Part shown: positions 1 to 64,000 of the stretch, piece by piece
Numbering within the stretch: the stretch's first letter is position 1
Layout: every line of letters starts with the position of its first letter
Origin: Verrucomicrobiales bacterium
Lineage (GTDB): Bacteria > Verrucomicrobiota > Verrucomicrobiia > Verrucomicrobiales > DEV007
Direction of reading: 5' to 3'
NCBI GenBank assembly: GCA_029212615.1
Contig: JARGPJ010000005.1
Coordinates: forward strand, 124,001-188,000
Length of the DNA stretch: 64,000 bases
The notes under the pieces: model-generated
Database searches by the model: none
Seen by the model: only the letters and a program-made list of their open reading frames with translations
What the model was told of the DNA's origin: nothing
Position numbers and translations under genes: made by a program

Positions 1-192
1 CACATCTGTCAGCGGAAGGATCCCGAACACCAGAATTGCCCCCAGAGCCGAAAGCGCGACAACATCGGGAGAACCCCACTCCCGGAAGAAGGCGAGGACA
101 ACGGCAATCAGGATCACATAGATCGTGATCACCCCGAGATCGACGGAGGGAATAAGCGGCTGAATAAGGTCAATAATCACGAAGGTGATCAT
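1..192 (-). CDS. SLC13-family transporter, N-terminal part (runs off left edge)
   Basis: Only the first 64 codons are inside the window; the gene continues past base 1. It is not in the ORF track. The translation begins MITFVIIDLIQPLIP and continues into a hydrophobic stretch (TIYVILIAVVLAFF) followed by REWGSPDVVALSALGAIL, which resembles the amino end of SLC13/DASS permeases that often carry TrkA-C domains. Such proteins move sulfate, dicarboxylates or other anions with sodium across the inner membrane. The substrate cannot be told from this fragment. It is transcribed divergently from the MGMT-domain gene, about 67 bp away. Confidence 0.6.
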   Translation of the reverse strand, partial: MITFVIIDLIQPLIPSVDLGVITIYVILIAVVLAFFREWGSPDVVALSALGAILVFGILPLTDV

Positions 193-259
193 ACTGACGG
201 CAGGACGGAAACCAAGTCAGCAATTGCACGCCGCCCTTCTTTTCGTTAGGCTCACCGGA

Positions 260-595
260 ATGGAATTGCACCGCCCCCCGACAGAGTTTGAGCGCAAGGT
301 CTTCGACGCGCTGCACCTCATCCCGCGCGGGAAGGTCACCACCTACAGTCAGCTGGGGAAATACATCAACTGTCGCTCTCCTCGGGCGATCGGCCAGGCC
401 TTGAAGCGAAACCCCTTCGCTCCCGAAACGCCCTGCCACCGTGTCGTCAGCGCCGATCTGAAAATCGGTGGATTCGGCGGACAGCGCGACGGGGAGCCGA
501 TCGATCGAAAACGCCGCCTCCTCGAAGGCGAAGGGGTTACTTTTGCCCCCGACGGCTCCATCGCCCCGGAATGTTACTACTCTTTCGATGAATAA
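260..595 (+). CDS. MGMT-domain DNA alkyltransferase-like protein
   Basis: This 111-residue protein is essentially one DNA-binding/active-site domain of the O6-methylguanine-DNA methyltransferase family. It has the FERKVFDALHLIPRGKVTTYSQLG helix-turn-helix region and the acceptor-cysteine motif PCHRVV at about residues 60-65. The cysteine is present, so it is not an alkyltransferase-like (ATL) protein, in which that residue is replaced. It lacks the N-terminal domain of full-length Ogt. The ORF track begins at 185, inside the divergent transporter gene; the ATG at 260 fits the family start much better. Its stop overlaps the start of the next gene, so the two are probably translated together. 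A role in direct repair of alkylated bases is inferred from the family. Confidence 0.85.
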   Translation: MELHRPPTEFERKVFDALHLIPRGKVTTYSQLGKYINCRSPRAIGQALKRNPFAPETPCHRVVSADLKIGGFGGQRDGEPIDRKRRLLEGEGVTFAPDGSIAPECYYSFDE

Positions 596-857
596 ACCCG
601 GAGAAGAAATCGATCCGGCGGAGGCCATGAAGAAGGAGCTCGCTGACAATCTCGCGGACCTCGAAGTCTACCGGATGCCCTTCGGTCGCTACATCAATCG
701 CGGCATTCACACGCTTCCCTACGAGTACCTCCACTGGTTTGTCGAAAGGCAGAATGGATTTCCGTCAGGACGCCTCGGGGAGCTCATGGAATTTGTCTAC
801 CACACCAAGGCCGCCGGAGCTGAGATCGTTTTTTCAAAGATCGGAAAACGAAACTGA
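588..857 (+). CDS. DUF3820 family protein
   Basis: This 89-residue protein carries the DUF3820 pattern: MPFGRYINRGIHTLPYEYLHWF, then FPSGRLGELMEFVY. Family members are small, of unsettled function, and sometimes associated with nucleic-acid enzymes. The ORF track starts it at 468, inside the MGMT gene; the ATG at 588 overlaps the MGMT stop by 8 bp (ATGAATAA), suggesting translational coupling. The protein ends 25 bp before the stop of the convergent receiver-like gene. The family call rests on motif recognition only, and no function is claimed. Confidence 0.7.
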   Translation: MNKPGEEIDPAEAMKKELADNLADLEVYRMPFGRYINRGIHTLPYEYLHWFVERQNGFPSGRLGELMEFVYHTKAAGAEIVFSKIGKRN

Positions 858-882
858 AGAACGCCCCGATCGGGACCACAGC

Positions 883-1512
883 CTACCTCGCAGTCGGATC
901 CAGGACCTCAACCGCACAGCCCACCGCCTTCAAGAGTCGATCGATGCGGACCGGCTTACTGATCGTGTCCTTTACCCTGACGTCGCGCGTCAATTCAGTG
1001 GGAAGCTTCGGATCTCCGCTTTCCCGAATAAAAATCACGCCGGGGGCGAGACGCTTCGGCCCATGCCCCGTCGTGTAAGCTTTTGATATCAGCTCATAGA
1101 GCATCGGCCCGCTCAGCTCACCAGTCTGCATCCCGAAGACAAAAATCTCATAGGATTGCTGAAGGGCCAGTTCAAAGCCACGCAACGCATCTGAAGTCGA
1201 GACGACCTCCGCATTCGTAAAATTCTTGATCGTCTCCCGGATCAGTCGTGTCGTCGAAGCCACCGGCATGACGATGAGCACCCTCTCTTCCGGCTCCACC
1301 TCCACCGCGGCAGGCTCCTCCGGCTCACTTTCCACCACTTCCCCGGTCACCGGAGCCTCCCCTCCGTAATCGACAAATCGAATCGCCTCCTCGACTTCCT
1401 CGACTTCCTCGACTTCCCCGGGCGACAATTCCACGTCAGCACCTTCAGACTCCTCTTGCGGGGAGCCAATATGCCTTAATGTTTTCCATTTCCGTTCTGA
1501 CCGACCTTCCAT
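883..1512 (-). CDS. Response-regulator receiver-like protein with acidic linker
   Basis: This 209-residue protein has an N-terminal acidic linker (EVEEVEEVEE, then many Glu/Pro) and a C-terminal alpha/beta domain from about residue 78. That domain reads RVLIVMPVASTTRLIRETIKNF, ELALQQSYEIFVFGMQTGELSG, ending TISKPVRIDRLLKAV. The KP near the end and the overall order match a CheY-like receiver. The usual acidic pocket is not evident, because the expected phospho-acceptor position reads IFVFGMQ instead of LxxxDxxMP, so it is probably a pseudo-receiver. The ATG at 1512 directly abuts the uvrA ATG at 1513. A longer start at 1557 would overlap uvrA. No output domain is visible and no function is assigned. 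Confidence 0.6.
   Translation of the reverse strand: MEGRSERKWKTLRHIGSPQEESEGADVELSPGEVEEVEEVEEAIRFVDYGGEAPVTGEVVESEPEEPAAVEVEPEERVLIVMPVASTTRLIRETIKNFTNAEVVSTSDALRGFELALQQSYEIFVFGMQTGELSGPMLYELISKAYTTGHGPKRLAPGVIFIRESGDPKLPTELTRDVRVKDTISKPVRIDRLLKAVGCAVEVLDPTAR
1391..1417. repeat. 9-bp tandem repeat (TCGACTTCC x3)
   Basis: There are three perfect copies of TCGACTTCC in the receiver-like gene. On the coding strand they give the run EVEEVEEVE in the acidic linker. The unit is a multiple of three, so gain or loss of a copy keeps the frame. Confidence 0.9.
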
Positions 1513-4305
1513 ATGGGCGATAATGCTGTGATCAAAATTCAGGGAGCTCGACAGCATAACCTGAAAAACCTGAATTTGGAAATCCCGAGAAACCGCTTCG
1601 TCGTTATCACCGGCGTTTCCGGGTCAGGAAAATCCTCGCTCGCCTTCGACACGCTCTACGCCGAAGGGCAGCGGCGCTACGTCGAATCGCTCTCTGCCTA
1701 CGCCCGTCAATTCCTCGATCAGCTCGAGAAACCGGAGGTTGATTTCATCGAAGGACTCACTCCCGCCATCGCCATCGAGCAACGAAGCTCGCAACCGAAC
1801 CCCCGCTCAACGATCGCGACGGCAACGGAGATATACGATTATCTGCGGATTCTCTACGCAGCCCTCGGCCAGCCCCACGACCCCGAAACCGGCGCGCCCC
1901 TCGTTCGCCACACCGTCAAAGACATCGTCGATACGCTCACAGCCCATGCGGAACGGACAAAAATCATCCTCCTCGCACCGATCAAGGTGGAGAAGGGCGA
2001 AACCCTCAAAGACGTTCTCGAACGCTATCGGGCTCAGGGCTTTCTCCGTGCCCGCCTCAATGGGGAAATCATCGAAATCGAGGAAGCCGGGGAGAAACCG
2101 AAAGCAAAGAAGGCCGAGATCGTGATCGACCGGCTCGTCATTCGTGAGGACATCCGGAGTCGACTCGCCGACTCACTCGAAATCGCCCAGAAACTTTCTG
2201 AGAATCACGTCTCCGCTCTCGTCCAGACACCCGGGAGCGAGAACTGGGAGCCACACGATTTCACCTTCAACTTCACCAATCCGGAGACCGGGTTCAGCCT
2301 CCCGAAACTGACGCCGAAGCATTTTTCCTTCAACAGCCATCTCGGAGCGTGCCCCACCTGCCACGGCCTCGGAACCCGACTCGTTCCCGACGGGGAACTC
2401 ATGGTTCCAAATCCCGGAAAAAGCATTCGCGAAGGCGGGATCAAAACCTGGTGGACCGGATCAAAAACCCGCAAAGGATACCATCAGCGAGCCATTGAAG
2501 GGCTCGCCAAGACCTATGATGCCGATCTCGACCTGCCGATCAAAGACTTGCCTCACGAGTTTAAAAAGGCGCTCCTCTACGGAAACGACGACTTCGAAGG
2601 GCTGGCGACGCAGGCGGTCCGCCTCCTCGAAACGAGCAAAAGCGAAGTGACCAAGCGGAATGTTCGTCGCTTCATGAGTTCAAAGCCCTGTCCTACCTGC
2701 GAAGGGAAGCGGCTCAAGGACGGGATCCTTTCGATCACCCTGAATCATCATCTCACCCCACTCTCGATCGAAGGCCTCACCTCCCTCAGCATCGGCCGCG
2801 CCCTGGACTGGATCGATGACGTCATCCTCACGGAAACGCAGGCAACCTATGCCACCGAAGTGCTCAGCGAAGTCCGGAAGCGCCTTTCCTTTCTCAATAC
2901 CGTCGGCCTCGGCTACCTTTCTCTCGACCGTCAAAGCGGCACTCTTTCCGGCGGCGAAAGTCAGCGGATCCGTCTCGCGACCCAACTCGGCGCCGGGCTC
3001 GCCGGGGTTCTCTATGTGCTCGATGAACCCAGCATCGGCCTCCATCAGGCCGACAACGAGAAACTCATCGAAACCCTGAAGAATCTGCGCGACGTCGGAA
3101 ACACTGTTATCGTGGTCGAGCACGACGAAGACACGATCCGCGCCGCCGACTACCTTCTCGACCTCGGCCCTGAGGCAGGGGAGAATGGCGGACGCCTCCT
3201 CGCGATGGGGACGCCGGAGGAAGTCATCGCCCACCCCGACTCCATCACCGGGGCCTACCTCTCCGGACGAAACGCCATCGAGCCGCAGCCCCCCGCCCTC
3301 TTCGATGCCGACCCGCGCGAGCTCGTGGTCCGCGGCGCACGGGAACACAATCTCAAGAACATCGACGTGAGTTTTCCGATCGGACAGTTCGTCTGCGTTA
3401 CCGGTCTCTCCGGAAGTGGGAAATCGACGCTCGTGGACGACATCCTCCGGCGCGCACTTTTCCGCCATTTTCACCAAAGTAAAGAAAAGCCGGGCGAGCA
3501 CGACTCCATCGAAGGAATCGAACACGTCGACAAGGTCATCGTCATCGATCAGGCCCCGATCGGACGGAGCCCGCGTTCAAACCCCGCAACCTACATCGGA
3601 GTCTTCGGGCCGATTCGTGATCTCTTCTCTCAGCTTCCCGCCTCGCGTGCCCGTGGATACGAACCGGGACGCTTCAGCTTTAATGTCACGGGAGGACGGT
3701 GCGAAGCCTGCCAGGGGGACGGCATGATCAAAATCGACATGCACTTCCTCAGCGATGTCTACGTCTCCTGCGAATCCTGCAACGGCCGCCGCTACAATCG
3801 CGAAACTCTCGATGTCACCTACCGGGGAAAGAGCATCGCCGATGTCCTCGAAATGACCGTCGATGAGGCCGTGACATTCTTTCAGAAAATCCCCAAAATC
3901 AGCCAGCAGCTCAAAGCCCTGCGCGACGTCGGGCTCGGCTATGTCCGGCTCGGCCAATCCGCGACAACCCTCTCCGGAGGAGAAGCTCAACGCATCAAAC
4001 TCGCCGCCGAGCTCGGGAAAACCGCAACTGGAAACACCGTCTACCTTCTCGACGAACCCACGACCGGCCTGCACTTCGCCGACATCGCGACGCTCCTCGA
4101 AGTCTTCTACCGGCTCCGCGACCAGGGCAACACGCTTATCGTCATCGAACACAATCTCGATGTCATCAAATGTGCCGACTGGATCATCGACATGGGCCCG
4201 GGCGGCGGTGAGGAAGGCGGCGAAGTCATCGCCACCGGCACCCCCGACGCGATCGCCTCCACGAAAAATTCCCTCACGGGCCACTATTTGAAGCGCTCCC
4301 GGTAA
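1513..4305 (+). CDS. uvrA: Excinuclease ABC subunit A
   Basis: UvrA is the DNA-damage-recognition ATPase of nucleotide excision repair, acting as a dimer with UvrB. The 930-residue protein has both ABC modules: Walker [10 protein letters not shown] (about 34-42) with signature [12 protein letters not shown], and Walker [10 protein letters not shown] with [12 protein letters not shown] and [11 protein letters not shown]. The C-terminal zinc module is intact (CEACQGDG, then CESCNGRR). In the first insertion domain one CPTC (about 279) precedes GLG, and CPTCEGKR lies near 394. The CPxC pair that usually precedes FSFN is replaced by [21 protein letters not shown]. The start chosen is ATG 1513; GTG 1528 ([11 protein letters not shown]) is an alternative. 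Confidence 0.97.
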
Positions 4306-4317
4306 GATGAGTATTCC

Positions 4318-4351
4318 ACGGGGAAGACCGTTTCCACGGTCTGATTCCCGT
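4318..4351. terminator. Possible hairpin terminator after uvrA
   Basis: An inner stem GACCGT/ACGGTC with a TTCC loop is nested in an outer ACGGG..CCCGT pairing. No T-run follows. It sits 13 bp after the uvrA stop, so a termination role is plausible but weakly supported. Confidence 0.35.
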
Positions 4352-4448
4352 CGCCGCCGGAGCACGGTGATCCTGCAGCCCCCTTCCTCCGCGTCCCTAC
4401 GGGCCAACTAATTCGAAACCTTTTCACGGTCCACGGGTTTACTCAGAC

Positions 4449-5525
4449 ATGAAGCGACTCATCCTCCTCACTCTCTCAAGCCTTGCGCTGATTGGTTCCT
4501 CTTTCGGCCAGGGGTCCCGCCCCACCGATATCGGGGCCTCGACTCAGCCCATCGGCGATGCCGGAATCATGTGGTATACCACCTGGGACACGGCCCTGGA
4601 GGAAGCAAAGCGCTCGAACCGCCCCATCTTCTTCATGTCGGCTGCGGCGACCTGTTCCGGGATATCGGGTGTCTTCTGACCGGGTTACACCCACACGCAG
4701 AACAGTTTGTTCTCGACTAAAGAATTTATCGAAGCCTCCCGGGAATTTGTTTGTGTCCGCCTTGAGACCTTTGAAAACAAAGAACATCAAGCCCTCGTCC
4801 GGAGAATTCTGAACGGAAGGTTTGAAAACACCGCCTTCTGTCTACTGGCCCCTGATGGCGAAACGCCGCTCACCCGGTCGAGTCGCAGCCCGCAGAATAT
4901 CCTCGGCGCGCACGGAAGGGGCCCCTCGGCTGAACCCGGATCGAATGAAGAGGTCATCGCGGCAATGAAAGAAATCGCGGACGATTACTCCCCCAGGGGG
5001 AAAGTTGACGAAATGGTCCTGCAGGACTTTCACTCCTTTCGTCAGGCTCTGAACGTGGCCTCGGGTGACCAACGGCTCCTTCTCTTTGTCGCCGCCTCAC
5101 CCGGTGATGTTGAGCGATGCCGGGACACGCTTCGACCTGTCTTCGCACACGATGAAATCATCGGCCGTTTTCATCTCGATTTCGGATCCGCGGCGACCGA
5201 TGCCTCCTGGGCGGAAAACGTTTCCGATACCTGGGCCAAATCCGGCTACTTCATCATCCAGGCGGACGCCTTCGGGCAGAAAGGGAAGGCAATTTCCCAA
5301 CTCCCCCTCACCGCCGGCAAATCGGACATCGCTAAAGCACTCCTCGACGCGAACCGGCTTTTCGCGGAAACCGAGGAACGAAAAGTCTATTCCTCCCATG
5401 TCGCTGAAGGGCGCAGTGAGAATATCTTTTTCGAGAATGAAATCCCCTATGGAGAGGATCACGATGGTGATGGCGAAGTCGATACCCGCCGAAGCGGTAA
5501 GGGTAAGGGCAAAGGAAAAGGGTGA
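4449..5525 (+). CDS. Secreted thioredoxin-like protein, putative selenoprotein (in-frame TGA)
   Basis: Two track ORFs (4449-4679 and 4707-5525) lie in the same frame and are separated by a single TGA at 4677-4679; the second has only a TTG start. Read through, they give a 358-residue protein with a signal peptide (MKRLILLTLSSLALIGSSFG), WYTTWDTALEEAKRSNRPIFF, a putative redox loop with Cys69 and the TGA at residue 77, then FSTKEFIEASREFVCVRLET. That strand-loop-helix order is thioredoxin-like. A 6-bp hairpin follows the TGA at bacterial SECIS spacing. The C-terminal part is unrecognised and ends DHDGDGEVD (an EF-hand-like loop) and a KGKGKG tail. A peroxiredoxin follows 63 bp downstream. The alternative is a nonsense-mutated pseudogene. 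Selenocysteine machinery is not in the window. Confidence 0.6.
4699..4713 (+). promoter_or_regulatory. Candidate bacterial SECIS hairpin
   Basis: AGAACA-GTT-TGTTCT forms a perfect 6-bp stem. If the innermost A-T pair is open, the loop is AGTTT. A G lies in the first two loop positions, and 24-25 nt separate the TGA from the loop, within the roughly 16-37 nt range described for bacterial selenocysteine insertion elements. The hairpin is short, so chance is possible. Confidence 0.45.
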
Positions 5526-5588
5526 TTCGTCCAAGAAAAGAGGCAGGCCACCCGTAAGAAGAGAAAGCCCCCCGCGTCTCAAGCAGTC

Positions 5589-6305
5589 ATGAAACTCACC
5601 TCCCTCCTCCTCTCCACCTGCTTTCTCTCACTTTCCTCCGTCTACGCGGAGGAAGAATCCCTCGCTGCAGTCATCGAAGCTAAAAAATCAGCAGGACGTG
5701 CCAACGCCGATCCTGAAAAGCTCAAAGCCTACGCCGAAGGAATCCAGGCGGTGAAAGACGCTGAAACCGTCAAAGCAGCAATTCAAGAGGGGGAAATTGC
5801 ACCTGACTTCACTCTGCCCAACGCCTCCGGCACTGAAATAACCCTCTCGGAGAAGCTCAAGGAAGGCCCCGTCGTTCTCGTCTGGTATCGCGGCGGATGG
5901 TGCCCCTACTGCAACCTTCAGCTTGCGGCCTATCAGAAGATCCTTCCTCAAATCGAAGAGCTCGGCGCTCAGATGATCGCGATCTCACCGGAAGTTCCTG
6001 ACAAGTCACTCACGACCACTGAGAAAAACGGCCTGCGCTTTGAAGTCCTTTCCGACGCCAATCTCGTCGTTTCGAAAGAATACGGTCTGGTCTTTGAGCT
6101 CACCCCTGAAGTGGAAAAATACTACAGCGAATTTTTCGACATGAAGGAATTCAACGGCGCTGACGCGGCCACAAATGAGCTTCCTCTCGCCGCGACTTAT
6201 GTCATCAAACCTGACGGCACTGTCACCTGGGCCTTCCTCGATGCCGATTATACCAAGCGCGCCGAGCCCCGCGACATCCTCGCCGCGCTCGACGGCCTGG
6301 AGTAA
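5589..6305 (+). CDS. Secreted peroxiredoxin-like (AhpC/TSA) protein
   Basis: This 238-residue protein starts with a signal peptide (MKLTSLLLSTCFLSLSSVYA), then a helical region, then an AhpC/TSA thioredoxin fold from about residue 75 (GEIAPDFTLPNASG). The redox motif is WCPYCN, a CxxC arrangement typical of the peroxiredoxin-like family. ELPLAATYVIKPDGTVTWAF supplies the late strands with a cis-proline. It likely reduces peroxides or disulfides in the periplasm or outside the cell. It follows the putative selenoprotein by 63 bp in the same direction, so the two may form a redox operon. The physiological substrate is unknown. Confidence 0.85.
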   Translation: MKLTSLLLSTCFLSLSSVYAEEESLAAVIEAKKSAGRANADPEKLKAYAEGIQAVKDAETVKAAIQEGEIAPDFTLPNASGTEITLSEKLKEGPVVLVWYRGGWCPYCNLQLAAYQKILPQIEELGAQMIAISPEVPDKSLTTTEKNGLRFEVLSDANLVVSKEYGLVFELTPEVEKYYSEFFDMKEFNGADAATNELPLAATYVIKPDGTVTWAFLDADYTKRAEPRDILAALDGLE

Positions 6306-6319
6306 GCTTTTCCACGGCA

Positions 6320-6341
6320 GCGGAATCCGGAAGGATTCCGC
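6320..6341. terminator. Bidirectional hairpin between convergent genes
   Basis: A perfect 9-bp stem GCGGAATCC/GGATTCCGC is closed by a GGAA (GNRA-type) loop. It lies between the peroxiredoxin stop and the stop of the convergent propeller-like gene. There is no long T-run on either side. Confidence 0.55.
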
Positions 6342-6374
6342 CCCGGAAGAAGATCCCCGGCCCTTTCCGGCCCC

Positions 6375-7748
6375 TCACTCCCCGGCCCGAAGTCTCTCGT
6401 CACCAAGATCGAGTCGGTAGAGAATCTGATTGTAATCATGCCTCGGAGTCGGCTCCGAAGCTTGTGAAAAGCTCGCGGTGTAAGTGCCTTCGAAGTAGAT
6501 GACCTTTCCGTCGTCGCTCGCGAAGTAGGGATGCTGCTTCGGATTGTAGAAGGAATAGCGGTCGTGGGTGACGACTTTCACGCAGCGGTTCCACGGGCCG
6601 AAGGGAGTCGCAGCTTCGGCATACCACACTTCTCCCAGTTGAGACGGGGCGGTGTCTTCCTTTTCGATTCTCGTTTCGGTGAAGATCATGACCCATCGCT
6701 CCCGATACTGGTTCCAGGCCAGCGATCCGCGGTGAGGGACCACCTCACGCCCTTCGTCATCGACGAAGTTCGATCCCGTTTCGAGTCGCTCATACTGCCC
6801 GGGATCCAGCCACGCTTCGTAGCGCGCGGGAATTTTTACGGTAGGCAGAGGGTCGGCGTAGAGAATCCATTCTTCGCCGTTTTCATCTTCGTACGGAACC
6901 GGATGCCCCAGATGTTTCAGCTCCATTGCCGGATCGAAGGGGAAATGTTGTTTAAACGTTCCCGTCTCATCATCGAACTCACAGAGGCCCGTTTCATAGA
7001 GTTCCAGAAAACCTTTCACTTTCTGGTACATGGCACCGAGATGCTCCCTGCCGTTCTTGTCCGAAAGCACCGTTAATCCCGTCAACCAGGTCGGCCCTTC
7101 ACCCGGCATCTTCGCGACAGATCGAACGAAACCCTCCCCGTTTTTCAGGTACTGCAGATCGATTCCCCGCTCCGGATCCCGGGGGAGTTCCGAAGTCGCG
7201 CCGGTGGCATGGAAGTTTCCCAATGGATAGCTCAGTCGTTTCGTGTCGCCCCAGACCCATATCAGTTTACCCTTGTAGACGGCATTGAGAACACTGTCGC
7301 AACCGAGCACGCCTCCCCTGAGGCCCCGCCGGAAAGGTGGAATCTCCAGGCCTGCTTTCTGCGCGTGAATAAACCGTCCGCCGCCCGTGACACGGTAGAG
7401 GCGCTCGGCGATATTGAGACGCGTCACCTTAATCTCGGCGCGCCCCCCGGGGACCAGCTTCAATTTCCTGCCCGTCATTCCAAACGCATCTGGAGGGAAC
7501 GTGTAGCCGTGACTCTTCACAAAGAAGAAGACCTCCTCATTCAAGCACTCGGGATCATCAATCGCAACGACCCCGAGGTTGTCCGTTTCATAACGAACGT
7601 GATGAGTCGTTCGCAGTTCGACGAGAGGGACAGGGCGGCCGCTCACTTCATCGACAACATGAATCGTAAACGGGTCCAAGGCCATCGCGGCCCCCGGCAG
7701 GGCCGCAGCTGCGAGGATGAAAATCAGGCAGACAGATCGAAGCTTCAT
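6375..7748 (-). CDS. Secreted beta-propeller-like protein of unknown function
   Basis: This 457-residue protein has a signal peptide (MKLRSVCLIFILAAAALPGAAMA). The ATG at 7748 is preferred to the upstream one at 7775 because it gives a compact signal peptide. An N-terminal beta-sandwich-like region of about 100 residues (IHVVDEVSGRPVPLVELRT) resembles carboxypeptidase-regulatory or Cna-B-like domains. It is followed by repeated strand patterns such as GKLIWVWGDTKRLSY, EEWILYADP, WVMIFTETR and GEVWYAEAATPFGPW, which recall DUF4185-like or glycosidase-type five-bladed propellers. It lies next to sulfatases, suggesting a role in polysaccharide or sulfated-compound use. No catalytic residue can be assigned. 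Confidence 0.6.
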   Translation of the reverse strand: MKLRSVCLIFILAAAALPGAAMALDPFTIHVVDEVSGRPVPLVELRTTHHVRYETDNLGVVAIDDPECLNEEVFFFVKSHGYTFPPDAFGMTGRKLKLVPGGRAEIKVTRLNIAERLYRVTGGGRFIHAQKAGLEIPPFRRGLRGGVLGCDSVLNAVYKGKLIWVWGDTKRLSYPLGNFHATGATSELPRDPERGIDLQYLKNGEGFVRSVAKMPGEGPTWLTGLTVLSDKNGREHLGAMYQKVKGFLELYETGLCEFDDETGTFKQHFPFDPAMELKHLGHPVPYEDENGEEWILYADPLPTVKIPARYEAWLDPGQYERLETGSNFVDDEGREVVPHRGSLAWNQYRERWVMIFTETRIEKEDTAPSQLGEVWYAEAATPFGPWNRCVKVVTHDRYSFYNPKQHPYFASDDGKVIYFEGTYTASFSQASEPTPRHDYNQILYRLDLGDERLRAGE

Positions 7749-7928
7749 TCCTTTGATCCTATCCTCTTCGATCACCAGCAGAAGCTCAAAAGGCTCATCA
7801 AATGCGTTAACACCTCCGGAGAGATCCCCGGCGTCGATTACCCGTCCGGCCCCTTACATAGCGTCAATGGGGAGAATTTCCCACTGGAACAAACGTTTGC
7901 GCTCTCTACATTATTTGTCCTGAAATCA

Positions 7929-9380
7929 ATGAAACGCCTTCCACTGAATCTTCTTTCCACCCTCTTCCTCCTCTCTTCGTTTGCCCTGCAGACGGCGGTG
8001 GCGGCAGAAACCTCCCGGCCAAACATTCTCTTCATCGGATTTGATGACATGCGTCCTCTCATGGGTTGCTATGGCGACCCTGTCGCGAAGACGCCGAACC
8101 TGGACGCGTTCGCAAAACGCTCCGTTCTCTTTTCAAACGCCCATGTCCAGCAGGCGGTCTGCGCCGCGTCGCGGGCCAGCTTTCTCACCGGCTGCCGTCC
8201 GGAGACTACCGGCGTCGACTACCCCTACACCAAAGAGTTTGAGACCACCTTTATCAAAGATCACCCGACGATCACGACCCGCTTTCACGACGAAGGCTAT
8301 TTCACGAGAGTGATCGGAAAAATTCATCACGGCAGCCTTGACGAACCTCTCTCAGCCCCCATCTACAAGCGCTTCACCCTGCACGGTCACATTCTCCCGG
8401 AAAACAAGAAGCTGCGACAGGGACAACGACAGCCCTTCGAGCACCCTGAAGTCGCCGACAACGCCTATGCCGATGGGCTCCTCGCAGATGAAACCATCAA
8501 GACGATCCGTCAGCAGAAGAAGAATGAAGATCCCTTCTTCCTCGCGGTCGGGTTCTTTAAACCACACCTCCCCTGGAACTGCCCGAAGAAATATTACGAC
8601 CTCTATCAAACCAGCGAAATGCCGCTCGCGAAGGTCCGGGAACTGCCGGTGGACGGATTTCCCTGGTCGACTTACCACGTCGCGGTCAACGCCTACGCCG
8701 GTCCGGATCCGTCAAATGAGAACATTCTCAAGGACAAACGTTCCCGCCAGCTGATCCACTCCTACTACGCCTGCATGAGCTATGTCGACGCTCAGTTCGG
8801 ACGGATCATCGACGAGCTCGATCGACAGGGTGTAATGGACGATACCATCATCGTTGTCTGGTCCGATCACGGGTATCACCTCGGTGAACAGGCGATGTGG
8901 GGAAAATCCGCCAACTTCTTTCTCGATACCCATGTCCCTCTCCTCGTTTACACCCCTACGCTGAAGACGGCCGGGGAAACCAGCCCCGCCCTCGTCGAGT
9001 ATGTAGACCTCTACCCCACCCTGACAGAACTGGCCGGTCTCGGCACCCCTGACTACCTCGAGGGAACAAGCCTCACCCCGCTCCTCGAAGCACCCGACCG
9101 TGAATGGAAATCCGCCGTCTTTGCCCAGTACCCGCGTCATGACCGGGAGGGCTTCGTCGTTCAAACAAAAGACTACCGTTATATCGAGTGGCGGGAACGC
9201 TCGGAAGGTGGCCCCATCGGAGAAATCCTCGGTCGCGAGCTTTACGACCATCGGACCGACCGATACGAAGCGCGAAACCTCGCCGGGGAAGCCGACTTCC
9301 AGGCAGTCGTTTCGCAGATGTCTCAACAACTGGCCGATGGCTGGAAAAGCGCCCTTCCACCCGTTTCCGGAAAAGAGTAA
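7929..9380 (+). CDS. Secreted sulfatase (iduronate-2-sulfatase-like)
   Basis: This is a 483-residue type I sulfatase. The track ORF (7209) is extended through unrelated sequence; ATG 7929 gives a signal peptide (MKRLPLNLLSTLFLLSSFALQTAVAA). The metal-site motif NILFIGFDDMRP follows. The formylglycine cysteine is Cys78 in CAASRASFLTG, the CxAxR type oxidised by formylglycine-generating enzyme. KPHLPW, DHGYHLGEQAMWGKS and the C-terminal YRYIEWRE element match the iduronate-sulfatase branch (S1_7-like). It probably removes sulfate from algal or animal polysaccharides outside the cytoplasm. A second sulfatase starts 2 bp after its stop, so the two form an operon. Confidence 0.93.
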   Translation: MKRLPLNLLSTLFLLSSFALQTAVAAETSRPNILFIGFDDMRPLMGCYGDPVAKTPNLDAFAKRSVLFSNAHVQQAVCAASRASFLTGCRPETTGVDYPYTKEFETTFIKDHPTITTRFHDEGYFTRVIGKIHHGSLDEPLSAPIYKRFTLHGHILPENKKLRQGQRQPFEHPEVADNAYADGLLADETIKTIRQQKKNEDPFFLAVGFFKPHLPWNCPKKYYDLYQTSEMPLAKVRELPVDGFPWSTYHVAVNAYAGPDPSNENILKDKRSRQLIHSYYACMSYVDAQFGRIIDELDRQGVMDDTIIVVWSDHGYHLGEQAMWGKSANFFLDTHVPLLVYTPTLKTAGETSPALVEYVDLYPTLTELAGLGTPDYLEGTSLTPLLEAPDREWKSAVFAQYPRHDREGFVVQTKDYRYIEWRERSEGGPIGEILGRELYDHRTDRYEARNLAGEADFQAVVSQMSQQLADGWKSALPPVSGKE

Positions 9381-9382
9381 CG

Positions 9383-10840
9383 ATGAAAATTCATTCGCTC
9401 TCCATGATCGTGACCACTGGAAAGAAATTCCTCGCTCTTTTACTCATCGTCGGAAGTCTTTCAGCGGTGTCAGCAAAAGACGGTGATCATCCCAATATCG
9501 TCCTCGTCATGGCTGATGACCAGGGCTGGGGACAGGTTGGCTACAATGGCCATCCGACCCTCAAGACACCGAACCTCGACGCGATGGCGGCTGCGGGTAT
9601 ACGCTTCGACCGCTTCTACGCAGGAGGCTCAGTTTGCTCGCCGACCCGGGCCACAATCCTCACCGGGCGCACCCACACAAGGACAGGCGTGACCACCCAC
9701 GGGGACAACCTTTGCCTCCAGGAAAGAACCCTGCCTCAGGCACTGCAGAAAGCCGGCTATGCCACCGCTCATTTCGGGAAATGGCATCTCAACGGAGTCC
9801 ATGGCCCCGGCGTTCCCGTGCTCGCAGACGACCCCAACCACCCCGGCCTCTACGGGTTCGATGAATGGCTCACCTCGACGAACTTCTTTGATTTGAATCC
9901 ACTCTTGAGCCGGGAGGGGGATTTCGAGGAGTTTAAAGGCGACTCCTCCGATATCCTCGTCGCCGAAGCACTCGAGTTCATCCAGCGGCAGAAAGAAGCC
10001 GCGACCCCGTTTCTTGCCGTGGTCTGGTACGGATCCCCCCATGGTCCCATGCACGCGCTGGAGCAGGACCGGGTCGAGTCCGAGGACGAAGAGCTGGGTC
10101 ATCACCTCGGGGAAATTGTCGCGATTGACCGCAGTGTCGGCGCGCTGAGGCGGGGCCTTCGTGACCTCGAAATCGAGAAAGACACCCTCGTCTGGTATTG
10201 CAGTGACAACGGCGGACTTCGCATCGATCCTGACGCCTGCGGAACGCTCCGTGGCAACAAAGGCGACTTCTTCGAAGGCGGCATTCGTGTCCCCGCCATC
10301 CTTGAATGGCCCGGTCAAATCGAAGCGGCGATCGTCGACGCACCCGCCACGACTATGGATATCTTTCCCACCCTCGTCGAGCTCCTCGACCTCCCCGGCG
10401 ATTCACTCCTGCCCCTTCATGACGGGGAAAGTATCTTACCCCTGCTCAAAGGTGAAGAGCTCCCGCGCACCCACACGATCCCCTTCTCTTTCCGGGGCAG
10501 AACCGCCCTCATCGACGGTGAGTTCAAGCTGGTGAACAACAGCCGGAAAGGCCCCGAAGCCTGGCAACTCTTCAATCTCGAAAAAGACCCTTCAGAAAAG
10601 CGGGATCTATCGGAGAAACTCCCCGTCCGTTTTCGAAAAATGAGAAAAGAAGCCGATCGTGTCAACGCATCGGTCGAAGCAAGTGCCGCGGGGAAAGACT
10701 ATGCAGAAAGCCAAGTCATTCAGCCTCCTCGTGGTGAATACTGGTACGAGATGAAAGCCTACCAACCCCACTTCGAAGAATTCTTTCAACGCAGGGAATT
10801 CAAAAAATACGAAAACCGGGTCCCACCGGCCCTCCGCTAG
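9383..10840 (+). CDS. Secreted arylsulfatase-type sulfatase
   Basis: This is a 485-residue type I sulfatase starting at ATG 9383, 2 bp after the previous stop; the track start at 9188 lies inside the upstream gene. It has a signal peptide ending near SAVSA, NIVLVMADDQGWGQVGYNG for metal binding, and the formylglycine motif CSPTRATILTGR with Cys85. FGKWHLNG and YCSDNGG complete the active-site set. It differs in class from its neighbour, suggesting that the pair acts on different sulfate positions. No formylglycine-generating enzyme is encoded in the window. Confidence 0.93.
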   Translation: MKIHSLSMIVTTGKKFLALLLIVGSLSAVSAKDGDHPNIVLVMADDQGWGQVGYNGHPTLKTPNLDAMAAAGIRFDRFYAGGSVCSPTRATILTGRTHTRTGVTTHGDNLCLQERTLPQALQKAGYATAHFGKWHLNGVHGPGVPVLADDPNHPGLYGFDEWLTSTNFFDLNPLLSREGDFEEFKGDSSDILVAEALEFIQRQKEAATPFLAVVWYGSPHGPMHALEQDRVESEDEELGHHLGEIVAIDRSVGALRRGLRDLEIEKDTLVWYCSDNGGLRIDPDACGTLRGNKGDFFEGGIRVPAILEWPGQIEAAIVDAPATTMDIFPTLVELLDLPGDSLLPLHDGESILPLLKGEELPRTHTIPFSFRGRTALIDGEFKLVNNSRKGPEAWQLFNLEKDPSEKRDLSEKLPVRFRKMRKEADRVNASVEASAAGKDYAESQVIQPPRGEYWYEMKAYQPHFEEFFQRREFKKYENRVPPALR

Positions 10841-10885
10841 TTCAGCAAAAACTCTTCCCCGACCCTGCCGGGGACATCGAATCCG

Positions 10886-10909
10886 CCGCCCCCGCAGCTT
10901 CGGGGGCGG
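10886..10909. terminator. GC-rich hairpin between convergent genes
   Basis: A perfect 9-bp stem CCGCCCCCG/CGGGGGCGG with a CAGCTT loop lies between the second sulfatase and the convergent esterase. It lacks a T-tract, so it may act as a factor-dependent or bidirectional terminator. Confidence 0.55.
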
Positions 10910-10956
10910 TAATTCACGCAGGAAGGAAAGAAGCCCTCCCGCCCCGTCGCCGCATC

Positions 10957-12072
10957 TTACTCAGCAAGATGCCCCGCGATAAAATCAATCTGCTGAACCC
11001 GCTCCGCTGCCGGAGTATCTTCAAGAACGAGGGCGCAGGAGGCACCCGCTTCATCACAGGTTTCCTTCAGGACAATACTGTGACGCGGATGGTGCACGAT
11101 ATCGCCCGGAATCTCATTGGCACGTGGATTGATCAGCAGAACCGGCGAATCATCCTTATCGATCATCTGCAGCATATCGATACTGGCACGAAGAGCGCGC
11201 CCCTCTTCGGAATCCAGTTCGCTCACTTCAATCCCCAGCCACTCGGCAAAGTCTTCGCGGCTCTTCAGCGCCGTCACCTCAGCCTCTTCCACGCCGACAA
11301 TTTCGTGCCACTGCAGTTGATCGTAGGTCGCCTGAGTGCTCAGGGCGACCCCGCAAACCGGCTTGCTTGACTCCCTCGCGACCGGATCATCAGAATCCGG
11401 ATCCGCAAGGTCATCGTGGAACGAAGCCCACAAGGTGATGCCCGCCCCCGAGGAACCTCCAAACATCGCGATCCGCTCCTTGTCAATCCGGTAGCGATCG
11501 GCGTGGTGACGCAGGAACTGAATCGAACGCAGGGCAGCCGGAAACACCTCCGGCCAGAGAACCTGATTCTTAAACGGGTAGTTGATCGCGACAAAAGTGA
11601 TGCCCTTTTCCAGATACTGCTCGACGGAGCGTCGCACGAGAGCTTTGTCTCCACCGATGAATCCCCCACCGTGGATCGCAATCACCGCAGGAGCCGGACT
11701 TTCTCCATCACTGTCCGCGAGCCAGATATCCATGACACAGCGCTCATGATCGCCGTATTTCACCCCGGCATAGTCAGGCTCAGGCCCCGTGCCCGCCCCT
11801 GGGCCGGGAGTGCCCCCGGGAGTGGGACGACCTTTTTCACGGCTGGCGAGAGCGATCAACTCCTCACGATCGAGGAAGCCATCCTCATTCTTGTCGAGAC
11901 GCCCGAAGGCCCGCGCCAGCGCCGGCCCCGCCTCAGTCTCCGAGATTTTACCGTCCTCATTCGTATCACGGAGATTTAAAAATTTATCGAGTCGCGTCTC
12001 TTCGGCCATGAGAAAGCAGGACACAAAGAGCAGGGAAACGTAGAGAAAACGGGAGAAGACGGTTGTATTCAT
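10957..12072 (-). CDS. Secreted EF-hand alpha/beta-hydrolase (esterase-like)
   Basis: This 371-residue protein has a signal peptide (MNTTVFSRFLYVSLLFVSCFLMA) and two EF-hand loops near the N-terminus (DTNEDGKISETE and DKNEDGFLDREE). A Pro/Gly linker leads into an alpha/beta-hydrolase domain with the oxyanion motif HGGGFIGGD and nucleophile motif GGSSGAG. HGGG-type hydrolases include carboxylesterases and carbohydrate acetyl-esterases. EF-hand fusions are common in Planctomycetota and Verrucomicrobiota secreted enzymes. Its position beside sulfatases suggests removal of ester groups from polysaccharides, but that is inference. The gene ends the ordinary region before the repeat-rich island. 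Confidence 0.85.
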   Translation of the reverse strand: MNTTVFSRFLYVSLLFVSCFLMAEETRLDKFLNLRDTNEDGKISETEAGPALARAFGRLDKNEDGFLDREELIALASREKGRPTPGGTPGPGAGTGPEPDYAGVKYGDHERCVMDIWLADSDGESPAPAVIAIHGGGFIGGDKALVRRSVEQYLEKGITFVAINYPFKNQVLWPEVFPAALRSIQFLRHHADRYRIDKERIAMFGGSSGAGITLWASFHDDLADPDSDDPVARESSKPVCGVALSTQATYDQLQWHEIVGVEEAEVTALKSREDFAEWLGIEVSELDSEEGRALRASIDMLQMIDKDDSPVLLINPRANEIPGDIVHHPRHSIVLKETCDEAGASCALVLEDTPAAERVQQIDFIAGHLAE

Positions 12073-12237
12073 AGCACTGTCAGAAAATCAACCCCGCAGA
12101 ATGGAAAAGTTGCAGGGTTCTTTAAGGCCCGTGAGAAACTGAGGGCGAAAACTCAGGTGCCTTTCTTCCGACACTCTCAAAACCATCCAATGGACTCTGC
12201 ACCCCCAGCCCGTTCGTCCCAATGCACAGAATGCACA

Positions 12238-12637
12238 GGGACAGGTTATCTATCGCGGTTATCTATCGAGCCCTCACGCTTCTCATGATGTGACTCTATT
12301 CCATATTGTTTCAAAGCAGCGAACATCGACTCGGCCCCGACGAACAAAGCAATCTTCCTCCTGCCTGAGAGCGATACTCTCTCAATAGGGCAGCCCTCAG
12401 CCACCTCAGTCGCACCGGAACAGACGCCCGGGCACAGGTATCCCCGGAAGTGCTCTCTCTATCCTCTTCTCAACCGATCCGGTCCACCGTAAGATCGCGC
12501 ATGACATGAAGTCCCTCCCAGGCGGGGCCTTTCATCCTCCTCGCTCCGGTCTTTCGCTTCAGTCCGTGTTTTTCCCTTTGATGCGCGAAGATTCGATTCA
12601 CAAAGTCAGCGCTGCCAAACAATAAATAACCTGTCCC
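12238..12637. mobile_element. 400-bp element with GGGACAGGTTAT inverted ends and RAYT relic
   Basis: The ends are GGGACAGGTTAT (12238-12249) and ATAACCTGTCCC (12626-12637), a perfect 12-bp inverted pair identical to the ends of three hairpin repeats at 14.9, 15.1 and 18.0 kb. Inside, the minus strand carries the C-terminal end of a REP-associated tyrosine transposase. Near the left end are short imperfect tandem duplications (AATGCACAG twice; GGTTATCTATCG twice). The rest of 12250-12469 shows no gene I can recognise. Confidence 0.6.
12470..12628 (-). pseudogene. RAYT (TnpREP) transposase C-terminal remnant
   Basis: The minus strand encodes about 50 residues ending in a stop: FGSADFVNRIFAHQREKHG, then KRKTGARRMKGPAWEGLHVMRDL. 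This matches the conserved tail of REP-associated tyrosine transposases (GSxxFV...KRKTGAR...LRDLR). The catalytic HUH and Tyr region is absent. The reading frame runs directly out of the right-hand inverted end of the element. RAYTs are single-copy Y1 transposases that pair with palindromic REP sequences, which fits the hairpin repeats nearby. It is not in the ORF track. Confidence 0.65.
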
Positions 12638-12690
12638 TTCTTCGGAAGTGCCCCCTGGGACGTTGCAAGCGGCGGGCTGGCGATTCGCGG

Positions 12691-12996
12691 GTTCTGGAGG
12701 GTTATTTGGGCATGCTCAATCATTTTACCCGCCCGTATGCCATCCCGTATCGAATTATGATTCCGCTGCATGTCGACGGATTAATCGTTCCGGTTGCGGC
12801 TTCGACAACTCATGTGGCGTATTCGTCGATTCGGATGGAACCAACCTGGATGGCGCCGGGGCAGGTCGCCGGTGCGGTCGCCGCTCTTTCCATAGAGTAT
12901 AGCGGTGCACTTCGCTCCATTCCGATCCCCGTTTTGCAGAAAAACATGAAAGAGGCCGGGCAGATTCTTGAACCCGCGCTGGAGGCCTGTTACTAA
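12691..12996 (+). pseudogene. C-terminal fragment of an FAD-dependent oxidoreductase
   Basis: About 100 codons read LEGYLGMLNHFTRPYAIPYR, LIVPVAASTTHVAYSSIRMEP and GQVAGAVAAL. This is the C-terminal end of the PF12831-type (xanthan-lyase-associated) FAD oxidoreductase family, where PYxIxYR and SxxHxAxxxIRMEP are conserved. The N-terminal FAD-binding GxGxxG region and most of the protein are missing. The fragment begins about 50 bp after the RAYT element, so insertion or deletion at that element probably removed the rest. It stops 13 bp before the GH43-type gene, suggesting a former operon. Confidence 0.7.
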
Positions 12997-13009
12997 GTCC
13001 CGTCTGAAG

Positions 13010-14848
13010 ATGGTTGATATGGAAGATTTAAAATTTCGAAATTTCACTGAATGCATTTGCATTGGTAGAAGCCGGTTGATTGCCGCGATACTCATAATGC
13101 TTCTATCTGCAGGGGGCAGTATTTGGGGGGAGAACCCGTCTGTTCAGGAGGGCACCTCTGCCTATGGGGAAATCGATGTAAAAGATCCCCGGATTCAGAT
13201 TCCGCCTTCTGTTTATCCCTTGCTGGATATCTATATGAGAGATACGCAGGTTACCCGAGGTCGGGATGGCTGGTTTTTCATGACGGGGTCGGTCGCTGCG
13301 GATGGCCAGCCCGATGCATCGCTTTGGAAGTGGAATGATGGACTCCGGGTCTGGAGATCCCGCGATTTAAAAAAGTGGGAGCCGCTGGGGCTGGTGTGGC
13401 CGCTGGATGACTGGGACGGGTGGCAGAAAGACTTCTATGTGTATCCACCGGGAGAGGCCAGTTATACCTTGGCTCCAGATGAGTTCCACCAGGCGGAATT
13501 GCCCTCTGGAACCGAGGTGCGGCGGTCGGTCTGGGCGCCTGAGATTCATTACCTCCCTCTCCAGGATAATTATTTCCTGGTCGCATGCATGAACCACAAC
13601 ATGCTCCTTCGAGGACACGAGGTTGTTGGGCACGGACTCAAGGGCGCGACCTTTGTGCTCCGGAGCACGACCGGCGAGCCGGAGGGCCCCTATGAAGACA
13701 TCTCCCCCGGAGCGCCATTGACGGCGCAGATCGATGCGAATCTTTTTGAGGATGATGACGGCAAAATCTATCTGGTCTACCAGAATGGTAAAATTGCCAA
13801 GCTCAAAGATGATCTGACCGGACTGGCCGAAGAGCCGCGGCTGTTGACTCAACAGCCCTATCCGCAGGAGCCGTATATCGAAGGAACCTTTTTATTCAAG
13901 CGCGATGGGAAATATATCCTGTCGAACACAATCTGGTCGACTCCCGATCCCGACCAGCCCGGGATGTTCCATTACGCGCGTCAAAAGAAGGGCGTCTACA
14001 GTTATGATGTCGTGATTGCTTCGTCCGATTCAATCTATGGTCCATACGGGAGGCGGACAACCTCGTTGATTGGCGGTGGGCACGGAAACTTTTTTGAGGA
14101 TTTTGAGGGACAGTGGTGGGCCTGTATTTTTTGGAACCCTCGCGGTCAGTTCGCTCATACATGGGGCCATACCTGTCGGCCGGCTGTCGTTCCGATGACG
14201 TGGAAGGGAGAGCAGATGTTCCCGGATTTTAATGCGGCGGCAGAGTTATACGATGACAGAAAAGGCCCGGACCATTCGGTGTCGGTTATCGGACATCCGG
14301 CAGATCAAGAGATTGGAGAAGATGGCAGTCTCAGGAATTCGCAGTATTTCGGAGTTGGCGACTTCAAGGCTATCGACCTCTGCGGGGCTCTCTTATTTGA
14401 ATTGCCTGTTCTTCCTGAAGGCGAGGTCGTTACCAATGCCCATCTTTCATTCTATACTCGAGTTGTGGGGGACCCGGATTTTGACGTCGATTTGTATGGC
14501 ATCGGTTTTGCTCCCGAAGCGGTCGTCGACAGCTCCAACTACTATGCGGGTGACTTTTTGGACGACGAAAAAGGGCATGGCGGCTTGCAGGATGGTGTTT
14601 TGACCTCGTCGGATGGCGAAGGCGTTCATACCTCCGGTGACGTTTCGGCATGGTTGCAGAGTTATTACACTGCAAACCCGGGTTATTCCGGAGGAACCTA
14701 TGCGGTTTTCCGGTTCAATGCGGATGTTGAGGCGGTTCCGACAAATAGTCGCTATGAAATCGGTCAGGCCAATAATGCAGAGCCAGGACGTCGGCCGAGT
14801 TTGGTTCTTAAGAAGGGGCTTCCCGGGGCCGGGAGACCCGCGCGATGA
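13010..14848 (+). CDS. Secreted GH43-type glycoside hydrolase with C-terminal module
   Basis: This 612-residue protein, from ATG 13010 (13019 is possible), has a membrane or signal segment (LIAAILIMLLSAGGSIWG). It is followed by a five-bladed propeller pattern: RDTQVTRGRDGWFFMTGS, VWAPEIHYL, IDANLFEDDDGKIYLVYQNG and YIEGTFLFKRDGKYIL. The Asp and Glu in these blades fit the GH43/GH117 clan catalytic set. From about residue 450 a separate beta-rich domain (AHLSFYTRVVGDPDFDVDLYG) resembles a DNRLRE/PEP-associated-type sandwich. Base composition and codon use look less GC-rich than flanking core genes. It likely cleaves algal or plant polysaccharide outside the cell. The substrate is unknown. Confidence 0.75.
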   Translation: MVDMEDLKFRNFTECICIGRSRLIAAILIMLLSAGGSIWGENPSVQEGTSAYGEIDVKDPRIQIPPSVYPLLDIYMRDTQVTRGRDGWFFMTGSVAADGQPDASLWKWNDGLRVWRSRDLKKWEPLGLVWPLDDWDGWQKDFYVYPPGEASYTLAPDEFHQAELPSGTEVRRSVWAPEIHYLPLQDNYFLVACMNHNMLLRGHEVVGHGLKGATFVLRSTTGEPEGPYEDISPGAPLTAQIDANLFEDDDGKIYLVYQNGKIAKLKDDLTGLAEEPRLLTQQPYPQEPYIEGTFLFKRDGKYILSNTIWSTPDPDQPGMFHYARQKKGVYSYDVVIASSDSIYGPYGRRTTSLIGGGHGNFFEDFEGQWWACIFWNPRGQFAHTWGHTCRPAVVPMTWKGEQMFPDFNAAAELYDDRKGPDHSVSVIGHPADQEIGEDGSLRNSQYFGVGDFKAIDLCGALLFELPVLPEGEVVTNAHLSFYTRVVGDPDFDVDLYGIGFAPEAVVDSSNYYAGDFLDDEKGHGGLQDGVLTSSDGEGVHTSGDVSAWLQSYYTANPGYSGGTYAVFRFNADVEAVPTNSRYEIGQANNAEPGRRPSLVLKKGLPGAGRPAR

Positions 14849-14908
14849 GCGAGTGGTCTATCGCAAGTTGACCCGTTCCCGATCCGCAAGGCCGGGAGCG
14901 AATCTACA

Positions 14909-14996
14909 GGGACAGGTTATTAGTCGCGATTAGTCGCGTTCTTTGCTGCGATCCGTCCATCGATAGCGGGAACGCGGTCAACAGATAACCTGTCCC
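14909..14996. repeat. REP-like hairpin repeat, copy A
   Basis: It has perfect 12-bp ends GGGACAGGTTAT and ATAACCTGTCCC, and an inner inverted pair CGCGTTC/GAACGCG, so it can fold into a long hairpin. Compared with copies B and C it carries an extra tandem ATTAGTCGCG (10 bp). Confidence 0.85.
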
Positions 14997-15026
14997 TTGG
15001 GGACTACGATTCGAAAGGGCGGGAGC

Positions 15027-15056
15027 GAATCTACAGGGACAAATCTACAGGGACAG
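15027..15056. repeat. 14-bp tandem duplication at the edge of copy B
   Basis: AATCTACAGGGACA occurs twice head to tail just before and overlapping the left end of copy B. Copies A and C have it once. Confidence 0.85.
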
Positions 15057-15127
15057 GTTATTAGTCGCGTTCTTTGCTGCGATCCGTCCATCGATAGCGG
15101 GAACGCGGTCAGCAGATAACCTGTCCC
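15050..15127. repeat. REP-like hairpin repeat, copy B
   Basis: This 78-bp unit is nearly identical to copy C and to copy A without its 10-bp insert. It has the same 12-bp inverted ends and the same CGCGTTC/GAACGCG inner pair. Confidence 0.85.
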
Positions 15128-15361
15128 TTGGGGAAACTTAGTTCACAGGACTGCTAGAGTTACGCTCCTGAAGACTAACACGGCACCATTTTTCTCTTTT
15201 TAAACTCGGTGAGGCATTGCTATGCCCAAATCGCTGCTCTGAAAAAAGATGATATCTCCCCTTGATCTCATCTGATGCTTCTGACCCTCTGCCACCACAA
15301 GCGGGATTTGAGCAAATCATCTCGACAATCATAAAGTAATATTGCAAATATCCACGCAATA

Positions 15362-18032
15362 ATGAAAGCGCGAGATTTAACGGAAAGATTAGGTGGGAAG
15401 AAACAGAAGTCGGTTTTGGATCTAGCGAGATTAATTGATAACGGCAACGAAAACATGCCAAATTTCTCACTTCTTATTGGAGCTGGGGCTTCTCGACCAA
15501 GTGGTATTCGAACTGCAGCAGAAATGATCGAGAAGTGGCGTTGGGAAATCTTCTGCGAAATAGAAAATGCGCCGACGCTTTCGCGGGATGAGCCCGACGA
15601 AATTAGGAAGTGGCTAACAGAGAACGAAAAAAGTTGGTATCAACCAGATTCAGAATACTCAAGTTTGATAGAGAAAATATACCCGGTTCAACGATCGCGC
15701 CGGCTGTTCATCGAGTCGGAGGTTGAAGGAAAGCTGCCTTCAATCGGATATTCATATCTCGTCCGACTCGCAGAAAACAATAAAATTAACAGCATATTTA
15801 CTACCAATTTCGATGACTTATTAAATGAAGCATTTTATCAGTTTTCGACTGAACGACCAATCGTGTGCGCACACGACTCGTCAGTTAACAGCATAACAGT
15901 GACCTCAAGTAGAGCAAAAATAATAAAGCTCCATGGCGATTACCTATTTGACGACCTTAAAAACACGTCGAAGGAAACACAGAATTTAGCAGAGAATATG
16001 AAGCTAAAATTCAGGGAGTTTTTAAAAGAGTATGGACTAATCGTCTCTGGTTACTCAGGCGGAGATCAATCGGTTCTTTCTCAGCTCGATGAAATGATCG
16101 ACACTCCAAATTTTTTACAAAATGGTCTCTACTGGGTCTTTCGCGAAGATGATAACGTAAGCTCAAATGTGCTCCAGCTGCTTGAAAAAGATGGATCATT
16201 TTTCGTTCTGTCAGAGGGGTTTGACGAACTTTTTGCAGGACTATACGAGAAATTGGTAAACAAATCGGCGCCATTCACTTCTCGAGTCGCTAGCGACAGG
16301 GCAGGAGAGGTAATTGAGAGCTACCTCACAAATCCAATCCTCACAAATTCAGGTTCAAAAACTATTTCGAGACATTTGGAAGAACTCCGTGCCGATCGAA
16401 ACAGCTTCCTTGTGACAGATGCGATAAATGAGCTTTCATCCGAGAATGAGGAAGATGTGAGATTAAAAGATGGGGAGGTCCTTGTTTTCCTTGAGGTCGA
16501 AAAATTAATTCGGGCGAGGAGCATGCAATCCGCTTTCGATTCAATACAAAATCGAGTCGAGAATTGCGAAGGAAAGATATTGAAAAAGCTGCTTCTGCGT
16601 AAGGCGTTTGAATGTGCTGTAAGCCTAAATAGAAGAAAAGAAGCACTCTCGTTTGCCGATCAAAGCATCGAACTCGACCCCGAAAACTATTTTATCCATC
16701 TTCGGAAAATCCAGGTGGTAGAGAATCGGGATGAGCGTCTATCAATTCTCGAAAGCGTCATGGCCCGGTCTCCATTCGACGAGGTAGTAGTCAACCGATA
16801 TGCCAAAGAATTGTGGGCGAAATTCAAGGGGCCGAATGAAACCGGCGACCCAGTAAAATTAGAAGATGTCGAAGATGCTTTTCGGAAATCGATAAATCTC
16901 AATCCAAGTATAGAGAACTACGCATACAGACAATTGTTCGATTTTCTTTTAGAGAATCAAGACCAGATCGACAACTACAAGGAGAAACTAATAGAAGTTT
17001 TAGACGCTCACCTAGTCCAAGACGCCTTCAATTCAAGCACAACCTCTCTAATGTTTGACTATGGGAAGAATGAGCAGAAAACCGAATTCCGTGGTAAAGA
17101 AATCATCGACTACGTAGTGGACGGATTCAAAATGCACTACCCGAAGAATTACACCTCCCATCTTTCAAATCTAAAAGAGGCTTGTACATTATTCTCGAAC
17201 TTTAGCCAGTTCCGTAGTGCGCTTTCTATTTGTGAAGGAATCGAAGAGCTAAAGCATGATGACCTATATGTTTACCTCAAGATGACAATTCTCTACGACA
17301 ATTCTCTACGACAATTGCCGCGATATTTATGCCGCTATTGAATTGGGTGAACGGTATATCAAAGGCCGAAAATCGGTAAGGGTTGAGAAGTATCTTGTAA
17401 ACTTGCTTTGTCGAGCTGGAAGCATTGAGAAAGCTAGGACTAGATTAGAAGCGCTAAAGGGAGGGTTAAGTCTTCGGCAATACTTCGAGCTAAAATCCGA
17501 AATACTTGAGTTTGAAGGGCGTTTTGCTGATGCTATCGATGCCATCTATTCGATTCCGGATCGGCTTGAATTTACTGAAGACTACACAACGCATCTTACG
17601 TATTTGTATATGAAATCGGAGCAGTTTGAGAAAGCTTTTGAAATTTCGAGTTCATTCCTGAAAGATAGAAATTATAACCCTAATTATCGGGCTGATATAA
17701 TCAATCGGGAGTTCTCTAAGAAAAAGCTTGGTCGAAATCCTAAGGTTCAAAACTTAAATAGAATAGTCGAAAATTCAGCATCTGATCCAGACTGCCGTGC
17801 GGGGGCACTACTTGTTTTAGGTGAGCATGACCAGGCTTATGAAATTTTCAGATCTGAATCAGATAATGATTTCTCAAAGCTGGAAGGTTATTTAAGATGG
17901 CCGATAGCGCAGGTAATTTCCGACAAACTCGCGGCTCTACGCGATTCTTTGACTTCATCTAAGCGAACGTTGGATGAACTGGTATCAATTGAAAGCGGCT
18001 CGAAAATTTCGGGGTCAGGCGACATTTCCTGA
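15362..18032 (+). pseudogene. SIR2-domain protein with helical-repeat C-terminus, frameshifted by 13-bp duplication
   Basis: The track splits this into 659- and 229-residue ORFs. The first has a SIR2-like NAD-binding domain: GAGASRPSG (40-48), TTNFDDLLNEAF (catalytic-type Asn149), KLHGD (His191) and SGYSGGD. From about residue 300 it is helical with TPR-like stretches (KEALSFADQSIELDPEN). At 17284-17316 GACAATTCTCTAC is tandemly duplicated; removing one 13-bp copy fuses the ORFs into one 885-residue frame (ILYDNCRDIYAAIELGERY). SIR2-like proteins of this build are often NAD-depleting anti-phage effectors. Low GC and flanking hairpin repeats suggest transfer. It is inactive as read, but slippage could restore it. 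Confidence 0.8.
17284..17316 (+). repeat. 13-bp tandem repeat causing the SIR2 frameshift
   Basis: GACAATTCTCTAC occurs twice in full, followed by GACAATT as a partial third copy. Frame arithmetic shows that deleting exactly one unit restores the reading frame between the two track ORFs. Confidence 0.92.
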
Positions 18033-18039
18033 ATCTACA

Positions 18040-18117
18040 GGGACAGGTTATTAGTCGCGTTCTTTGCTGCGATCCGTCCATCGATAGCGGGAACGCGTTC
18101 AACAGATAACCTGTCCC
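18040..18117. repeat. REP-like hairpin repeat, copy C
   Basis: This 78-bp unit has GGGACAGGTTAT/ATAACCTGTCCC ends and differs from copy B at only two visible positions. Its flank GAATCTACAG overlaps the SIR2 stop codon, so insertion may have set the present end of that gene. Confidence 0.85.
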
Positions 18118-18146
18118 TTGAGGAAACTCTGTCCCTTGGGGAAACT
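18111..18146. repeat. 18-bp tandem duplication beside copy C
   Basis: CTGTCCCTTGAGGAAACT is followed directly by CTGTCCCTTGGGGAAACT, with one mismatch. It duplicates the right end of the hairpin repeat together with its flank. Confidence 0.85.
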
Positions 18147-18402
18147 CGCACGGCCCCCAAGGGCATGAGCACTCGCATAACGAAGAGTAGCGAATTCGTC
18201 CGAGTGTTCGGGGTGAGCCCGGCTGATTCTTTCGGTGTGGCCGGCTTGCCCGGTTAAAAGGTAGAGGATGTATTCCGCAAAATTCCGGGGCCGAGTTCAT
18301 TCGCGCCTGTCGAGCGGGCGAGCTGACCCTGTTGCGTTGGTGAAGTGACACAAGAATCACAAGGGACAGGTCCCGAAAAGTTATTAGCTTCCGAAAATCA
18401 AA

Positions 18403-19296
18403 TCAACGAAGCAACCAAAGCGCCGGGACGAGGACGACCAGCAGTGAGGCGGCGAGTCGCCATCGGTCGGCGGTGGTTTCGATCCGGGAACATTCTTCGG
18501 TCCAGTAGGGAATGCGGAGCGGGAGATAGAAGATCAGGAACAAGAGGACCGCGAGAAAACCATTCAGCGCCGTCAGGACCGGATGCCCGCCGTTAATCTT
18601 CATATTCACGGTGATCGCGCTCCAGGTCGCGGAGTAGGCCAGGCAGGCGTAGCCAACCAGAATGACATCGGCAATCCACTCCCGTGTCGAGGGGCGGGCG
18701 TAACGGGGATGGTCGGTTTCGGTGTGGTCGGGAGATTTGGAATCGTCGGATCTATCTGAGAGGAGAAAAGCACCGAAAACCAGTTCCTTGATCACCGAGA
18801 GTGGAATGAGCAGTCCGAGCCACCACGGAAAAGGCTTTTCGGGTTCCAGGCCGACTTTCACGCCGAAACAACCGGCGATTTGGAAGAGCAGGATGATGGA
18901 AATGACGGCATGAAAGATCCACAGGTAAAACACCCCGGCAGTCACCTCCTTTTCCCGACCAATCGCCTGCCTCACAAACTTCATTTTCACGGGAAACGCC
19001 CAGACTTCCCCCAAACAAACCAGCGCGAGGGCGACCCCCAGCCATACGAAAGTCGCCTCGGGATCCCGCATCGCCTTGTCGCCCGCGTCCACCACGACCG
19101 GAGCGATCCAGAGGAAATAGCCGGCGCAAACCAGGTTGAACCACAACCCGTTCCGGATGGCAGCGGGTAAACTGAATTTCCTGTTGGGTTGGGGAAGGGC
19201 GTTCTTCATCAAAAAGGTAGGGTCTTCCAGTTCGACGTTCGTCAGTTCAGGATTGCCGTGGCGTCGAGAGAAAAGTAGTGAACTGGTTCGCTCCAC
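18403..19296 (-). CDS. Multi-pass membrane protein of unknown function
   Basis: This 297-residue protein has about six to seven hydrophobic segments, for example FNLVCAGYFLWIAPVVV, FVWLGVALALVCLGEVWAF, FYLWIFHAVISIILLFQIAG and LLVVLVPALWLL. I do not recognise the family. The track start is GTG 19296, immediately after the stop of the upstream gene (TGAGTG), which would couple the two. ATG 19209 (MKNALPQPNRKF) is an alternative and gives a more usual length before the first membrane segment. The gene borders the repeat island, and its 3' end lies beside a partial repeat. Confidence 0.6.
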   Translation of the reverse strand: MERTSSLLFSRRHGNPELTNVELEDPTFLMKNALPQPNRKFSLPAAIRNGLWFNLVCAGYFLWIAPVVVDAGDKAMRDPEATFVWLGVALALVCLGEVWAFPVKMKFVRQAIGREKEVTAGVFYLWIFHAVISIILLFQIAGCFGVKVGLEPEKPFPWWLGLLIPLSVIKELVFGAFLLSDRSDDSKSPDHTETDHPRYARPSTREWIADVILVGYACLAYSATWSAITVNMKINGGHPVLTALNGFLAVLLFLIFYLPLRIPYWTEECSRIETTADRWRLAASLLVVLVPALWLLR

Positions 19297-20253
19297 TCAG
19301 TCCCGGGCTTCGATCGCCGCGATGGCCTGCTTCGCCGCCTCCTTGTGCTCACCCGTCACCGAGTTGAGCAACGGAATTTCGAGTGGACCGCCAGCCTCTC
19401 CGAGCACCTGGATGACTTCGTCGGTTCGTTCGCGGGATAGGATCGCATTCTTCAGGCGGGTTCGAACGTCCTCGCGGAAGTCACCCTTTCCAGCGAGGAG
19501 GAGCGCTGCTTCCAGAGATCGCGGCGTATAGTACTCGTCCAATGCCTCCATCGCGTTTTCCGGGGTGACGGGTTCGCCGGCACTTTCCTCTTCCCCAACG
19601 GCTGCCGCTGTCGCGGAGCCGTCTGTCATCGGTTCGGCGACATCCTGTGCGTTTTCAGCCAAACGCATCGCCTCGGCAGCCTCCAGCCCCACCTTGAGGA
19701 GAGAACGAATGGTATCGGCACTCGTCACTCGCCCGGATTTCCGCAGCTGCCAGGTCACTCCATCCAAAGTCCATCCCGCATCGGTCGCCGCGAGGATGGC
19801 AGGTCGAGTCCCGGCGTTGAGTCGCGGCAACAGATCGCCCGGTTCCCCTTCGACCAAAACCGCCTTGTCGAAATCAGCGTCACCGGTGTCCAGCCATTCC
19901 GAATCCTTCATGCCACCGATCAGCTTCTGCCGGATGCCGGCACCCACGATGCGGCCGTGCGGCTGATCCGGCGCGTAGAGTTTGAAGTCCGTGAACCATT
20001 TGGTGTCCCCTCCCCGATTCTCTGTCGTCGTCTCCACCGCGACTCCGATGTCGTCGATGCGCCCGCGAAGTTTCCGGCGTTGACTCACCTCCTCATATTC
20101 CAATCCGAGCTCCATCGCCACCTCGCGCATTGCATTTCCGCTTTCGGAGGTCAGCCAGTGGTAGAGACCTCCTCCGAAGACAAGGCCCGCCAGCAACAAA
20201 GCGACGCGGCGCGGTCCACCCAAGGTTTCGAGAACAGTATGCTCTTCTTTCAT
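19297..20253 (-). CDS. Membrane-anchored protein of unknown function
   Basis: ATG 20253 (MKEEHTVLETLGG) is preferred; the track ORF runs on upstream through a tRNA gene. The 318-residue protein has one hydrophobic segment near the start (VALLLAGLVFGGGLYHWL) and then a soluble region. MELGLEYEEVSQRRKLRGRI and DFKLYAPDQPHGRIVGAG recall DUF3137-type domains that measure similarity of old and new sequences, but that link is weak. The C-terminal 90 residues look helical and HEAT-like (ALDEYYTPRSLEAALLLAGK, KEAAKQAIAAIEA). It is probably co-transcribed with the downstream membrane protein. Confidence 0.6.
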   Translation of the reverse strand: MKEEHTVLETLGGPRRVALLLAGLVFGGGLYHWLTSESGNAMREVAMELGLEYEEVSQRRKLRGRIDDIGVAVETTTENRGGDTKWFTDFKLYAPDQPHGRIVGAGIRQKLIGGMKDSEWLDTGDADFDKAVLVEGEPGDLLPRLNAGTRPAILAATDAGWTLDGVTWQLRKSGRVTSADTIRSLLKVGLEAAEAMRLAENAQDVAEPMTDGSATAAAVGEEESAGEPVTPENAMEALDEYYTPRSLEAALLLAGKGDFREDVRTRLKNAILSRERTDEVIQVLGEAGGPLEIPLLNSVTGEHKEAAKQAIAAIEARD

Positions 20254-20376
20254 ATCGGTTCGATCTTCAGCTCCTGATGATATGATCCAGTGACATACTT
20301 TCCGGCTTTGCGCCCCGGATACAATGATAAACAGAAGGAGCAAGCGGCGGAATAGAAAACCTGCTCCGCGAAAAAA

Positions 20377-20448
20377 TACACCCACCAGGAATCGAACCTG
20401 GACCTTCGGCTCCGGAGGCCGACGTAATATCCATTTTACTATGGGTGC
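20377..20448 (-). tRNA. tRNA-Arg (anticodon CCG)
   Basis: The minus strand folds as a 72-nt tRNA. The acceptor is GCACCCA/TGGGTGT with a G-U end pair, the anticodon arm is TCGGC-CTCCGGA-GCCGA, and the T arm contains GGTTCGATTCC. The loop gives anticodon CCG, reading CGG arginine codons. CCA is not encoded. It lies between the membrane-anchored protein gene and the divergent proB. Confidence 0.93.
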
Positions 20449-20622
20449 CTGTTCCCGCCGGACAGTCCGAAGAGGGACTGCGACTGGCAGGGGCGCGTAA
20501 GATGTTCCTTCCCGGCCTAAATCGCAAGTCCTATCCTCACCCCGGACCCCGGAAACTGCCGCTTTACACCCCCTCCGCGCCGCCATATTGTCCGCCCCGT
20601 CGCCTCAACGGCGGCATTTTCG

Positions 20623-21411
20623 ATGATGGGAGAGTCAACAACAGGGAAACGAGTGGTTATTAAAATCGGCACCGGCGTCCTCACGCGGGGTTCCGGGGGG
20701 GAAGTGCATCATGCCATGCTCGCCCGCCTTTCCCAGGCCATTGCTGATCTCCGCGCCGCCGGAAACGAAGTCGTGGTCGTCTCTTCAGGAGCTGTCGGCG
20801 CCGGTCTCTCCACCTTCGGGCTCGAAAAAAGGCCGACTGAAATCGAGATGCTCCAGGCCTGCGCCGCCGCAGGGCAGGCACGCCTCATGCATCTGTATGA
20901 AACCCAGTTCAGCCATCACGGCCTCAAGGTCGCCCAACTGCTGGTGACTCATGATGACCTCAGGGACGAACGCCGGAGCGCCAATGTTCTCGCTACGGTG
21001 AACGCGATTCTCCCCCATCCTCTTGTCATTCCGATCGTGAATGAAAACGATTCGGTATCGGTTCACGAGCTGAAGGTGGGCGACAACGATGTCCTCTCCT
21101 CAATTCTCGCCCGCATTATCGACGCCGATTTACTTGTCCTTCTCACCAGCGTGCGCGGCCTCATGGGACCGGACGCCACCTCGGACGAAGACATCATCCC
21201 TTTTGTCGACAATATCGAGACGGTGCTCGATTTTGCCCGCGACGAAAAAGGGGAACTTTCCGTCGGCGGCATGGCAAGCAAGCTTCAAGCGGTGAAAGAA
21301 GCTGTCTCCGCCGGCGTCGAAACAGTGATCGCCAGCGGTCTGCACCCGGAACAGCTCGGCGAGATCGTCGCCGGTGCCGGCATCGGAACCCGCTTTCCGG
21401 TATCCTCCTGA
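20623..21411 (+). CDS. proB: Glutamate 5-kinase
   Basis: ProB phosphorylates glutamate to gamma-glutamyl phosphate, the first step of proline synthesis. The 262-residue protein is an amino-acid-kinase-fold enzyme: VVIKIGTGVLT, VVVVSSGAVGAG, PIVNENDSVS, GDNDVLSSILA and SVGGMASKLQAVKEA. It ends right after the kinase domain, so it lacks the C-terminal PUA domain found in the longer (about 370-residue) enzymes; short forms are known. proA follows after 50 bp in the same direction, making a proBA operon. Confidence 0.95.
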   Translation: MMGESTTGKRVVIKIGTGVLTRGSGGEVHHAMLARLSQAIADLRAAGNEVVVVSSGAVGAGLSTFGLEKRPTEIEMLQACAAAGQARLMHLYETQFSHHGLKVAQLLVTHDDLRDERRSANVLATVNAILPHPLVIPIVNENDSVSVHELKVGDNDVLSSILARIIDADLLVLLTSVRGLMGPDATSDEDIIPFVDNIETVLDFARDEKGELSVGGMASKLQAVKEAVSAGVETVIASGLHPEQLGEIVAGAGIGTRFPVSS

Positions 21412-21461
21412 ATCTGCGGCCTCAGCGTCGCGATCCGACCCCTCATTCCCCCCCCGACATC

Positions 21462-22727
21462 ATGACTTCAGAAGAAATCTGCGAACAGGTTTGGCAAATG
21501 GGCAAACAGGCCCGCGCCGCGTCTCATGCCCTCACGAAACTCTCCACGGAGGAGAAAAACGCAATTCTCCTCGCGATGGCTGAGGGGATCATGGCGCAGG
21601 AGGCTGAGATCATCGCCGCCAACGAGAAAGATCTCGCCGCGGCCGATGAGATGGGTCTCACTGACGCGATGAAAGACCGTCTCCGGCTCGATCACGATCG
21701 CATCTCAGCGATGGCTCAAGGCGTCCGCGAGGTCGCGGAACTGCACGATCCCAACGGTGAAATCATCAAGGAATGGACCCGGCCCAACGGCCTCAAGATT
21801 CAGAAGAAACGCACCCCGATCGGCACCATCGGGATCATTTATGAAAGCCGCCCCAACGTCACCGCAGACGCCGCGGTGCTCTGCTTCAAAACCGGCAACG
21901 CCACGATTTTGCGCGGAGGCAAAGAGGCGATCCACTCAAATCGCGCCATCGCAGCGGCCCTCGCCGCAGGGGGAAAACCGGCGGGCCTTCCCGACCACAG
22001 CATCCAACTGATCCCCTTCACAGACCGGGAAAGCGTTCGCCATCTTTGCGAGATGGATACCTATCTCGACCTGATTATTCCGCGGGGCGGAGCAAGCCTC
22101 ATCGAAGCCGTTGTCGGGATGGCGCGAATGCCGGTGATCAAGCACTACGACGGCATCTGCCATGCTTTCGTGGACCGGGCCGCAGATTTCAAGATGGCGG
22201 AAGCGATCGTGATTAATTCTAAGTGCCAGAAGCCTTCGGTCTGCAACGCACTCGAAACCCTGCTCATTCATCGTGAGATCGCGGCGGAATTTGCGCCACA
22301 GATCGCGAAAAGCCTGGCAGCGGAAAAGGTGGAGATCCGGGGCGATGAAGCCTTCGCCGCGCTTGCCGGCATCGATACCGTTCCCGCGACGGACGAAGAC
22401 TGGAGCACCGAGTATCTCGATTACATCCTCGCAGTGAAAGTCGTCGACGATCTCGATGCGGCGATCGCCCACATCAATCAATACGGTTCAAAACACACCG
22501 ATACGATTGTCACCGCAGACGAAGCCGCCGCCTCCCGCTTTCAACTCGAAGTCGACAGCTCCTGCGTTTTCTGGAATGCCTCGACCCGCTTCAATGACGG
22601 AGCAGAGTTCGGATTTGGCGCTGAGATCGGAATCAGCACCGACAAGCTTCATGCCCGCGGTCCCATGGCTCTGGAGGAACTCTGCAGCTACAAGTACCTC
22701 GCCTACGGCACCGGTCAGGTGAAGTGA
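21462..22727 (+). CDS. proA: Gamma-glutamyl phosphate reductase
   Basis: ProA reduces gamma-glutamyl phosphate with NADPH to glutamate semialdehyde, the second step of proline synthesis. At 421 residues it is the usual size. It shows the aldehyde-dehydrogenase fold with the family signature segments PIGTIGIIYESRPNVTADA, ILRGGKEAIHSN, LIIPRGGASLI and NSKCQKPSVCNALETLL, which contains the catalytic cysteine. FGFGAEIGISTDKLHARGP is the conserved end. It is expressed with proB. Confidence 0.97.
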   Translation: MTSEEICEQVWQMGKQARAASHALTKLSTEEKNAILLAMAEGIMAQEAEIIAANEKDLAAADEMGLTDAMKDRLRLDHDRISAMAQGVREVAELHDPNGEIIKEWTRPNGLKIQKKRTPIGTIGIIYESRPNVTADAAVLCFKTGNATILRGGKEAIHSNRAIAAALAAGGKPAGLPDHSIQLIPFTDRESVRHLCEMDTYLDLIIPRGGASLIEAVVGMARMPVIKHYDGICHAFVDRAADFKMAEAIVINSKCQKPSVCNALETLLIHREIAAEFAPQIAKSLAAEKVEIRGDEAFAALAGIDTVPATDEDWSTEYLDYILAVKVVDDLDAAIAHINQYGSKHTDTIVTADEAAASRFQLEVDSSCVFWNASTRFNDGAEFGFGAEIGISTDKLHARGPMALEELCSYKYLAYGTGQVK

Positions 22728-22894
22728 GCGAAAATAGCAGAATGGCTGCACACAGGCACCCCTTGAAAAAGGCGCAGCCCCGCCACCGGGCACCCTCAAC
22801 AAAGGGCCGGGAAAGCAGCGCTACCGGGGAAAAGCCTCCCCCGCGGCGCAATTGAGCCGATTGCGAAACGGCCTTTTCGGAGCGATATTGATCC

Positions 22895-24184
22895 ATGAGC
22901 TTTGCCAAGTCATCACCTTCCCGGCGCCACTTTTTGAAGTCGATCGGAGCGACCCTCTCGCTGCCGGTAATGCCCTCTCTTTTGCCAAACGCATTGGGTG
23001 CAGGCAATGCTCTCGGCACGACCGTCGCCGAAACATCGATCCCCTCACGAATGGTCGCCGTCGGAAACCTCCTCGGCTATCAGCTCGACAGCCTTTTCCC
23101 GAAGACACCCGGTGCAGATTACGAGTCGACGAGACTGCTCAAACCCTTCGAACCGGTCCGCGATCAGATGACGGTTTACCGAGGCCTTGACCACGGCGTC
23201 AAAGGAGGGCACTTCGCGGTTCACTCTTTCCTCAGCGGCGTTCTCACCATGGATGCCAAAGGTCGCCCCGACGGCAACATCAGCCTCGATCAGCTCGCAG
23301 CCGAGTCCGTTCGCGGACGGACCCGCTTTCCCTCCCTCACGATCGGTTCTGAAGGCGGTATTCACGGCGGTTGCCAAATGAGCTGGACTCGCAGCGGCAC
23401 TCGTGTCCCCCCGATTCCCGGGCCCAAAGAACTGTTCGACAGACTCTTCGTTGGTGAACCCGCCTCCCGACTCAATTACGTCAAAGACCGCCACTCCCTC
23501 CAGGGGTCCATTCTTGACGCCGTCTCCGGCGATGCCAAAAGCCTCGGAAAACGCCTTGATTCCGAAGACCGGGACAAGCTCGACGAATACCTGAATTCAG
23601 TGCGTGAAGTCGAGCAGCAGCTTCAGCTCAAAGAGCAATGGGTCGAAGTTCCCAAGCCGGAAGCGCCTTTCGATGAACCGAAGAACGTTAATCTTGTCGA
23701 AGACCTGCCATTGATTTACGACCTCATGGCTCTCGCCCTGCAAACCGACTCGACCCGCATCGCGACTCTCGAAATCGGGGGCGACTTCCTACCGCAGCAT
23801 CTCGGCATTGAAAGCGGCTATCACAGCCTATCTCATCACGGCAAGAAGCAGGAAACGATCGATAAACTGCTGGTGATCGAAGAATATCAGATGCAGCAGT
23901 TTTCCCGATTTCTCCAGAAACTCGACTCGATCAAAGAAGGCGACGGAAGTCTCCTTGATCACACCACTGCTCTGCTCGGAAGCGGGATGGGAAATGCCAA
24001 TGCCCACACCAACCACGACCTTCCGATCCTGCTTGCCGGCGGCGGTTTCGACCACGGCACCTTCAAACAAGTGCCGCAAAAAGGCCCCGGGAAAGTTCCT
24101 CTTTCCAATCTCTACCTGAGCCTTCTCCAGCGTTTCGGTGTCGAGCGGGACCATTTTGCAAACAGCACGGGCACCTTCATTTGA
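22895..24184 (+). CDS. DUF1552 secreted protein (Tat signal)
   Basis: This 429-residue protein begins with a Tat-type signal, SRRHFLKSIGATLSLPVMP. It then shows the DUF1552 pattern: MVAVGNLLGYQLDSLFPKTPG, YRGLDHGVKGGHFAVHSFLSG, SLDQLAAES and LLGSGMGNANAHTNHDLPIL. In Planctomycetota and Verrucomicrobiota, DUF1552 proteins are encoded next to large DUF1587/1592/1588/1585 cytochrome proteins, as here, where the stop overlaps the next gene's alternative start. The pair is assumed to act at the cell surface or in the periplasm; its reaction is not known. Confidence 0.88.
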   Translation: MSFAKSSPSRRHFLKSIGATLSLPVMPSLLPNALGAGNALGTTVAETSIPSRMVAVGNLLGYQLDSLFPKTPGADYESTRLLKPFEPVRDQMTVYRGLDHGVKGGHFAVHSFLSGVLTMDAKGRPDGNISLDQLAAESVRGRTRFPSLTIGSEGGIHGGCQMSWTRSGTRVPPIPGPKELFDRLFVGEPASRLNYVKDRHSLQGSILDAVSGDAKSLGKRLDSEDRDKLDEYLNSVREVEQQLQLKEQWVEVPKPEAPFDEPKNVNLVEDLPLIYDLMALALQTDSTRIATLEIGGDFLPQHLGIESGYHSLSHHGKKQETIDKLLVIEEYQMQQFSRFLQKLDSIKEGDGSLLDHTTALLGSGMGNANAHTNHDLPILLAGGGFDHGTFKQVPQKGPGKVPLSNLYLSLLQRFGVERDHFANSTGTFI

Positions 24185-24189
24185 GCACG

Positions 24190-26691
24190 ATGCGTTTTCG
24201 CTCCACTTGTTTCTCTGCCGCTTTAATCAGCTGTCTTTCCGGCTCCGCTGTCTCATTGCAGGCGGACAATGCCGGGACTGCCTTCCAGTTCATCGGCAAC
24301 AGTTGCCTCGAATGTCACGATGAGAGCATTCAGGAAGGGGAGCGCAACTTTGAAGAGATCACCTTTCCGATCGAGGATGAGATGGGAATCATCGCGGTTC
24401 AGGAGATCATTGATCAATTGAATCTCGGAACAATGCCGCCCAAAGACGCGGATCAACCCGGGCACGCAGCGAAAGCGAAGGCAATCGCGGCCCTCACCGC
24501 CGAGGTCGCTGATGCTCATGCCCGGCTCAAGAGCACCGGCGGGCAGACGATCCTCCGACGCCTCAATGAACGGGAATACCTGAACACCCTGGAAGATCTC
24601 TTTTCGCGCCGCGTCGACACCTTTGCACCCACCTCGACGTTTCCGACGGATCAAACAGACGGTCACATCGACACCATCGGAGACACCCTCGTGACCTCCG
24701 GATTCCTCCTCGACAACTATTTTGAGGCGGCTGACCTGGTCGTTGAGAAGGCTCTCGGCAAACGAACGAAACCGAAAGTCCGGACCTGGAAGTTCACCGA
24801 CAACTTCACGCAGGGTCAGGAGTTAAGCTTTCCGCACCGAAGCGTCTACAAAAACGAATTCCTCTGCGTTTACGAAGTTCCCAATACAACCAATCACGAA
24901 GGGGGCTATGCCGGGCTCGAGCGATTTCCTGAGGGCGTTCATGAGGCCGGATTCTACGAAGTCAAAGTGCTCGCCCACTCGATGCACCGCGACACCCCCT
25001 ACGATCCGAATATTTTCCGAATGGATCTAAGTGAGCCCTTCCGTCTCGGCATCGTTTCGGGTGATGCGCGAATCGGGGAACTTCATCATCCCCAACCGAT
25101 CGAACCTCAACTCGACGAAGTGACCGTCGCGGACGGAGAGCCCCAATGGTACACGATGAAAGTCTGGCTCGAAAAAGGTCAGCAACCCCGCTTCATTTTT
25201 CCGAATGGCATGGCGAACTGCCGCCAGGCATTTGCAAAGATCGCAAAAGAGTATCGGGATCACTGGCCCGCCGACGAGAGAGAGGAAGCATCCGGCATTT
25301 TCCAGGCACGCCGCATCGTCCTTACGTATGGGAAAATGCCGCATATCCGCATGCACGAAGTCGAAATCAAAGGCCCTCTCTACGACACCTGGCCACCGGC
25401 ACCGCACCGTATCGTCTTCGGCAAAGAGGGGTTTCAAGCAAAGAATAAACATGAGATTTTACACCGCTTTGCAGAAAGGGCTTTTCGCCGCCCCGTCAGC
25501 AACAATGAGATACAACGCTTTATCGACCTGACAGACCATCGCATTGAGGAGGGACATAGCTCCCGCCAGGCGACGCTCGACGGAATCAAAGCAATCCTTT
25601 GCGCTCCGTCTTTTCTCTATTTCGATGAAGCCGCTGAAGAACAGAAGGGCCGCCTCAACGCGTGGGATCTCGCGAGTCGCCTCTCATACTTTCTCACCGC
25701 AAGCCTTCCCGACGAGCCTCTCAGAAAACTCGCTGCGACCGGTGAAATCCTGGAGAAAGACGTCATACGCTCAGAAACAAGACGCCTCCTCGATTCGCCG
25801 CGCTCAGATGAATTCATTGAAGGATTCCTCGAGAGCTGGCTCAACTACCGCGCGCTTGGAGATCAGCCGCCTGATCGAAATTCCTCCGCAGCCTACTACT
25901 ACGACGATCTCGAAGCAGCGATGAAAACGGAAACGCAATACTTTCTGCGGGACCTTATCTCGACCGACGGATCGATCGTCAACCTTCTCGACAGCGACTA
26001 TACCTTTCTCAACCGTCCTCTCGCCAGGCTCTACCGGATCGACAACGCCCCCTTCAACGACGAAAATGCCTACCACTTCAAGCGTGTCAGCCTCCCGAAC
26101 AGCAGGCGCGGCGGCCTTCTCGGCATGGGAGGCGTTCTCACCGTGAGCGCAAACGGTATCGAAACATCCCCTGTCGTCCGCGGGGTCTATGTCATGGAGA
26201 ACATTCTCGGCACGCCACCTCCTCCCCCGCCGGATGATGTGCCCGCCCTGGAACCTGATGTCCGCGGTGCCACCTCGATCCGGGATCAGCTCGCGAAGCA
26301 CCGCTCGCTCGCAACCTGCGCCGATTGCCACCGGAAGATCGACCCTCCGGGTTTTGCCCTTGAGAACTTCGACCCCATCGGGCGCTGGCGCAGCAGCTAT
26401 CCTCAGACCGGGAAAAAAGTTCCCGCAGTGAAAATTGATTCATCGGGGGAACTCTACGACGGGAGCCAATTTACCGGGATCGATGAGTTCAAAGAGCTTC
26501 TCCTCTCGAAGAAGGATCAGTTCACGAAAAACCTGGCGGAGCGCCTTCTCAGCTACGGAGCAGGTCGACGAATTGAACTTCTCGACCGTCCCCGTGTCGA
26601 CAAAATCGTCGCCGCGGCGAAGAAGAAGAACTACGGCATGCGGACCCTTCTTGAGGAAGTTGTCACCAGCGAGATATTTCTCTCTCGTTAA
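24190..26691 (+). CDS. DUF1592/DUF1588/DUF1585 cytochrome-c-like secreted protein
   Basis: This 833-residue protein starts at ATG 24190 (TTG 24181 would overlap the DUF1552 stop). It has a signal peptide, then a haem-binding CLECH motif near residue 40 in a short cytochrome-c segment ending LGTMPPKDADQP. DUF1587-like LRRLNEREYLNTLEDLF, DUF1595/1592-like ERAFRRPVSNNEIQRF and LRKLAATGEI, DUF1588-like SRRGGLLGMGGVLTVSANG, a second CADCH motif, and DUF1585-like RLLSYGAGR follow in order. It forms a conserved pair with the upstream DUF1552 gene. An electron-transfer or oxidoreductase role is inferred from the haem motifs. Confidence 0.9.
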   Translation: MRFRSTCFSAALISCLSGSAVSLQADNAGTAFQFIGNSCLECHDESIQEGERNFEEITFPIEDEMGIIAVQEIIDQLNLGTMPPKDADQPGHAAKAKAIAALTAEVADAHARLKSTGGQTILRRLNEREYLNTLEDLFSRRVDTFAPTSTFPTDQTDGHIDTIGDTLVTSGFLLDNYFEAADLVVEKALGKRTKPKVRTWKFTDNFTQGQELSFPHRSVYKNEFLCVYEVPNTTNHEGGYAGLERFPEGVHEAGFYEVKVLAHSMHRDTPYDPNIFRMDLSEPFRLGIVSGDARIGELHHPQPIEPQLDEVTVADGEPQWYTMKVWLEKGQQPRFIFPNGMANCRQAFAKIAKEYRDHWPADEREEASGIFQARRIVLTYGKMPHIRMHEVEIKGPLYDTWPPAPHRIVFGKEGFQAKNKHEILHRFAERAFRRPVSNNEIQRFIDLTDHRIEEGHSSRQATLDGIKAILCAPSFLYFDEAAEEQKGRLNAWDLASRLSYFLTASLPDEPLRKLAATGEILEKDVIRSETRRLLDSPRSDEFIEGFLESWLNYRALGDQPPDRNSSAAYYYDDLEAAMKTETQYFLRDLISTDGSIVNLLDSDYTFLNRPLARLYRIDNAPFNDENAYHFKRVSLPNSRRGGLLGMGGVLTVSANGIETSPVVRGVYVMENILGTPPPPPPDDVPALEPDVRGATSIRDQLAKHRSLATCADCHRKIDPPGFALENFDPIGRWRSSYPQTGKKVPAVKIDSSGELYDGSQFTGIDEFKELLLSKKDQFTKNLAERLLSYGAGRRIELLDRPRVDKIVAAAKKKNYGMRTLLEEVVTSEIFLSR

Positions 26692-26807
26692 TTCGCAGTT
26701 AGTCATACTGCTTTTAATTGAATTTCCCTGCCAGCGGCTCTTCAGTCAGTTTCTCTGGAAAGCGCCGCATTCGGCAGACATTCTGCTTCCCTGAAAAGCC
26801 ATCTATC

Positions 26808-29525
26808 ATGCCTTCATCCTCTTCCGCCGACTCATCCAAAGTGCAACTCCTCACGAGCGGCCTGGAATCCCTCGACTCCGAAGTGCGGGAGATCATGACC
26901 TGCCTTCAGGAAGTGCTCCGCTCAACCGGCCAGTCCCACCTCGCTGAAAAGCTCCCCTGGCTCGGAGGGGAAAGTGCCGAAGCAGCGATGGAGGAACCTC
27001 AACAGACCTCTGAAGTCTACTCGATCGCCTTTCAGCTTCTCGACATGATCGAGGAACAGGTCTCTCTCGCCACGAGAAAAGAACGCGAAGTCCTCTTCGG
27101 CCCTGAGACGGAAAAAGGGCTCTGGCCGCGGGTTCTCAAGTCCCTCAAAGATTCCGGCTTCGAAGAGAAAGCAATCGCAGAGGCGATGCAATCCGTCCGC
27201 GTCGAGCCGGTCTTCACAGCCCACCCGACGGAAGCGAAGCGCGCGAGCGTTCGCGAACGGCATCGCGACCTCTATGACCAGCTCCTGAGACTCGAAGAAC
27301 CGGGTCAAACCCCGCATCAGAAAGCGGAAGCACGTGAGGACATGCTCACGGCAATGGAAGCGCTTTGGAGCACCGGGGAGATTCACACGGAACGGCCGAC
27401 GATTCAGCGGGAACTGAGAAATGCGCTCTTCTATCTGCGTGAAGTTTTTCCTGAAACGCTCGAGAGAATGGATCGTCATCTCGAACATGCGTGGGAAGCA
27501 GCCGGGTTTGATCCGGCGACGCTGAGAGCTGCCGACGGAGGTCCGCGTATCCGCTTCGGTCTCTGGATCGGCGGTGACCGCGACGGGCACCCTTTTGTGA
27601 CCGCCGATGTCACCCGCGACACTCTCACCGAACTTCGCCGCCAGGCCTTGAAACTCTATCGTCGCGAACTCCGGGAAGCGGCCTATCAGCTCACTATTTC
27701 CTCTCCATCGCACCCGGCACCGGAAGCGCTCACCGCGAGGATCAGCGAGCTCATTGATGCCCTCGGCGAAGAAGGTGCCTACATCCGCGACCGGAACCCG
27801 GAAGAGCCGTGGCGCGCCTTCGGCTACCTCCTTCGCGCCCAGCTCGGGAGCGACCTCGACCTCACTCCCGAAGGCTTTCTCGCAGACCTCAAACTCTTCC
27901 ACAGCTCCCTCGTTGAAATCGGAGCGAGCCGGCTCGCAGAGCGCTATGTGCGCCCCATCCAGAGAAAGTTTGCCGCCTTTGGTTTTCATCTCGCTGAACT
28001 CGATATCCGCCAAAACAGCGCCTTCCATGACAAGGCCGCCTCCCAGCTCCTCGAAGCTGCCGGTGTCGAAAACGGCGAGTCGTTCGCAGAATGGAGTGAG
28101 GAGAAAAGAGTCGCCTTTTTGACGGAGGAACTCGAATCGCCGCGCCCATTCCTTCATATCGATCAATCAGCGGGCCCGGAAGCCGATGCGGTGCGCGAAT
28201 GCTACCGCGTCCTCGTCGATCACCGTCGCCAGCGGGGTCCCGGAGCCGGATCTCTGATTGTCAGCATGACCCGCCAGCTTTCCGATCTGCTTCTCATCCA
28301 CCTCTTCGCCCGCGAATCCGGTTTGAGTGAGCCTCAGGGGGAAAGTTTTGTCTGCCCGCTTCAGGTCGTCCCCCTGTTTGAAACCCTCGACGACCTCGCC
28401 AACGGCGCGGGTATTGTTGATGACTATCTCTCTCACCCTGCCGTAAAAGCGAGCCTCGAAGTGTCCGGCGGCACCGGCACAAAGAGCCAGCAGATCATGC
28501 TCGGCTACAGCGACTCAAACAAGGACGGCGGCATTCTTGCGAGCCAGTGGGCCCTGCACGACTCTCAGGAATCAATTTCCGCCGTCGGCAGAAAGCACGG
28601 CATCGAACTGCGATTCTTCCACGGCCGGGGCGGCACGATCAGCCGTGGTGCCGGACCCACAAACTGGTTCATGCGCGCCCTCCCCCACGGTTCTCTCACC
28701 GGCGATTTCCGCATGACCGAACAGGGCGAAACCATCGCCCGAAAGTATGCCTACCCTGACAGCGCTGTTTATCATCTCGAGAGCCTTCAGGCATGTGTCA
28801 CTCACGCCACGGTGCGTCACCGTATCGGCGAACCGATCGAAGATCCCGGAATTGATCTGATTCCCGCTCTCGCGGAGTGGAGTACCGAAGCCTATCGCGA
28901 CCTCCTTGAGACCGAAGGCTTCATCGCTTTCTACCGTCAGGCCACCCCGATCGATGCCCTCGAGCAGACGCAGCTGGGATCCCGCCCCTCGCGCCGAACC
29001 GGAACCGCCAGTCTCGACGATCTCCGGGCGATCCCGTGGGTCTTCAGCTGGACTCAATCCCGTTTTTATCTCCCCGGTTGGTACGGAGTGGGATCAGCCC
29101 TTGACCGACTTCATCGCGAAGCCCCTCAGGATTTCCAACGCCTTGCTGACACCATTTCAGCCTCCACCCTGCCCCGCTATATTTTCACCAGCGTAGAGAC
29201 CAATCTCATGAGCGCCAATCTCGAACTCATGAAAGCCTACGCCGACCTCGTCGAAGACGAAACCCTGCGTCAGACCTTCATGGGTAAGATCGAGAACGAG
29301 TTCAACCTCGCCCGCAAGCACCTCGGTCAGCTCTTTCCCCGTGCCATTCACGAACGTCGCCCCCGCTACGCCAAAACACTGGGACTCCGCGACGAACCGC
29401 TCAACGTGCTTCATCGCCAGCAGATTGAACTGCTCCGCGAATGGAGAAAGACCGAGGAAGATCTCCCGAGAAACCTGATCTTTTCAATCAGTGCGATTGC
29501 GAGCGGGCTGCGAACAACGGGGTGA
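26808..29525 (+). CDS. ppc: Phosphoenolpyruvate carboxylase
   Basis: PEP carboxylase adds bicarbonate to PEP to give oxaloacetate, refilling the TCA cycle. ATG 26808 gives 905 residues, a normal length; the track start is 30 codons upstream without family support. Signature motifs are VFTAHPTEAKR (catalytic His), GGDRDGHPFVT, LGYSDSNKDGG and FFHGRGGTISRGAGPTN. The C-terminal end QIELLREWRK...SAIASGLRTTG matches the conserved allosteric-site region. The stop lies 24 bp from the convergent chrA stop. Confidence 0.97.
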   Translation: MPSSSSADSSKVQLLTSGLESLDSEVREIMTCLQEVLRSTGQSHLAEKLPWLGGESAEAAMEEPQQTSEVYSIAFQLLDMIEEQVSLATRKEREVLFGPETEKGLWPRVLKSLKDSGFEEKAIAEAMQSVRVEPVFTAHPTEAKRASVRERHRDLYDQLLRLEEPGQTPHQKAEAREDMLTAMEALWSTGEIHTERPTIQRELRNALFYLREVFPETLERMDRHLEHAWEAAGFDPATLRAADGGPRIRFGLWIGGDRDGHPFVTADVTRDTLTELRRQALKLYRRELREAAYQLTISSPSHPAPEALTARISELIDALGEEGAYIRDRNPEEPWRAFGYLLRAQLGSDLDLTPEGFLADLKLFHSSLVEIGASRLAERYVRPIQRKFAAFGFHLAELDIRQNSAFHDKAASQLLEAAGVENGESFAEWSEEKRVAFLTEELESPRPFLHIDQSAGPEADAVRECYRVLVDHRRQRGPGAGSLIVSMTRQLSDLLLIHLFARESGLSEPQGESFVCPLQVVPLFETLDDLANGAGIVDDYLSHPAVKASLEVSGGTGTKSQQIMLGYSDSNKDGGILASQWALHDSQESISAVGRKHGIELRFFHGRGGTISRGAGPTNWFMRALPHGSLTGDFRMTEQGETIARKYAYPDSAVYHLESLQACVTHATVRHRIGEPIEDPGIDLIPALAEWSTEAYRDLLETEGFIAFYRQATPIDALEQTQLGSRPSRRTGTASLDDLRAIPWVFSWTQSRFYLPGWYGVGSALDRLHREAPQDFQRLADTISASTLPRYIFTSVETNLMSANLELMKAYADLVEDETLRQTFMGKIENEFNLARKHLGQLFPRAIHERRPRYAKTLGLRDEPLNVLHRQQIELLREWRKTEEDLPRNLIFSISAIASGLRTTG

Positions 29526-29549
29526 AAAGGGCCACCACTATCGCACCGT

Positions 29550-30743
29550 TCAAAGCACCATCCATCCCGCCACTCCGGCGGCGATGACGACAGCCCAGGC
29601 AGGAATTTTCAGCACAAGAAGGACGGCAGCAACGCCAATGAGGAAGACTACATCCTCAGTCGAACGGACCGACCCGATCCAGACCGGCTCATAGAGCGCC
29701 GCTCCCAGCAGGCCCACTACCGCTGCGTTCGCCCCGGCGAGTGCCGCGCGAGCTGAAGGCTGTGCCACGATACGGTGCCAGAACGGCATCACGCCGAGAA
29801 CGAGTAGCCAGGCCGGCAGGAAGATTCCCACGAGGGCCACCGCCGCCATTCCCCACGCCCCCCCCGGGCCTTCAATGAGCGATCCGAGGTAGGCGGCGAA
29901 CGTAAAGAGGGGGCCCGGAACCGCCTGGGCCACTCCGTACCCGGCGAGAAACTCCTCCCCGCGCACCCAAGCGGTATCGACTACTTCGCGACTCAAAAGC
30001 GGCAGAACGACATGGCCGCCGCCGAAAACGAGTGAACCGCTGCGATACATCGCACTGAACGTTTCCAGGGCCGCCGATCCCGGAACCAATTTTACCGCGA
30101 ACGGGAGAGTAAGGAGAAGAGCAAAAAAGGCAATGAGACAGGCAATTCCGGGAATACTGGCGGACTTAAGAGGGTCAGGTGCCTCACTTAACCCTCTTGA
30201 GTCTGTCTCTTTCTTCAAAAAAACCAGACCCGAGACCGCTCCCAACGCAATCACCACAAGCTGCATCCATGCTGACGCGGTCGCGAGGATGACCGCCGCC
30301 ACGACAAGAGCAATGAGTTTCCTCCTCCGGTCAGGACAAAGCGAGGTCCACATCGAAACAACGGCACCGGCAATGACCACCACCACCGCGATCTGAAGCC
30401 CGCGCAACCATCCCGCCTCAGGATCAAGTCCCCCTCCAAATGTCGTCAGACCGATCCCGAAGAGGACCATGAGAATCGCAGACGGGATCGTGAAGGCAAG
30501 CCAGGCCGCAAAAGCCCCGCCCCACCCTGCTTTCCTCCATCCGATCGAGAGCCCGAGCTGACTACTCGCGGGACCGGGAAGAAACTGACAAAGTGCGAGG
30601 AGATCCGCAAACTCGGACTCCGTGAGCCACTTTCTGTCGCCCACAAAGCGTTCCCTGAAAAAGGCGACGTGAGCAGTGGGGCCGCCGAAGGAAGTGAGCC
30701 CGAGGATGAAAAATTCACGGAAGACCTGGAGAAAAGATTTCAT
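29550..30743 (-). CDS. chrA: Chromate transporter family (ChrA)
   Basis: This is a 397-residue double-domain CHR transporter. The first half shows FREFFILGLTSFGGPTAHVAFFRERFV and FLPGPASSQLGLSIGWRKAG. The second repeats the pattern as MYRSGSLVFGGGHVVLPLLSREVV and AQAVPGPLFTFAAYLG. Family members export chromate, though many act on other anions. ATG 30743 is chosen because AGAGG lies 5-9 nt upstream; the track start at 30776 has no such site. A palindromic hairpin is embedded in frame in the linker between the halves (coding ETDSRGLSEAPDPLKSAS). Confidence 0.9.
   Translation of the reverse strand: MKSFLQVFREFFILGLTSFGGPTAHVAFFRERFVGDRKWLTESEFADLLALCQFLPGPASSQLGLSIGWRKAGWGGAFAAWLAFTIPSAILMVLFGIGLTTFGGGLDPEAGWLRGLQIAVVVVIAGAVVSMWTSLCPDRRRKLIALVVAAVILATASAWMQLVVIALGAVSGLVFLKKETDSRGLSEAPDPLKSASIPGIACLIAFFALLLTLPFAVKLVPGSAALETFSAMYRSGSLVFGGGHVVLPLLSREVVDTAWVRGEEFLAGYGVAQAVPGPLFTFAAYLGSLIEGPGGAWGMAAVALVGIFLPAWLLVLGVMPFWHRIVAQPSARAALAGANAAVVGLLGAALYEPVWIGSVRSTEDVVFLIGVAAVLLVLKIPAWAVVIAAGVAGWMVL
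30165..30201. repeat. Palindromic insert inside chrA
   Basis: CTTAAGAGGGT and ACCCTCTTGAG form an 11-bp near-perfect stem around a 15-nt loop CAGGTGCCTCACTTA. It lies in the region encoding the inter-domain linker of ChrA, where an in-frame insertion is tolerable. It looks like a second REP-type palindrome, different from the GGGACAGG family. Confidence 0.5.
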
Positions 30744-30928
30744 GAAGCCTCTCGATGGTTCGTCTTTCATGGGCATACAATGGCTGATACGAGGATAAAT
30801 GATTCCGTCACCGCATAAAGAATGAACAAGCTGTTGCGGGGACGGTCTGAAACGGTCTCAACGACTCTTGCATCTTTCTATATTTCCCGACAGATTAAGT
30901 TTCCCCCGTTTTGTTCGTCCCATCCCTC

Positions 30929-33064
30929 ATGAATTTCCCTACCCGTCTCTTCTACGCCTTTCTCGCCGTCTCGATATTCATTCCGCTCTCTCTCAGGGCC
31001 CAGTCCGAAGAAGTCAGAGACAACTACGTCGTTGCCCAGCTGCTCTCCGAGCAAGCAACGATCACCGCCGGTGAGCCTTTCAAACTGGGGTTAAAATTCA
31101 CGATCGACCCGACCTGGCATACCTACTGGATCAATCCCGGTGAAACCGGCCAAGCGACAAAGCTGGCGCTAACCCTTCCAGAAGGATTCACTGCCGGCGA
31201 ACTGGAATTCCCTGTCCCGAAGCGATTTGTGACTGATTTCGGTTATGACATTCTCGAAGCCGGTTTCGGTTACGAAGGCACCGTCATTCATACGCTTACG
31301 ATAACACCTCCGGATAATCTGAAAGCGGGTGATGAGATCACCATCTCCGGTAAAGCCAGCTGGCTCATGTGTGACCCGTCCACCTGTGTCCCCGGAAAAG
31401 CCGATCTTTCAATCACCTTACCGGTGGGAGATGCCGCCGAAAAGTCCACTGACTCTGCCGCGATCTCTTTCTATACAAAAAAACTACCGAAGCCTGTCGA
31501 TTGGAATACGGAAGTCTCCCTCGACGAAGGGCTTGTCATGGTCACGACGACGGTTCCCGCTGACACCATTCCCGAAGGAGCCGCGCTTCACCTCCACCCC
31601 TTCGAATCCCGGATTTTCGACCAACTTTCCGAGCCCGAAATCCTGCAGGAGAACGGCAAGATTAGCTTCGTTTTTAAAGGGCATGAAGACCTTACCACCG
31701 CCCCGGAAGCATTCGCGGCAGTATTGGTAGCGGAAACCGATACCGGAAAGACAGGCTACGCGATTTCAACCGGCGGAGTCGCCTCTCCCGGCGTGACTGA
31801 AACCACCGACGAGGCGACACCGGTCGCCGCACCTGATGCCCTGCCCTTTGGCGGAGGCTTACTCGGGATTCTTTTTGCCGCCTTTCTCGGAGGCATCATC
31901 CTGAACATCATGCCCTGCGTTTTCCCGGTGATTTCGCTGAAGGTGATGTCATTCGTTGGCCAGGCCGGCGAGGACCGGAAAAAAGTCCTCGCTCACTCCC
32001 TCATGTTCGCCCTCGGCATACTCGTTTTCTTCTGGCTTCTCACCACTGCGATGCTGATCCTCCGTGCCGTCGGCAGCGACGATGTCGGCTGGGGGGTTCA
32101 ACTCCGCCAACCCGGCTTTGTGATCGGACTCATTTTTGTGATGGTGCTCGTCGCTATGAGCCTCTTCGGCATCTTTGAAATCGGTGCCTCGATGACAGCG
32201 GTCGGTGGCGACCTCGCGAACAAATCGGGCTACTCAGGCAGCTTCTGGAGCGGGGCGCTGGCGGTTCTACTCGCCACTCCCTGCACCGCGCCACTCATGG
32301 CTCCGGCGATCGGTTTCGCGCTGGTGCAACCTGCCCCGATCATGTTCCTCGTCTTCACCACGCTGGGGCTCGGTCTTGCGGCGCCTTACTTCGTCTTCGC
32401 CATCTTTCCGAAGCTGCTCGATGTAATCCCTCCTCCCGGCGCCTGGATGGACACCTTTAAACAATTCATGGGATTCCCAATGCTGGCCGTCGCCGTATGG
32501 CTTATCGGGGTTCTTTCGAAGCAACTCAACGTCGGCGGCCTGCAGTGGGCCTTAGGAGCAGTTCTCCTCCTCGCGATCGCCGGATGGATACTCGGTCGCT
32601 TCACCGGGTTTGAGCGCTCCGCCCCGGCCCGCATGAGAGGTCGCATCGCTGCGATCCTCGTCTTTCTTGCCAGTATCAGCGTCGCGTGGCAGGCCTCCGG
32701 CAGCCGCGCGGAGCTCAGCAATGTCGACATTCGTGACGTCATTGCCTCCCACCAGGCAGCCGGTAAACATGTCTTCGTCGACTTCACCGCAGAATGGTGC
32801 GTCACCTGCAAAGTGAACGAGCGAACCACCATCAAAACCGACAAGGTTCAGCAGATGCTGAAAGACAACAATGTGGAGTTTGTAATTGCCGACTGGACGA
32901 ACGAAGACCCCAGTATCACGGAAGTCCTCAAAGAGAACGGCCGCGCCGGAGTCCCCTTCTACCTCATCTATCCCTCGGATAAATCAGCAACCCCGATCTC
33001 GCTTGGCGATGGCATCATCACCCCGGGCGATATCCAGGAAGCGATCGACAAGCTGCCTAACTAA
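30929..33064 (+). CDS. DsbD-type thiol:disulfide interchange protein
   Basis: This 711-residue membrane protein passes electrons from cytoplasmic thioredoxin to periplasmic thiols. ATG 30929 gives a signal peptide (MNFPTRLFYAFLAVSIFIPLSLRA). The N-terminal periplasmic domain (about 25-260) contains WLMCDPSTCVPG, as in DsbD-alpha/ScsB-like proteins. The CcdA-like membrane core has IMPCVFPVISLKVMSFVG and ATPCTAPLMAPAIGFA with the two membrane cysteines. The C-terminal thioredoxin domain carries FVDFTAEWCVTCKVNE. It may supply reductant to the secreted redox proteins at 4.4-6.3 kb. Its stop overlaps the convergent GDPD stop by 4 bp. Confidence 0.92.
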   Translation: MNFPTRLFYAFLAVSIFIPLSLRAQSEEVRDNYVVAQLLSEQATITAGEPFKLGLKFTIDPTWHTYWINPGETGQATKLALTLPEGFTAGELEFPVPKRFVTDFGYDILEAGFGYEGTVIHTLTITPPDNLKAGDEITISGKASWLMCDPSTCVPGKADLSITLPVGDAAEKSTDSAAISFYTKKLPKPVDWNTEVSLDEGLVMVTTTVPADTIPEGAALHLHPFESRIFDQLSEPEILQENGKISFVFKGHEDLTTAPEAFAAVLVAETDTGKTGYAISTGGVASPGVTETTDEATPVAAPDALPFGGGLLGILFAAFLGGIILNIMPCVFPVISLKVMSFVGQAGEDRKKVLAHSLMFALGILVFFWLLTTAMLILRAVGSDDVGWGVQLRQPGFVIGLIFVMVLVAMSLFGIFEIGASMTAVGGDLANKSGYSGSFWSGALAVLLATPCTAPLMAPAIGFALVQPAPIMFLVFTTLGLGLAAPYFVFAIFPKLLDVIPPPGAWMDTFKQFMGFPMLAVAVWLIGVLSKQLNVGGLQWALGAVLLLAIAGWILGRFTGFERSAPARMRGRIAAILVFLASISVAWQASGSRAELSNVDIRDVIASHQAAGKHVFVDFTAEWCVTCKVNERTTIKTDKVQQMLKDNNVEFVIADWTNEDPSITEVLKENGRAGVPFYLIYPSDKSATPISLGDGIITPGDIQEAIDKLPN

Positions 33065-33837
33065 TCGGTCAGTTTCAGCATTTTGTCAGGGTAGTCGGTG
33101 ATAATCCCGTCGATGCCCCTCGCAAGCCATTTCGAAACTTCGGCTTTCTCGTTCACCGTCCAGAGGCCGACGAGGAAGCCCTCTTCTTTCAGAGAAGTAA
33201 ACACCTCTTCGCTTAAATCGCTGAACTTCCAGACGACCCAGTCAGGGTTAAGCGCTTCAATCTGCGCTCTCTTTTCCGGACTCAGTTCCTTACTCCCCAG
33301 CGCCCCGATCTTGAGATCCGGACTGAGCTTTTTCATCTCATGTAGAAAAGTCCAGTTGAAGCTCTGGACAATCACTGAGTCAATCACCTCAAGAGACTCG
33401 AGCACCGCCATATAGTTCGCGGCTGCTCCGGTTTTATGTTCAATCAATGGCGTCACCCCGTTTTCGAGACATACTTCCACTGCCGCCTGAAATGAAGGAA
33501 TCTTTTCCCCGGAGAAGTCACCGCCACCGAACCATGAGCCGACATCGAGGGCGTCAACCTGCTCCAGATTCAGTGATTCGATCGTTCCTTTCTCACCGGT
33601 AAGCCGGGGGAGTTCAGCGTCATGAAAGAGAACCAGGGCTCCGTCGGATGTTTCCCGAACATCGAACTCAATCACTTTTGCGCCCATCTCAATCGCCAAC
33701 TTGATCGAAGACAGCGTGTTCTCAGGAGCCGCAGCGGAAGCGCCGCGGTGCGCCATGATCATCGGGTCTGCGTTTGCATTCATGGAGAAAATTCCGGCCA
33801 GAAAGACGAATACGGGGATGGGGGTTTTGACTTTCAT
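33061..33837 (-). CDS. Secreted glycerophosphodiester phosphodiesterase
   Basis: This 258-residue GDPD hydrolyses glycerophosphodiesters to glycerol 3-phosphate and an alcohol. It has a signal peptide (VFVFLAGIFSMNANA) and then the catalytic segments MIMAHRGASAAAPENT, IEFDVRETSDGALVLFHD, TPLIEHK, VIVQSFNW and the end VGLWTVNEKAEVSKWLARGIDGIITDYPD. The first His-Arg-Gly and the Glu/Asp metal ligands are all present. It is encoded tail to tail with the DsbD-type gene. Confidence 0.93.
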   Translation of the reverse strand: MKVKTPIPVFVFLAGIFSMNANADPMIMAHRGASAAAPENTLSSIKLAIEMGAKVIEFDVRETSDGALVLFHDAELPRLTGEKGTIESLNLEQVDALDVGSWFGGGDFSGEKIPSFQAAVEVCLENGVTPLIEHKTGAAANYMAVLESLEVIDSVIVQSFNWTFLHEMKKLSPDLKIGALGSKELSPEKRAQIEALNPDWVVWKFSDLSEEVFTSLKEEGFLVGLWTVNEKAEVSKWLARGIDGIITDYPDKMLKLTD

Positions 33838-33938
33838 CCGGTGAAACTATCTCAAATTTAAAACCCCGACAATCTTTCGATTTCCGGCTTGGCGGTTGAT
33901 CATTTGCCCCGCGCGATCGAAGATCGGATATCCTCCCC

Positions 33939-34880
33939 ATGGCTGTCTTCTTTGATATCTTCCTTTCGGTTTGCCTTCCCATCCTTGTCCTCGCCGGTCT
34001 GGGATGGGGAATGGACCGGATCTTTGATCTGGACTTGAAGACCCTCGTCAAATTAAACATCTACCTCTTCGTTCCCGCTTTCATCCTGACACGACTTTCC
34101 AGCACCACGCTGGAGGGCGGGACCGGACTCGCCGTGGTCGGATTCACCATCGCAGTGATCCTCACGATGGGCGCGATGAGCTGGATAGTCTCCGCAGCCA
34201 CCGAAATCTCTCCGGCTCAGCGGTATTCGATGAAATTGAGTACCATGATCTACAACTGCGGGAATTGGGGAATCCCTCTCATGACGCTCGCTTTCGGCGA
34301 GTTGGGAGGTGTGATCCAGGTTTTTGTCCTTGCGACAATGAACGTGACCAGCTTCTCGCTCGGCGTCATCCTCGCCAATGCGGGAAGCCGGGATCGCAAA
34401 GGCTGGCTTCTTCCTATCCTGAAGCAGCCCTCCCCCTGGGCAGTCGCCTTCGCCCTGACTTTCCGGCATTTCGGAAATCCAATCGAGGAAGTGAATTTTA
34501 TCTGGGTGCCGCTGGACTACCTCGCCAACGCCCTCATCGCCTTTGCCCTGATTACCCTCGGGGTACAACTCTCAAAAACCAAACCTCCCGGCATCCGCGG
34601 CCCCCTTGGACACGCCCTTCTCATCAGGCTGATTGGAGGTCCTGCTGCGGCAATTCTCTTTACCTGGTGGTTCGGCTTTGACGGTCCTGTCGCTGCAATT
34701 CTGATCCTTGGTGCCGCCGCCCCCACGGCCGTGAATACCGCCCTTCTTGCCCATGAGTTTACTGCCGACAGTCGCTTTGCGGCGGCGGCAGTATTCTACT
34801 CGACCCTTGCCGCCTCCATCGTGGTCACGGCCATCCTTACAGTGCTCCGGGCCGGATGGATCCCGTGGGCGATTCCCTGA
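33939..34880 (+). CDS. AEC-family (auxin efflux carrier-like) permease
   Basis: This 313-residue membrane protein has about ten hydrophobic segments in two five-helix halves: FFDIFLSVCLPILVLAGLGW at the start and AAAVFYSTLAASIVVTAILTVL at the end. MIYNCGNWGIPLMTLAFGE contains the unwound-helix motif NxGNxGxP typical of AEC transporters. These carry malonate, malate or other carboxylates by secondary transport; the substrate here is unknown. The start ATG 33939 gives a usual N-terminus. It ends 3 bp from the convergent YeaQ-like gene. Confidence 0.9.
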   Translation: MAVFFDIFLSVCLPILVLAGLGWGMDRIFDLDLKTLVKLNIYLFVPAFILTRLSSTTLEGGTGLAVVGFTIAVILTMGAMSWIVSAATEISPAQRYSMKLSTMIYNCGNWGIPLMTLAFGELGGVIQVFVLATMNVTSFSLGVILANAGSRDRKGWLLPILKQPSPWAVAFALTFRHFGNPIEEVNFIWVPLDYLANALIAFALITLGVQLSKTKPPGIRGPLGHALLIRLIGGPAAAILFTWWFGFDGPVAAILILGAAAPTAVNTALLAHEFTADSRFAAAAVFYSTLAASIVVTAILTVLRAGWIPWAIP

Positions 34881-34883
34881 GGA

Positions 34884-35150
34884 TCACTTCTTCTTTCCGA
34901 GGATCAATCGATAGAGAAGGAGAATAATGACAACGCCCACCACCGATACCGCGATACTACGGAGATCAAAAGCGTTGCCGGCATTTGCGGTTCCGATGTC
35001 GAGAAGACCGGCCACATATTTTCCCACCACCGCGCCCGCGATACCTAATAGCGTCGTGATGAGACACCCCCCGGGATCTTTACCCGGGATGAGGAATTTT
35101 CCCAGGGCACCTGCAACAAAGCCAACAGCAATCGTGATTAACCAACTCAT
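34884..35150 (-). CDS. GlsB/YeaQ/YmgE-family stress-response membrane protein
   Basis: This 88-residue protein has three hydrophobic segments and the family pattern LITIAVGFVAGALGKFLIPGKDPGG, CLITTLLGIAGAVVGKYVAG, then a C-terminal helix before KKK. Family members (transglycosylase-associated proteins) are small inner-membrane proteins induced by stress; their biochemical role is unclear. It stands alone between an AEC transporter and an amino-acid ABC operon. Confidence 0.88.
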   Translation of the reverse strand: MSWLITIAVGFVAGALGKFLIPGKDPGGCLITTLLGIAGAVVGKYVAGLLDIGTANAGNAFDLRSIAVSVVGVVIILLLYRLILGKKK

Positions 35151-35211
35151 GTCATCATCATCACCAATCCCGCTCCGCCTGTCGAGTCACGAATGTGAAG
35201 CTGGAACAGCT

Positions 35212-35946
35212 TTACCACTTCATGACCTTCTCGAGAAAGCATGACACCGTCTCTGTCGCTGGGGACTCAAAGAGATCCTTTGAGGGGGCATCTTCGATAC
35301 ACCTTCCCTCAGCGAGGAAGACAACGTGATCCGCAGAGCCTTTCGCAAAACCCATTTCATGAGTGGATAGAATAATCTGCTGACCGCTTTCACACAGCTC
35401 TGCGATGAGATCGAGGACTTCCGCCTTCATCTCCGGATCGAGAGCTGAAGTCGGCTCATCAAGCAGCAGAAGAGCCGGATCGTGGGCCATGGCGCGGGCA
35501 AGAGCGATACGCTGCTGCTGCCCCCCGGAGAGCTGACCGGGCTGCTTACGGACGTGATCCGTGAGACGAAATCTTTCGACCACTTCTTCAGCTCGCTCCG
35601 TGGCCTGAGCCCTGCTTCGACCGTATACCTCGGCGAGCGGAAGCACGATATTTTCCAGGGCAGTGAGGTGCGGAAAGAGATTGAACGATTGGAAGAGAAA
35701 CCCGTTGCCCCGCCGGACTTCCCGCAGCCCCGCCTCCTCAGAAGGCAGTGGCTGCCCATCTATTTTCACGATCCCGGTCGTGGGTACTTCGAGGCCGCCG
35801 ATGAGCCTCAGAAAAGTTGATTTTCCACTACCGGAAGGCCCGATCATAGCCAACACCTGCACGTCTCCCTCAAGCGACAGCGAGACACCGTCGACTGCCT
35901 TCGTCGCGCCGTAAGTCTTGCTCAGTTCAACGGTTTCAATTTTCAT
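35212..35946 (-). CDS. Amino-acid ABC transporter ATP-binding protein (GlnQ-like)
   Basis: This is a 244-residue ATPase of a polar amino-acid importer. It has Walker A GPSGSGKST, the Q-loop in GFLFQSFNLFPHLTALENI, signature LSGGQQQRIALARAMA, Walker B ALLLLDEPTSALDPE and the H-loop STHEMGF. The AENI and EM features match the PAAT family. Its start overlaps the permease stop by 11 bp, so both are made from one message. The substrate-binding protein is not encoded beside it within the window. Confidence 0.94.
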   Translation of the reverse strand: MKIETVELSKTYGATKAVDGVSLSLEGDVQVLAMIGPSGSGKSTFLRLIGGLEVPTTGIVKIDGQPLPSEEAGLREVRRGNGFLFQSFNLFPHLTALENIVLPLAEVYGRSRAQATERAEEVVERFRLTDHVRKQPGQLSGGQQQRIALARAMAHDPALLLLDEPTSALDPEMKAEVLDLIAELCESGQQIILSTHEMGFAKGSADHVVFLAEGRCIEDAPSKDLFESPATETVSCFLEKVMKW

Positions 35947-36670
35947 AGGCGAAATGCTTTTCGAGAGCCCGGCTCAGGACCGAGATCGGAAAGGTAAGGA
36001 TGAAGTACCCCAGGATGAGCGGGAGGTAGGACTCGAAGGTCGCATAGGTGTTCGCATTCGTCTCCCGCGCCTGCATCGTGAACTCATGAACGCTGATTAC
36101 GAAGAGCAGGGACGAGTCCTTGATGAGGTTGGCAAACTGTCCTGCTGAGGCCGGCAGGACCCGTCGGATCGCCTGCGGGATGATCACATGACGGTAAGTC
36201 TGAAACTCAGAAAACCCGATCGCCTTAGCGGAGAGCCATTGCGACTTCGGGATCGACTCGATCCCTCCCCGAAAAATCTCGGCAAGATAGGCTGCTGAAA
36301 AGCAGGAAAGAATGACGAGGCCGACCCCGAAACGACTGTCCCAACCGATTGTGTCGGCGATGAGGTAGTAACCAATCAGGATCTGGGTGAGAAGGGGGGT
36401 TCCCCGGATAATCTCAATAAAAGTGCGGGAAAGGAGACGGGGAATCCGATGAGGCAGGAGCTGCCCGGCGGTGAGAAGCGCCCCGATAACAATACTCAGG
36501 ACGAGGGCACCGGCAGAGATGAGAAGAGTCGTCGACCAGCCGTTGAGGAAGTTCCTCCAGTAGGGGGCAATCGCGGACCACTGATATTCATGGGACGCGA
36601 CGACCCAGAAAACGAAGCAAAAAGTTGCTCCCAGCAGGATCGAAACCGTCAAACTGATGAATAACTTCAC
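35936..36670 (-). CDS. Amino-acid ABC transporter permease (GlnP-like)
   Basis: This 244-residue inner-membrane subunit has about five helices. The EAA-type loop reads YLAEIFRGGIESIPKSQWLSAKAIGFSEFQTYRHVIIPQA, the hallmark of the His/Glu/Gln/Arg permease family. FIEIIRGTPLLTQILIGYY is also typical. The downstream ATPase overlaps it, and a CobW GTPase ends 6 bp upstream, so the three genes may form one transcript. Unusually for this family, no binding-protein gene is adjacent. Confidence 0.92.
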   Translation of the reverse strand: MKLFISLTVSILLGATFCFVFWVVASHEYQWSAIAPYWRNFLNGWSTTLLISAGALVLSIVIGALLTAGQLLPHRIPRLLSRTFIEIIRGTPLLTQILIGYYLIADTIGWDSRFGVGLVILSCFSAAYLAEIFRGGIESIPKSQWLSAKAIGFSEFQTYRHVIIPQAIRRVLPASAGQFANLIKDSSLLFVISVHEFTMQARETNANTYATFESYLPLILGYFILTFPISVLSRALEKHFAYEN

Positions 36671-36676
36671 GATAGA

Positions 36677-37810
36677 TCAGGTGGCGGTATCAGCAGTGAT
36701 GCGATGAGTCGGAACAGGCATCCCGGGGCGAAAATGCTCGAGATGCGCAATACGGAAGAGAAGCCCGCCGTCCTCGGCGATGACTTTCTCGAGGGCTTTG
36801 TCAGCGGCTTCCTCCAGGGTATCCGGGTCGACCTCAGCGCGAATATTGAGAAGTAGCTCCCCGTCATCAATCGGCTCGTAGAGGTGATGGGACAGCTCCG
36901 GATCGGAGTCCCCCCTCACGAGGTTGATCGCCGCGATCTCCATCGGATCACCCATCGGATTCAAAGTCATCTTGAGATGAGCAACCTCCGCCCCCGCCTC
37001 GTCGAGCTTTTGACGCAAGGTCAGGGCTACCGCTTTGAGTATCTCGTTCCCGTCAAACTCATCGATTGGCCCGCGATCGTCACAGCGGATCTCCACCGTC
37101 GCATTCAGCCACCCTAACAAAGCTTCACCTTCCCCGTAGCGTTCGTAGTCAATTTCCAGAAAGCGACCGACGTTCATCTCAGCATTGAGGGTTGCCTCGA
37201 ACCATGCTTCGCACCCGGTTCCCTCCCTTGCCGAGATTTCAAAAATTTTCGCCTCGGGAAACTCCCGGGCCATCGCATCACGCAGCGCCGAGAGTCCTTC
37301 CTCATCCATGAGGTCCAGTTTGTTGATGACAATGAATTCCGCCTCCTCGAGCTGTTTCCGATAAATATAGGTCACATTCTCGGAGAACTTTCTCCCTTCA
37401 ACCAAGCCCAGAATCTGACTCGCCCTGATTGGATCAACGAGGACACTCATGGGGGAAACCAGATAATCCTCTCCGTATATCTTCTGTAGAGGCAGACTCA
37501 CCGTGGCAACAAGATCGGTGCAGCTGCCGACCGGCTCTGCCAGAAAAACTTCAGGCCGGGTCTCAGCCGTCAAGGTCGTGGCGGCATCGATCAATGAATT
37601 AAAGCGACAGCAGAAACAACCACCGGAAATCTCCTCCACCGGGAATGAATTAGATCGACCGATCGCGGAATCGACGAGCCCTGCTCCCTGATCGTTGGTG
37701 ATCAATCCGACCCGCTTACCCCGTTCATCGAGATAGCTGGCAAAACGCTGAATCACGGTGGTCTTTCCTGCGCCGAGGAAGCCGCCAATCATGAGGTATC
37801 GTGAAGGCAT
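36677..37810 (-). CDS. CobW/COG0523-family GTPase (metal chaperone type)
   Basis: This 377-residue G3E GTPase has Walker A GGFLGAGKTT near the start, a metal-binding GGCFCC motif (the CxCC signature), and INKLDLMDEEG as the guanine-specificity NKxD motif. COG0523 proteins deliver zinc, cobalt or related metals to target enzymes. The C-terminal region (DGELLLNIRAEVDPDTLEEAADKA) is longer than the usual CobW C-domain and has no His-rich tail. The target is unknown. It precedes the amino-acid ABC permease by 6 bp, which may be only incidental operon linkage. Confidence 0.88.
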   Translation of the reverse strand: MPSRYLMIGGFLGAGKTTVIQRFASYLDERGKRVGLITNDQGAGLVDSAIGRSNSFPVEEISGGCFCCRFNSLIDAATTLTAETRPEVFLAEPVGSCTDLVATVSLPLQKIYGEDYLVSPMSVLVDPIRASQILGLVEGRKFSENVTYIYRKQLEEAEFIVINKLDLMDEEGLSALRDAMAREFPEAKIFEISAREGTGCEAWFEATLNAEMNVGRFLEIDYERYGEGEALLGWLNATVEIRCDDRGPIDEFDGNEILKAVALTLRQKLDEAGAEVAHLKMTLNPMGDPMEIAAINLVRGDSDPELSHHLYEPIDDGELLLNIRAEVDPDTLEEAADKALEKVIAEDGGLLFRIAHLEHFRPGMPVPTHRITADTAT

Positions 37811-37898
37811 GGGGAACGCTCCGCGTTCAAGGTCGAACTTTCAACTTACAACTTTCACCCTTGAAGGTTCAGGGAGGCACGCATGGTGCGCTCCGCGA

Positions 37899-38348
37899 TC
37901 AGTACCCTTCCTCCTGCATCTTTTCGATAAGTTTACTGAGGTGCTCAACATAACCGTCAACATCGACACTGGTCGCTTCGGGTTCGCCCTTAATCGAATA
38001 GAGCCACCCGTCTTCGTAGGGCGAACTTTTCACGATACAGGCGTCCTCTTCGAGAATGGGATTGCCGCGCACAAAAGAACCTTCCATCACACAGAAGAGA
38101 TCACTTGCCGCTTTGAATCCCTCTACATAGCCGATTTGCTGCCCGGAAGTCACGGATCCCCCTTCGGGAACTTCGTAGCGTGCTTCCACCAATTCACCGA
38201 GCATTCGAGTCGCAAACTTGGTGAAACCAACGCGCCAGATGCCGGGGGTTCCCTGTTCTTCTTTCATCCAGTAGTGACTGAGAGAGTAGGTGTAGTCCAC
38301 CGGAAGCCTCGCAGAAAAGCGGGCGTGTTTGAATCGAACAAATTCCAT
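37899..38348 (-). CDS. Glycine cleavage H-like (lipoyl-domain) protein
   Basis: This 149-residue protein follows the GcvH pattern: HYWMKEEQGTPGIWRVGFTKFATRMLGELVEARY, then GQQIGYVEGFKAASDLFCVMEG, NPILEEDACIVKSSPYEDGWL. Lys79 sits where the lipoyl-lysine is in H proteins (VEGFKA against the usual VESVKA). H proteins carry the aminomethyl group in glycine cleavage. No gcvT or gcvP is in the window, so it may be a stand-alone lipoyl carrier. Its ATG lies one base after the stop of the squalene/phytoene synthase gene (TAAGATG), indicating coupling. Confidence 0.8.
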   Translation of the reverse strand: MEFVRFKHARFSARLPVDYTYSLSHYWMKEEQGTPGIWRVGFTKFATRMLGELVEARYEVPEGGSVTSGQQIGYVEGFKAASDLFCVMEGSFVRGNPILEEDACIVKSSPYEDGWLYSIKGEPEATSVDVDGYVEHLSKLIEKMQEEGY

Positions 38349-38349
38349 C

Positions 38350-39189
38350 TTAAGCTAAAAATTTTGCCCGGAGAAATTCAGCTATCATCCGGGGCTTCGT
38401 GAGGCGATACCGCTTTTCAAAGACGCGATAACCGTCGCTTTCCATTTCTTCAAGAATGCGAAAATAAATACGTCGCATCAATTCAGCAGAACGCATGGAT
38501 TTGCGATCCCCCTCTGGAAGTGCCGCAACGGCCCGGGCGTAGAACTCCCGCGCAACCTGACTCTCATGCTTCATGAGTCGCTCAAAGCAGGCCCGGTCTG
38601 GCTGTCCTCCGAGGATATCCTCTTTCGACAATCCAAAGCGGACAAGATCTTCGAGCGGAAGAAAGACACGATCCTCTTCGGCATCCTCACCGACATCACG
38701 CATGATATTGGTCCACTGCAGAGCGTAACCTAACTGCTCAGCATACTCGCGCGAGGCAGGTTCTTCCGCTCCGAATAGTCGAATACTGACGAGGCCAACC
38801 GCGCTCGCGACAAGGTAACAGTACTGCATCAAATCTTCGCGTGTCTCAAAATCACGGGGCGTGAGATCCGTCTCGACGCCGTCAACGATCGCCTCCAACT
38901 CACTGGCATCAAGGTCCCGTCTTCTCTGCAATTCTACCATCTCGGTCTCGATCCCGGGGCGAAAATCAGATGCCTCGCCCCTGATCAAGGTGCGCCATCT
39001 CAAGAGACCTTTTTCTCTCACTTCGTCACTCAGGCCCGGCTCATCGGCAAGATCATCGACGACACGACAGAATGCGTAGAAGACGCGCATGTCGTCGCGC
39101 TTCGACTTTGGTAACACGGCAAGGGCAAACGCCAGGTTCGATCCGCTGCGATGGACGATCTCAGTAGATGTGGCGTTGACGAGGTCCAC
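38350..39189 (-). CDS. Squalene/phytoene synthase family protein (HpnD-like)
   Basis: This 279-residue prenyl-condensing enzyme has both Asp-rich sites: FCRVVDDLADE near residue 45 and LQWTNIMRDVGEDAEEDRVFLP near 160. Members join two prenyl diphosphates to presqualene diphosphate or phytoene. The sequence is closest in style to the HpnC/HpnD and squalene-synthase branch used for hopanoids or squalene. A carotenoid role is possible, because a MerR/sigma pair of a type often linked to carotenoids lies 4 kb away. No other isoprenoid gene is present in the window. Confidence 0.85.
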   Translation of the reverse strand: MDLVNATSTEIVHRSGSNLAFALAVLPKSKRDDMRVFYAFCRVVDDLADEPGLSDEVREKGLLRWRTLIRGEASDFRPGIETEMVELQRRRDLDASELEAIVDGVETDLTPRDFETREDLMQYCYLVASAVGLVSIRLFGAEEPASREYAEQLGYALQWTNIMRDVGEDAEEDRVFLPLEDLVRFGLSKEDILGGQPDRACFERLMKHESQVAREFYARAVAALPEGDRKSMRSAELMRRIYFRILEEMESDGYRVFEKRYRLTKPRMIAEFLRAKFLA

Positions 39190-39216
39190 AACAAACGGCG
39201 GGAGGACAATGGAATT

Positions 39217-40425
39217 CTATCGGACTTTACCGAAATGATGACCTAAGGGATAGTAGACCACCGCAGCGCGGCCGACGATATTCTTCTCCGGCACGATGCC
39301 CCAACTCCTGGAATCAGAGCTGTTGGCACTGTTGTCACCCATGGCCCAGTAGGACTTTTCAGGAAGCGTGATCGACTGTTTTCCCTGCCCCGTGTATCCC
39401 ACGTATGGCGCGGTCTGCTCCATCACGCCAACGATTCCCGGTTCGGTCGCAACCTCACCGTTCACCAGGAGCCTGGGCGGTTTGATCTCGAGGGTATCCC
39501 CGGGGAGCCCGGTGAGTCTCTTGATATAGTGCTGCGACCCCTGACGAGGATCGAGCGTGCGCTGGATGTAACTGATGTCCTGAGTATTAAAGACAAAGAC
39601 CTCGCCGCGGGTCGGCTTCTTCCAGTGATAGACAAACTTATTCACGACCAGTTGGTCACCGGTATCGACATAGCCCTGCGCAATCACCTGCCCTTTCTTG
39701 ATCGGAACCGTTTTGATAAAACCCGGGTTCGCACTGAGCTGGCGGTTGAGAAGATTGATGATCCGAGAGTCAGTTCCCGGAGCACTGAATTTGTGGCCGT
39801 TTTTAGTAATCAGGTAGGTCCGCGGGAAAAAGATAAAGTGGGTTTTCCCGTAGAAATGTTTCTCATCGAGGATAAGCGCGTCATCCTCGGTCGCAATCCA
39901 CTCGACGTGGCTTCGCCCGTACCAGAACTTATCCCACAGGAGCTGAGGAATTCCCGGCTTCTCATAGTCATCCGGCGCATGGTAGCGCGCATTCGGATTC
40001 ACCTCTTTAGTGGGATAAGCGATGATGCCGTTCAAGGTCGGCTGCATTGAGCCGGTCGGTATTTTAAACTGCTGGATAAAATAAGCCCGGATCCCCATCG
40101 CGATGACAACCGCCACGAAAATCACTTCAATGTTCTCTTTCCAGGCCGACGCGCTGTAGCTCTTCACCGACTTCTTACACGTTTCCGTGAGGTCTTTAGC
40201 CAACTCCTCGAGGTCTTTCCGCTTCGACCCCTTGTCTGCGAGAGCCGTCGTGAAGGCTTCATTTTTCTTCACGATGAGTGACTTCTTCTCATCCGTGATG
40301 AGGTCGTCGTTATAGCGAAGGAATTTCCGGACCCCCTTGAGAAGGGCCAGCCCCTCTTTGATCCCCTTCTTATCAAGAGGCAACTCAGCGAGTTCCTCCT
40401 TAGAGAGTTTCTTGAACATGAACAT
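39217..40425 (-). CDS. lepB: Signal peptidase I
   Basis: LepB removes signal peptides from exported proteins at the inner membrane. The 402-residue protein is larger than usual. A soluble helical N-terminal stretch of about 95 residues precedes a membrane segment (NIEVIFVAVVIAMGIRAYFI). The catalytic Ser is in IPTGSMQPTL and the Lys in HYIKRLTGLPGD; MGDNSANSSDSRSWG is box E. A long insertion (about residues 135-240) lies between the Ser and Lys boxes. It follows lepA by 15 bp, the conserved lepA-lepB order. Confidence 0.95.
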   Translation of the reverse strand: MFMFKKLSKEELAELPLDKKGIKEGLALLKGVRKFLRYNDDLITDEKKSLIVKKNEAFTTALADKGSKRKDLEELAKDLTETCKKSVKSYSASAWKENIEVIFVAVVIAMGIRAYFIQQFKIPTGSMQPTLNGIIAYPTKEVNPNARYHAPDDYEKPGIPQLLWDKFWYGRSHVEWIATEDDALILDEKHFYGKTHFIFFPRTYLITKNGHKFSAPGTDSRIINLLNRQLSANPGFIKTVPIKKGQVIAQGYVDTGDQLVVNKFVYHWKKPTRGEVFVFNTQDISYIQRTLDPRQGSQHYIKRLTGLPGDTLEIKPPRLLVNGEVATEPGIVGVMEQTAPYVGYTGQGKQSITLPEKSYWAMGDNSANSSDSRSWGIVPEKNIVGRAAVVYYPLGHHFGKVR

Positions 40426-40440
40426 GGGCTGTAAAATGGG

Positions 40441-42237
40441 TCAGTCTGTTTTGAGGACTTTGATGAATGCATCCTGCGGGATATTCACCCGGCCAATGGC
40501 CTTCATCTTTTTCTTTCCCTCTTTCTGCTTCTCAAGAAGCTTCCGCTTTCGGGAAATATCACCGCCATAACACTTCGCGGTCACATTCTTTCGCATCGCG
40601 GTGATCGATTCACGGGCAATAATCTTACCGCCGATCGTCGCCTGAATCGCAACGGTGAACATCTGCTGCGGGATCACTTCCTTAAGCTTAGCCGCCAGAT
40701 GACGTCCGCGGTACTCAGCCTTGTCGCGGTGGACGATAACCGAAAAGGCATCGACCGATTCACCGGCAATGAGCATGTCCATCTTCACCAGCTTACCGGG
40801 TTGATAATCGGCATGCTCATAATCCATGCTCCCGTAACCCCTGGTCATGCTTTTGAGGCGGTCGTTAAAATCGACGAGAATCTCATTGAGCGGAAGAATG
40901 CAGGTAAGCAGAACCCGTGTCGCGTCGAGGGTCTCGGTGTTGAGCAACTCCCCCCGCTTCTCAGCAACAAGTTTCATCATGTCGCCAATGTAATCATTCG
41001 GCGTCATGATATACGCCTTCACCGTAGGCTCGAGAATCTCCGTGATGTGCTGCGGCTCGGGAAGGTAGCTTGGATTGTCGACTTCAAGTTCCTCGCCATT
41101 GGTCTTGATCACCTTGTAAACCACCCCGGGATAGGTCGAGATTACATCCATGTTGAACTCGCGGCGCAAGCGCTCCTGCACAATTTCCATGTGTAGCAGA
41201 CCGAGAAAACCGCACCGGAAACCAAATCCCAAAGCGGTCGAACTTTCCGCCTGATAGCTGAAAGCCGCATCGTTGATCTGGAGCTTACCCATCGCCAACT
41301 TGAGTTGCTCAAAGTCGTCCGTCGAAATCGGATAGATTCCGCTGAAGACCATTGGCTGAATATCTTTAAACCCGGGAAGCGGCTTATCAGAGGGATTGCG
41401 GGATTCTGTGATCGTGTCGCCGATTTTCACCTCACTCGAGGTTTTCATGTTTGCGATAAGATAACCGACATCTCCTGCTTTCAGGGAATCGCGGGGACTC
41501 TGCTTTGGTGTAAACACCCCGACTTCCTTAACATCGTAGGTTTTTCCTGTCGCCATCGTGCGCATCCCCGTGCCCCGCTTCACCTCGCCACTCATGACGC
41601 GAACGTAGCTGACCACGCCGCGATAGGCGTCGAAAACGGAGTCAAAAACGGAAGCCCGCAAAATCTCGTCTTCAGGCTCTGCCGGTGGCGGAATGCGTTC
41701 GACCACCGCTTCAAGAATTTCCTGAATCCCGATTCCCATCTTGGCGCTAGCCTCGATCGCCTCTTCGCCGGGGATAGCAAGAATGTCCTCAAGCTGCTTT
41801 CTGACCGCCTCAACATCAGCATTAGGAAGATCGATTTTATTGATCACGGGGATCACTCTGAGGTTGGCTTCATTCGCAAGATGAACATTGGCAACCGTTT
41901 GGGCCTCAACTCCTTGAGCAGCATCAACAAGAAGAAGTGCCCCTTCGCAAGCGGCGAGACTGCGGCTCACTTCATAGGAAAAATCAACGTGGCCCGGCGT
42001 GTCGAGAAGGTTTAACTTATAGGTCTTCCCGTCCGATGCAGGATACATCATCGTCACCGGGTGGGACTTGATTGTGATGCCCCGCTCGCGCTCCAGATCC
42101 ATGGAATCAAGCTGCTGAGCCTGAGAATCGCGCATCGCGACAGTTTGCGTTGATTCAAGAAGACGATCCGAGAGGGTCGTCTTCCCGTGATCAATATGAG
42201 CAATGATCGAGAAGTTACGTGTCAATTCAATAGCCAT
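40441..42237 (-). CDS. lepA: Elongation factor 4 (LepA)
   Basis: LepA is a ribosome-associated GTPase that back-translocates or aids ribosome biogenesis. The 598 residues match the family length. G1 is AHIDHGKTTLSDRL, G3 DTPGHVDFSYEVSRSLAACEGALLLVDAAQG, G4 INKIDLPNAD. The C-terminal LepA-specific region includes GYGSMDYEHADYQPGKLVKMDMLI and AKCYGGDISRKRKLLEKQKEGKKKMK. lepB follows 15 bp downstream, so the two are co-transcribed. Confidence 0.98.
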   Translation of the reverse strand: MAIELTRNFSIIAHIDHGKTTLSDRLLESTQTVAMRDSQAQQLDSMDLERERGITIKSHPVTMMYPASDGKTYKLNLLDTPGHVDFSYEVSRSLAACEGALLLVDAAQGVEAQTVANVHLANEANLRVIPVINKIDLPNADVEAVRKQLEDILAIPGEEAIEASAKMGIGIQEILEAVVERIPPPAEPEDEILRASVFDSVFDAYRGVVSYVRVMSGEVKRGTGMRTMATGKTYDVKEVGVFTPKQSPRDSLKAGDVGYLIANMKTSSEVKIGDTITESRNPSDKPLPGFKDIQPMVFSGIYPISTDDFEQLKLAMGKLQINDAAFSYQAESSTALGFGFRCGFLGLLHMEIVQERLRREFNMDVISTYPGVVYKVIKTNGEELEVDNPSYLPEPQHITEILEPTVKAYIMTPNDYIGDMMKLVAEKRGELLNTETLDATRVLLTCILPLNEILVDFNDRLKSMTRGYGSMDYEHADYQPGKLVKMDMLIAGESVDAFSVIVHRDKAEYRGRHLAAKLKEVIPQQMFTVAIQATIGGKIIARESITAMRKNVTAKCYGGDISRKRKLLEKQKEGKKKMKAIGRVNIPQDAFIKVLKTD

Positions 42238-42345
42238 TTCAGAGAGGCCGGCCGTGCAAAATCACCGGGCCGAAACCTAGTGTGATCCTGCTGAATGTAA
42301 ACGGGTTTCCGCCCCCCGGAGAGACGGTCCCGACAATGAAATGAC

Positions 42346-43350
42346 TTAAAGGGAAATGCCTTCCTGAATCAGCACTTCAGAAAGAGCGTTTTCCATGCGG
42401 GAGCGACACTCAGCGGTAGTGCGGTGGAGAAAGCCGTGAAGTGCCGCGTCCTCCGGGCTCCTATCCTCGCACTGCTCACTGTAGCGTTCAAAAGCCGAGA
42501 GATCGGAAAGCAAACTCGTGAGGTGCTGAGGGCACTCGCACTTCACGAGAGCAGACCTTGCCGCAATACGAACCAGCTCCTCATCGGAAAATTTTCTCGG
42601 CGGTATATCATCAACAGAGGGACGTTCAAAATGGGGTCCGGCATTCTCTAACTCCGGGTCGTCAGTGACCTCCCCGGTACGCAACGCAAGCTGGATCTCG
42701 ACATGACACGCCATCTGGATCCCGGTGGAATCCACCGGACCGCGAAGAGCAGCGATCTTCTTTAAATCGAGCTGTTGAATGAGATCCTCCTGAGCAAAGC
42801 GATAAACAAGAATGGCCCGTCTGACATTCATTTTCGAGACCGCCTCCTGAAGTTCACGGATCTCGTCTTCAAAAAGAGTGGCATACTCGACGATCAACAA
42901 GTCAATCGACCCGGGCCGAAGCGCCTCCAGGAGTTCGGTCAGAGTTGTGAATTCCCCCACCACTCTCAGGGCATTGGTGTTATCAGCCGCCTCTCTCACA
43001 GCCTGTCTCACGATTGTCCCGACCAAACCAATCCGACAGGCACCGACTGGCGAGACCTCCTCGAGTGCCTCAACTGCGCCACTGGATGCCATGACACTGG
43101 CGAGTCGCTCCTCAAGTTGAGACGTCGTCAATCCGGCTACACTGCCGATGGAATGCCCGTTATCGACTAATGTTTTCAACAAAGAGAGCCGTCGGATGTC
43201 TAACTGATTGTACTGACGGCGCTTGCTGTCACTTCGACGAGGTTCAACCACATTATAACGCCGCTCCCAAACACGCAGAACATGAGAAGAAATGCCGGTA
43301 AGCCTTGCTACAGCACTGATTTCAAAAATTTCTTCATTTTGATTTTCCAT
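42346..43350 (-). CDS. MerR-family transcriptional regulator
   Basis: This 334-residue regulator has an N-terminal MerR helix-turn-helix (EIFEISAVARLTGISSHVLRVWERRYNVVEPRRSDSKRRQY, residues about 8-50) of the CarA/CarH/LitR subtype. That is followed by a Rossmann-like domain (RIGLVGTIVRQAV, GSIDLLIVEYATLFEDEIRELQ, AILVYRF). The cobalamin-binding ExxH motif of CarH/LitR is not visible, so it is probably not a B12 photoreceptor. It is divergent from a sigma-factor gene with 128 bp between starts, and a MerR-style promoter lies in that gap. A regulatory link between the two is inferred. Confidence 0.85.
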   Translation of the reverse strand: MENQNEEIFEISAVARLTGISSHVLRVWERRYNVVEPRRSDSKRRQYNQLDIRRLSLLKTLVDNGHSIGSVAGLTTSQLEERLASVMASSGAVEALEEVSPVGACRIGLVGTIVRQAVREAADNTNALRVVGEFTTLTELLEALRPGSIDLLIVEYATLFEDEIRELQEAVSKMNVRRAILVYRFAQEDLIQQLDLKKIAALRGPVDSTGIQMACHVEIQLALRTGEVTDDPELENAGPHFERPSVDDIPPRKFSDEELVRIAARSALVKCECPQHLTSLLSDLSAFERYSEQCEDRSPEDAALHGFLHRTTAECRSRMENALSEVLIQEGISL

Positions 43351-43418
43351 GAAATAAAAAACAGATTTTCAGGGGTTACGCCCCTCAAGACGCCTTCACC
43401 TTAAATTGGAAAATAAAC

Positions 43419-43449
43419 TTGTCGATATCTTGTAAATAGACAATAATTA
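43419..43449 (+). promoter_or_regulatory. MerR-type promoter candidate with 19-bp spacer
   Basis: TTGTCG (43419-43424) and TAATTA (43444-43449) are separated by exactly 19 bp. The inverted pair TTGTC...GACAA (43419-43423 and 43439-43443) lies across the spacer. MerR-type activators use long 19-20 bp spacers with a dyad between -35 and -10. It would drive the sigma-factor gene starting at 43479. Confidence 0.45.
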
Positions 43450-43478
43450 GACGCGAACAATAAAAAACTCGACAACTC

Positions 43479-44102
43479 ATGGACAAAAAAACCAACCGAA
43501 AACAGGATCGGCGCGCTGAGGCAGCCCTCATGGAGCGTGTTGCAGCAAAAGACGAACGCGCCTTTGCCGAGCTTTCCGAGAAGTATTCCGCTCTCATTTT
43601 CTCCACCGCATTCAAAGTGCTCAACCACTATGAAGACACTGAAGACGTCATGGCTGAAGTGCTCAATACAATCTGGAAGAAGGCGGACACCTATCATTCA
43701 AAGAAGGGAAGTCTCGTCACCTGGATTTGCACCACCGCCCGCAATCGGGCGATTGATCGCGTCCGCAGCGTCCAGCGACGGAGTGCTCTTTACGACAAGT
43801 TTGAGGAAAAGGTCGAAGGCGAAGCGCCCGAGAAGCGAACGACAGGACGTGAAGATCTCTACAAATCAGATGCCCGCAGAGTCCTTCAATCAGCCGTTGT
43901 TTCGCTCTCACCCGAACAGCGTGAAGTGATCGAACTAGCCTACTTTGAAGGCCTGACTCAGAAACAGATCGCCGAGCGCATCGACAGCCCGCTTGGCACA
44001 GTCAAAGCAAGAATCCGTCGCGGAGTTGATCGCTTGAGGCTCTCAATCAACGATCGACTGAAAGGGGAAGGTCAACTTCTCCTCTCCAGTGTGACCGACT
44101 AA
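43479..44102 (+). CDS. ECF-type RNA polymerase sigma factor
   Basis: This 207-residue sigma-70 family protein has region 2 (AFAELSEKYSALIFSTAFKVLNHYEDTEDVMAEVLNTIWKKA, SLVTWICTTARNRAIDRVRS) and region 4 (SLSPEQREVIELAYFEGLTQKQIAERIDSPLGTVKARIRRGVDRLR). No region 1 or 3 is present, so it is an extracytoplasmic-function type. No anti-sigma factor is encoded next to it. Control may instead come from the divergent MerR-family gene, as in LitR/CarH and ECF pairs. No Shine-Dalgarno sequence is evident before the ATG. Confidence 0.92.
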   Translation: MDKKTNRKQDRRAEAALMERVAAKDERAFAELSEKYSALIFSTAFKVLNHYEDTEDVMAEVLNTIWKKADTYHSKKGSLVTWICTTARNRAIDRVRSVQRRSALYDKFEEKVEGEAPEKRTTGREDLYKSDARRVLQSAVVSLSPEQREVIELAYFEGLTQKQIAERIDSPLGTVKARIRRGVDRLRLSINDRLKGEGQLLLSSVTD

Positions 44103-44182
44103 TTTTTGTCCAGCTTTACTTCTAGCCGTTTACCTTCGAGGAGAACCGCTGAACCGGAGACCAATGATGATTGATCCGTTCT

Positions 44183-44905
44183 TCAGGTATCCTGCCGGGC
44201 AAGCGCCGTGAGAACCCCGTGAAGCAGCTTGATCTCCTGCGGAGTCGCTCCCGCTTTTGAAAAGAGTGTGCGCAGTGATTGAACGCTGTGAGGTTTCATT
44301 TCCGCTGTGAGGAAAAACCCTCTCTCATCAAGCGTCTCATTTAAGCGGTTCAGAAATCCCTCCAACTCATCCCGCGTCGCCTCCTCCTTCGCCGGAATGA
44401 TGAGTTCTTCACCGGCAACACGACGCCATTCCCAACCGAGAAGCAATACAGCCTGAGCCAGGTTCAGCGAACTGAATGCAGGGTTCGTGGGAAAACGAAC
44501 CAGGGTATCAGCCCTCGCGATCGATTCCCCATCAAGCCCGGATGCCTCCGGCCCGAAAAGCACGGCGACTCCCCCCTTAGTTCCTGCGGCGGCGGCCATC
44601 TCCCGGGCCGCCACTTCCGCGGTCATGACCGGCAAGGTTTGGGACCTGTCCCTTGCCGTCGTCGCAAAGACGCGGTGACAATCTGCGACCGCCTCATCGA
44701 GACGACTGAATACTTCGGCTCCGTCGATGACGAGGTCAGCGTCAGCTGCCGTTGCCCGGGCGGTGTCCTGGGGCCATCCATCCCGCGGATTCACGAGGCG
44801 CAGGCGAGTCAGCCCGCAGTTCAGCATTGCACGAGCGCACATTCCTATATTCTCCCCCATCTGCGGCTCGACGAGAATGATAACGGGGTCTTGATTGCCT
44901 GACAT
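44183..44905 (-). CDS. TrmJ-type tRNA/rRNA 2'-O-methyltransferase (SPOUT)
   Basis: This 240-residue SPOUT enzyme has the motifs LVEPQMGENIGMCARAMLNCGL (motif 1), VAVLFGPEASGLDGESI (motif 2) and FPTNPAFSSLNLAQAVLLLGWEW (motif 3). This order and the C-terminal extension (LEGFLNRLNETLDERGFF) match TrmJ, which methylates the ribose at tRNA position 32. It is divergent from a small zinc-ribbon gene with 26 bp between starts. Confidence 0.9.
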   Translation of the reverse strand: MSGNQDPVIILVEPQMGENIGMCARAMLNCGLTRLRLVNPRDGWPQDTARATAADADLVIDGAEVFSRLDEAVADCHRVFATTARDRSQTLPVMTAEVAAREMAAAAGTKGGVAVLFGPEASGLDGESIARADTLVRFPTNPAFSSLNLAQAVLLLGWEWRRVAGEELIIPAKEEATRDELEGFLNRLNETLDERGFFLTAEMKPHSVQSLRTLFSKAGATPQEIKLLHGVLTALARQDT

Positions 44906-44931
44906 GTCTGAATGTGCGAGAGTTTAATGAA

Positions 44932-45177
44932 ATGGAAGTCCCTGAAAAGATTGTCTGTGTGGACTGCGGTCAGTCGGCACACCGTCTCACTTACCCCCCT
45001 GAAGAAGGCTGGGAAATCGGAGACTATGTCGCGTATCGATGCTCCGGATGCAACGACCGTTGGGATCTTGTCGTGAGCGAAGAGGACGCAGGTGAAACCT
45101 CCACCCACTCCTTTGCTGCTGAAGCCCGCGCCATTCTTGAGGCTCGGCGTGACGCTCAAACAGACGCTGAAAACTGA
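44932..45177 (+). CDS. Small zinc-ribbon protein
   Basis: This protein of about 81 residues, from ATG 44932 (GTG 44914 is an alternative), has two Cys pairs, CVDCG near the start and CSGC about 30 residues later, flanking EGWEIGDYVAYR. It probably folds as a treble-clef or zinc ribbon. The acidic C-terminus ends EARAILEARRDAQ. I do not recognise the family. The next gene starts 1 bp after its stop (TGATATG), so the two form an operon. Confidence 0.6.
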   Translation: MEVPEKIVCVDCGQSAHRLTYPPEEGWEIGDYVAYRCSGCNDRWDLVVSEEDAGETSTHSFAAEARAILEARRDAQTDAEN

Positions 45178-45178
45178 T

Positions 45179-45589
45179 ATGGACACTACCCGGGAAAAAC
45201 ACATTCTCCTTTTCGACAGTGACTGTCCAATGTGCACCTTCCAAAGCCGGACCTTGAGTTGGCTTGACTGGTTTCATCAGGTGGAAATGGTTCCTTTGAA
45301 AGATCCCCGAACCGCGGAGATCGCTCCGGATATCACCCGTGAGAACCTGCTCGAGGCGATCCACTGCATCACCCCTTCTGGCGAGATTCACCGCGGGGCG
45401 CGAGCCTTTCGTTTTCTCGGCCTGCGAATCCCGCTGCTGGTTCCCGTCGGGCTTTTTCTCTGGCTCCCCGGGGTCATTTGGATCGCGGAAAAAATCTACG
45501 CCTGGGTTTCAAAAAACCGGCACCTCCTCAGCAGGCTCTTCGGCTGCAAAGGAGCCTGCACTATTCTACCGGAAAAGAAGGAGAGCTGA
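45179..45589 (+). CDS. DCC1-like thiol-disulfide oxidoreductase (DUF393)
   Basis: This 136-residue protein begins LLFDSDCPMCTFQSRTLSWLD, which is the DCC motif of the DUF393 family (DxxCxxC), a thioredoxin-like fold. RGARAFRFLGLRIPLLVPVG and WIAEKIYAWVSKNRHLLSRLFGC match the conserved C-terminal half. A general thiol-redox role is assumed from the family. ATG 45179 is chosen; the track start lies inside the upstream gene. Its 3' end overlaps the convergent secretin-N-like gene by 29 bp. Confidence 0.88.
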   Translation: MDTTREKHILLFDSDCPMCTFQSRTLSWLDWFHQVEMVPLKDPRTAEIAPDITRENLLEAIHCITPSGEIHRGARAFRFLGLRIPLLVPVGLFLWLPGVIWIAEKIYAWVSKNRHLLSRLFGCKGACTILPEKKES

Positions 45590-46589
45590 TCACCTGAGGC
45601 GTCCCCGTTATTTCTTTGACCGGAATCTTTTCAAGAGGCGGTCCAATTTCCACTTTAACCATGACAGCTGAGCGACCGGCATAGGGATCGCGAGCACCGA
45701 AGAAGCGATTGTTAAACTCATCGCCCGCACCGGTGAATCCGTAGGCACGTCCGACTTTCTTATCGTTGACAATCAAGGTGGTTTTGAACTGTCTCAGATC
45801 GATTTCCACCGGATCGTATTGCGGTTCGCCCGCCGTGTTCTCCCCTCTAATTCGCAATCGCGGAATCATATCAAGGTTTACTTTCCCCGGCTCAACCCGC
45901 GGCCGGATCACGATAGAGGTGGAAACGCGGGTAGTCGAAACAATCGGTAGCGGCATAGCCCCGGCGCGAATATAACCCGCAAAGAAAACGGGGTTTTCCA
46001 CCGCGCCGGTGACCGGTATCACGCCAACGCCACCGGACGAAAAGACGGCAACACCGTAATCACTGAATCCGTCGAGGGATCGGTTCTCCACGGTTGTATC
46101 AATCGTGATCGAGCCGTCGGGACTGATAGAGTGTGCCGTATCGCTGAAAAACTCGAACCCTTGCGTTTCAAACCTTGTCGGGACCGCGGGAATAAACGTA
46201 TAGCCCCCGTAGGGTCTGACCAGAATCGTGGGCGGAACATATTCGACCGGCAGAGGAACTTCCTGACCAACCGTGATCTGAGTGCGTTTTGTCGGAAGCC
46301 CGTTGACGAAGCGAAACCCGAGCGCAACCGATGGCTCGTCAAAATCAGCCGCAGCAAGCGCGGCCTCGGCCGCGGCAATGCCTGCCGGGGTATCAATCAC
46401 GAGAACACTCCCCTTCTGTGAAAGGAGCACAAATTTTCCGGCAGGGCTGAGAATACCTTCAAGAATCGGCCTGACCTCCTCGAGATCGGCAAAGGAAACG
46501 TCGATCTCTTTTTTGATCGTTTCCTGGGCGCAAAGCGCAATCCCAACAGCCAGTATCAGGCAAACACAGATCAATCGCTTCACCGCCAT
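45561..46589 (-). CDS. Secreted protein with secretin N-type domain
   Basis: This 342-residue protein has a signal peptide (RLICVCLILAVGIALCA). The first ~75 residues after it (KKEIDVSFADLEEVRPILEGILSPAGKFVLLSQKGSVLVIDTPAGIAAAEAAL) look like a secretin N1/NolW domain: a KH-like fold that ends in a hydrophobic strand and helix. The rest is beta-rich (EVPLPVEYVPPTILVRPYGGYTFIP, TTRVSTSIVIRPRVEPG) and partly recalls secretin C-domain strands, but the pore-forming end is not clear. No type II or IV pilus genes are near. It could be a pilotin-type or orphan outer-membrane protein; the function is unknown. Confidence 0.6.
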   Translation of the reverse strand: MAVKRLICVCLILAVGIALCAQETIKKEIDVSFADLEEVRPILEGILSPAGKFVLLSQKGSVLVIDTPAGIAAAEAALAAADFDEPSVALGFRFVNGLPTKRTQITVGQEVPLPVEYVPPTILVRPYGGYTFIPAVPTRFETQGFEFFSDTAHSISPDGSITIDTTVENRSLDGFSDYGVAVFSSGGVGVIPVTGAVENPVFFAGYIRAGAMPLPIVSTTRVSTSIVIRPRVEPGKVNLDMIPRLRIRGENTAGEPQYDPVEIDLRQFKTTLIVNDKKVGRAYGFTGAGDEFNNRFFGARDPYAGRSAVMVKVEIGPPLEKIPVKEITGTPQVISSPSFPVE

Positions 46590-46621
46590 GATGGCAGTCT
46601 AGCAGGAAAGAAGTGATAGCG

Positions 46622-46656
46622 GAAAACAAAAAGGCACCCCGGTGAAAGGGTGCCTT
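46622..46656 (-). terminator. Rho-independent terminator of the MFS gene
   Basis: On the minus strand AAGGCACCC...GGGTGCCTT (9-bp stem) is followed by TTTGTTTTCC. It lies just after the 46684-48276 MFS gene stop and before the next minus-strand gene. Confidence 0.85.
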
Positions 46657-46683
46657 CTGCGTAAAATGTTCTGTGCGGGAGGA

Positions 46684-48276
46684 TTACACCTCGTCGATAC
46701 GAAGCGCCCGGTATCCACCCTTCGCTTTGAAGTAGAAGAAGAGGAGCAGATAAATGCCTGCCATGATCATCGGAATCGTCGCATCGGCCCGGAGCGTCTT
46801 GCGATCCCCTTCGATACTGGCGGCCTGAGCGGCAGCCTCGTCAGCAGTAAGTTCCGCTCCACTGTCGAGCTTCTCCTTAATGACGCCCATCTTTCTTCCA
46901 TCCAGTGCATTACTCTCAAGGAAAAGGAAGGAACTGCGAGTTTCTTCTCCATCAGCGTCCACTGCCTTGTACTCGGCATAAGCAGCGGGGTTACTCTCCT
47001 TGAGCGCTTCTGTCGAAAACATATCCTTGGCAAACCCGAGGCCAACTGAACCGATGAGCCCTGCCGACAACATACCGATACCGCCCATGAGAGACATCGC
47101 GACAGCTCCGGACTTCGGGAAACGATCACCCACCACCGCCAACATCGTCGGCCAGAAGAAGGTCTTGCCGAGCGCATAGACCGCGAGTGCCGCAAACGCG
47201 AGACCGAAGCTGGTGATGTTACTGGCGAGGTTCAAACCGATCACAGCGAGAATCGAGCAGACAAAAAGAAGGCCGATCGGAGAAAGACCAAGCTTGTTCT
47301 CAATGAAGTCCGCAGAAAAGCGAAGACCGAACATGATCAATGAAGTGAACACAAAAAGGATCTTACCCTGTTCAGCCGTGAGAATGTTCCCCGTGATATT
47401 CTGAATCCAACCGTCCGTTCCCAACTCAACCGCACCAACGAGAGTGTGAGTAATAAAGAGAACAAAAAGGAGAAACGCACCAATCGAAAATTTTGTGATC
47501 ACCGCAATACCTATGATAGCGGCCACACAAACAACCCAGCCAATCCAGCTCGGAAAGTCAGGTGTAAAAATACCACCGGCGAAATTCACAAACATCCCAA
47601 TGAGAAGACAGACGACAAGGCCGGCGAGAATCCCGACATCCTTGAGCATTTCTCCAAAGCTGAGACCTTTTTCAGAGGCTTCAGACTTGGGCATTTTCTG
47701 CCCCATGAACATGAAGCCATAGGCAAGCGTCGGGACGAGAAAGAGTGCGAGCTGAATCTTCCAGTCCAGCGCTCCCAGAGTCCAGCCGATCAGTCCGCCG
47801 AACACGAGGCCGAGAGGCCAACTTGCATGGAGAATGTTCAGGTAGTGAGTACGCTTACTTGGGAACAATGTAGCAACGAGCGGGTTTGAAACCGCTTCGA
47901 GAACGCCGTTAGCAATAGCAAAAGTGAAGGTGCCCCAGAAGAGAAACTGAAATGCGACTTCCTGCGGTTGGTCGGCCATCGCGCCGAAGGTCACGAAAGC
48001 TGAAAGAACGTGAAAGAGGAAGGCTGCGAAAACGAGCTTTCCATAGCCAAGTTTATCGACGACGAGCCCCCCCAGAATAATACCGGGACAGAAACCGAGT
48101 AAACCAGCTGCACCGATCGAACCAAGTTGCGCTCCGGTAAAGCCGAACTCTGAAGCCCAGTTGGCGAGAATTCCGCCCCGGACCCCGAAGCCCACACCCG
48201 CGGCGAGAATGGCAGTGAAACCTGCCCAAAGGAGGCGGCCGGCATTATCAACAATACCGTCTTGCTTAATGTTCAT
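46684..48276 (-). CDS. MFS transporter (large, with C-terminal insertion)
   Basis: This 530-residue membrane protein has about twelve hydrophobic segments. It begins [32 protein letters not shown] and has the MFS loop feature [12 protein letters not shown]. Between the last two helices there is a hydrophilic insertion of about 90 residues ([28 protein letters not shown] to [12 protein letters not shown]). Transporters of this build are frequent in Verrucomicrobiota and Planctomycetota and are thought to move sugars or similar solutes. No substrate gene lies beside it. A strong terminator follows. Confidence 0.85.
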
Positions 48277-48511
48277 AGAATAATAGATCGTTGGTTGGTT
48301 TTTAACCCCTGAAAAATCAGTTCAGATTGGTCAGAGATCCCCGCGGAAAGTTAGTGAGACCCGCGAAGGAAGTGGGTTTCATAACAAACAGGAGAGGTTC
48401 CACAAGCATAAATCACATCGGAATCGCGGCACACCCGCAGGCAAAATGAGCAAATTTCCGGGGTCCAACGGATGAATTAAACCTTGCACCGATTATCATA
48501 AATATAAAAAC

Positions 48512-48540
48512 TTGCAGCTTTGAGATTATTATTTGATAAT
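48512..48540 (+). promoter_or_regulatory. Sigma-70-like promoter for the orphan ATPase
   Basis: TTGCAG (48512-48517) and GATAAT (48535-48540) are separated by 17 bp in an AT-rich stretch. They lie 25 bp upstream of the ATG at 48565. Confidence 0.55.
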
Positions 48541-48564
48541 TAGAGAAGCTACTGCTGTTAGAAA

Positions 48565-50730
48565 ATGCGAAACCAATCTCACTCTACTGAGGGATCTGCC
48601 AATCCGTTTGTCGATGACATCTATCTGGATCACCCGGACCTACTTCCCGGTGTGACACGAATCCATCATCGCGCTTTCGATCATATCGTCGAGTCAGTCG
48701 AGTCACTCGTTTCGAAACCGGACCGTTTTACCCCGTTCGAGGCGATTGGGCGGACCATTCTCGTGACCGCACCCCGCGCAGGCTATGGGAAATCCCATCT
48801 CGCGGCCCGACTCCGTCATCATCTCAGCCCTTCCGCAACCACCCTGACGCTCCCACTCGATCCTTCGCGGCCCATTTCATGGCCCGTCGCACTCTCGTCA
48901 ATTTTACGCCAATACCTGAATGAACCGGGACACCAATCTTCAGAACGGAGTCTTGTTGCTGAATCCGGCCACTTTCTTCTTTCACAATTGATCCTGAGCC
49001 ATCGTCATAACGGGTCGCTCAAATCCGGTCAATGCCCGGTCGACGATGAAACGCTCCGGTCTAACTTTCACCAACTCTTCGAACAGGGATCAGAACTCCT
49101 GAATTGGACCGATGCTCAATCACGCGACCTCACCCGCCGGGCGGATAGTAGCTTCCTCCATGCCCTGAGCTTAGGCGCCAACGAACTCGGGTTCTGGGTC
49201 CGCCTCATTATCGATTTTACACTCCGCGGCGATACCGCCCTGGAATCGCTCCGCGGACTCTCAAACGGGGAAGCAAGGGAACGTCTCCTGCAATGGTTGC
49301 GGATCGCAACCTTCTACCGCCCGTCGCTTATCGTTGCGGACGGGCTCGACGGTTTCTTTCGCTCCGAAAGCGCCGGCATGGAAATCGCAGGGCTCATTAC
49401 CGGCATTCGTGAGTCGGTCCCCCGGTCAATCACACTCGTCTGTCTGAATGAGGATATTTGGAAATCCGTTTTTGAAGAGAAACTTCCATCAGCCTGGTTG
49501 GACCGCCTCACCGGGGAAACGGAAAAACTCCGGGCCATCAGTCCTGAAACGGCAGCTGAACTCATCACCGAACGCCTGAAAGAGACCTCACTGTCCCCTT
49601 CACGAACCGGACAGTTTGTTGATCGCCTGCGAACGGATCACCTTTGGGTTGATTCGGAGGCCCGCCTGTTCCCCAGGGCCGTGATCCGGCAGGCGAGAGA
49701 ACTCTGGGACAAAGAATCGTCTAAGTTCCTTGCTCCGGCAGAGGGTGAACCGGAAGCGACCGAACAAGAGCCACCCCTATCGTCGATCACAGACAAAGTC
49801 GCCTTTTTCGAAGCCCTCTCAGAAGACCGCCCCCTCCCCCTGTCAGCGCCTTCAAAAGAAGAAACCACCGAGGCGACTCAGGAGTTTTCCTTTCCCCCTC
49901 CCTCCAAAGAGGAGCCCATTGAAAATCCTTTCTTCGCGCCACCGGAGCCAGCAAGAGACTCAAAGCTTGTTGGTATCGATTCGATCATTGACGATATCCG
50001 CGGATCCGGAAAAACCGTCGTCAGTGAATCGGCTCAATCAATCTCCGGCTTTACCGCTCCCTCACAGGAAAAACCGGAAACCGGATCGCTTTGGGAAGCA
50101 GGAGAGCTGCGACTTCGCTCCGCTGACGATCAATCAGAAGCCCGCGTTTCGCCTCCTCCACCTCAGTTGCTGCCGAAACCAATGACTCCTTCTCCGGAGA
50201 GAAAACCGGATTGGGTCAAGATACTGAAAACGAGAGAAACTGCCTTGATGGCAAACGAAGGACTCACTCTGAATCTCGAGAAAGTGGAAGAGTTTATCCG
50301 ATTGATTGGCAGAGAGCATCCCGGCCTCAGTCAAAGTGAAGAGAGATTTCCGAGCAGCCGCACCGTATGCGTCCGTTGGAATGTACGCGGAGAATCGGTT
50401 CTTCTCGGGTTCGAATCCCCGCAGAACGTCTACTTCTGGAACAATCTCCTGCAACAGTCTTTGGCATCGAACCGTCGTGAAAAGCTCGCCGCATTTTCCC
50501 ATCGAACAGAGCCTTTCAATCCAAATCTGTTCTCCAGTTTCGGCTTCAGCCCTACCGTCATCAAAGATCGCATCGACATCATCGAAATGAATGACCGGGA
50601 GCTCGCGATGATCTTTGCCGCAGACTCAATCATTTCTGAATCACAGGGCACCGACGAAGCTCCTGCAGCGATTCAGATTGCCATTCGCTATCTCGACCCT
50701 CTTTGGAGAAGGATCAGCAGACCGGTGTAA
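48565..50730 (+). CDS. Orphan P-loop (AAA/STAND-like) ATPase of unknown function
   Basis: This 721-residue protein has a Walker A-like motif VTAPRAGYGKSHLAARL at about residues 69-85 and a Walker B-like PSLIVADGLDGFF at about 255, followed by a sensor-like SITLVCLNED. Residues about 400-545 are a low-complexity Pro/Ser/Glu linker. The last ~175 residues form a separate unrecognised domain (EEFIRLIGREHPGLSQSEERFPSSRTVCVRWNV). I know no named family. The gene stands alone with its own promoter and is followed by a convergent sulfatase. It may be a lineage-specific signalling or secretion-linked ATPase; this is speculative. Confidence 0.65.
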   Translation: MRNQSHSTEGSANPFVDDIYLDHPDLLPGVTRIHHRAFDHIVESVESLVSKPDRFTPFEAIGRTILVTAPRAGYGKSHLAARLRHHLSPSATTLTLPLDPSRPISWPVALSSILRQYLNEPGHQSSERSLVAESGHFLLSQLILSHRHNGSLKSGQCPVDDETLRSNFHQLFEQGSELLNWTDAQSRDLTRRADSSFLHALSLGANELGFWVRLIIDFTLRGDTALESLRGLSNGEARERLLQWLRIATFYRPSLIVADGLDGFFRSESAGMEIAGLITGIRESVPRSITLVCLNEDIWKSVFEEKLPSAWLDRLTGETEKLRAISPETAAELITERLKETSLSPSRTGQFVDRLRTDHLWVDSEARLFPRAVIRQARELWDKESSKFLAPAEGEPEATEQEPPLSSITDKVAFFEALSEDRPLPLSAPSKEETTEATQEFSFPPPSKEEPIENPFFAPPEPARDSKLVGIDSIIDDIRGSGKTVVSESAQSISGFTAPSQEKPETGSLWEAGELRLRSADDQSEARVSPPPPQLLPKPMTPSPERKPDWVKILKTRETALMANEGLTLNLEKVEEFIRLIGREHPGLSQSEERFPSSRTVCVRWNVRGESVLLGFESPQNVYFWNNLLQQSLASNRREKLAAFSHRTEPFNPNLFSSFGFSPTVIKDRIDIIEMNDRELAMIFAADSIISESQGTDEAPAAIQIAIRYLDPLWRRISRPV

Positions 50731-50807
50731 GACCGGAATACTTAAAAGGAGCAATGTGGCACCACCCATTGCGAGGGGACAAACCTTTATGACCTGCCGG
50801 AGACAGA

Positions 50808-52247
50808 CTAGCCACGTGCCATCGCTTTCCGAATCGCCTTCTTTTCGCTATCGTGGTCGAACTCCGGGTTTAGCTCAGTTGGAATATCAGCGCCGGTCTC
50901 CTTCCGCCAGCCGTCCAAGTCACTCTTCAGCAGTTCCAGCTTCTCAACTTCCGTCCCACTGAGGTCATCCTCCTCACCGATATCAGTCTTAAGATCGTAA
51001 AGTTCAAACTCTCCACTTTCGTAAAACTCAAGCAGCTTCCAGTCACCTTTCCGAATGACACTGCAGGGACGTGATCGAAAGAGCGGGTCTCTCTGTTCAG
51101 GAGCAGCTCCTTTTCCAAAAGACTGAAGGTAAGCAGGAAAATGCCAGAAGAGCGCCCGGTCCGTCACTTCTGAAGCCCCCCCTTTCAAAAGAGGCATCAG
51201 ACTAACTCCGTCGAGAATCTGCCCTTCCGGTCCTTCGACATCCAGCATCTCACAGAAAGTGGGAAAGAGGTCCACTCCGATAATAGGTGAATCATTCGTC
51301 GTTCCCCCCTCAACTACCCCGGGCCAGTTGACAAAAAACGGTACGCGGATCCCCCCCTCGTAGTAGGTGCCTTTATAGCCTTTCAAAGGCGCCATGTCAG
51401 TCGCCGGCCCATAGCCTCCGTTATCGGAAAAGAAAACGATGATCGTATTTTCCCGGGTGCCCGTCTCTTCAAGGGCCTTCACTATCCTGCCAACCCCCTC
51501 ATCGACAGATTGAATCATCGTCGCCATCGCCACATGATCATGTAACTCTCCCGGCTCCTTGTTCTCATATTTTTCGACGTATTCCTTCTTGGGATTAAGC
51601 GGCGTATGAACAGCAAAGTGAGTCAGATACAACATCCAGGGACTCTCCCTATTCTCCCTGACAAACTGCTCAGCACGGTCACTCAGGGTGTCGGTGAGAT
51701 ACTCATCATCGGAGTAGTCCCCGAGGCCGGGAACCTTCGGATGCGGAGGGTAATACCCTGCGGGCGGACCACCTGAATGTGTTCCCGCCACATTCACTTC
51801 GAACCCGTAAGGCAGTGGATCATCACTGAGATGCCACTTCCCCATCGTCGCGGTCAGATAACCCGCTTCCTGAATACAATTCGCCCAGGTCGTGATCGAA
51901 GGGTCGAGAACATCGACTCCTGGAACATGCAACAGTCGACGATGCTTTGCTTTGCCACGTGGCCCGGTCCCGACATTATAAATCTTATGACGCGGCGTGT
52001 ATTGACCGCTTAAAAGAGAAGCCCGTGCCGGGGCACAGTTAGCAGAAGCGGAATAGGCATTCGTGAAGACCATGCCTTCTTCAGCAAGCGCATCCAGGTT
52101 TGGCGTCTCATAGAAATCGGATCCCATGAAACCTGTGTCCTTCCACCCAAAGTCGTCGAGATAGATGAAGAGAAGGTTCGGCCGCTCCTCCCCGAAAAGA
52201 ACTGGCACCGAAAACAGCAACGCACAAAAAATAGCAGGGACTCGCAT
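50808..52247 (-). CDS. Secreted sulfatase (third copy)
   Basis: This 479-residue type I sulfatase has a signal peptide (MRVPAIFCALLFSVPVLFG), NLLFIYLDDFGWKDTGFMGS for metal binding, and the formylglycine motif CAPARASLLSGQ with Cys71. MGKWHLSDDP, FFSDNGGYGP and VPFFVNWPG complete the family set. It is distinct from the two sulfatases at 7.9-10.8 kb and stands alone, with a divergent MFS transporter 93 bp away that could import a desulfated product (inferred). Confidence 0.93.
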   Translation of the reverse strand: MRVPAIFCALLFSVPVLFGEERPNLLFIYLDDFGWKDTGFMGSDFYETPNLDALAEEGMVFTNAYSASANCAPARASLLSGQYTPRHKIYNVGTGPRGKAKHRRLLHVPGVDVLDPSITTWANCIQEAGYLTATMGKWHLSDDPLPYGFEVNVAGTHSGGPPAGYYPPHPKVPGLGDYSDDEYLTDTLSDRAEQFVRENRESPWMLYLTHFAVHTPLNPKKEYVEKYENKEPGELHDHVAMATMIQSVDEGVGRIVKALEETGTRENTIIVFFSDNGGYGPATDMAPLKGYKGTYYEGGIRVPFFVNWPGVVEGGTTNDSPIIGVDLFPTFCEMLDVEGPEGQILDGVSLMPLLKGGASEVTDRALFWHFPAYLQSFGKGAAPEQRDPLFRSRPCSVIRKGDWKLLEFYESGEFELYDLKTDIGEEDDLSGTEVEKLELLKSDLDGWRKETGADIPTELNPEFDHDSEKKAIRKAMARG

Positions 52248-52340
52248 ACGCCGATCCTAGCGAGTCACCACTCCACTGCAAAGACTTGATTACGTGCCTG
52301 TACCCGCCGAAAGACAGAGCATTCCTCTGATCTGTCTTTC

Positions 52341-53666
52341 ATGCCTGCCTGGTCTCCTGACTTCCCCATCTCCCCCCGGCGCGCTCCATTCTTCTACGGA
52401 TGGATTATCGTTGCCGTAGCAACGCTTGGGATCGTTTTTTCCATTCCCGGCCAGACAATGGGATTCAGTGTCTTCACTGATATTCTGATCCGCGAACTTG
52501 GACTTTCCCGCGTCGAACTCAGCACAGCCTACTGCGTCGGCACGGTTTTAAGCGGGTTTACGCTTCCCTGGCTCGGAAGGGTTTTTGATCGATTCGGGGC
52601 ACGCAAGCTCATTGTCGGATCAGCTGTTTCAACCGGACTGGTACTCTATTTTCTCAGCACGGTTCACCGACTCACTGAGTGGCTCGAAACAGTGCTCCCG
52701 TTTCTCACCGGTTCGACCATTGCCTTCATCGTCATCTCGTTCGGCTTCTATCTGATCCGGGTATCAGCGCAAGGAGTCCTCACCATGACTTCTCGCAATG
52801 CGATCGGAAAATGGTTCGATTATCATCGTGGCACGGCACTCGCGATCAGTGGAACGTTTACCTCCTTCTCTTTTTCGATCGCCCCCAAAATTCTCGACGA
52901 AATGATCAATTCCTTTGAGTGGTGGGGTGCCTGGATCGCTCTTGGCACTGCCAGTATTTTCGGAATGGCCCTCCTCGGGTGGGTTTTTCTTCGAGACAAT
53001 CCCGAGGAGTGCGGCCTCGTCATGGATGGCACCCTTGACGCATCAAAAAAACGGAAAGCTCACGCCGATTCCATCACTCATCGTGACTACAGCAGAAAGG
53101 AAGCAATCAGTACCGCCGCCTTCTGGATGTTTAACCTGTCATTCTCATTTTTCGCCCTCTTCACCACTGCCGTAACCTTCCACATTGTGTCGCTCGGGGA
53201 AGCATTTGGCAGACCAAAAGAAGATATTCTGAACTACTTCATCCCCATGGCGCTTCTGAGCGTTGCGACCAATCTCTTATTCGGCTGGATCAGCTCGCAA
53301 ACCCGACTGAAGTATCTCCTCGCTGTCATGAACCTCGCCGCTTTGGCCGGAGTCCTGGGCACCCTCTTTCTCGCCGATGGACCGGGACTTCTCGCCTACA
53401 TCGTCGGAAACGGCATCTGCGGGGGCGCATTTGCCGCACTCGGCGGTATTGTTTGGCCCAGGTTCTTTGGAAGACAAAATCTCGGCGCCATTTCCGGCAT
53501 CAGCATGTCCAGTATCGTCATCGCAAGCGGTATCGGCCCTCTCCTTTTCAGCCTGTCCTTTGTCTCCGCCGGAAGCTATGTACCCATCCTCTGGATTTCA
53601 GCCCTCATTCCCGCCGCACTCGTCGCGGGCAGCTTCCGGGCGGACAATCCCCAGCGACAAGGCTGA
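52341..53666 (+). CDS. MFS transporter
   Basis: This 441-residue major-facilitator protein has twelve hydrophobic segments. FYGWIIVAVATLGIVFSIPGQTMGFSVFTDILIRELGLSRVELSTAYCVGT is typical of the MCT/OFA-like branch, and GRVFDRFGARKLIVGS is the MFS loop 2-3 motif. This branch transports monocarboxylates or oxalate-like acids. It is divergent from the third sulfatase and precedes parE by about 105 bp. The substrate is not known. Confidence 0.9.
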   Translation: MPAWSPDFPISPRRAPFFYGWIIVAVATLGIVFSIPGQTMGFSVFTDILIRELGLSRVELSTAYCVGTVLSGFTLPWLGRVFDRFGARKLIVGSAVSTGLVLYFLSTVHRLTEWLETVLPFLTGSTIAFIVISFGFYLIRVSAQGVLTMTSRNAIGKWFDYHRGTALAISGTFTSFSFSIAPKILDEMINSFEWWGAWIALGTASIFGMALLGWVFLRDNPEECGLVMDGTLDASKKRKAHADSITHRDYSRKEAISTAAFWMFNLSFSFFALFTTAVTFHIVSLGEAFGRPKEDILNYFIPMALLSVATNLLFGWISSQTRLKYLLAVMNLAALAGVLGTLFLADGPGLLAYIVGNGICGGAFAALGGIVWPRFFGRQNLGAISGISMSSIVIASGIGPLLFSLSFVSAGSYVPILWISALIPAALVAGSFRADNPQRQG

Positions 53667-53716
53667 ACAGCGAGCCGGCAGAGGTGACACGGGAAACGGA
53701 AATCACCACTCCGTGG

Positions 53717-53758
53717 TTGAAATTACTTTAGAATTCTTAAATACTGAAGTAATTCTAA
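53717..53758 (+). promoter_or_regulatory. Promoter region with overlapping inverted repeats before parE
   Basis: TTGAAA (53717) is followed 17 bp later by AATACT. Two perfect 8-bp inverted pairs overlap here: AATTACTT/AAGTAATT and TTAGAATT/AATTCTAA. The site lies just upstream of the parE ATG. It may be a promoter with an operator, or an AT-rich coincidence. Confidence 0.4.
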
Positions 53759-53771
53759 TTCTTCTCACGTC

Positions 53772-55664
53772 ATGGCAGCAGATTACAATGAAGAGCATAT
53801 TCGCTCGCTCGAACCTCGAGAGCATATCCGCCTGCGTCCGGGAATGTACATCGGAAAACTGGGAGACGGCACCTCGCAGGATGATGGCATCTACATTCTC
53901 CTCAAAGAAGTGATCGACAACTGCATCGATGAGTTTGTCATGGGCAACGGAAAACAGATCGACATTGAGATCGAGGAATCCTTCGTGCGTGTTCGTGACT
54001 ACGGACGTGGCATTCCACTCGGCAAGCTGAAGGATTGCGCCTCGATCATCAACACCGGCGCCAAGTACGACAGCGAAGCATTTAAAAAATCAGTCGGGCT
54101 CAACGGAGTCGGTATCAAAGCAGTCAACTTCCTCTCGGAGTTTTTCGAAATCGCCGCCTTCCGCGATAAGCAAACGAAAGGGATCACCTTTGCTCATGGC
54201 CTCATCACCGAGGAAATGAAGAGAGCGGCCAAGTCGGCCGAACCCAGCGGCACGATGGTTTCATTCGAGCCGGACCGTGAGATTTTCGGAGAGTATTCGT
54301 GGAACCTCGAGTTCGTCGAAACCATGTTGAGGAACTACGCCTATCTCAACACCGGTCTCACCCTTTCTCTCAACGGGAAAAAGTTTAAGTCCAAAAACGG
54401 CCTCCTCGACCTTCTCACCGAGAATCTCGAGGGAAACGAAAAGCCGATCTACCCCATCATCCATCTCGCGGATACCGACATCGAGATCGCCTTCACTCAC
54501 ACTGAACAGACCGGGGAAGAATACTACAGTTTCGTCAACGGCCAGCACACGACAATGGGAGGGAATCACCTCGCCGCCTTCCGCGAAGCGCTCGTCACCA
54601 CGGTTCGAACCCACTTCAAAAAACAGTACGACGCCCCCGACGTCCGCTCGGGAATCGTCGCGGCGATCAGCGTCAAAGTGGAGGACCCCATCTTTGAATC
54701 TCAAACAAAGACCAAACTGGGCTCCACTCACATGGCGCCGGAAGGTGAAACGATCCGAACTTTCGTCGGAAATTTCGTCGGGCTCCAACTCGACAACCAT
54801 CTGCACCGGAAGAAAGAGATCGCCGATGCCATGATCGAAAAGATCCTGCGTTCCGAACACGAACGGAAGGAGCTCAAAGGAATCAAGAAGCTCGCCCGCG
54901 ACCGGGCAAAGCAATCGAAAGTTCATAATAAAAAACTCCGCGACTGCCGCGCCCATTTGAACTCAAAACACAAGCTGGCCCTCGAATCCACCTTGTTCAT
55001 CACCGAGGGGGATTCCGCGAGTGGATCGATCACGAAAGCTCGCAACGTCGACACCCAGGCAGTCTTTTCGCTCCGCGGAAAACCGCTCAATTCCTACGGC
55101 ATGTCGCGTAAGGTTGTGTATCAAAACGAGGAGTTCAACCTCCTCCAGGCCGCCCTCGGCATTGAAGAGGGAATCGAAAACCTGCGCTACAACAAGGTCG
55201 TTCTCGCGACCGATGCCGACGTCGACGGGATGCATATTCGCCTTCTCGCAATGACCTTCTTTCTCCAGTTCTTCCCTGATCTGATCAGAGAAGGTCACCT
55301 TTACATTCTCGAGACCCCGCTTTTCCGCGTCCGGAATAAGAAGGAGACCCGCTACTGCTACACCGAAGAGGAGCGCCACTCCGCCCTCAACGAGGTGAAG
55401 AGTCCCGAGATCACTCGATTCAAGGGGCTCGGCGAGATCTCACCCGACGAATTTAAATTTTTCATTGGTGAAAATGTTAGACTGGCCCCCGTCGAAATCC
55501 CTGCCAAGCCGAAGATTATTCAGGATCTCCTGGCCTTCTACATGGGCAAAAACACGCCGGATCGCCAGGAGTTCATCATTAAAAATCTGAAGGTCGAAAC
55601 AGATATCATTGAAGAGGAGGAAGAGGATCCGGCTGAGGTGAAGGCTAAAGCGGCCGCGGCCTGA
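53772..55664 (+). CDS. parE: Type II topoisomerase subunit B (ParE/GyrB type)
   Basis: This is the 630-residue ATPase subunit of a type IIA topoisomerase. GHKL motifs are [20 protein letters not shown] and [14 protein letters not shown]. The transducer contains the QTKTKLGS motif, and the Toprim region has [11 protein letters not shown] and [15 protein letters not shown]. Its C-terminus ends [16 protein letters not shown] and an acidic tail. ParC-like parC lies 98 bp downstream, so it is named parE here, although gyrase and topoisomerase IV cannot be told apart with certainty from sequence alone. Confidence 0.9.
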
Positions 55665-55762
55665 AGCCCCCCCCTTCATTCACGGTAGGGAAGCAGGAGT
55701 TACCCGGGACCCGGCGAAGAGAGGGAACAGGAAGACAATAGAGAACAGGAAGAAGAACGAAA

Positions 55763-57892
55763 ATGCCTGAGACAACACCACAACAGCCCCTCAAGGGCAT
55801 GTATTCCGACTGGTTCCTCGACTACGCGAGCTATGTCATTCTCGAGCGGGCCGTCCCTCACCTCAATGACGGACTCAAGCCGGTGCAACGGCGCATCCTC
55901 CACTCGCTTAAAGAAAAAGACGACGGGCGCTTCAATAAGGTCGCGAACATTATCGGCCACACGATGCAGTATCACCCGCACGGCGACCAGTCGATCGGGG
56001 ACGCGCTTGTCAACATGGGACAAAAGGAAGTGGTTGTCGATACGCAGGGAAACTGGGGAAACATCCTCACCGGTGACTCGGCCGCAGCCCCCCGATATAT
56101 CGAGACCAGACTCTCAAAGTTCGCAAATGAAGTTCTCTTTAACCACAAAACGACGACCTGGGCGGCGAGCTACGACGGTAGGAATAAAGAACCCGTCACC
56201 CTCCCCGCCAAGTTCCCTCTCGTCCTCGTTCACGGCGCAGAAGGCATTGCGGTGGGACTCGCCTGCAAAATCCTGCCTCACAATTTCATTGAACTCATCG
56301 ATGCATGCATCGCCGTCCTGAAGAAAGAGGAATTCACCCTCTACCCGGATTTCCTGCAAGGGGGTACTGCCGACATGTCGGACTACAACGACGGGCTTCG
56401 CGGTGGACGCATTCGTGTCAGGGCGAAAATCGAAAGAGCCAAGGCGCGCCATCTCATCATCCGGGAAGTCCCTTTCGGCACGACCGCCACAAGTCTCACC
56501 GATTCCATTCTCAAGGCAAACGAACAGGGGAAAGTGCGGGTGTCAAAAATCGAAGACTGCACCGCCGAATTTGTTGAGATCCACGTCTTTCTCCCTGCCG
56601 GCGTCGACACCGACCAGACCCTTCAGGCACTCTACGCCTTTACTGATTGTGAGGTCAGCATCTCGCCGAACTCCTGTGTCATTCAGGATGACAAACCGAA
56701 ATTTCTCGGTGTTTCCGAGATCCTGCGCCACAGCGCCAAACAAACCCGGGCCCTTCTCAAGCAGGAACTTGAGATCAAACTGGGTGAACTGGAGGAACGC
56801 TGGCACTTCTCCAGCCTTGAGAAAATTTTCATCGAGAAACGCATCTACCGCCGCATCGAGGAATGCGAAACCTGGGAAGCTGTTATCGCTGAAATCTGGG
56901 AGGGGCTCCGCCCGTATCTCAGTATGTTTGTCAGGGAGGTAACAGAGGATGATATCGTCCGCCTCACCGAGATCAAAATTAAACGCATTTCGAAATTTGA
57001 TTCCTTCAAAGCCGACGAGTTTATCCGCGGCCTCGAAGATCAAATCAAAGAAACGAAACGCCATCTAAAACGGCTCACTCAGTTCACAATCAAGTGGTAT
57101 GAGAGTATCAAAGAGCGTTATGGAAAAGGTCGCGAGCGGAAAACTGAAATCGCCTCCTTTGATCGCGTTGAAGCCAAACAAGTCGTCGTTGCGAATGACA
57201 CGCTCTACGTCAATCGGAAGGATGGCATGGCCGGCTATTCATTGAAACGGGACGAAGCGGTCGGGAAGTGTTCACGCCTCGACGACATCATCGCCTTCTC
57301 CCGCGATGGCACCATGCGCGTCGTCAAAATTTCCGACAAAGTTTTCATCGGAAAAGACAATCTCCTCGTCCACGTCTTCAACAAAGAGGAGCCGAAGGTT
57401 TACAACATGATCTATCGGGACGGACGTGGCGGCAGAACCATGGTGAAACGCTTCCAGGTCAGTGGCGTGACCCGGGAAAAGCTCTATGACCTCACCAGCG
57501 GTAAGGCCGGAACCCGCGTCCTCTGGCTGAGCGAACATGACACCGAGGAAGAAGCGAACATCATTGTCCGGGTCCATCTCAAATCCGATCTCGGTCTGCG
57601 GAAGCTGCAGATAGATTACCGCTTTGCCGACATCGGAGTCAAAGGCCGCGGCGTGAAGGGCAATATCCTCACGAAGAACCCTGTCGACCGGGTTTCGAGA
57701 ATCCCGAAAGCGGAGCAGGAGGAAATCGTCAGTAGCGACTCACCTCCCCCCGCCTCCGTAAAGGCAGCGCCGGCAAAGAAAACTCCAGCCACTAAGAAAG
57801 CCCCTGCGAAAAAAGCGGCAACGAAGAAGACTGCCGCCGGGAAATCGCCTTCCAAGAAGGCGGCAACAAAGAAATCGCCCCGACGTAAGTAG
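55763..57892 (+). CDS. parC: Type II topoisomerase subunit A (ParC/GyrA type) with lysine-rich tail
   Basis: This is a 709-residue cleavage subunit. The catalytic Tyr112 is in AAAPRYIETRLSKF. KPVQRRILHSLKE and YHPHGDQSIGDALVNM flank the DNA gate. The C-terminal domain is short and reduced compared with GyrA and lacks a clear GyrA box, supporting a topoisomerase IV role. The last ~45 residues form an Ala/Lys/Pro tail with histone-H1-like repeats (PAKKTPATKKAPAKKAATKK to KKSPRRK), which could bind DNA non-specifically. It is in an operon with parE, and an SDR gene follows by 12 bp. Confidence 0.9.
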   Translation: MPETTPQQPLKGMYSDWFLDYASYVILERAVPHLNDGLKPVQRRILHSLKEKDDGRFNKVANIIGHTMQYHPHGDQSIGDALVNMGQKEVVVDTQGNWGNILTGDSAAAPRYIETRLSKFANEVLFNHKTTTWAASYDGRNKEPVTLPAKFPLVLVHGAEGIAVGLACKILPHNFIELIDACIAVLKKEEFTLYPDFLQGGTADMSDYNDGLRGGRIRVRAKIERAKARHLIIREVPFGTTATSLTDSILKANEQGKVRVSKIEDCTAEFVEIHVFLPAGVDTDQTLQALYAFTDCEVSISPNSCVIQDDKPKFLGVSEILRHSAKQTRALLKQELEIKLGELEERWHFSSLEKIFIEKRIYRRIEECETWEAVIAEIWEGLRPYLSMFVREVTEDDIVRLTEIKIKRISKFDSFKADEFIRGLEDQIKETKRHLKRLTQFTIKWYESIKERYGKGRERKTEIASFDRVEAKQVVVANDTLYVNRKDGMAGYSLKRDEAVGKCSRLDDIIAFSRDGTMRVVKISDKVFIGKDNLLVHVFNKEEPKVYNMIYRDGRGGRTMVKRFQVSGVTREKLYDLTSGKAGTRVLWLSEHDTEEEANIIVRVHLKSDLGLRKLQIDYRFADIGVKGRGVKGNILTKNPVDRVSRIPKAEQEEIVSSDSPPPASVKAAPAKKTPATKKAPAKKAATKKTAAGKSPSKKAATKKSPRRK

Positions 57893-57904
57893 CCGCTCCG
57901 CCCC

Positions 57905-58582
57905 ATGCCTCATCAGAAACGAGTTCTCATCACCGGGGTCTCTCGCGGACTGGGACTCACGATGGCGGAAGGCTTTATCGAAAGAGGGCATCGCGTTGCG
58001 GGATGCTCCCGAATGAAGTCCGCGCCAGCCGGATTCACCGAAGGCGGGCACCACTACACCCGGGTCGATCTCAGCAACGACGAAGCGGTGCGGGAATGGT
58101 CGGTACGAGTCATCGCGGAATACGGCGTACCTGACCTGCTCATCAACAATGCCGCACTCATGAATCGCAGTGCGCCCCTTTGGGAAATCAGTGAGGCGGA
58201 GTTCACCGGTCTGATCGAGGTAAACATCAACGGCATTGCCAGGGTCATTCGACACTTCACCCCTCTCATGATTGAACGCGGCAGCGGTATCATCGTGAAT
58301 TTTTCCAGCGGATGGGGTCGATCCACCGCTCCTGAGGTTGCCCCCTACTGCGCCAGCAAATGGGCTGTCGAAGGCCTCACACAGGCACTGGCTCAGGAGC
58401 TCCCCCACGGCGTCGCCGCGGTCAGTTTTAATCCGGGCATCATTAACACCGTGATGCTGCAGAACTGCTTTGGAGAGGAATCCCGACACTACCCCGGCCC
58501 CGATGAATGGGCGAAACGAGCAATCCCGTTTCTTGACGAACTCGATTCAAGTGAAAACGGTAAAGCGCTCAGCTGCCCCTGA
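57905..58582 (+). CDS. Short-chain dehydrogenase/reductase
   Basis: This 225-residue SDR has the cofactor motif TGVSRGLG at the start, NNAALMN, and the catalytic YCASK. The Ser position is in NFSSGWGRS. SDRs oxidise or reduce alcohols, ketones or sugars with NAD(P). ATG 57905 lies just after parC, and the membrane protein at 58594 follows by 11 bp, so co-transcription is likely. The substrate is unknown. Confidence 0.92.
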   Translation: MPHQKRVLITGVSRGLGLTMAEGFIERGHRVAGCSRMKSAPAGFTEGGHHYTRVDLSNDEAVREWSVRVIAEYGVPDLLINNAALMNRSAPLWEISEAEFTGLIEVNINGIARVIRHFTPLMIERGSGIIVNFSSGWGRSTAPEVAPYCASKWAVEGLTQALAQELPHGVAAVSFNPGIINTVMLQNCFGEESRHYPGPDEWAKRAIPFLDELDSSENGKALSCP

Positions 58583-58593
58583 TTCCTCCTGAA

Positions 58594-59349
58594 ATGAAAA
58601 CAGAACTTCCTCCCTCAACTGCCCGGGTCCTCGCGCCCAACCTCGCTGCTTTCGTGATCGGGCTCGTCCTCGCCTGGTTTCTCCGCTGGGAAACCACGGA
58701 TCTCGTCTGGAGCCTCTGGCTCAGCAGCCTCGTGATCGGATACGCCACCATTCTCATTCGGCTTGGATACGGATCCGTATTAGGCTGGAAGGCGATACAT
58801 GACGATCGCGTTTCCGCCTCTCAACGCCGCACCCTTCTTTTCATAGGCATCGGCTTTGCCCTTTTTCTCCTCGTTTTCTTTTCCCTTCATTTCTGCGGGT
58901 TCCACGCCGGACATTCCGTTTTCCTAAATTCATTTTTCCCCCTCGACGGACTTCCTGAAGAGGGCTTCATCAGGGCCTTCATGAATCCACTCCTCCTTTG
59001 GAAGCTTGTTTTCCAATACCTCATGATTCCCTACGGGCTATTCATCATTCCCACAGTGATTGCCGAACGAAAAGCGATATTCAAACCCTTTCGGGAGGCT
59101 CTTCCAGACTCAGCGGGCGACATCGAAACCGGGGGAAAACGACTGCAGCATGACCTCCTCAAAGACATTTTTGCCGGTCCCTACAAAAATGTTGTCCGCA
59201 TGCACCTTTTGATCTTCTTCTTTGCGGGATGCCACTTCCTTAAAATCGAATCCTTCCTCGTCTACGTCGTTGTCAGCGCCGTCTATTTTCTGCCGTGGAA
59301 AGAGTTAAAGGAACTTTCACTCTTCTCAAAAAAGCCCCCCGAAAACTGA
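58594..59349 (+). CDS. Multi-pass membrane protein of unknown function
   Basis: This 251-residue protein has about six hydrophobic segments (NLAAFVIGLVLAWFL, SLWLSSLVIGYATILIR, LLFIGIGFALFLLVFFSLHF, FQYLMIPYGLFIIPTVI and VRMHLLIFFFAGCHFL). It recalls DUF6498-like membrane proteins, but I am not certain. It is likely in an operon with the SDR gene 11 bp upstream. Its stop lies 5 bp from the convergent methyltransferase stop. Confidence 0.65.
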   Translation: MKTELPPSTARVLAPNLAAFVIGLVLAWFLRWETTDLVWSLWLSSLVIGYATILIRLGYGSVLGWKAIHDDRVSASQRRTLLFIGIGFALFLLVFFSLHFCGFHAGHSVFLNSFFPLDGLPEEGFIRAFMNPLLLWKLVFQYLMIPYGLFIIPTVIAERKAIFKPFREALPDSAGDIETGGKRLQHDLLKDIFAGPYKNVVRMHLLIFFFAGCHFLKIESFLVYVVVSAVYFLPWKELKELSLFSKKPPEN

Positions 59350-59354
59350 TCCTC

Positions 59355-60047
59355 TCAGGACTTCAACTTCTCCCGATAGGACTCCTTAACGCCTTTCCCC
59401 CAGAAGAGAACAACGCAACCGTGAACTTCGACATTGAAGGTCTTGAAACGCGTTGAAAGAGCTTCCATGATCGCTCCGAGAGAATCCTGCGTATTGGAAA
59501 AAATTCCCTTCTTGTTGTAGTGCTTCATCAGCAGCGTCGCCGGGATCGGACGCTTGATGTCGGCACCCAGAATGGTCGAGCCGAACAGGGTTCCTCTATC
59601 GTGCAAATAGGGCGCGAGATGATCGATGACTTTACCGGCCTTAGTTTCCAAACTCCCCGGAAGGCAGTGCAGAAGATAGTTGATCGCCATCGAATCATAG
59701 CCCGCTCCATGCAGCACCATGGGCTCAAGAACATTCTCCTGATGAATCTCAGGGCGATAATCACTGATGCGCGAGTTGGCGACTTCGAGGCAGTCACGGT
59801 TAATGTCGAGCAGGGCGATCCTCGGCCCTCCCTCCGGGAGAAGTTTTTCGAGGTAATAGCCGGTTCCCACACCCACCTCCAAATGATTATCCGAAAGATG
59901 CTCCCGGTAGAGTTCCAGAATCTCTTCAGTTGGACACTTCCAGAACAGTTTATTTGAGATGCCCAATACCCACCAATCATAGAAAGCGAGACTCCGCCGG
60001 GTATAGGCGACGTATCCCTTTTCAAGATCAGTTAGTTCGGCTTTCAT
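59355..60047 (-). CDS. Class I SAM-dependent methyltransferase
   Basis: This 230-residue protein has the SAM-binding motif LEVGVGTGYYLEKLLP, acidic LLDINRDCLEVAN, then SMAINYLLHCLPGS as motif IV. The N-terminal 45 residues (YTRRSLAFYDWWVLGISNKLFWKCP) are helical. It resembles verrucomicrobial and fungal small-molecule methyltransferases. The substrate is unknown, and no biosynthetic genes lie beside it. Confidence 0.85.
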   Translation of the reverse strand: MKAELTDLEKGYVAYTRRSLAFYDWWVLGISNKLFWKCPTEEILELYREHLSDNHLEVGVGTGYYLEKLLPEGGPRIALLDINRDCLEVANSRISDYRPEIHQENVLEPMVLHGAGYDSMAINYLLHCLPGSLETKAGKVIDHLAPYLHDRGTLFGSTILGADIKRPIPATLLMKHYNKKGIFSNTQDSLGAIMEALSTRFKTFNVEVHGCVVLFWGKGVKESYREKLKS

Positions 60048-60124
60048 AGAATTTTGCTATTCAATAGGGTATAGTTCCTGAGTCAACCCTGTTTCCTCCC
60101 CCAAGGCAACGGGTTTTCCGATCA

Positions 60125-60526
60125 ATGGAAAGGCCTGACGCTATCATGGATTCCCTCGAACAGCGCATGAAACACTGGAAGATCTTCGAAGAGGATCTCG
60201 AAGAACGTTTCGTGCTTGGCTCCGGTGCGGGAGGACAGAAAATCAACAAAACCTCCTCCTGCGTCTATTTGAAACACTTGCCGACAGGAGCAGAAGTAAG
60301 CTGTCAGGAGACCCGGTTTCGCGAACGCAACCGTGAAATGGCAAGGAGCCGGCTCTGCGATCATTTTGAAGAGAAAGCGCGCGAAGATAAATTGATCCGC
60401 GCAAAAGAACGCGCCAAAAAACGCTTTCAGAAGCGGAAACCTTCCCGCGCCGAAAAAGCAAGACGCCGGCGCACCAAAGAACTCCGTAAAAATAAGAAGC
60501 AAATGCGGGGTCGGGTCCGGGACTGA
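60125..60526 (+). CDS. Release-factor-like peptidyl-tRNA hydrolase protein (GGQ domain)
   Basis: This 133-residue protein is a stand-alone RF1/RF2 domain 3 with the catalytic GSGAGGQKINKTSSCV motif, YLKHLPTGAEVSCQETR and RERNREMARSRL, then a basic tail (KKRFQKRKPSRAEKARRRR). It lacks the codon-recognition domains. This build matches ribosome-rescue factors such as ArfB/YaeJ and mitochondrial MTRFR, which free stalled peptides. It is divergent from the methyltransferase gene. ATG 60125 or the ATG seven codons later could be used. Confidence 0.88.
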   Translation: MERPDAIMDSLEQRMKHWKIFEEDLEERFVLGSGAGGQKINKTSSCVYLKHLPTGAEVSCQETRFRERNREMARSRLCDHFEEKAREDKLIRAKERAKKRFQKRKPSRAEKARRRRTKELRKNKKQMRGRVRD

Positions 60527-60609
60527 GTCTAACGATAGAGCCACAAAATCTCACTTGGCGTTAGCAATGAAAGGTCGATAGTTGCTCAAACCTGCCTTTT
60601 ATTACCTTT

Positions 60610-62592
60610 ATGGGATCCCTGAAAAAATTCCCCGCCAACGACCGCCCTGCCTCGGTCGTGATATCCAATTTGTCTCCTATCGTTGAAGGAGGACGCTATC
60701 CGGCGAAACGGGTCGAAGACGAATTACTTGAGATCGAAGCCGACATCTTCAAAGACGGCCACGATGTTGTCATCGCGATCGCCGCCTGGAAAGAAGCAAA
60801 AGGGGACAGTTGGACTGAATTCCCTCTTAGTTCCCGCGAAAATGACCGCTGGGGCGCCGCCCTCGCATTTTCCGAAATGGGCACCTACGAAATCAAAGTG
60901 ACCGCCTGGGCTGATGACTTCCTGACCTGGCTTCACGACTACGAACGGCGACTCACCGGTGATCAGAAAGATTTCTCCACCGAGATCGAGGAAGGTCGCG
61001 TCATCCTGAACAACGCTGCGATCCGCGCCGCGAGAGGAAAATCCCATGATGATGCCGAAGCGATCGAAGACCTTACGACCGCGCTCATGAAAGCGGAGTC
61101 AACCGCCGTTCCGGGGTTGATGAAACACCCTGAGGTCCTGGCCCTGCTCGCCCGCTGGCCCGATCGCACCCTCGCCACGACTTCGGAGGAGAGCATCCAC
61201 CTCGTCGTCGAATCAAAACAATCCTCCTTCTCAGCCTGGTATGAGTTTTTCCCCCGCTGCGCCGAAGGCATTGAAGGGAAGCACTCCGCTTTTCGGGACT
61301 GCCTGCCCCGCATCGAAGACGCAAAGGCAATGGGATTTGATGTCATTTATTTTCCGCCTATCCATCCTATCGGGGTTTCCCATCGCAAAGGGAAAAACAA
61401 CACCGTGACCTGCGAGCCCGGCGATGTAGGCTCCCCCTGGGCGATTGGCAACAAAGACGGCGGTCACCGCTCCGTCGAACCTCAGCTGGGAACCATCGAT
61501 GACTTCGTCTGGCTCCTCGAGGAAGCACGCGACCGGGGCATGGAAATAGCGATCGATTTTGCGATCAATTGCTCCCCTGATCACCCCTACGTGGAGGAGC
61601 ACCCCGAGTGGTTCTATCACCGTCCCGACGGATCCATCAAATACGCGGAGAATCCCCCGAAGAAGTATCAGGATATTTATCCGCTGAATTTTCACTGTGA
61701 CGAATGGCAGGAGCTCTGGCAGGAGCTCTGCGACGTCGTTCTTTTCTGGGTGGAGAAAGGGGTTCGCATCTTCCGGGTCGATAACCCGCACACCAAACCG
61801 GTCGTCTTCTGGGAGTGGCTCATCGCTGAGGTTCACGCGGTGGATCCGACGGTCATCTTCCTCAGCGAAGCCTTCACGCGACCCAAAATGATGCAGACAC
61901 TGGCGAAGGCCGGATTCACCCAGAGCTACACTTACTTCACCTGGCGCGAGTCACGGGAGGAATTAACCGGCTATGTAACCGAACTCACGAAAGGTCACAT
62001 GCGGGAGTATTACCGGGCCAACTTCTGGCCGAACACTCCTGACATCCTCCCTTTTCATCTTCATGACGCTCCCCCTTCTGCGTTTAAAATCCGGGCCGCC
62101 CTCGCTGCAACCCTTTCCTCCTCGTGGGGCATCTACTCCGGTTACGAGCTCTGTGAAAACAAAGGCCTCCACGGCCGCGAAGAGTATCTCGACAGCGAGA
62201 AATATCAGCTCAAAACCCGGGATTGGGATAAACCGGGCAACATCAAACCTTTCATTGCCCGTCTCAACAAAGCCCGCAAAAGCAATGCCGCGCTGCAGAG
62301 CTATGCCAACATTGAGTTCGTCCCCTGCGACAACGATCGCCTCATCGCTTTTTACAAATGGTCCGATGACCGTTCGAATTTAGTCCTCGTGGTGATCAAT
62401 CTCGATCCAGATACGAAGCACGATTCCAACATCCACCTGCCTCTCGCGGCGATGGGAATTGAAGAGGGAAGAGAGTTTCAGGTGAAGGATGTGATCTACG
62501 AAGAGACTTACACATGGCGTGAATCCACCAATTTCGTGTCTCTTGACCCGCGGACGAAGCCAGTCCACCTGTTTTGTGTGGAGAAATCTTAA
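60610..62592 (+). CDS. glgE: Alpha-1,4-glucan:maltose-1-phosphate maltosyltransferase
   Basis: GlgE adds maltose from maltose 1-phosphate to alpha-glucan. The 660-residue protein has an N-terminal beta domain (SNLSPIVEGGRYPAKRVEDELLEIEADIF), a GH13 barrel with YFPPIHPIGVSHRKGKNN, the nucleophile in IFRVDNPHTKP, the acid in IFLSEAFTRPKMM and the substrate loop GFTQSYTYFTWR. The length and order match the family. The usual partners (TreS, Mak, GlgB) are not in the window, so the source of maltose 1-phosphate is elsewhere. Confidence 0.96.
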   Translation: MGSLKKFPANDRPASVVISNLSPIVEGGRYPAKRVEDELLEIEADIFKDGHDVVIAIAAWKEAKGDSWTEFPLSSRENDRWGAALAFSEMGTYEIKVTAWADDFLTWLHDYERRLTGDQKDFSTEIEEGRVILNNAAIRAARGKSHDDAEAIEDLTTALMKAESTAVPGLMKHPEVLALLARWPDRTLATTSEESIHLVVESKQSSFSAWYEFFPRCAEGIEGKHSAFRDCLPRIEDAKAMGFDVIYFPPIHPIGVSHRKGKNNTVTCEPGDVGSPWAIGNKDGGHRSVEPQLGTIDDFVWLLEEARDRGMEIAIDFAINCSPDHPYVEEHPEWFYHRPDGSIKYAENPPKKYQDIYPLNFHCDEWQELWQELCDVVLFWVEKGVRIFRVDNPHTKPVVFWEWLIAEVHAVDPTVIFLSEAFTRPKMMQTLAKAGFTQSYTYFTWRESREELTGYVTELTKGHMREYYRANFWPNTPDILPFHLHDAPPSAFKIRAALAATLSSSWGIYSGYELCENKGLHGREEYLDSEKYQLKTRDWDKPGNIKPFIARLNKARKSNAALQSYANIEFVPCDNDRLIAFYKWSDDRSNLVLVVINLDPDTKHDSNIHLPLAAMGIEEGREFQVKDVIYEETYTWRESTNFVSLDPRTKPVHLFCVEKS

Positions 62593-62638
62593 CCTCTGTT
62601 AGAGACTTTCTTCGCCTTTCAGGAACTCACCCCCACAA

Positions 62639-63994
62639 ATGCGTCAGCGCTTCATCCCCTTCGTCATCCTTGGACTCTTTCTCATTCTCCTTGCAGAGTG
62701 GAATGTCAGCACACGGAAACTCGCTCCTCTCAACCAACTCAGCGATCTCTGGCTCGAGTTTTGTATCGGCAATGCCGGCGACAAACTGACCGACCCTGCT
62801 GTCACTGTCGTCCGGATCAATGACAGCTACGAGCCGCTGACGCTGGGAGAAGACAATCCCTCGGCCGCCGATGGCAAACTCTCCCGCCTCGACTACGCGA
62901 CAATTCTCGGTTTCATTGGAAAATTGAACCCGAAATCAGTCGCTTTTCTACCAACTCCGGATTTCGACGAGAGCCTTGTTCTCAATCAAACCGACATTGT
63001 TCCCCTGAAAGATGCCGCGATGCAGCTGCCACGCATCACCGTCGCCGCTAACGTCTCCAATGACGGCGAACAGGCAAAAGACGCCAAACCGATTAAATAC
63101 CCTGCAATCGCCGTCGAAGGCGATGCTTCAGATCTCCTCTCTTTCACGAGAACCGTTCGCCGTCCCGACCCGCAAATCCTCGCCAATGCGGATCCAGCGT
63201 TCAAAAGCATCGAATCAGCCCGTGATCTGATCACAGATGACACGATCCGCGTCCCTCTCGTCGCCCGATACAAAGACCGGATCGTTCCCTCAGTCATCCT
63301 TAGGTCTGTCGCTCATCACGCCGGGGTTTCTCTCGATGAGGTCATCCTCGATCTCTCGGGCAGACCTGTTATCCGGCTGGGTGACAAGCGGGAAATCCCC
63401 ATCCTCAAAGACGGCACCTTCGTCTTTCCGGCACACGCCGGGGTTCGTCGCGGCATGAAGAGCCTGCGTCGAAATGAAGCCGGCGAAATGGAAGAAGTTC
63501 ACCACTTCACTTCACTCACCGTTGAGGAACTTGCCTACACCGGCGGTCAGGACGATGAAGTCGCCAAACGTATTCTTGCGAGCTTTCAGGAGAAATTCAG
63601 ATCCGTCAGCGAAAACCTCGTAGTGGTCGGATTTGATCGCACCGCCGATCGCCGCATCGAAACGGCTACCGGAGAGTCAATTTCCGAAACGCTCCTTCTC
63701 TCCCGCATCATGGCGGTGATTCAAAGCGGGCGCTTCATTGAGCAGTGGCCCGCCTGGGTGAGATGGCTTTCCATTCTCGTGATTGCCGGCATTGCTGCTG
63801 TCTTGTTCAAACTGCCGCGTCGCAAATTCCTCCCGCTCTGGGGGCTTTCGACGCTCCTCTTTTTCGGAGCCTGTGTCGTCGCCTTTCACAGCACGCTGTC
63901 GTGGACGCCTCCCTTCTACGCTTTCGCCCTCTTCGGACTCATGCTCCTGATCGGGTTACTCGTTCCTTTGGCGAAGAAAAAGGAAACGGTCTGA
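62639..63994 (+). CDS. CHASE2-domain membrane protein
   Basis: This 451-residue protein has an N-terminal membrane anchor (FIPFVILGLFLILLAEW). A long extracytoplasmic sensor domain of the CHASE2 type follows (VTVVRINDSYEP to ENLVVVGFDRTADRRIETATG), then three C-terminal helices (WLSILVIAGIAAVLFKL, LWGLSTLLFFGACVVAF and AFALFGLMLLIGLLVPL) ending in a few charged residues. CHASE2 domains are usually fused to kinases or cyclases; here no output domain follows. It may signal through a partner. It follows glgE by 46 bp in the same direction. Confidence 0.8.
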   Translation: MRQRFIPFVILGLFLILLAEWNVSTRKLAPLNQLSDLWLEFCIGNAGDKLTDPAVTVVRINDSYEPLTLGEDNPSAADGKLSRLDYATILGFIGKLNPKSVAFLPTPDFDESLVLNQTDIVPLKDAAMQLPRITVAANVSNDGEQAKDAKPIKYPAIAVEGDASDLLSFTRTVRRPDPQILANADPAFKSIESARDLITDDTIRVPLVARYKDRIVPSVILRSVAHHAGVSLDEVILDLSGRPVIRLGDKREIPILKDGTFVFPAHAGVRRGMKSLRRNEAGEMEEVHHFTSLTVEELAYTGGQDDEVAKRILASFQEKFRSVSENLVVVGFDRTADRRIETATGESISETLLLSRIMAVIQSGRFIEQWPAWVRWLSILVIAGIAAVLFKLPRRKFLPLWGLSTLLFFGACVVAFHSTLSWTPPFYAFALFGLMLLIGLLVPLAKKKETV

Positions 63995-64000
63995 GTCCCC

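Follow-up and report, generated by a model that had tools for sequence, protein, structure and literature searches.

A SIR2-domain gene in the stretch of Verrucomicrobiales DNA analysed here (64,000 nucleotides, hereafter the window) has probably been disabled by a recent 13-bp duplication, which replication slippage between two copies of GACAATT most likely produced and which would have led to loss of function. The first-pass annotation of this stretch had singled out the duplication, and its observation is correct. The lesion is ordinary in kind, and its origin in slippage is probable.

An extra 13-bp unit splits the gene over two reading frames

The frame-breaking duplication, 2.54 copies of GACAATTCTCTAC, lies at positions 17284..17316 of the plus strand, where Tandem Repeats Finder reports a period of 13, 2.5 copies and a match of 100%. 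Two full units (17284-17296 and 17297-17309) are followed by a partial third copy, GACAATT, at 17310-17316. An exact tandem duplication with a partial third copy had been claimed for this site, and it is borne out at a level far above chance: when the 381-kb contig was shuffled ten times under a third-order Markov model, no exact tandem repeat of a 13-bp unit appeared. In the 4.55-Mb assembly, the 20-mer GACAATTCTCTACGACAATT, which comprises one unit and seven further bases, occurs at only two overlapping sites, both of them in this tract.

On either side of the repeat the gene is read in different frames of the plus strand. ORF1 (15362..17341, 659 amino acids) encodes a complete SIR2 domain and the first part of a helical solenoid, and ends with an out-of-frame tail of about 12 residues and a stop codon at 17339-17341, seven codons past the repeat. 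The 3' remainder of the gene (17286..18032, with homology from about 17301) follows in a shifted frame, encodes the rest of the TPR-like solenoid in 248 codons without an internal stop, and carries the family's C-terminal RWP motif; its last residues and stop codon occupy 18005..18032, and similar DNA flanks different cargo in the congener G007. The C-terminal solenoid, up to a conserved WP motif, is thereby split in the window over two frames rather than contained in one. The offset between the two frames equals the surplus of one 13-bp unit. Positions 15362 to 18032 span 2671 bases, which less 13 make 886 codons including the stop, and this arithmetic confirms the continuous protein of 885 residues that had been proposed to result from removal of one unit. 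Attribution of the frame break to a single extra unit held equally well, as the two frames align consecutively to a single-frame homolog. Judged by its sequence, the gene in the window belongs, in broken form, to a putative SIR2-TPR anti-phage protein family.

Homologs are uninterrupted at the position of the break

Among full-length homologs of complete sequence, the nearest comes from a Verrucomicrobiaceae MAG (L002, on the same contig as L018) and is one open frame of about 870-900 residues; ORF1 aligns to its residues 31-678, the second frame of the window to its residues 670-897. All 28 distinct full-length homologs compared, which come from a Verrucomicrobiota MAG, Bacteroides, Gammaproteobacteria, prophage contigs and a Pantoea plasmid, are single ORFs across the break position; they are distant (43% identity), and the age and polarity of the event in this lineage rest on them. 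Because all 28 are continuous at this point, the frame break is a genuine insertion into a gene that normally has no interruption. Relatives carrying the same two-copy sequence with conserved separate ORFs were looked for and none was found, the full-length relatives compared being single ORFs. Analysis of dN/dS was left aside, since sequences at 43% identity are saturated.

Closer to the source organism, no full-length counterpart of the gene was present in the 32 other genomes of the genus, and a survey of 33 genus, 386 order and 384 class genomes revealed no close relative with the gene apart from G049 and G754. In G754 there is a fragment, whose apparent truncation was rejected as a lesion, as the contig ends there. 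The exact flank sequence had no match in viral contigs. In the Verrucomicrobiaceae MAG, a gene for a BsuBI/PstI-type restriction endonuclease (L018, 3343-3948) immediately precedes the intact SIR2-TPR homolog.

That the split gene might still be functional, either as two polypeptides that assemble or through bypass of the shift by the ribosome or RNA polymerase, strikes us as very improbable. Re-initiation is conceivable in that the stop codon of ORF1 stands one base before the first start codon of the 3' frame, a TTG at 17343, but no SD-like start site was seen before this TTG, and the junction is without a homopolymer, the usual site of frame bypass (PMC3812077). The break moreover falls within a continuous solenoid, at about residues 637-644 of the homolog, rather than at a domain border, and none of the homologs compared is naturally split at that point.

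The gene encodes a predicted SIR2-TPR anti-phage protein

ORF1 contains a SIR2_2 domain (PF13289, E 3.8e-14) at about residues 30-315, in which the motifs GAGAS, FTTNFDD and KLHGD are found and the NAD-site and catalytic motifs are intact, upholding the SIR2-domain assignment made in the first-pass annotation. N147 and H189 are nearly invariant in the family alignment (A4); in DSR2, the catalytic residues N133 and H171 are essential (PMC11290490). In the predicted structure of the intact homolog (mean pLDDT 84), the SIR2 domain is closest to that of SPARSA (Z 25.0, 4.1 A over 295 residues), with ThsA, SIR2/HerA and DSR2 (Z about 15) following in the fold ranking, and is succeeded on its C-terminal side by a TPR-type superhelix spanning approximately residues 365-850.

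The PADLOC models that match the SIR2 part of ORF1 are Aga_SIR2 (Argonaute-associated SIR2) and PDC-S65, and it is these and the SPARSA SIR2 subunit that the SIR2 domain resembles most closely, by sequence and by fold. Unlike SPARSA, the protein has a solenoid and not APAZ after the SIR2 domain, only the SIR2 part matches the SPARSA structures 8in8 and 8jl0, and no Argonaute gene was found among the adjacent genes tested, which comprise a GH43 gene and proteins not assigned to any family. With DSR2 the protein appears to share an N-terminal SIR2 NADase with catalytic Asn/His positions and a long helical C-terminal part; it differs from DSR2 in length (about 885 versus about 1000 residues) and in its putative sensor, a TPR-like superhelix of different sequence, and the DSR2 model was not among the PADLOC matches of ORF1 at E up to 1.

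The gene is best read as encoding a SIR2-TPR protein, a DSR2-like anti-phage NADase. The predicted role in defence follows from the SIR2 fold match together with the TPR superhelix, from the location of some homologs in prophages, and from a Sir2-HerA pair at the corresponding site in G007. In DSR2 the phage trigger is bound by the C-terminal part (PMC11290490); by analogy, an effector without its sensor end should be silent, and the truncated protein would accordingly be expected to be inactive.

The break appears young and is probably a product of slippage

The 3' piece is 34.5% identical to the intact homolog, whereas the part of the solenoid immediately before the break reaches 29%. Of 51 conserved columns, the 3' piece retains 20 and the intact homolog itself 15. 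Because the 3' piece is undecayed and as conserved as the intact homolog, the break appears to be young, which supports recent loss of function, one of two readings put forward in the first-pass annotation, with a presumably inactive truncated protein as its product.

A 3' frame that looks like part of a working gene would also be found if the true genome held a single unit and an intact gene, the second unit being an error of assembly or sequencing, and the assembly is indeed incomplete (93.8%, 21 contigs). We regard such an error as quite improbable, since a clean 13-bp insertion fits a slippage product and is atypical of homopolymer-type errors, and since other exact short duplications occur at plausible places on the same contig.

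Slippage, of which the sequence displays the product, is the most likely cause that we infer for the duplication. GACAATT recurs after 13 bp and so forms a direct repeat of the kind that slippage uses; 7-mers repeated exactly 13 bp apart are common, being found at 51 places in 381 kb. A hairpin at the repeat was rejected as the cause, the DNA fold there being unremarkable (z -0.5). A promoter scan gave nothing above chance.

In the course of events that we propose, a SIR2-TPR anti-phage gene, with an N-terminal NAD-hydrolase domain and a TPR-like solenoid as its presumed phage sensor, would have been acquired horizontally. Replication slippage between the two 7-bp direct copies of GACAATT, 13 bp apart, would then have generated the 13-bp tandem duplication, and the extra 13 bases would have shifted the frame inside the solenoid, such that translation ends seven codons past the repeat and about 225 residues are missing from the C-terminus of the product. 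With phage sensing lost, the truncated protein would be inactive.

The other reading that had been put forward is a reversible slippage switch, in which the 13-bp unit would be gained and lost at an appreciable rate and the population would be ON or OFF for a costly NAD-depleting effector. We consider this unlikely, though not without points in its favour: the repeat is exact, its 20-bp perfect overlap now favours losing a unit, the 3' piece is undecayed, and local instability of the site is conceivable given how many short tandem duplications the surrounding 6 kb contain. As in phase-variable (contingency) genes with simple sequence repeats, one repeat unit alters the frame of a defence-type gene. 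Unlike in contingency genes, the tract has just two full copies (2.54 in all); it lies about 72% into the gene. No repeat equivalent to the tract is present in any of the homologs compared, distant as these are; their coding DNA (113 kb) holds four tandem repeats with a unit of at least 8 bp, all of which have 9- or 12-bp units and keep the frame. A review of phase variation gives as its criteria that the change be at one locus, that it be reversible without selection and that it reach a minimum rate (PMC11868660). Of the three, the sequence bears out only the first: the frame-breaking repeat is confined to a single locus and is unique in the assembly.

Published small rearrangements behave both ways. 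None of the Xenorhabdus lrp mutants, tandem duplications among them, reverted genetically (PMC6786866), while in Staphylococcus agr a duplication-plus-inversion and a poly(A) change did revert (PMC6686034); for a two-copy repeat of 13 bp, the literature searched gave no rate of reversion. One homolog, on a viral contig (L049), is frame-broken at about 4265-4305, near an A8 run, possibly by a homopolymer indel or a sequencing error, and was rejected as support for a switch at the present site since its break sits elsewhere.

The gene appears to occupy an exchangeable defence slot bounded by REP-like hairpins

The GC content of the gene is 42%, versus 54% for the contig. REP-like hairpin repeats of the form GGGACAGGTTAT...ATAACCTGTCCC occur in the window at 12238, 12630, 14909-14996, 15050-15127 and 18040-18117, and the three nearest the gene are each accompanied by a tandem duplication. 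The first upstream copy (14909..14996) has a 10-bp duplication at 14919, the second (15028..15138 with its edge) a 14-bp duplication at 15028-15055, and the downstream copy (18032..18147 with its edge; DNA fold z -6.2) an 18-bp duplication at 18111-18147. The ends of these hairpins match those of Y1_Tnp (RAYT-like) elements at other sites of the genome (L113-L120; eight such genes). Some Y1_Tnp elements likewise show tandem duplications at their edges.

The GH43-type gene adjoining the defence gene (12968..14848, plus strand) belongs to a block that is 97% identical at the nucleotide level in G007, compared with 65-74% for the other DNA compared between the two genomes. Behind this block, G007 carries a Sir2-HerA pair (L109, 11957-15651, minus strand; PADLOC, 4e-164 for SIR2 and 5e-260 for HerA) instead of the SIR2-TPR gene. 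Because of the low GC content, the absence from congeners, the REP-type hairpins and the flank shared with a G007 locus that holds Sir2-HerA, the locus resembles a slot in which defence cargo is exchanged, and the gene seems to have arrived recently. Defence hotspots of P2/P4-type prophages similarly hold exchangeable cargo that includes Sir2+HerA (PMC9122126), and homologs of the gene are found in prophages; unlike those hotspots, the locus here is bounded by REP-like hairpins, and no integrase was recognised next to the gene.

The contig has 18 short near-exact tandem duplications (units of 9-40 bp), and six of them fall within 12221-18147, a block with the order REP-GH43-REP-REP-SIR2-REP. 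Such a cluster was reached in none of 5000 random scatters, a figure that applies to a block picked after seeing the data and to a background sample of one 381-kb contig. Most of the six lie in or at the edges of REP-like hairpins; the 13-bp unit is the only one inside coding sequence and is about 0.7 kb from the nearest REP. A similar excess is seen at RAYT loci, with 4 duplications in 24 kb versus 0.32 per 10 kb. It could be supposed that the REP/RAYT elements bounding the defence slot promote short duplications, by which the cargo is repeatedly broken and re-opened as one unit is gained or lost, so that immune genes would owe an on/off mutability to a mobile element; we view this as very improbable. 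As a side finding, the duplication cluster is more interesting than the 13-bp lesion. Outside the window, at 293018-293037 of contig C7, an exact tandem duplication of 10 bp close to the beginning of a 305-codon ORF may be frame-breaking as well.

Implications

Read as a recent loss of function, the locus would illustrate clearly how cells lose a costly anti-phage effector, namely by one short slippage event in a gene that is otherwise undecayed, and the gene falls in a slot that, in a related bacterium, holds another SIR2-based system. The short duplications clustered around REP-like elements form a separate, testable pattern. If the tract were reversible, it would constitute a two-copy switch of an abortive-infection effector.
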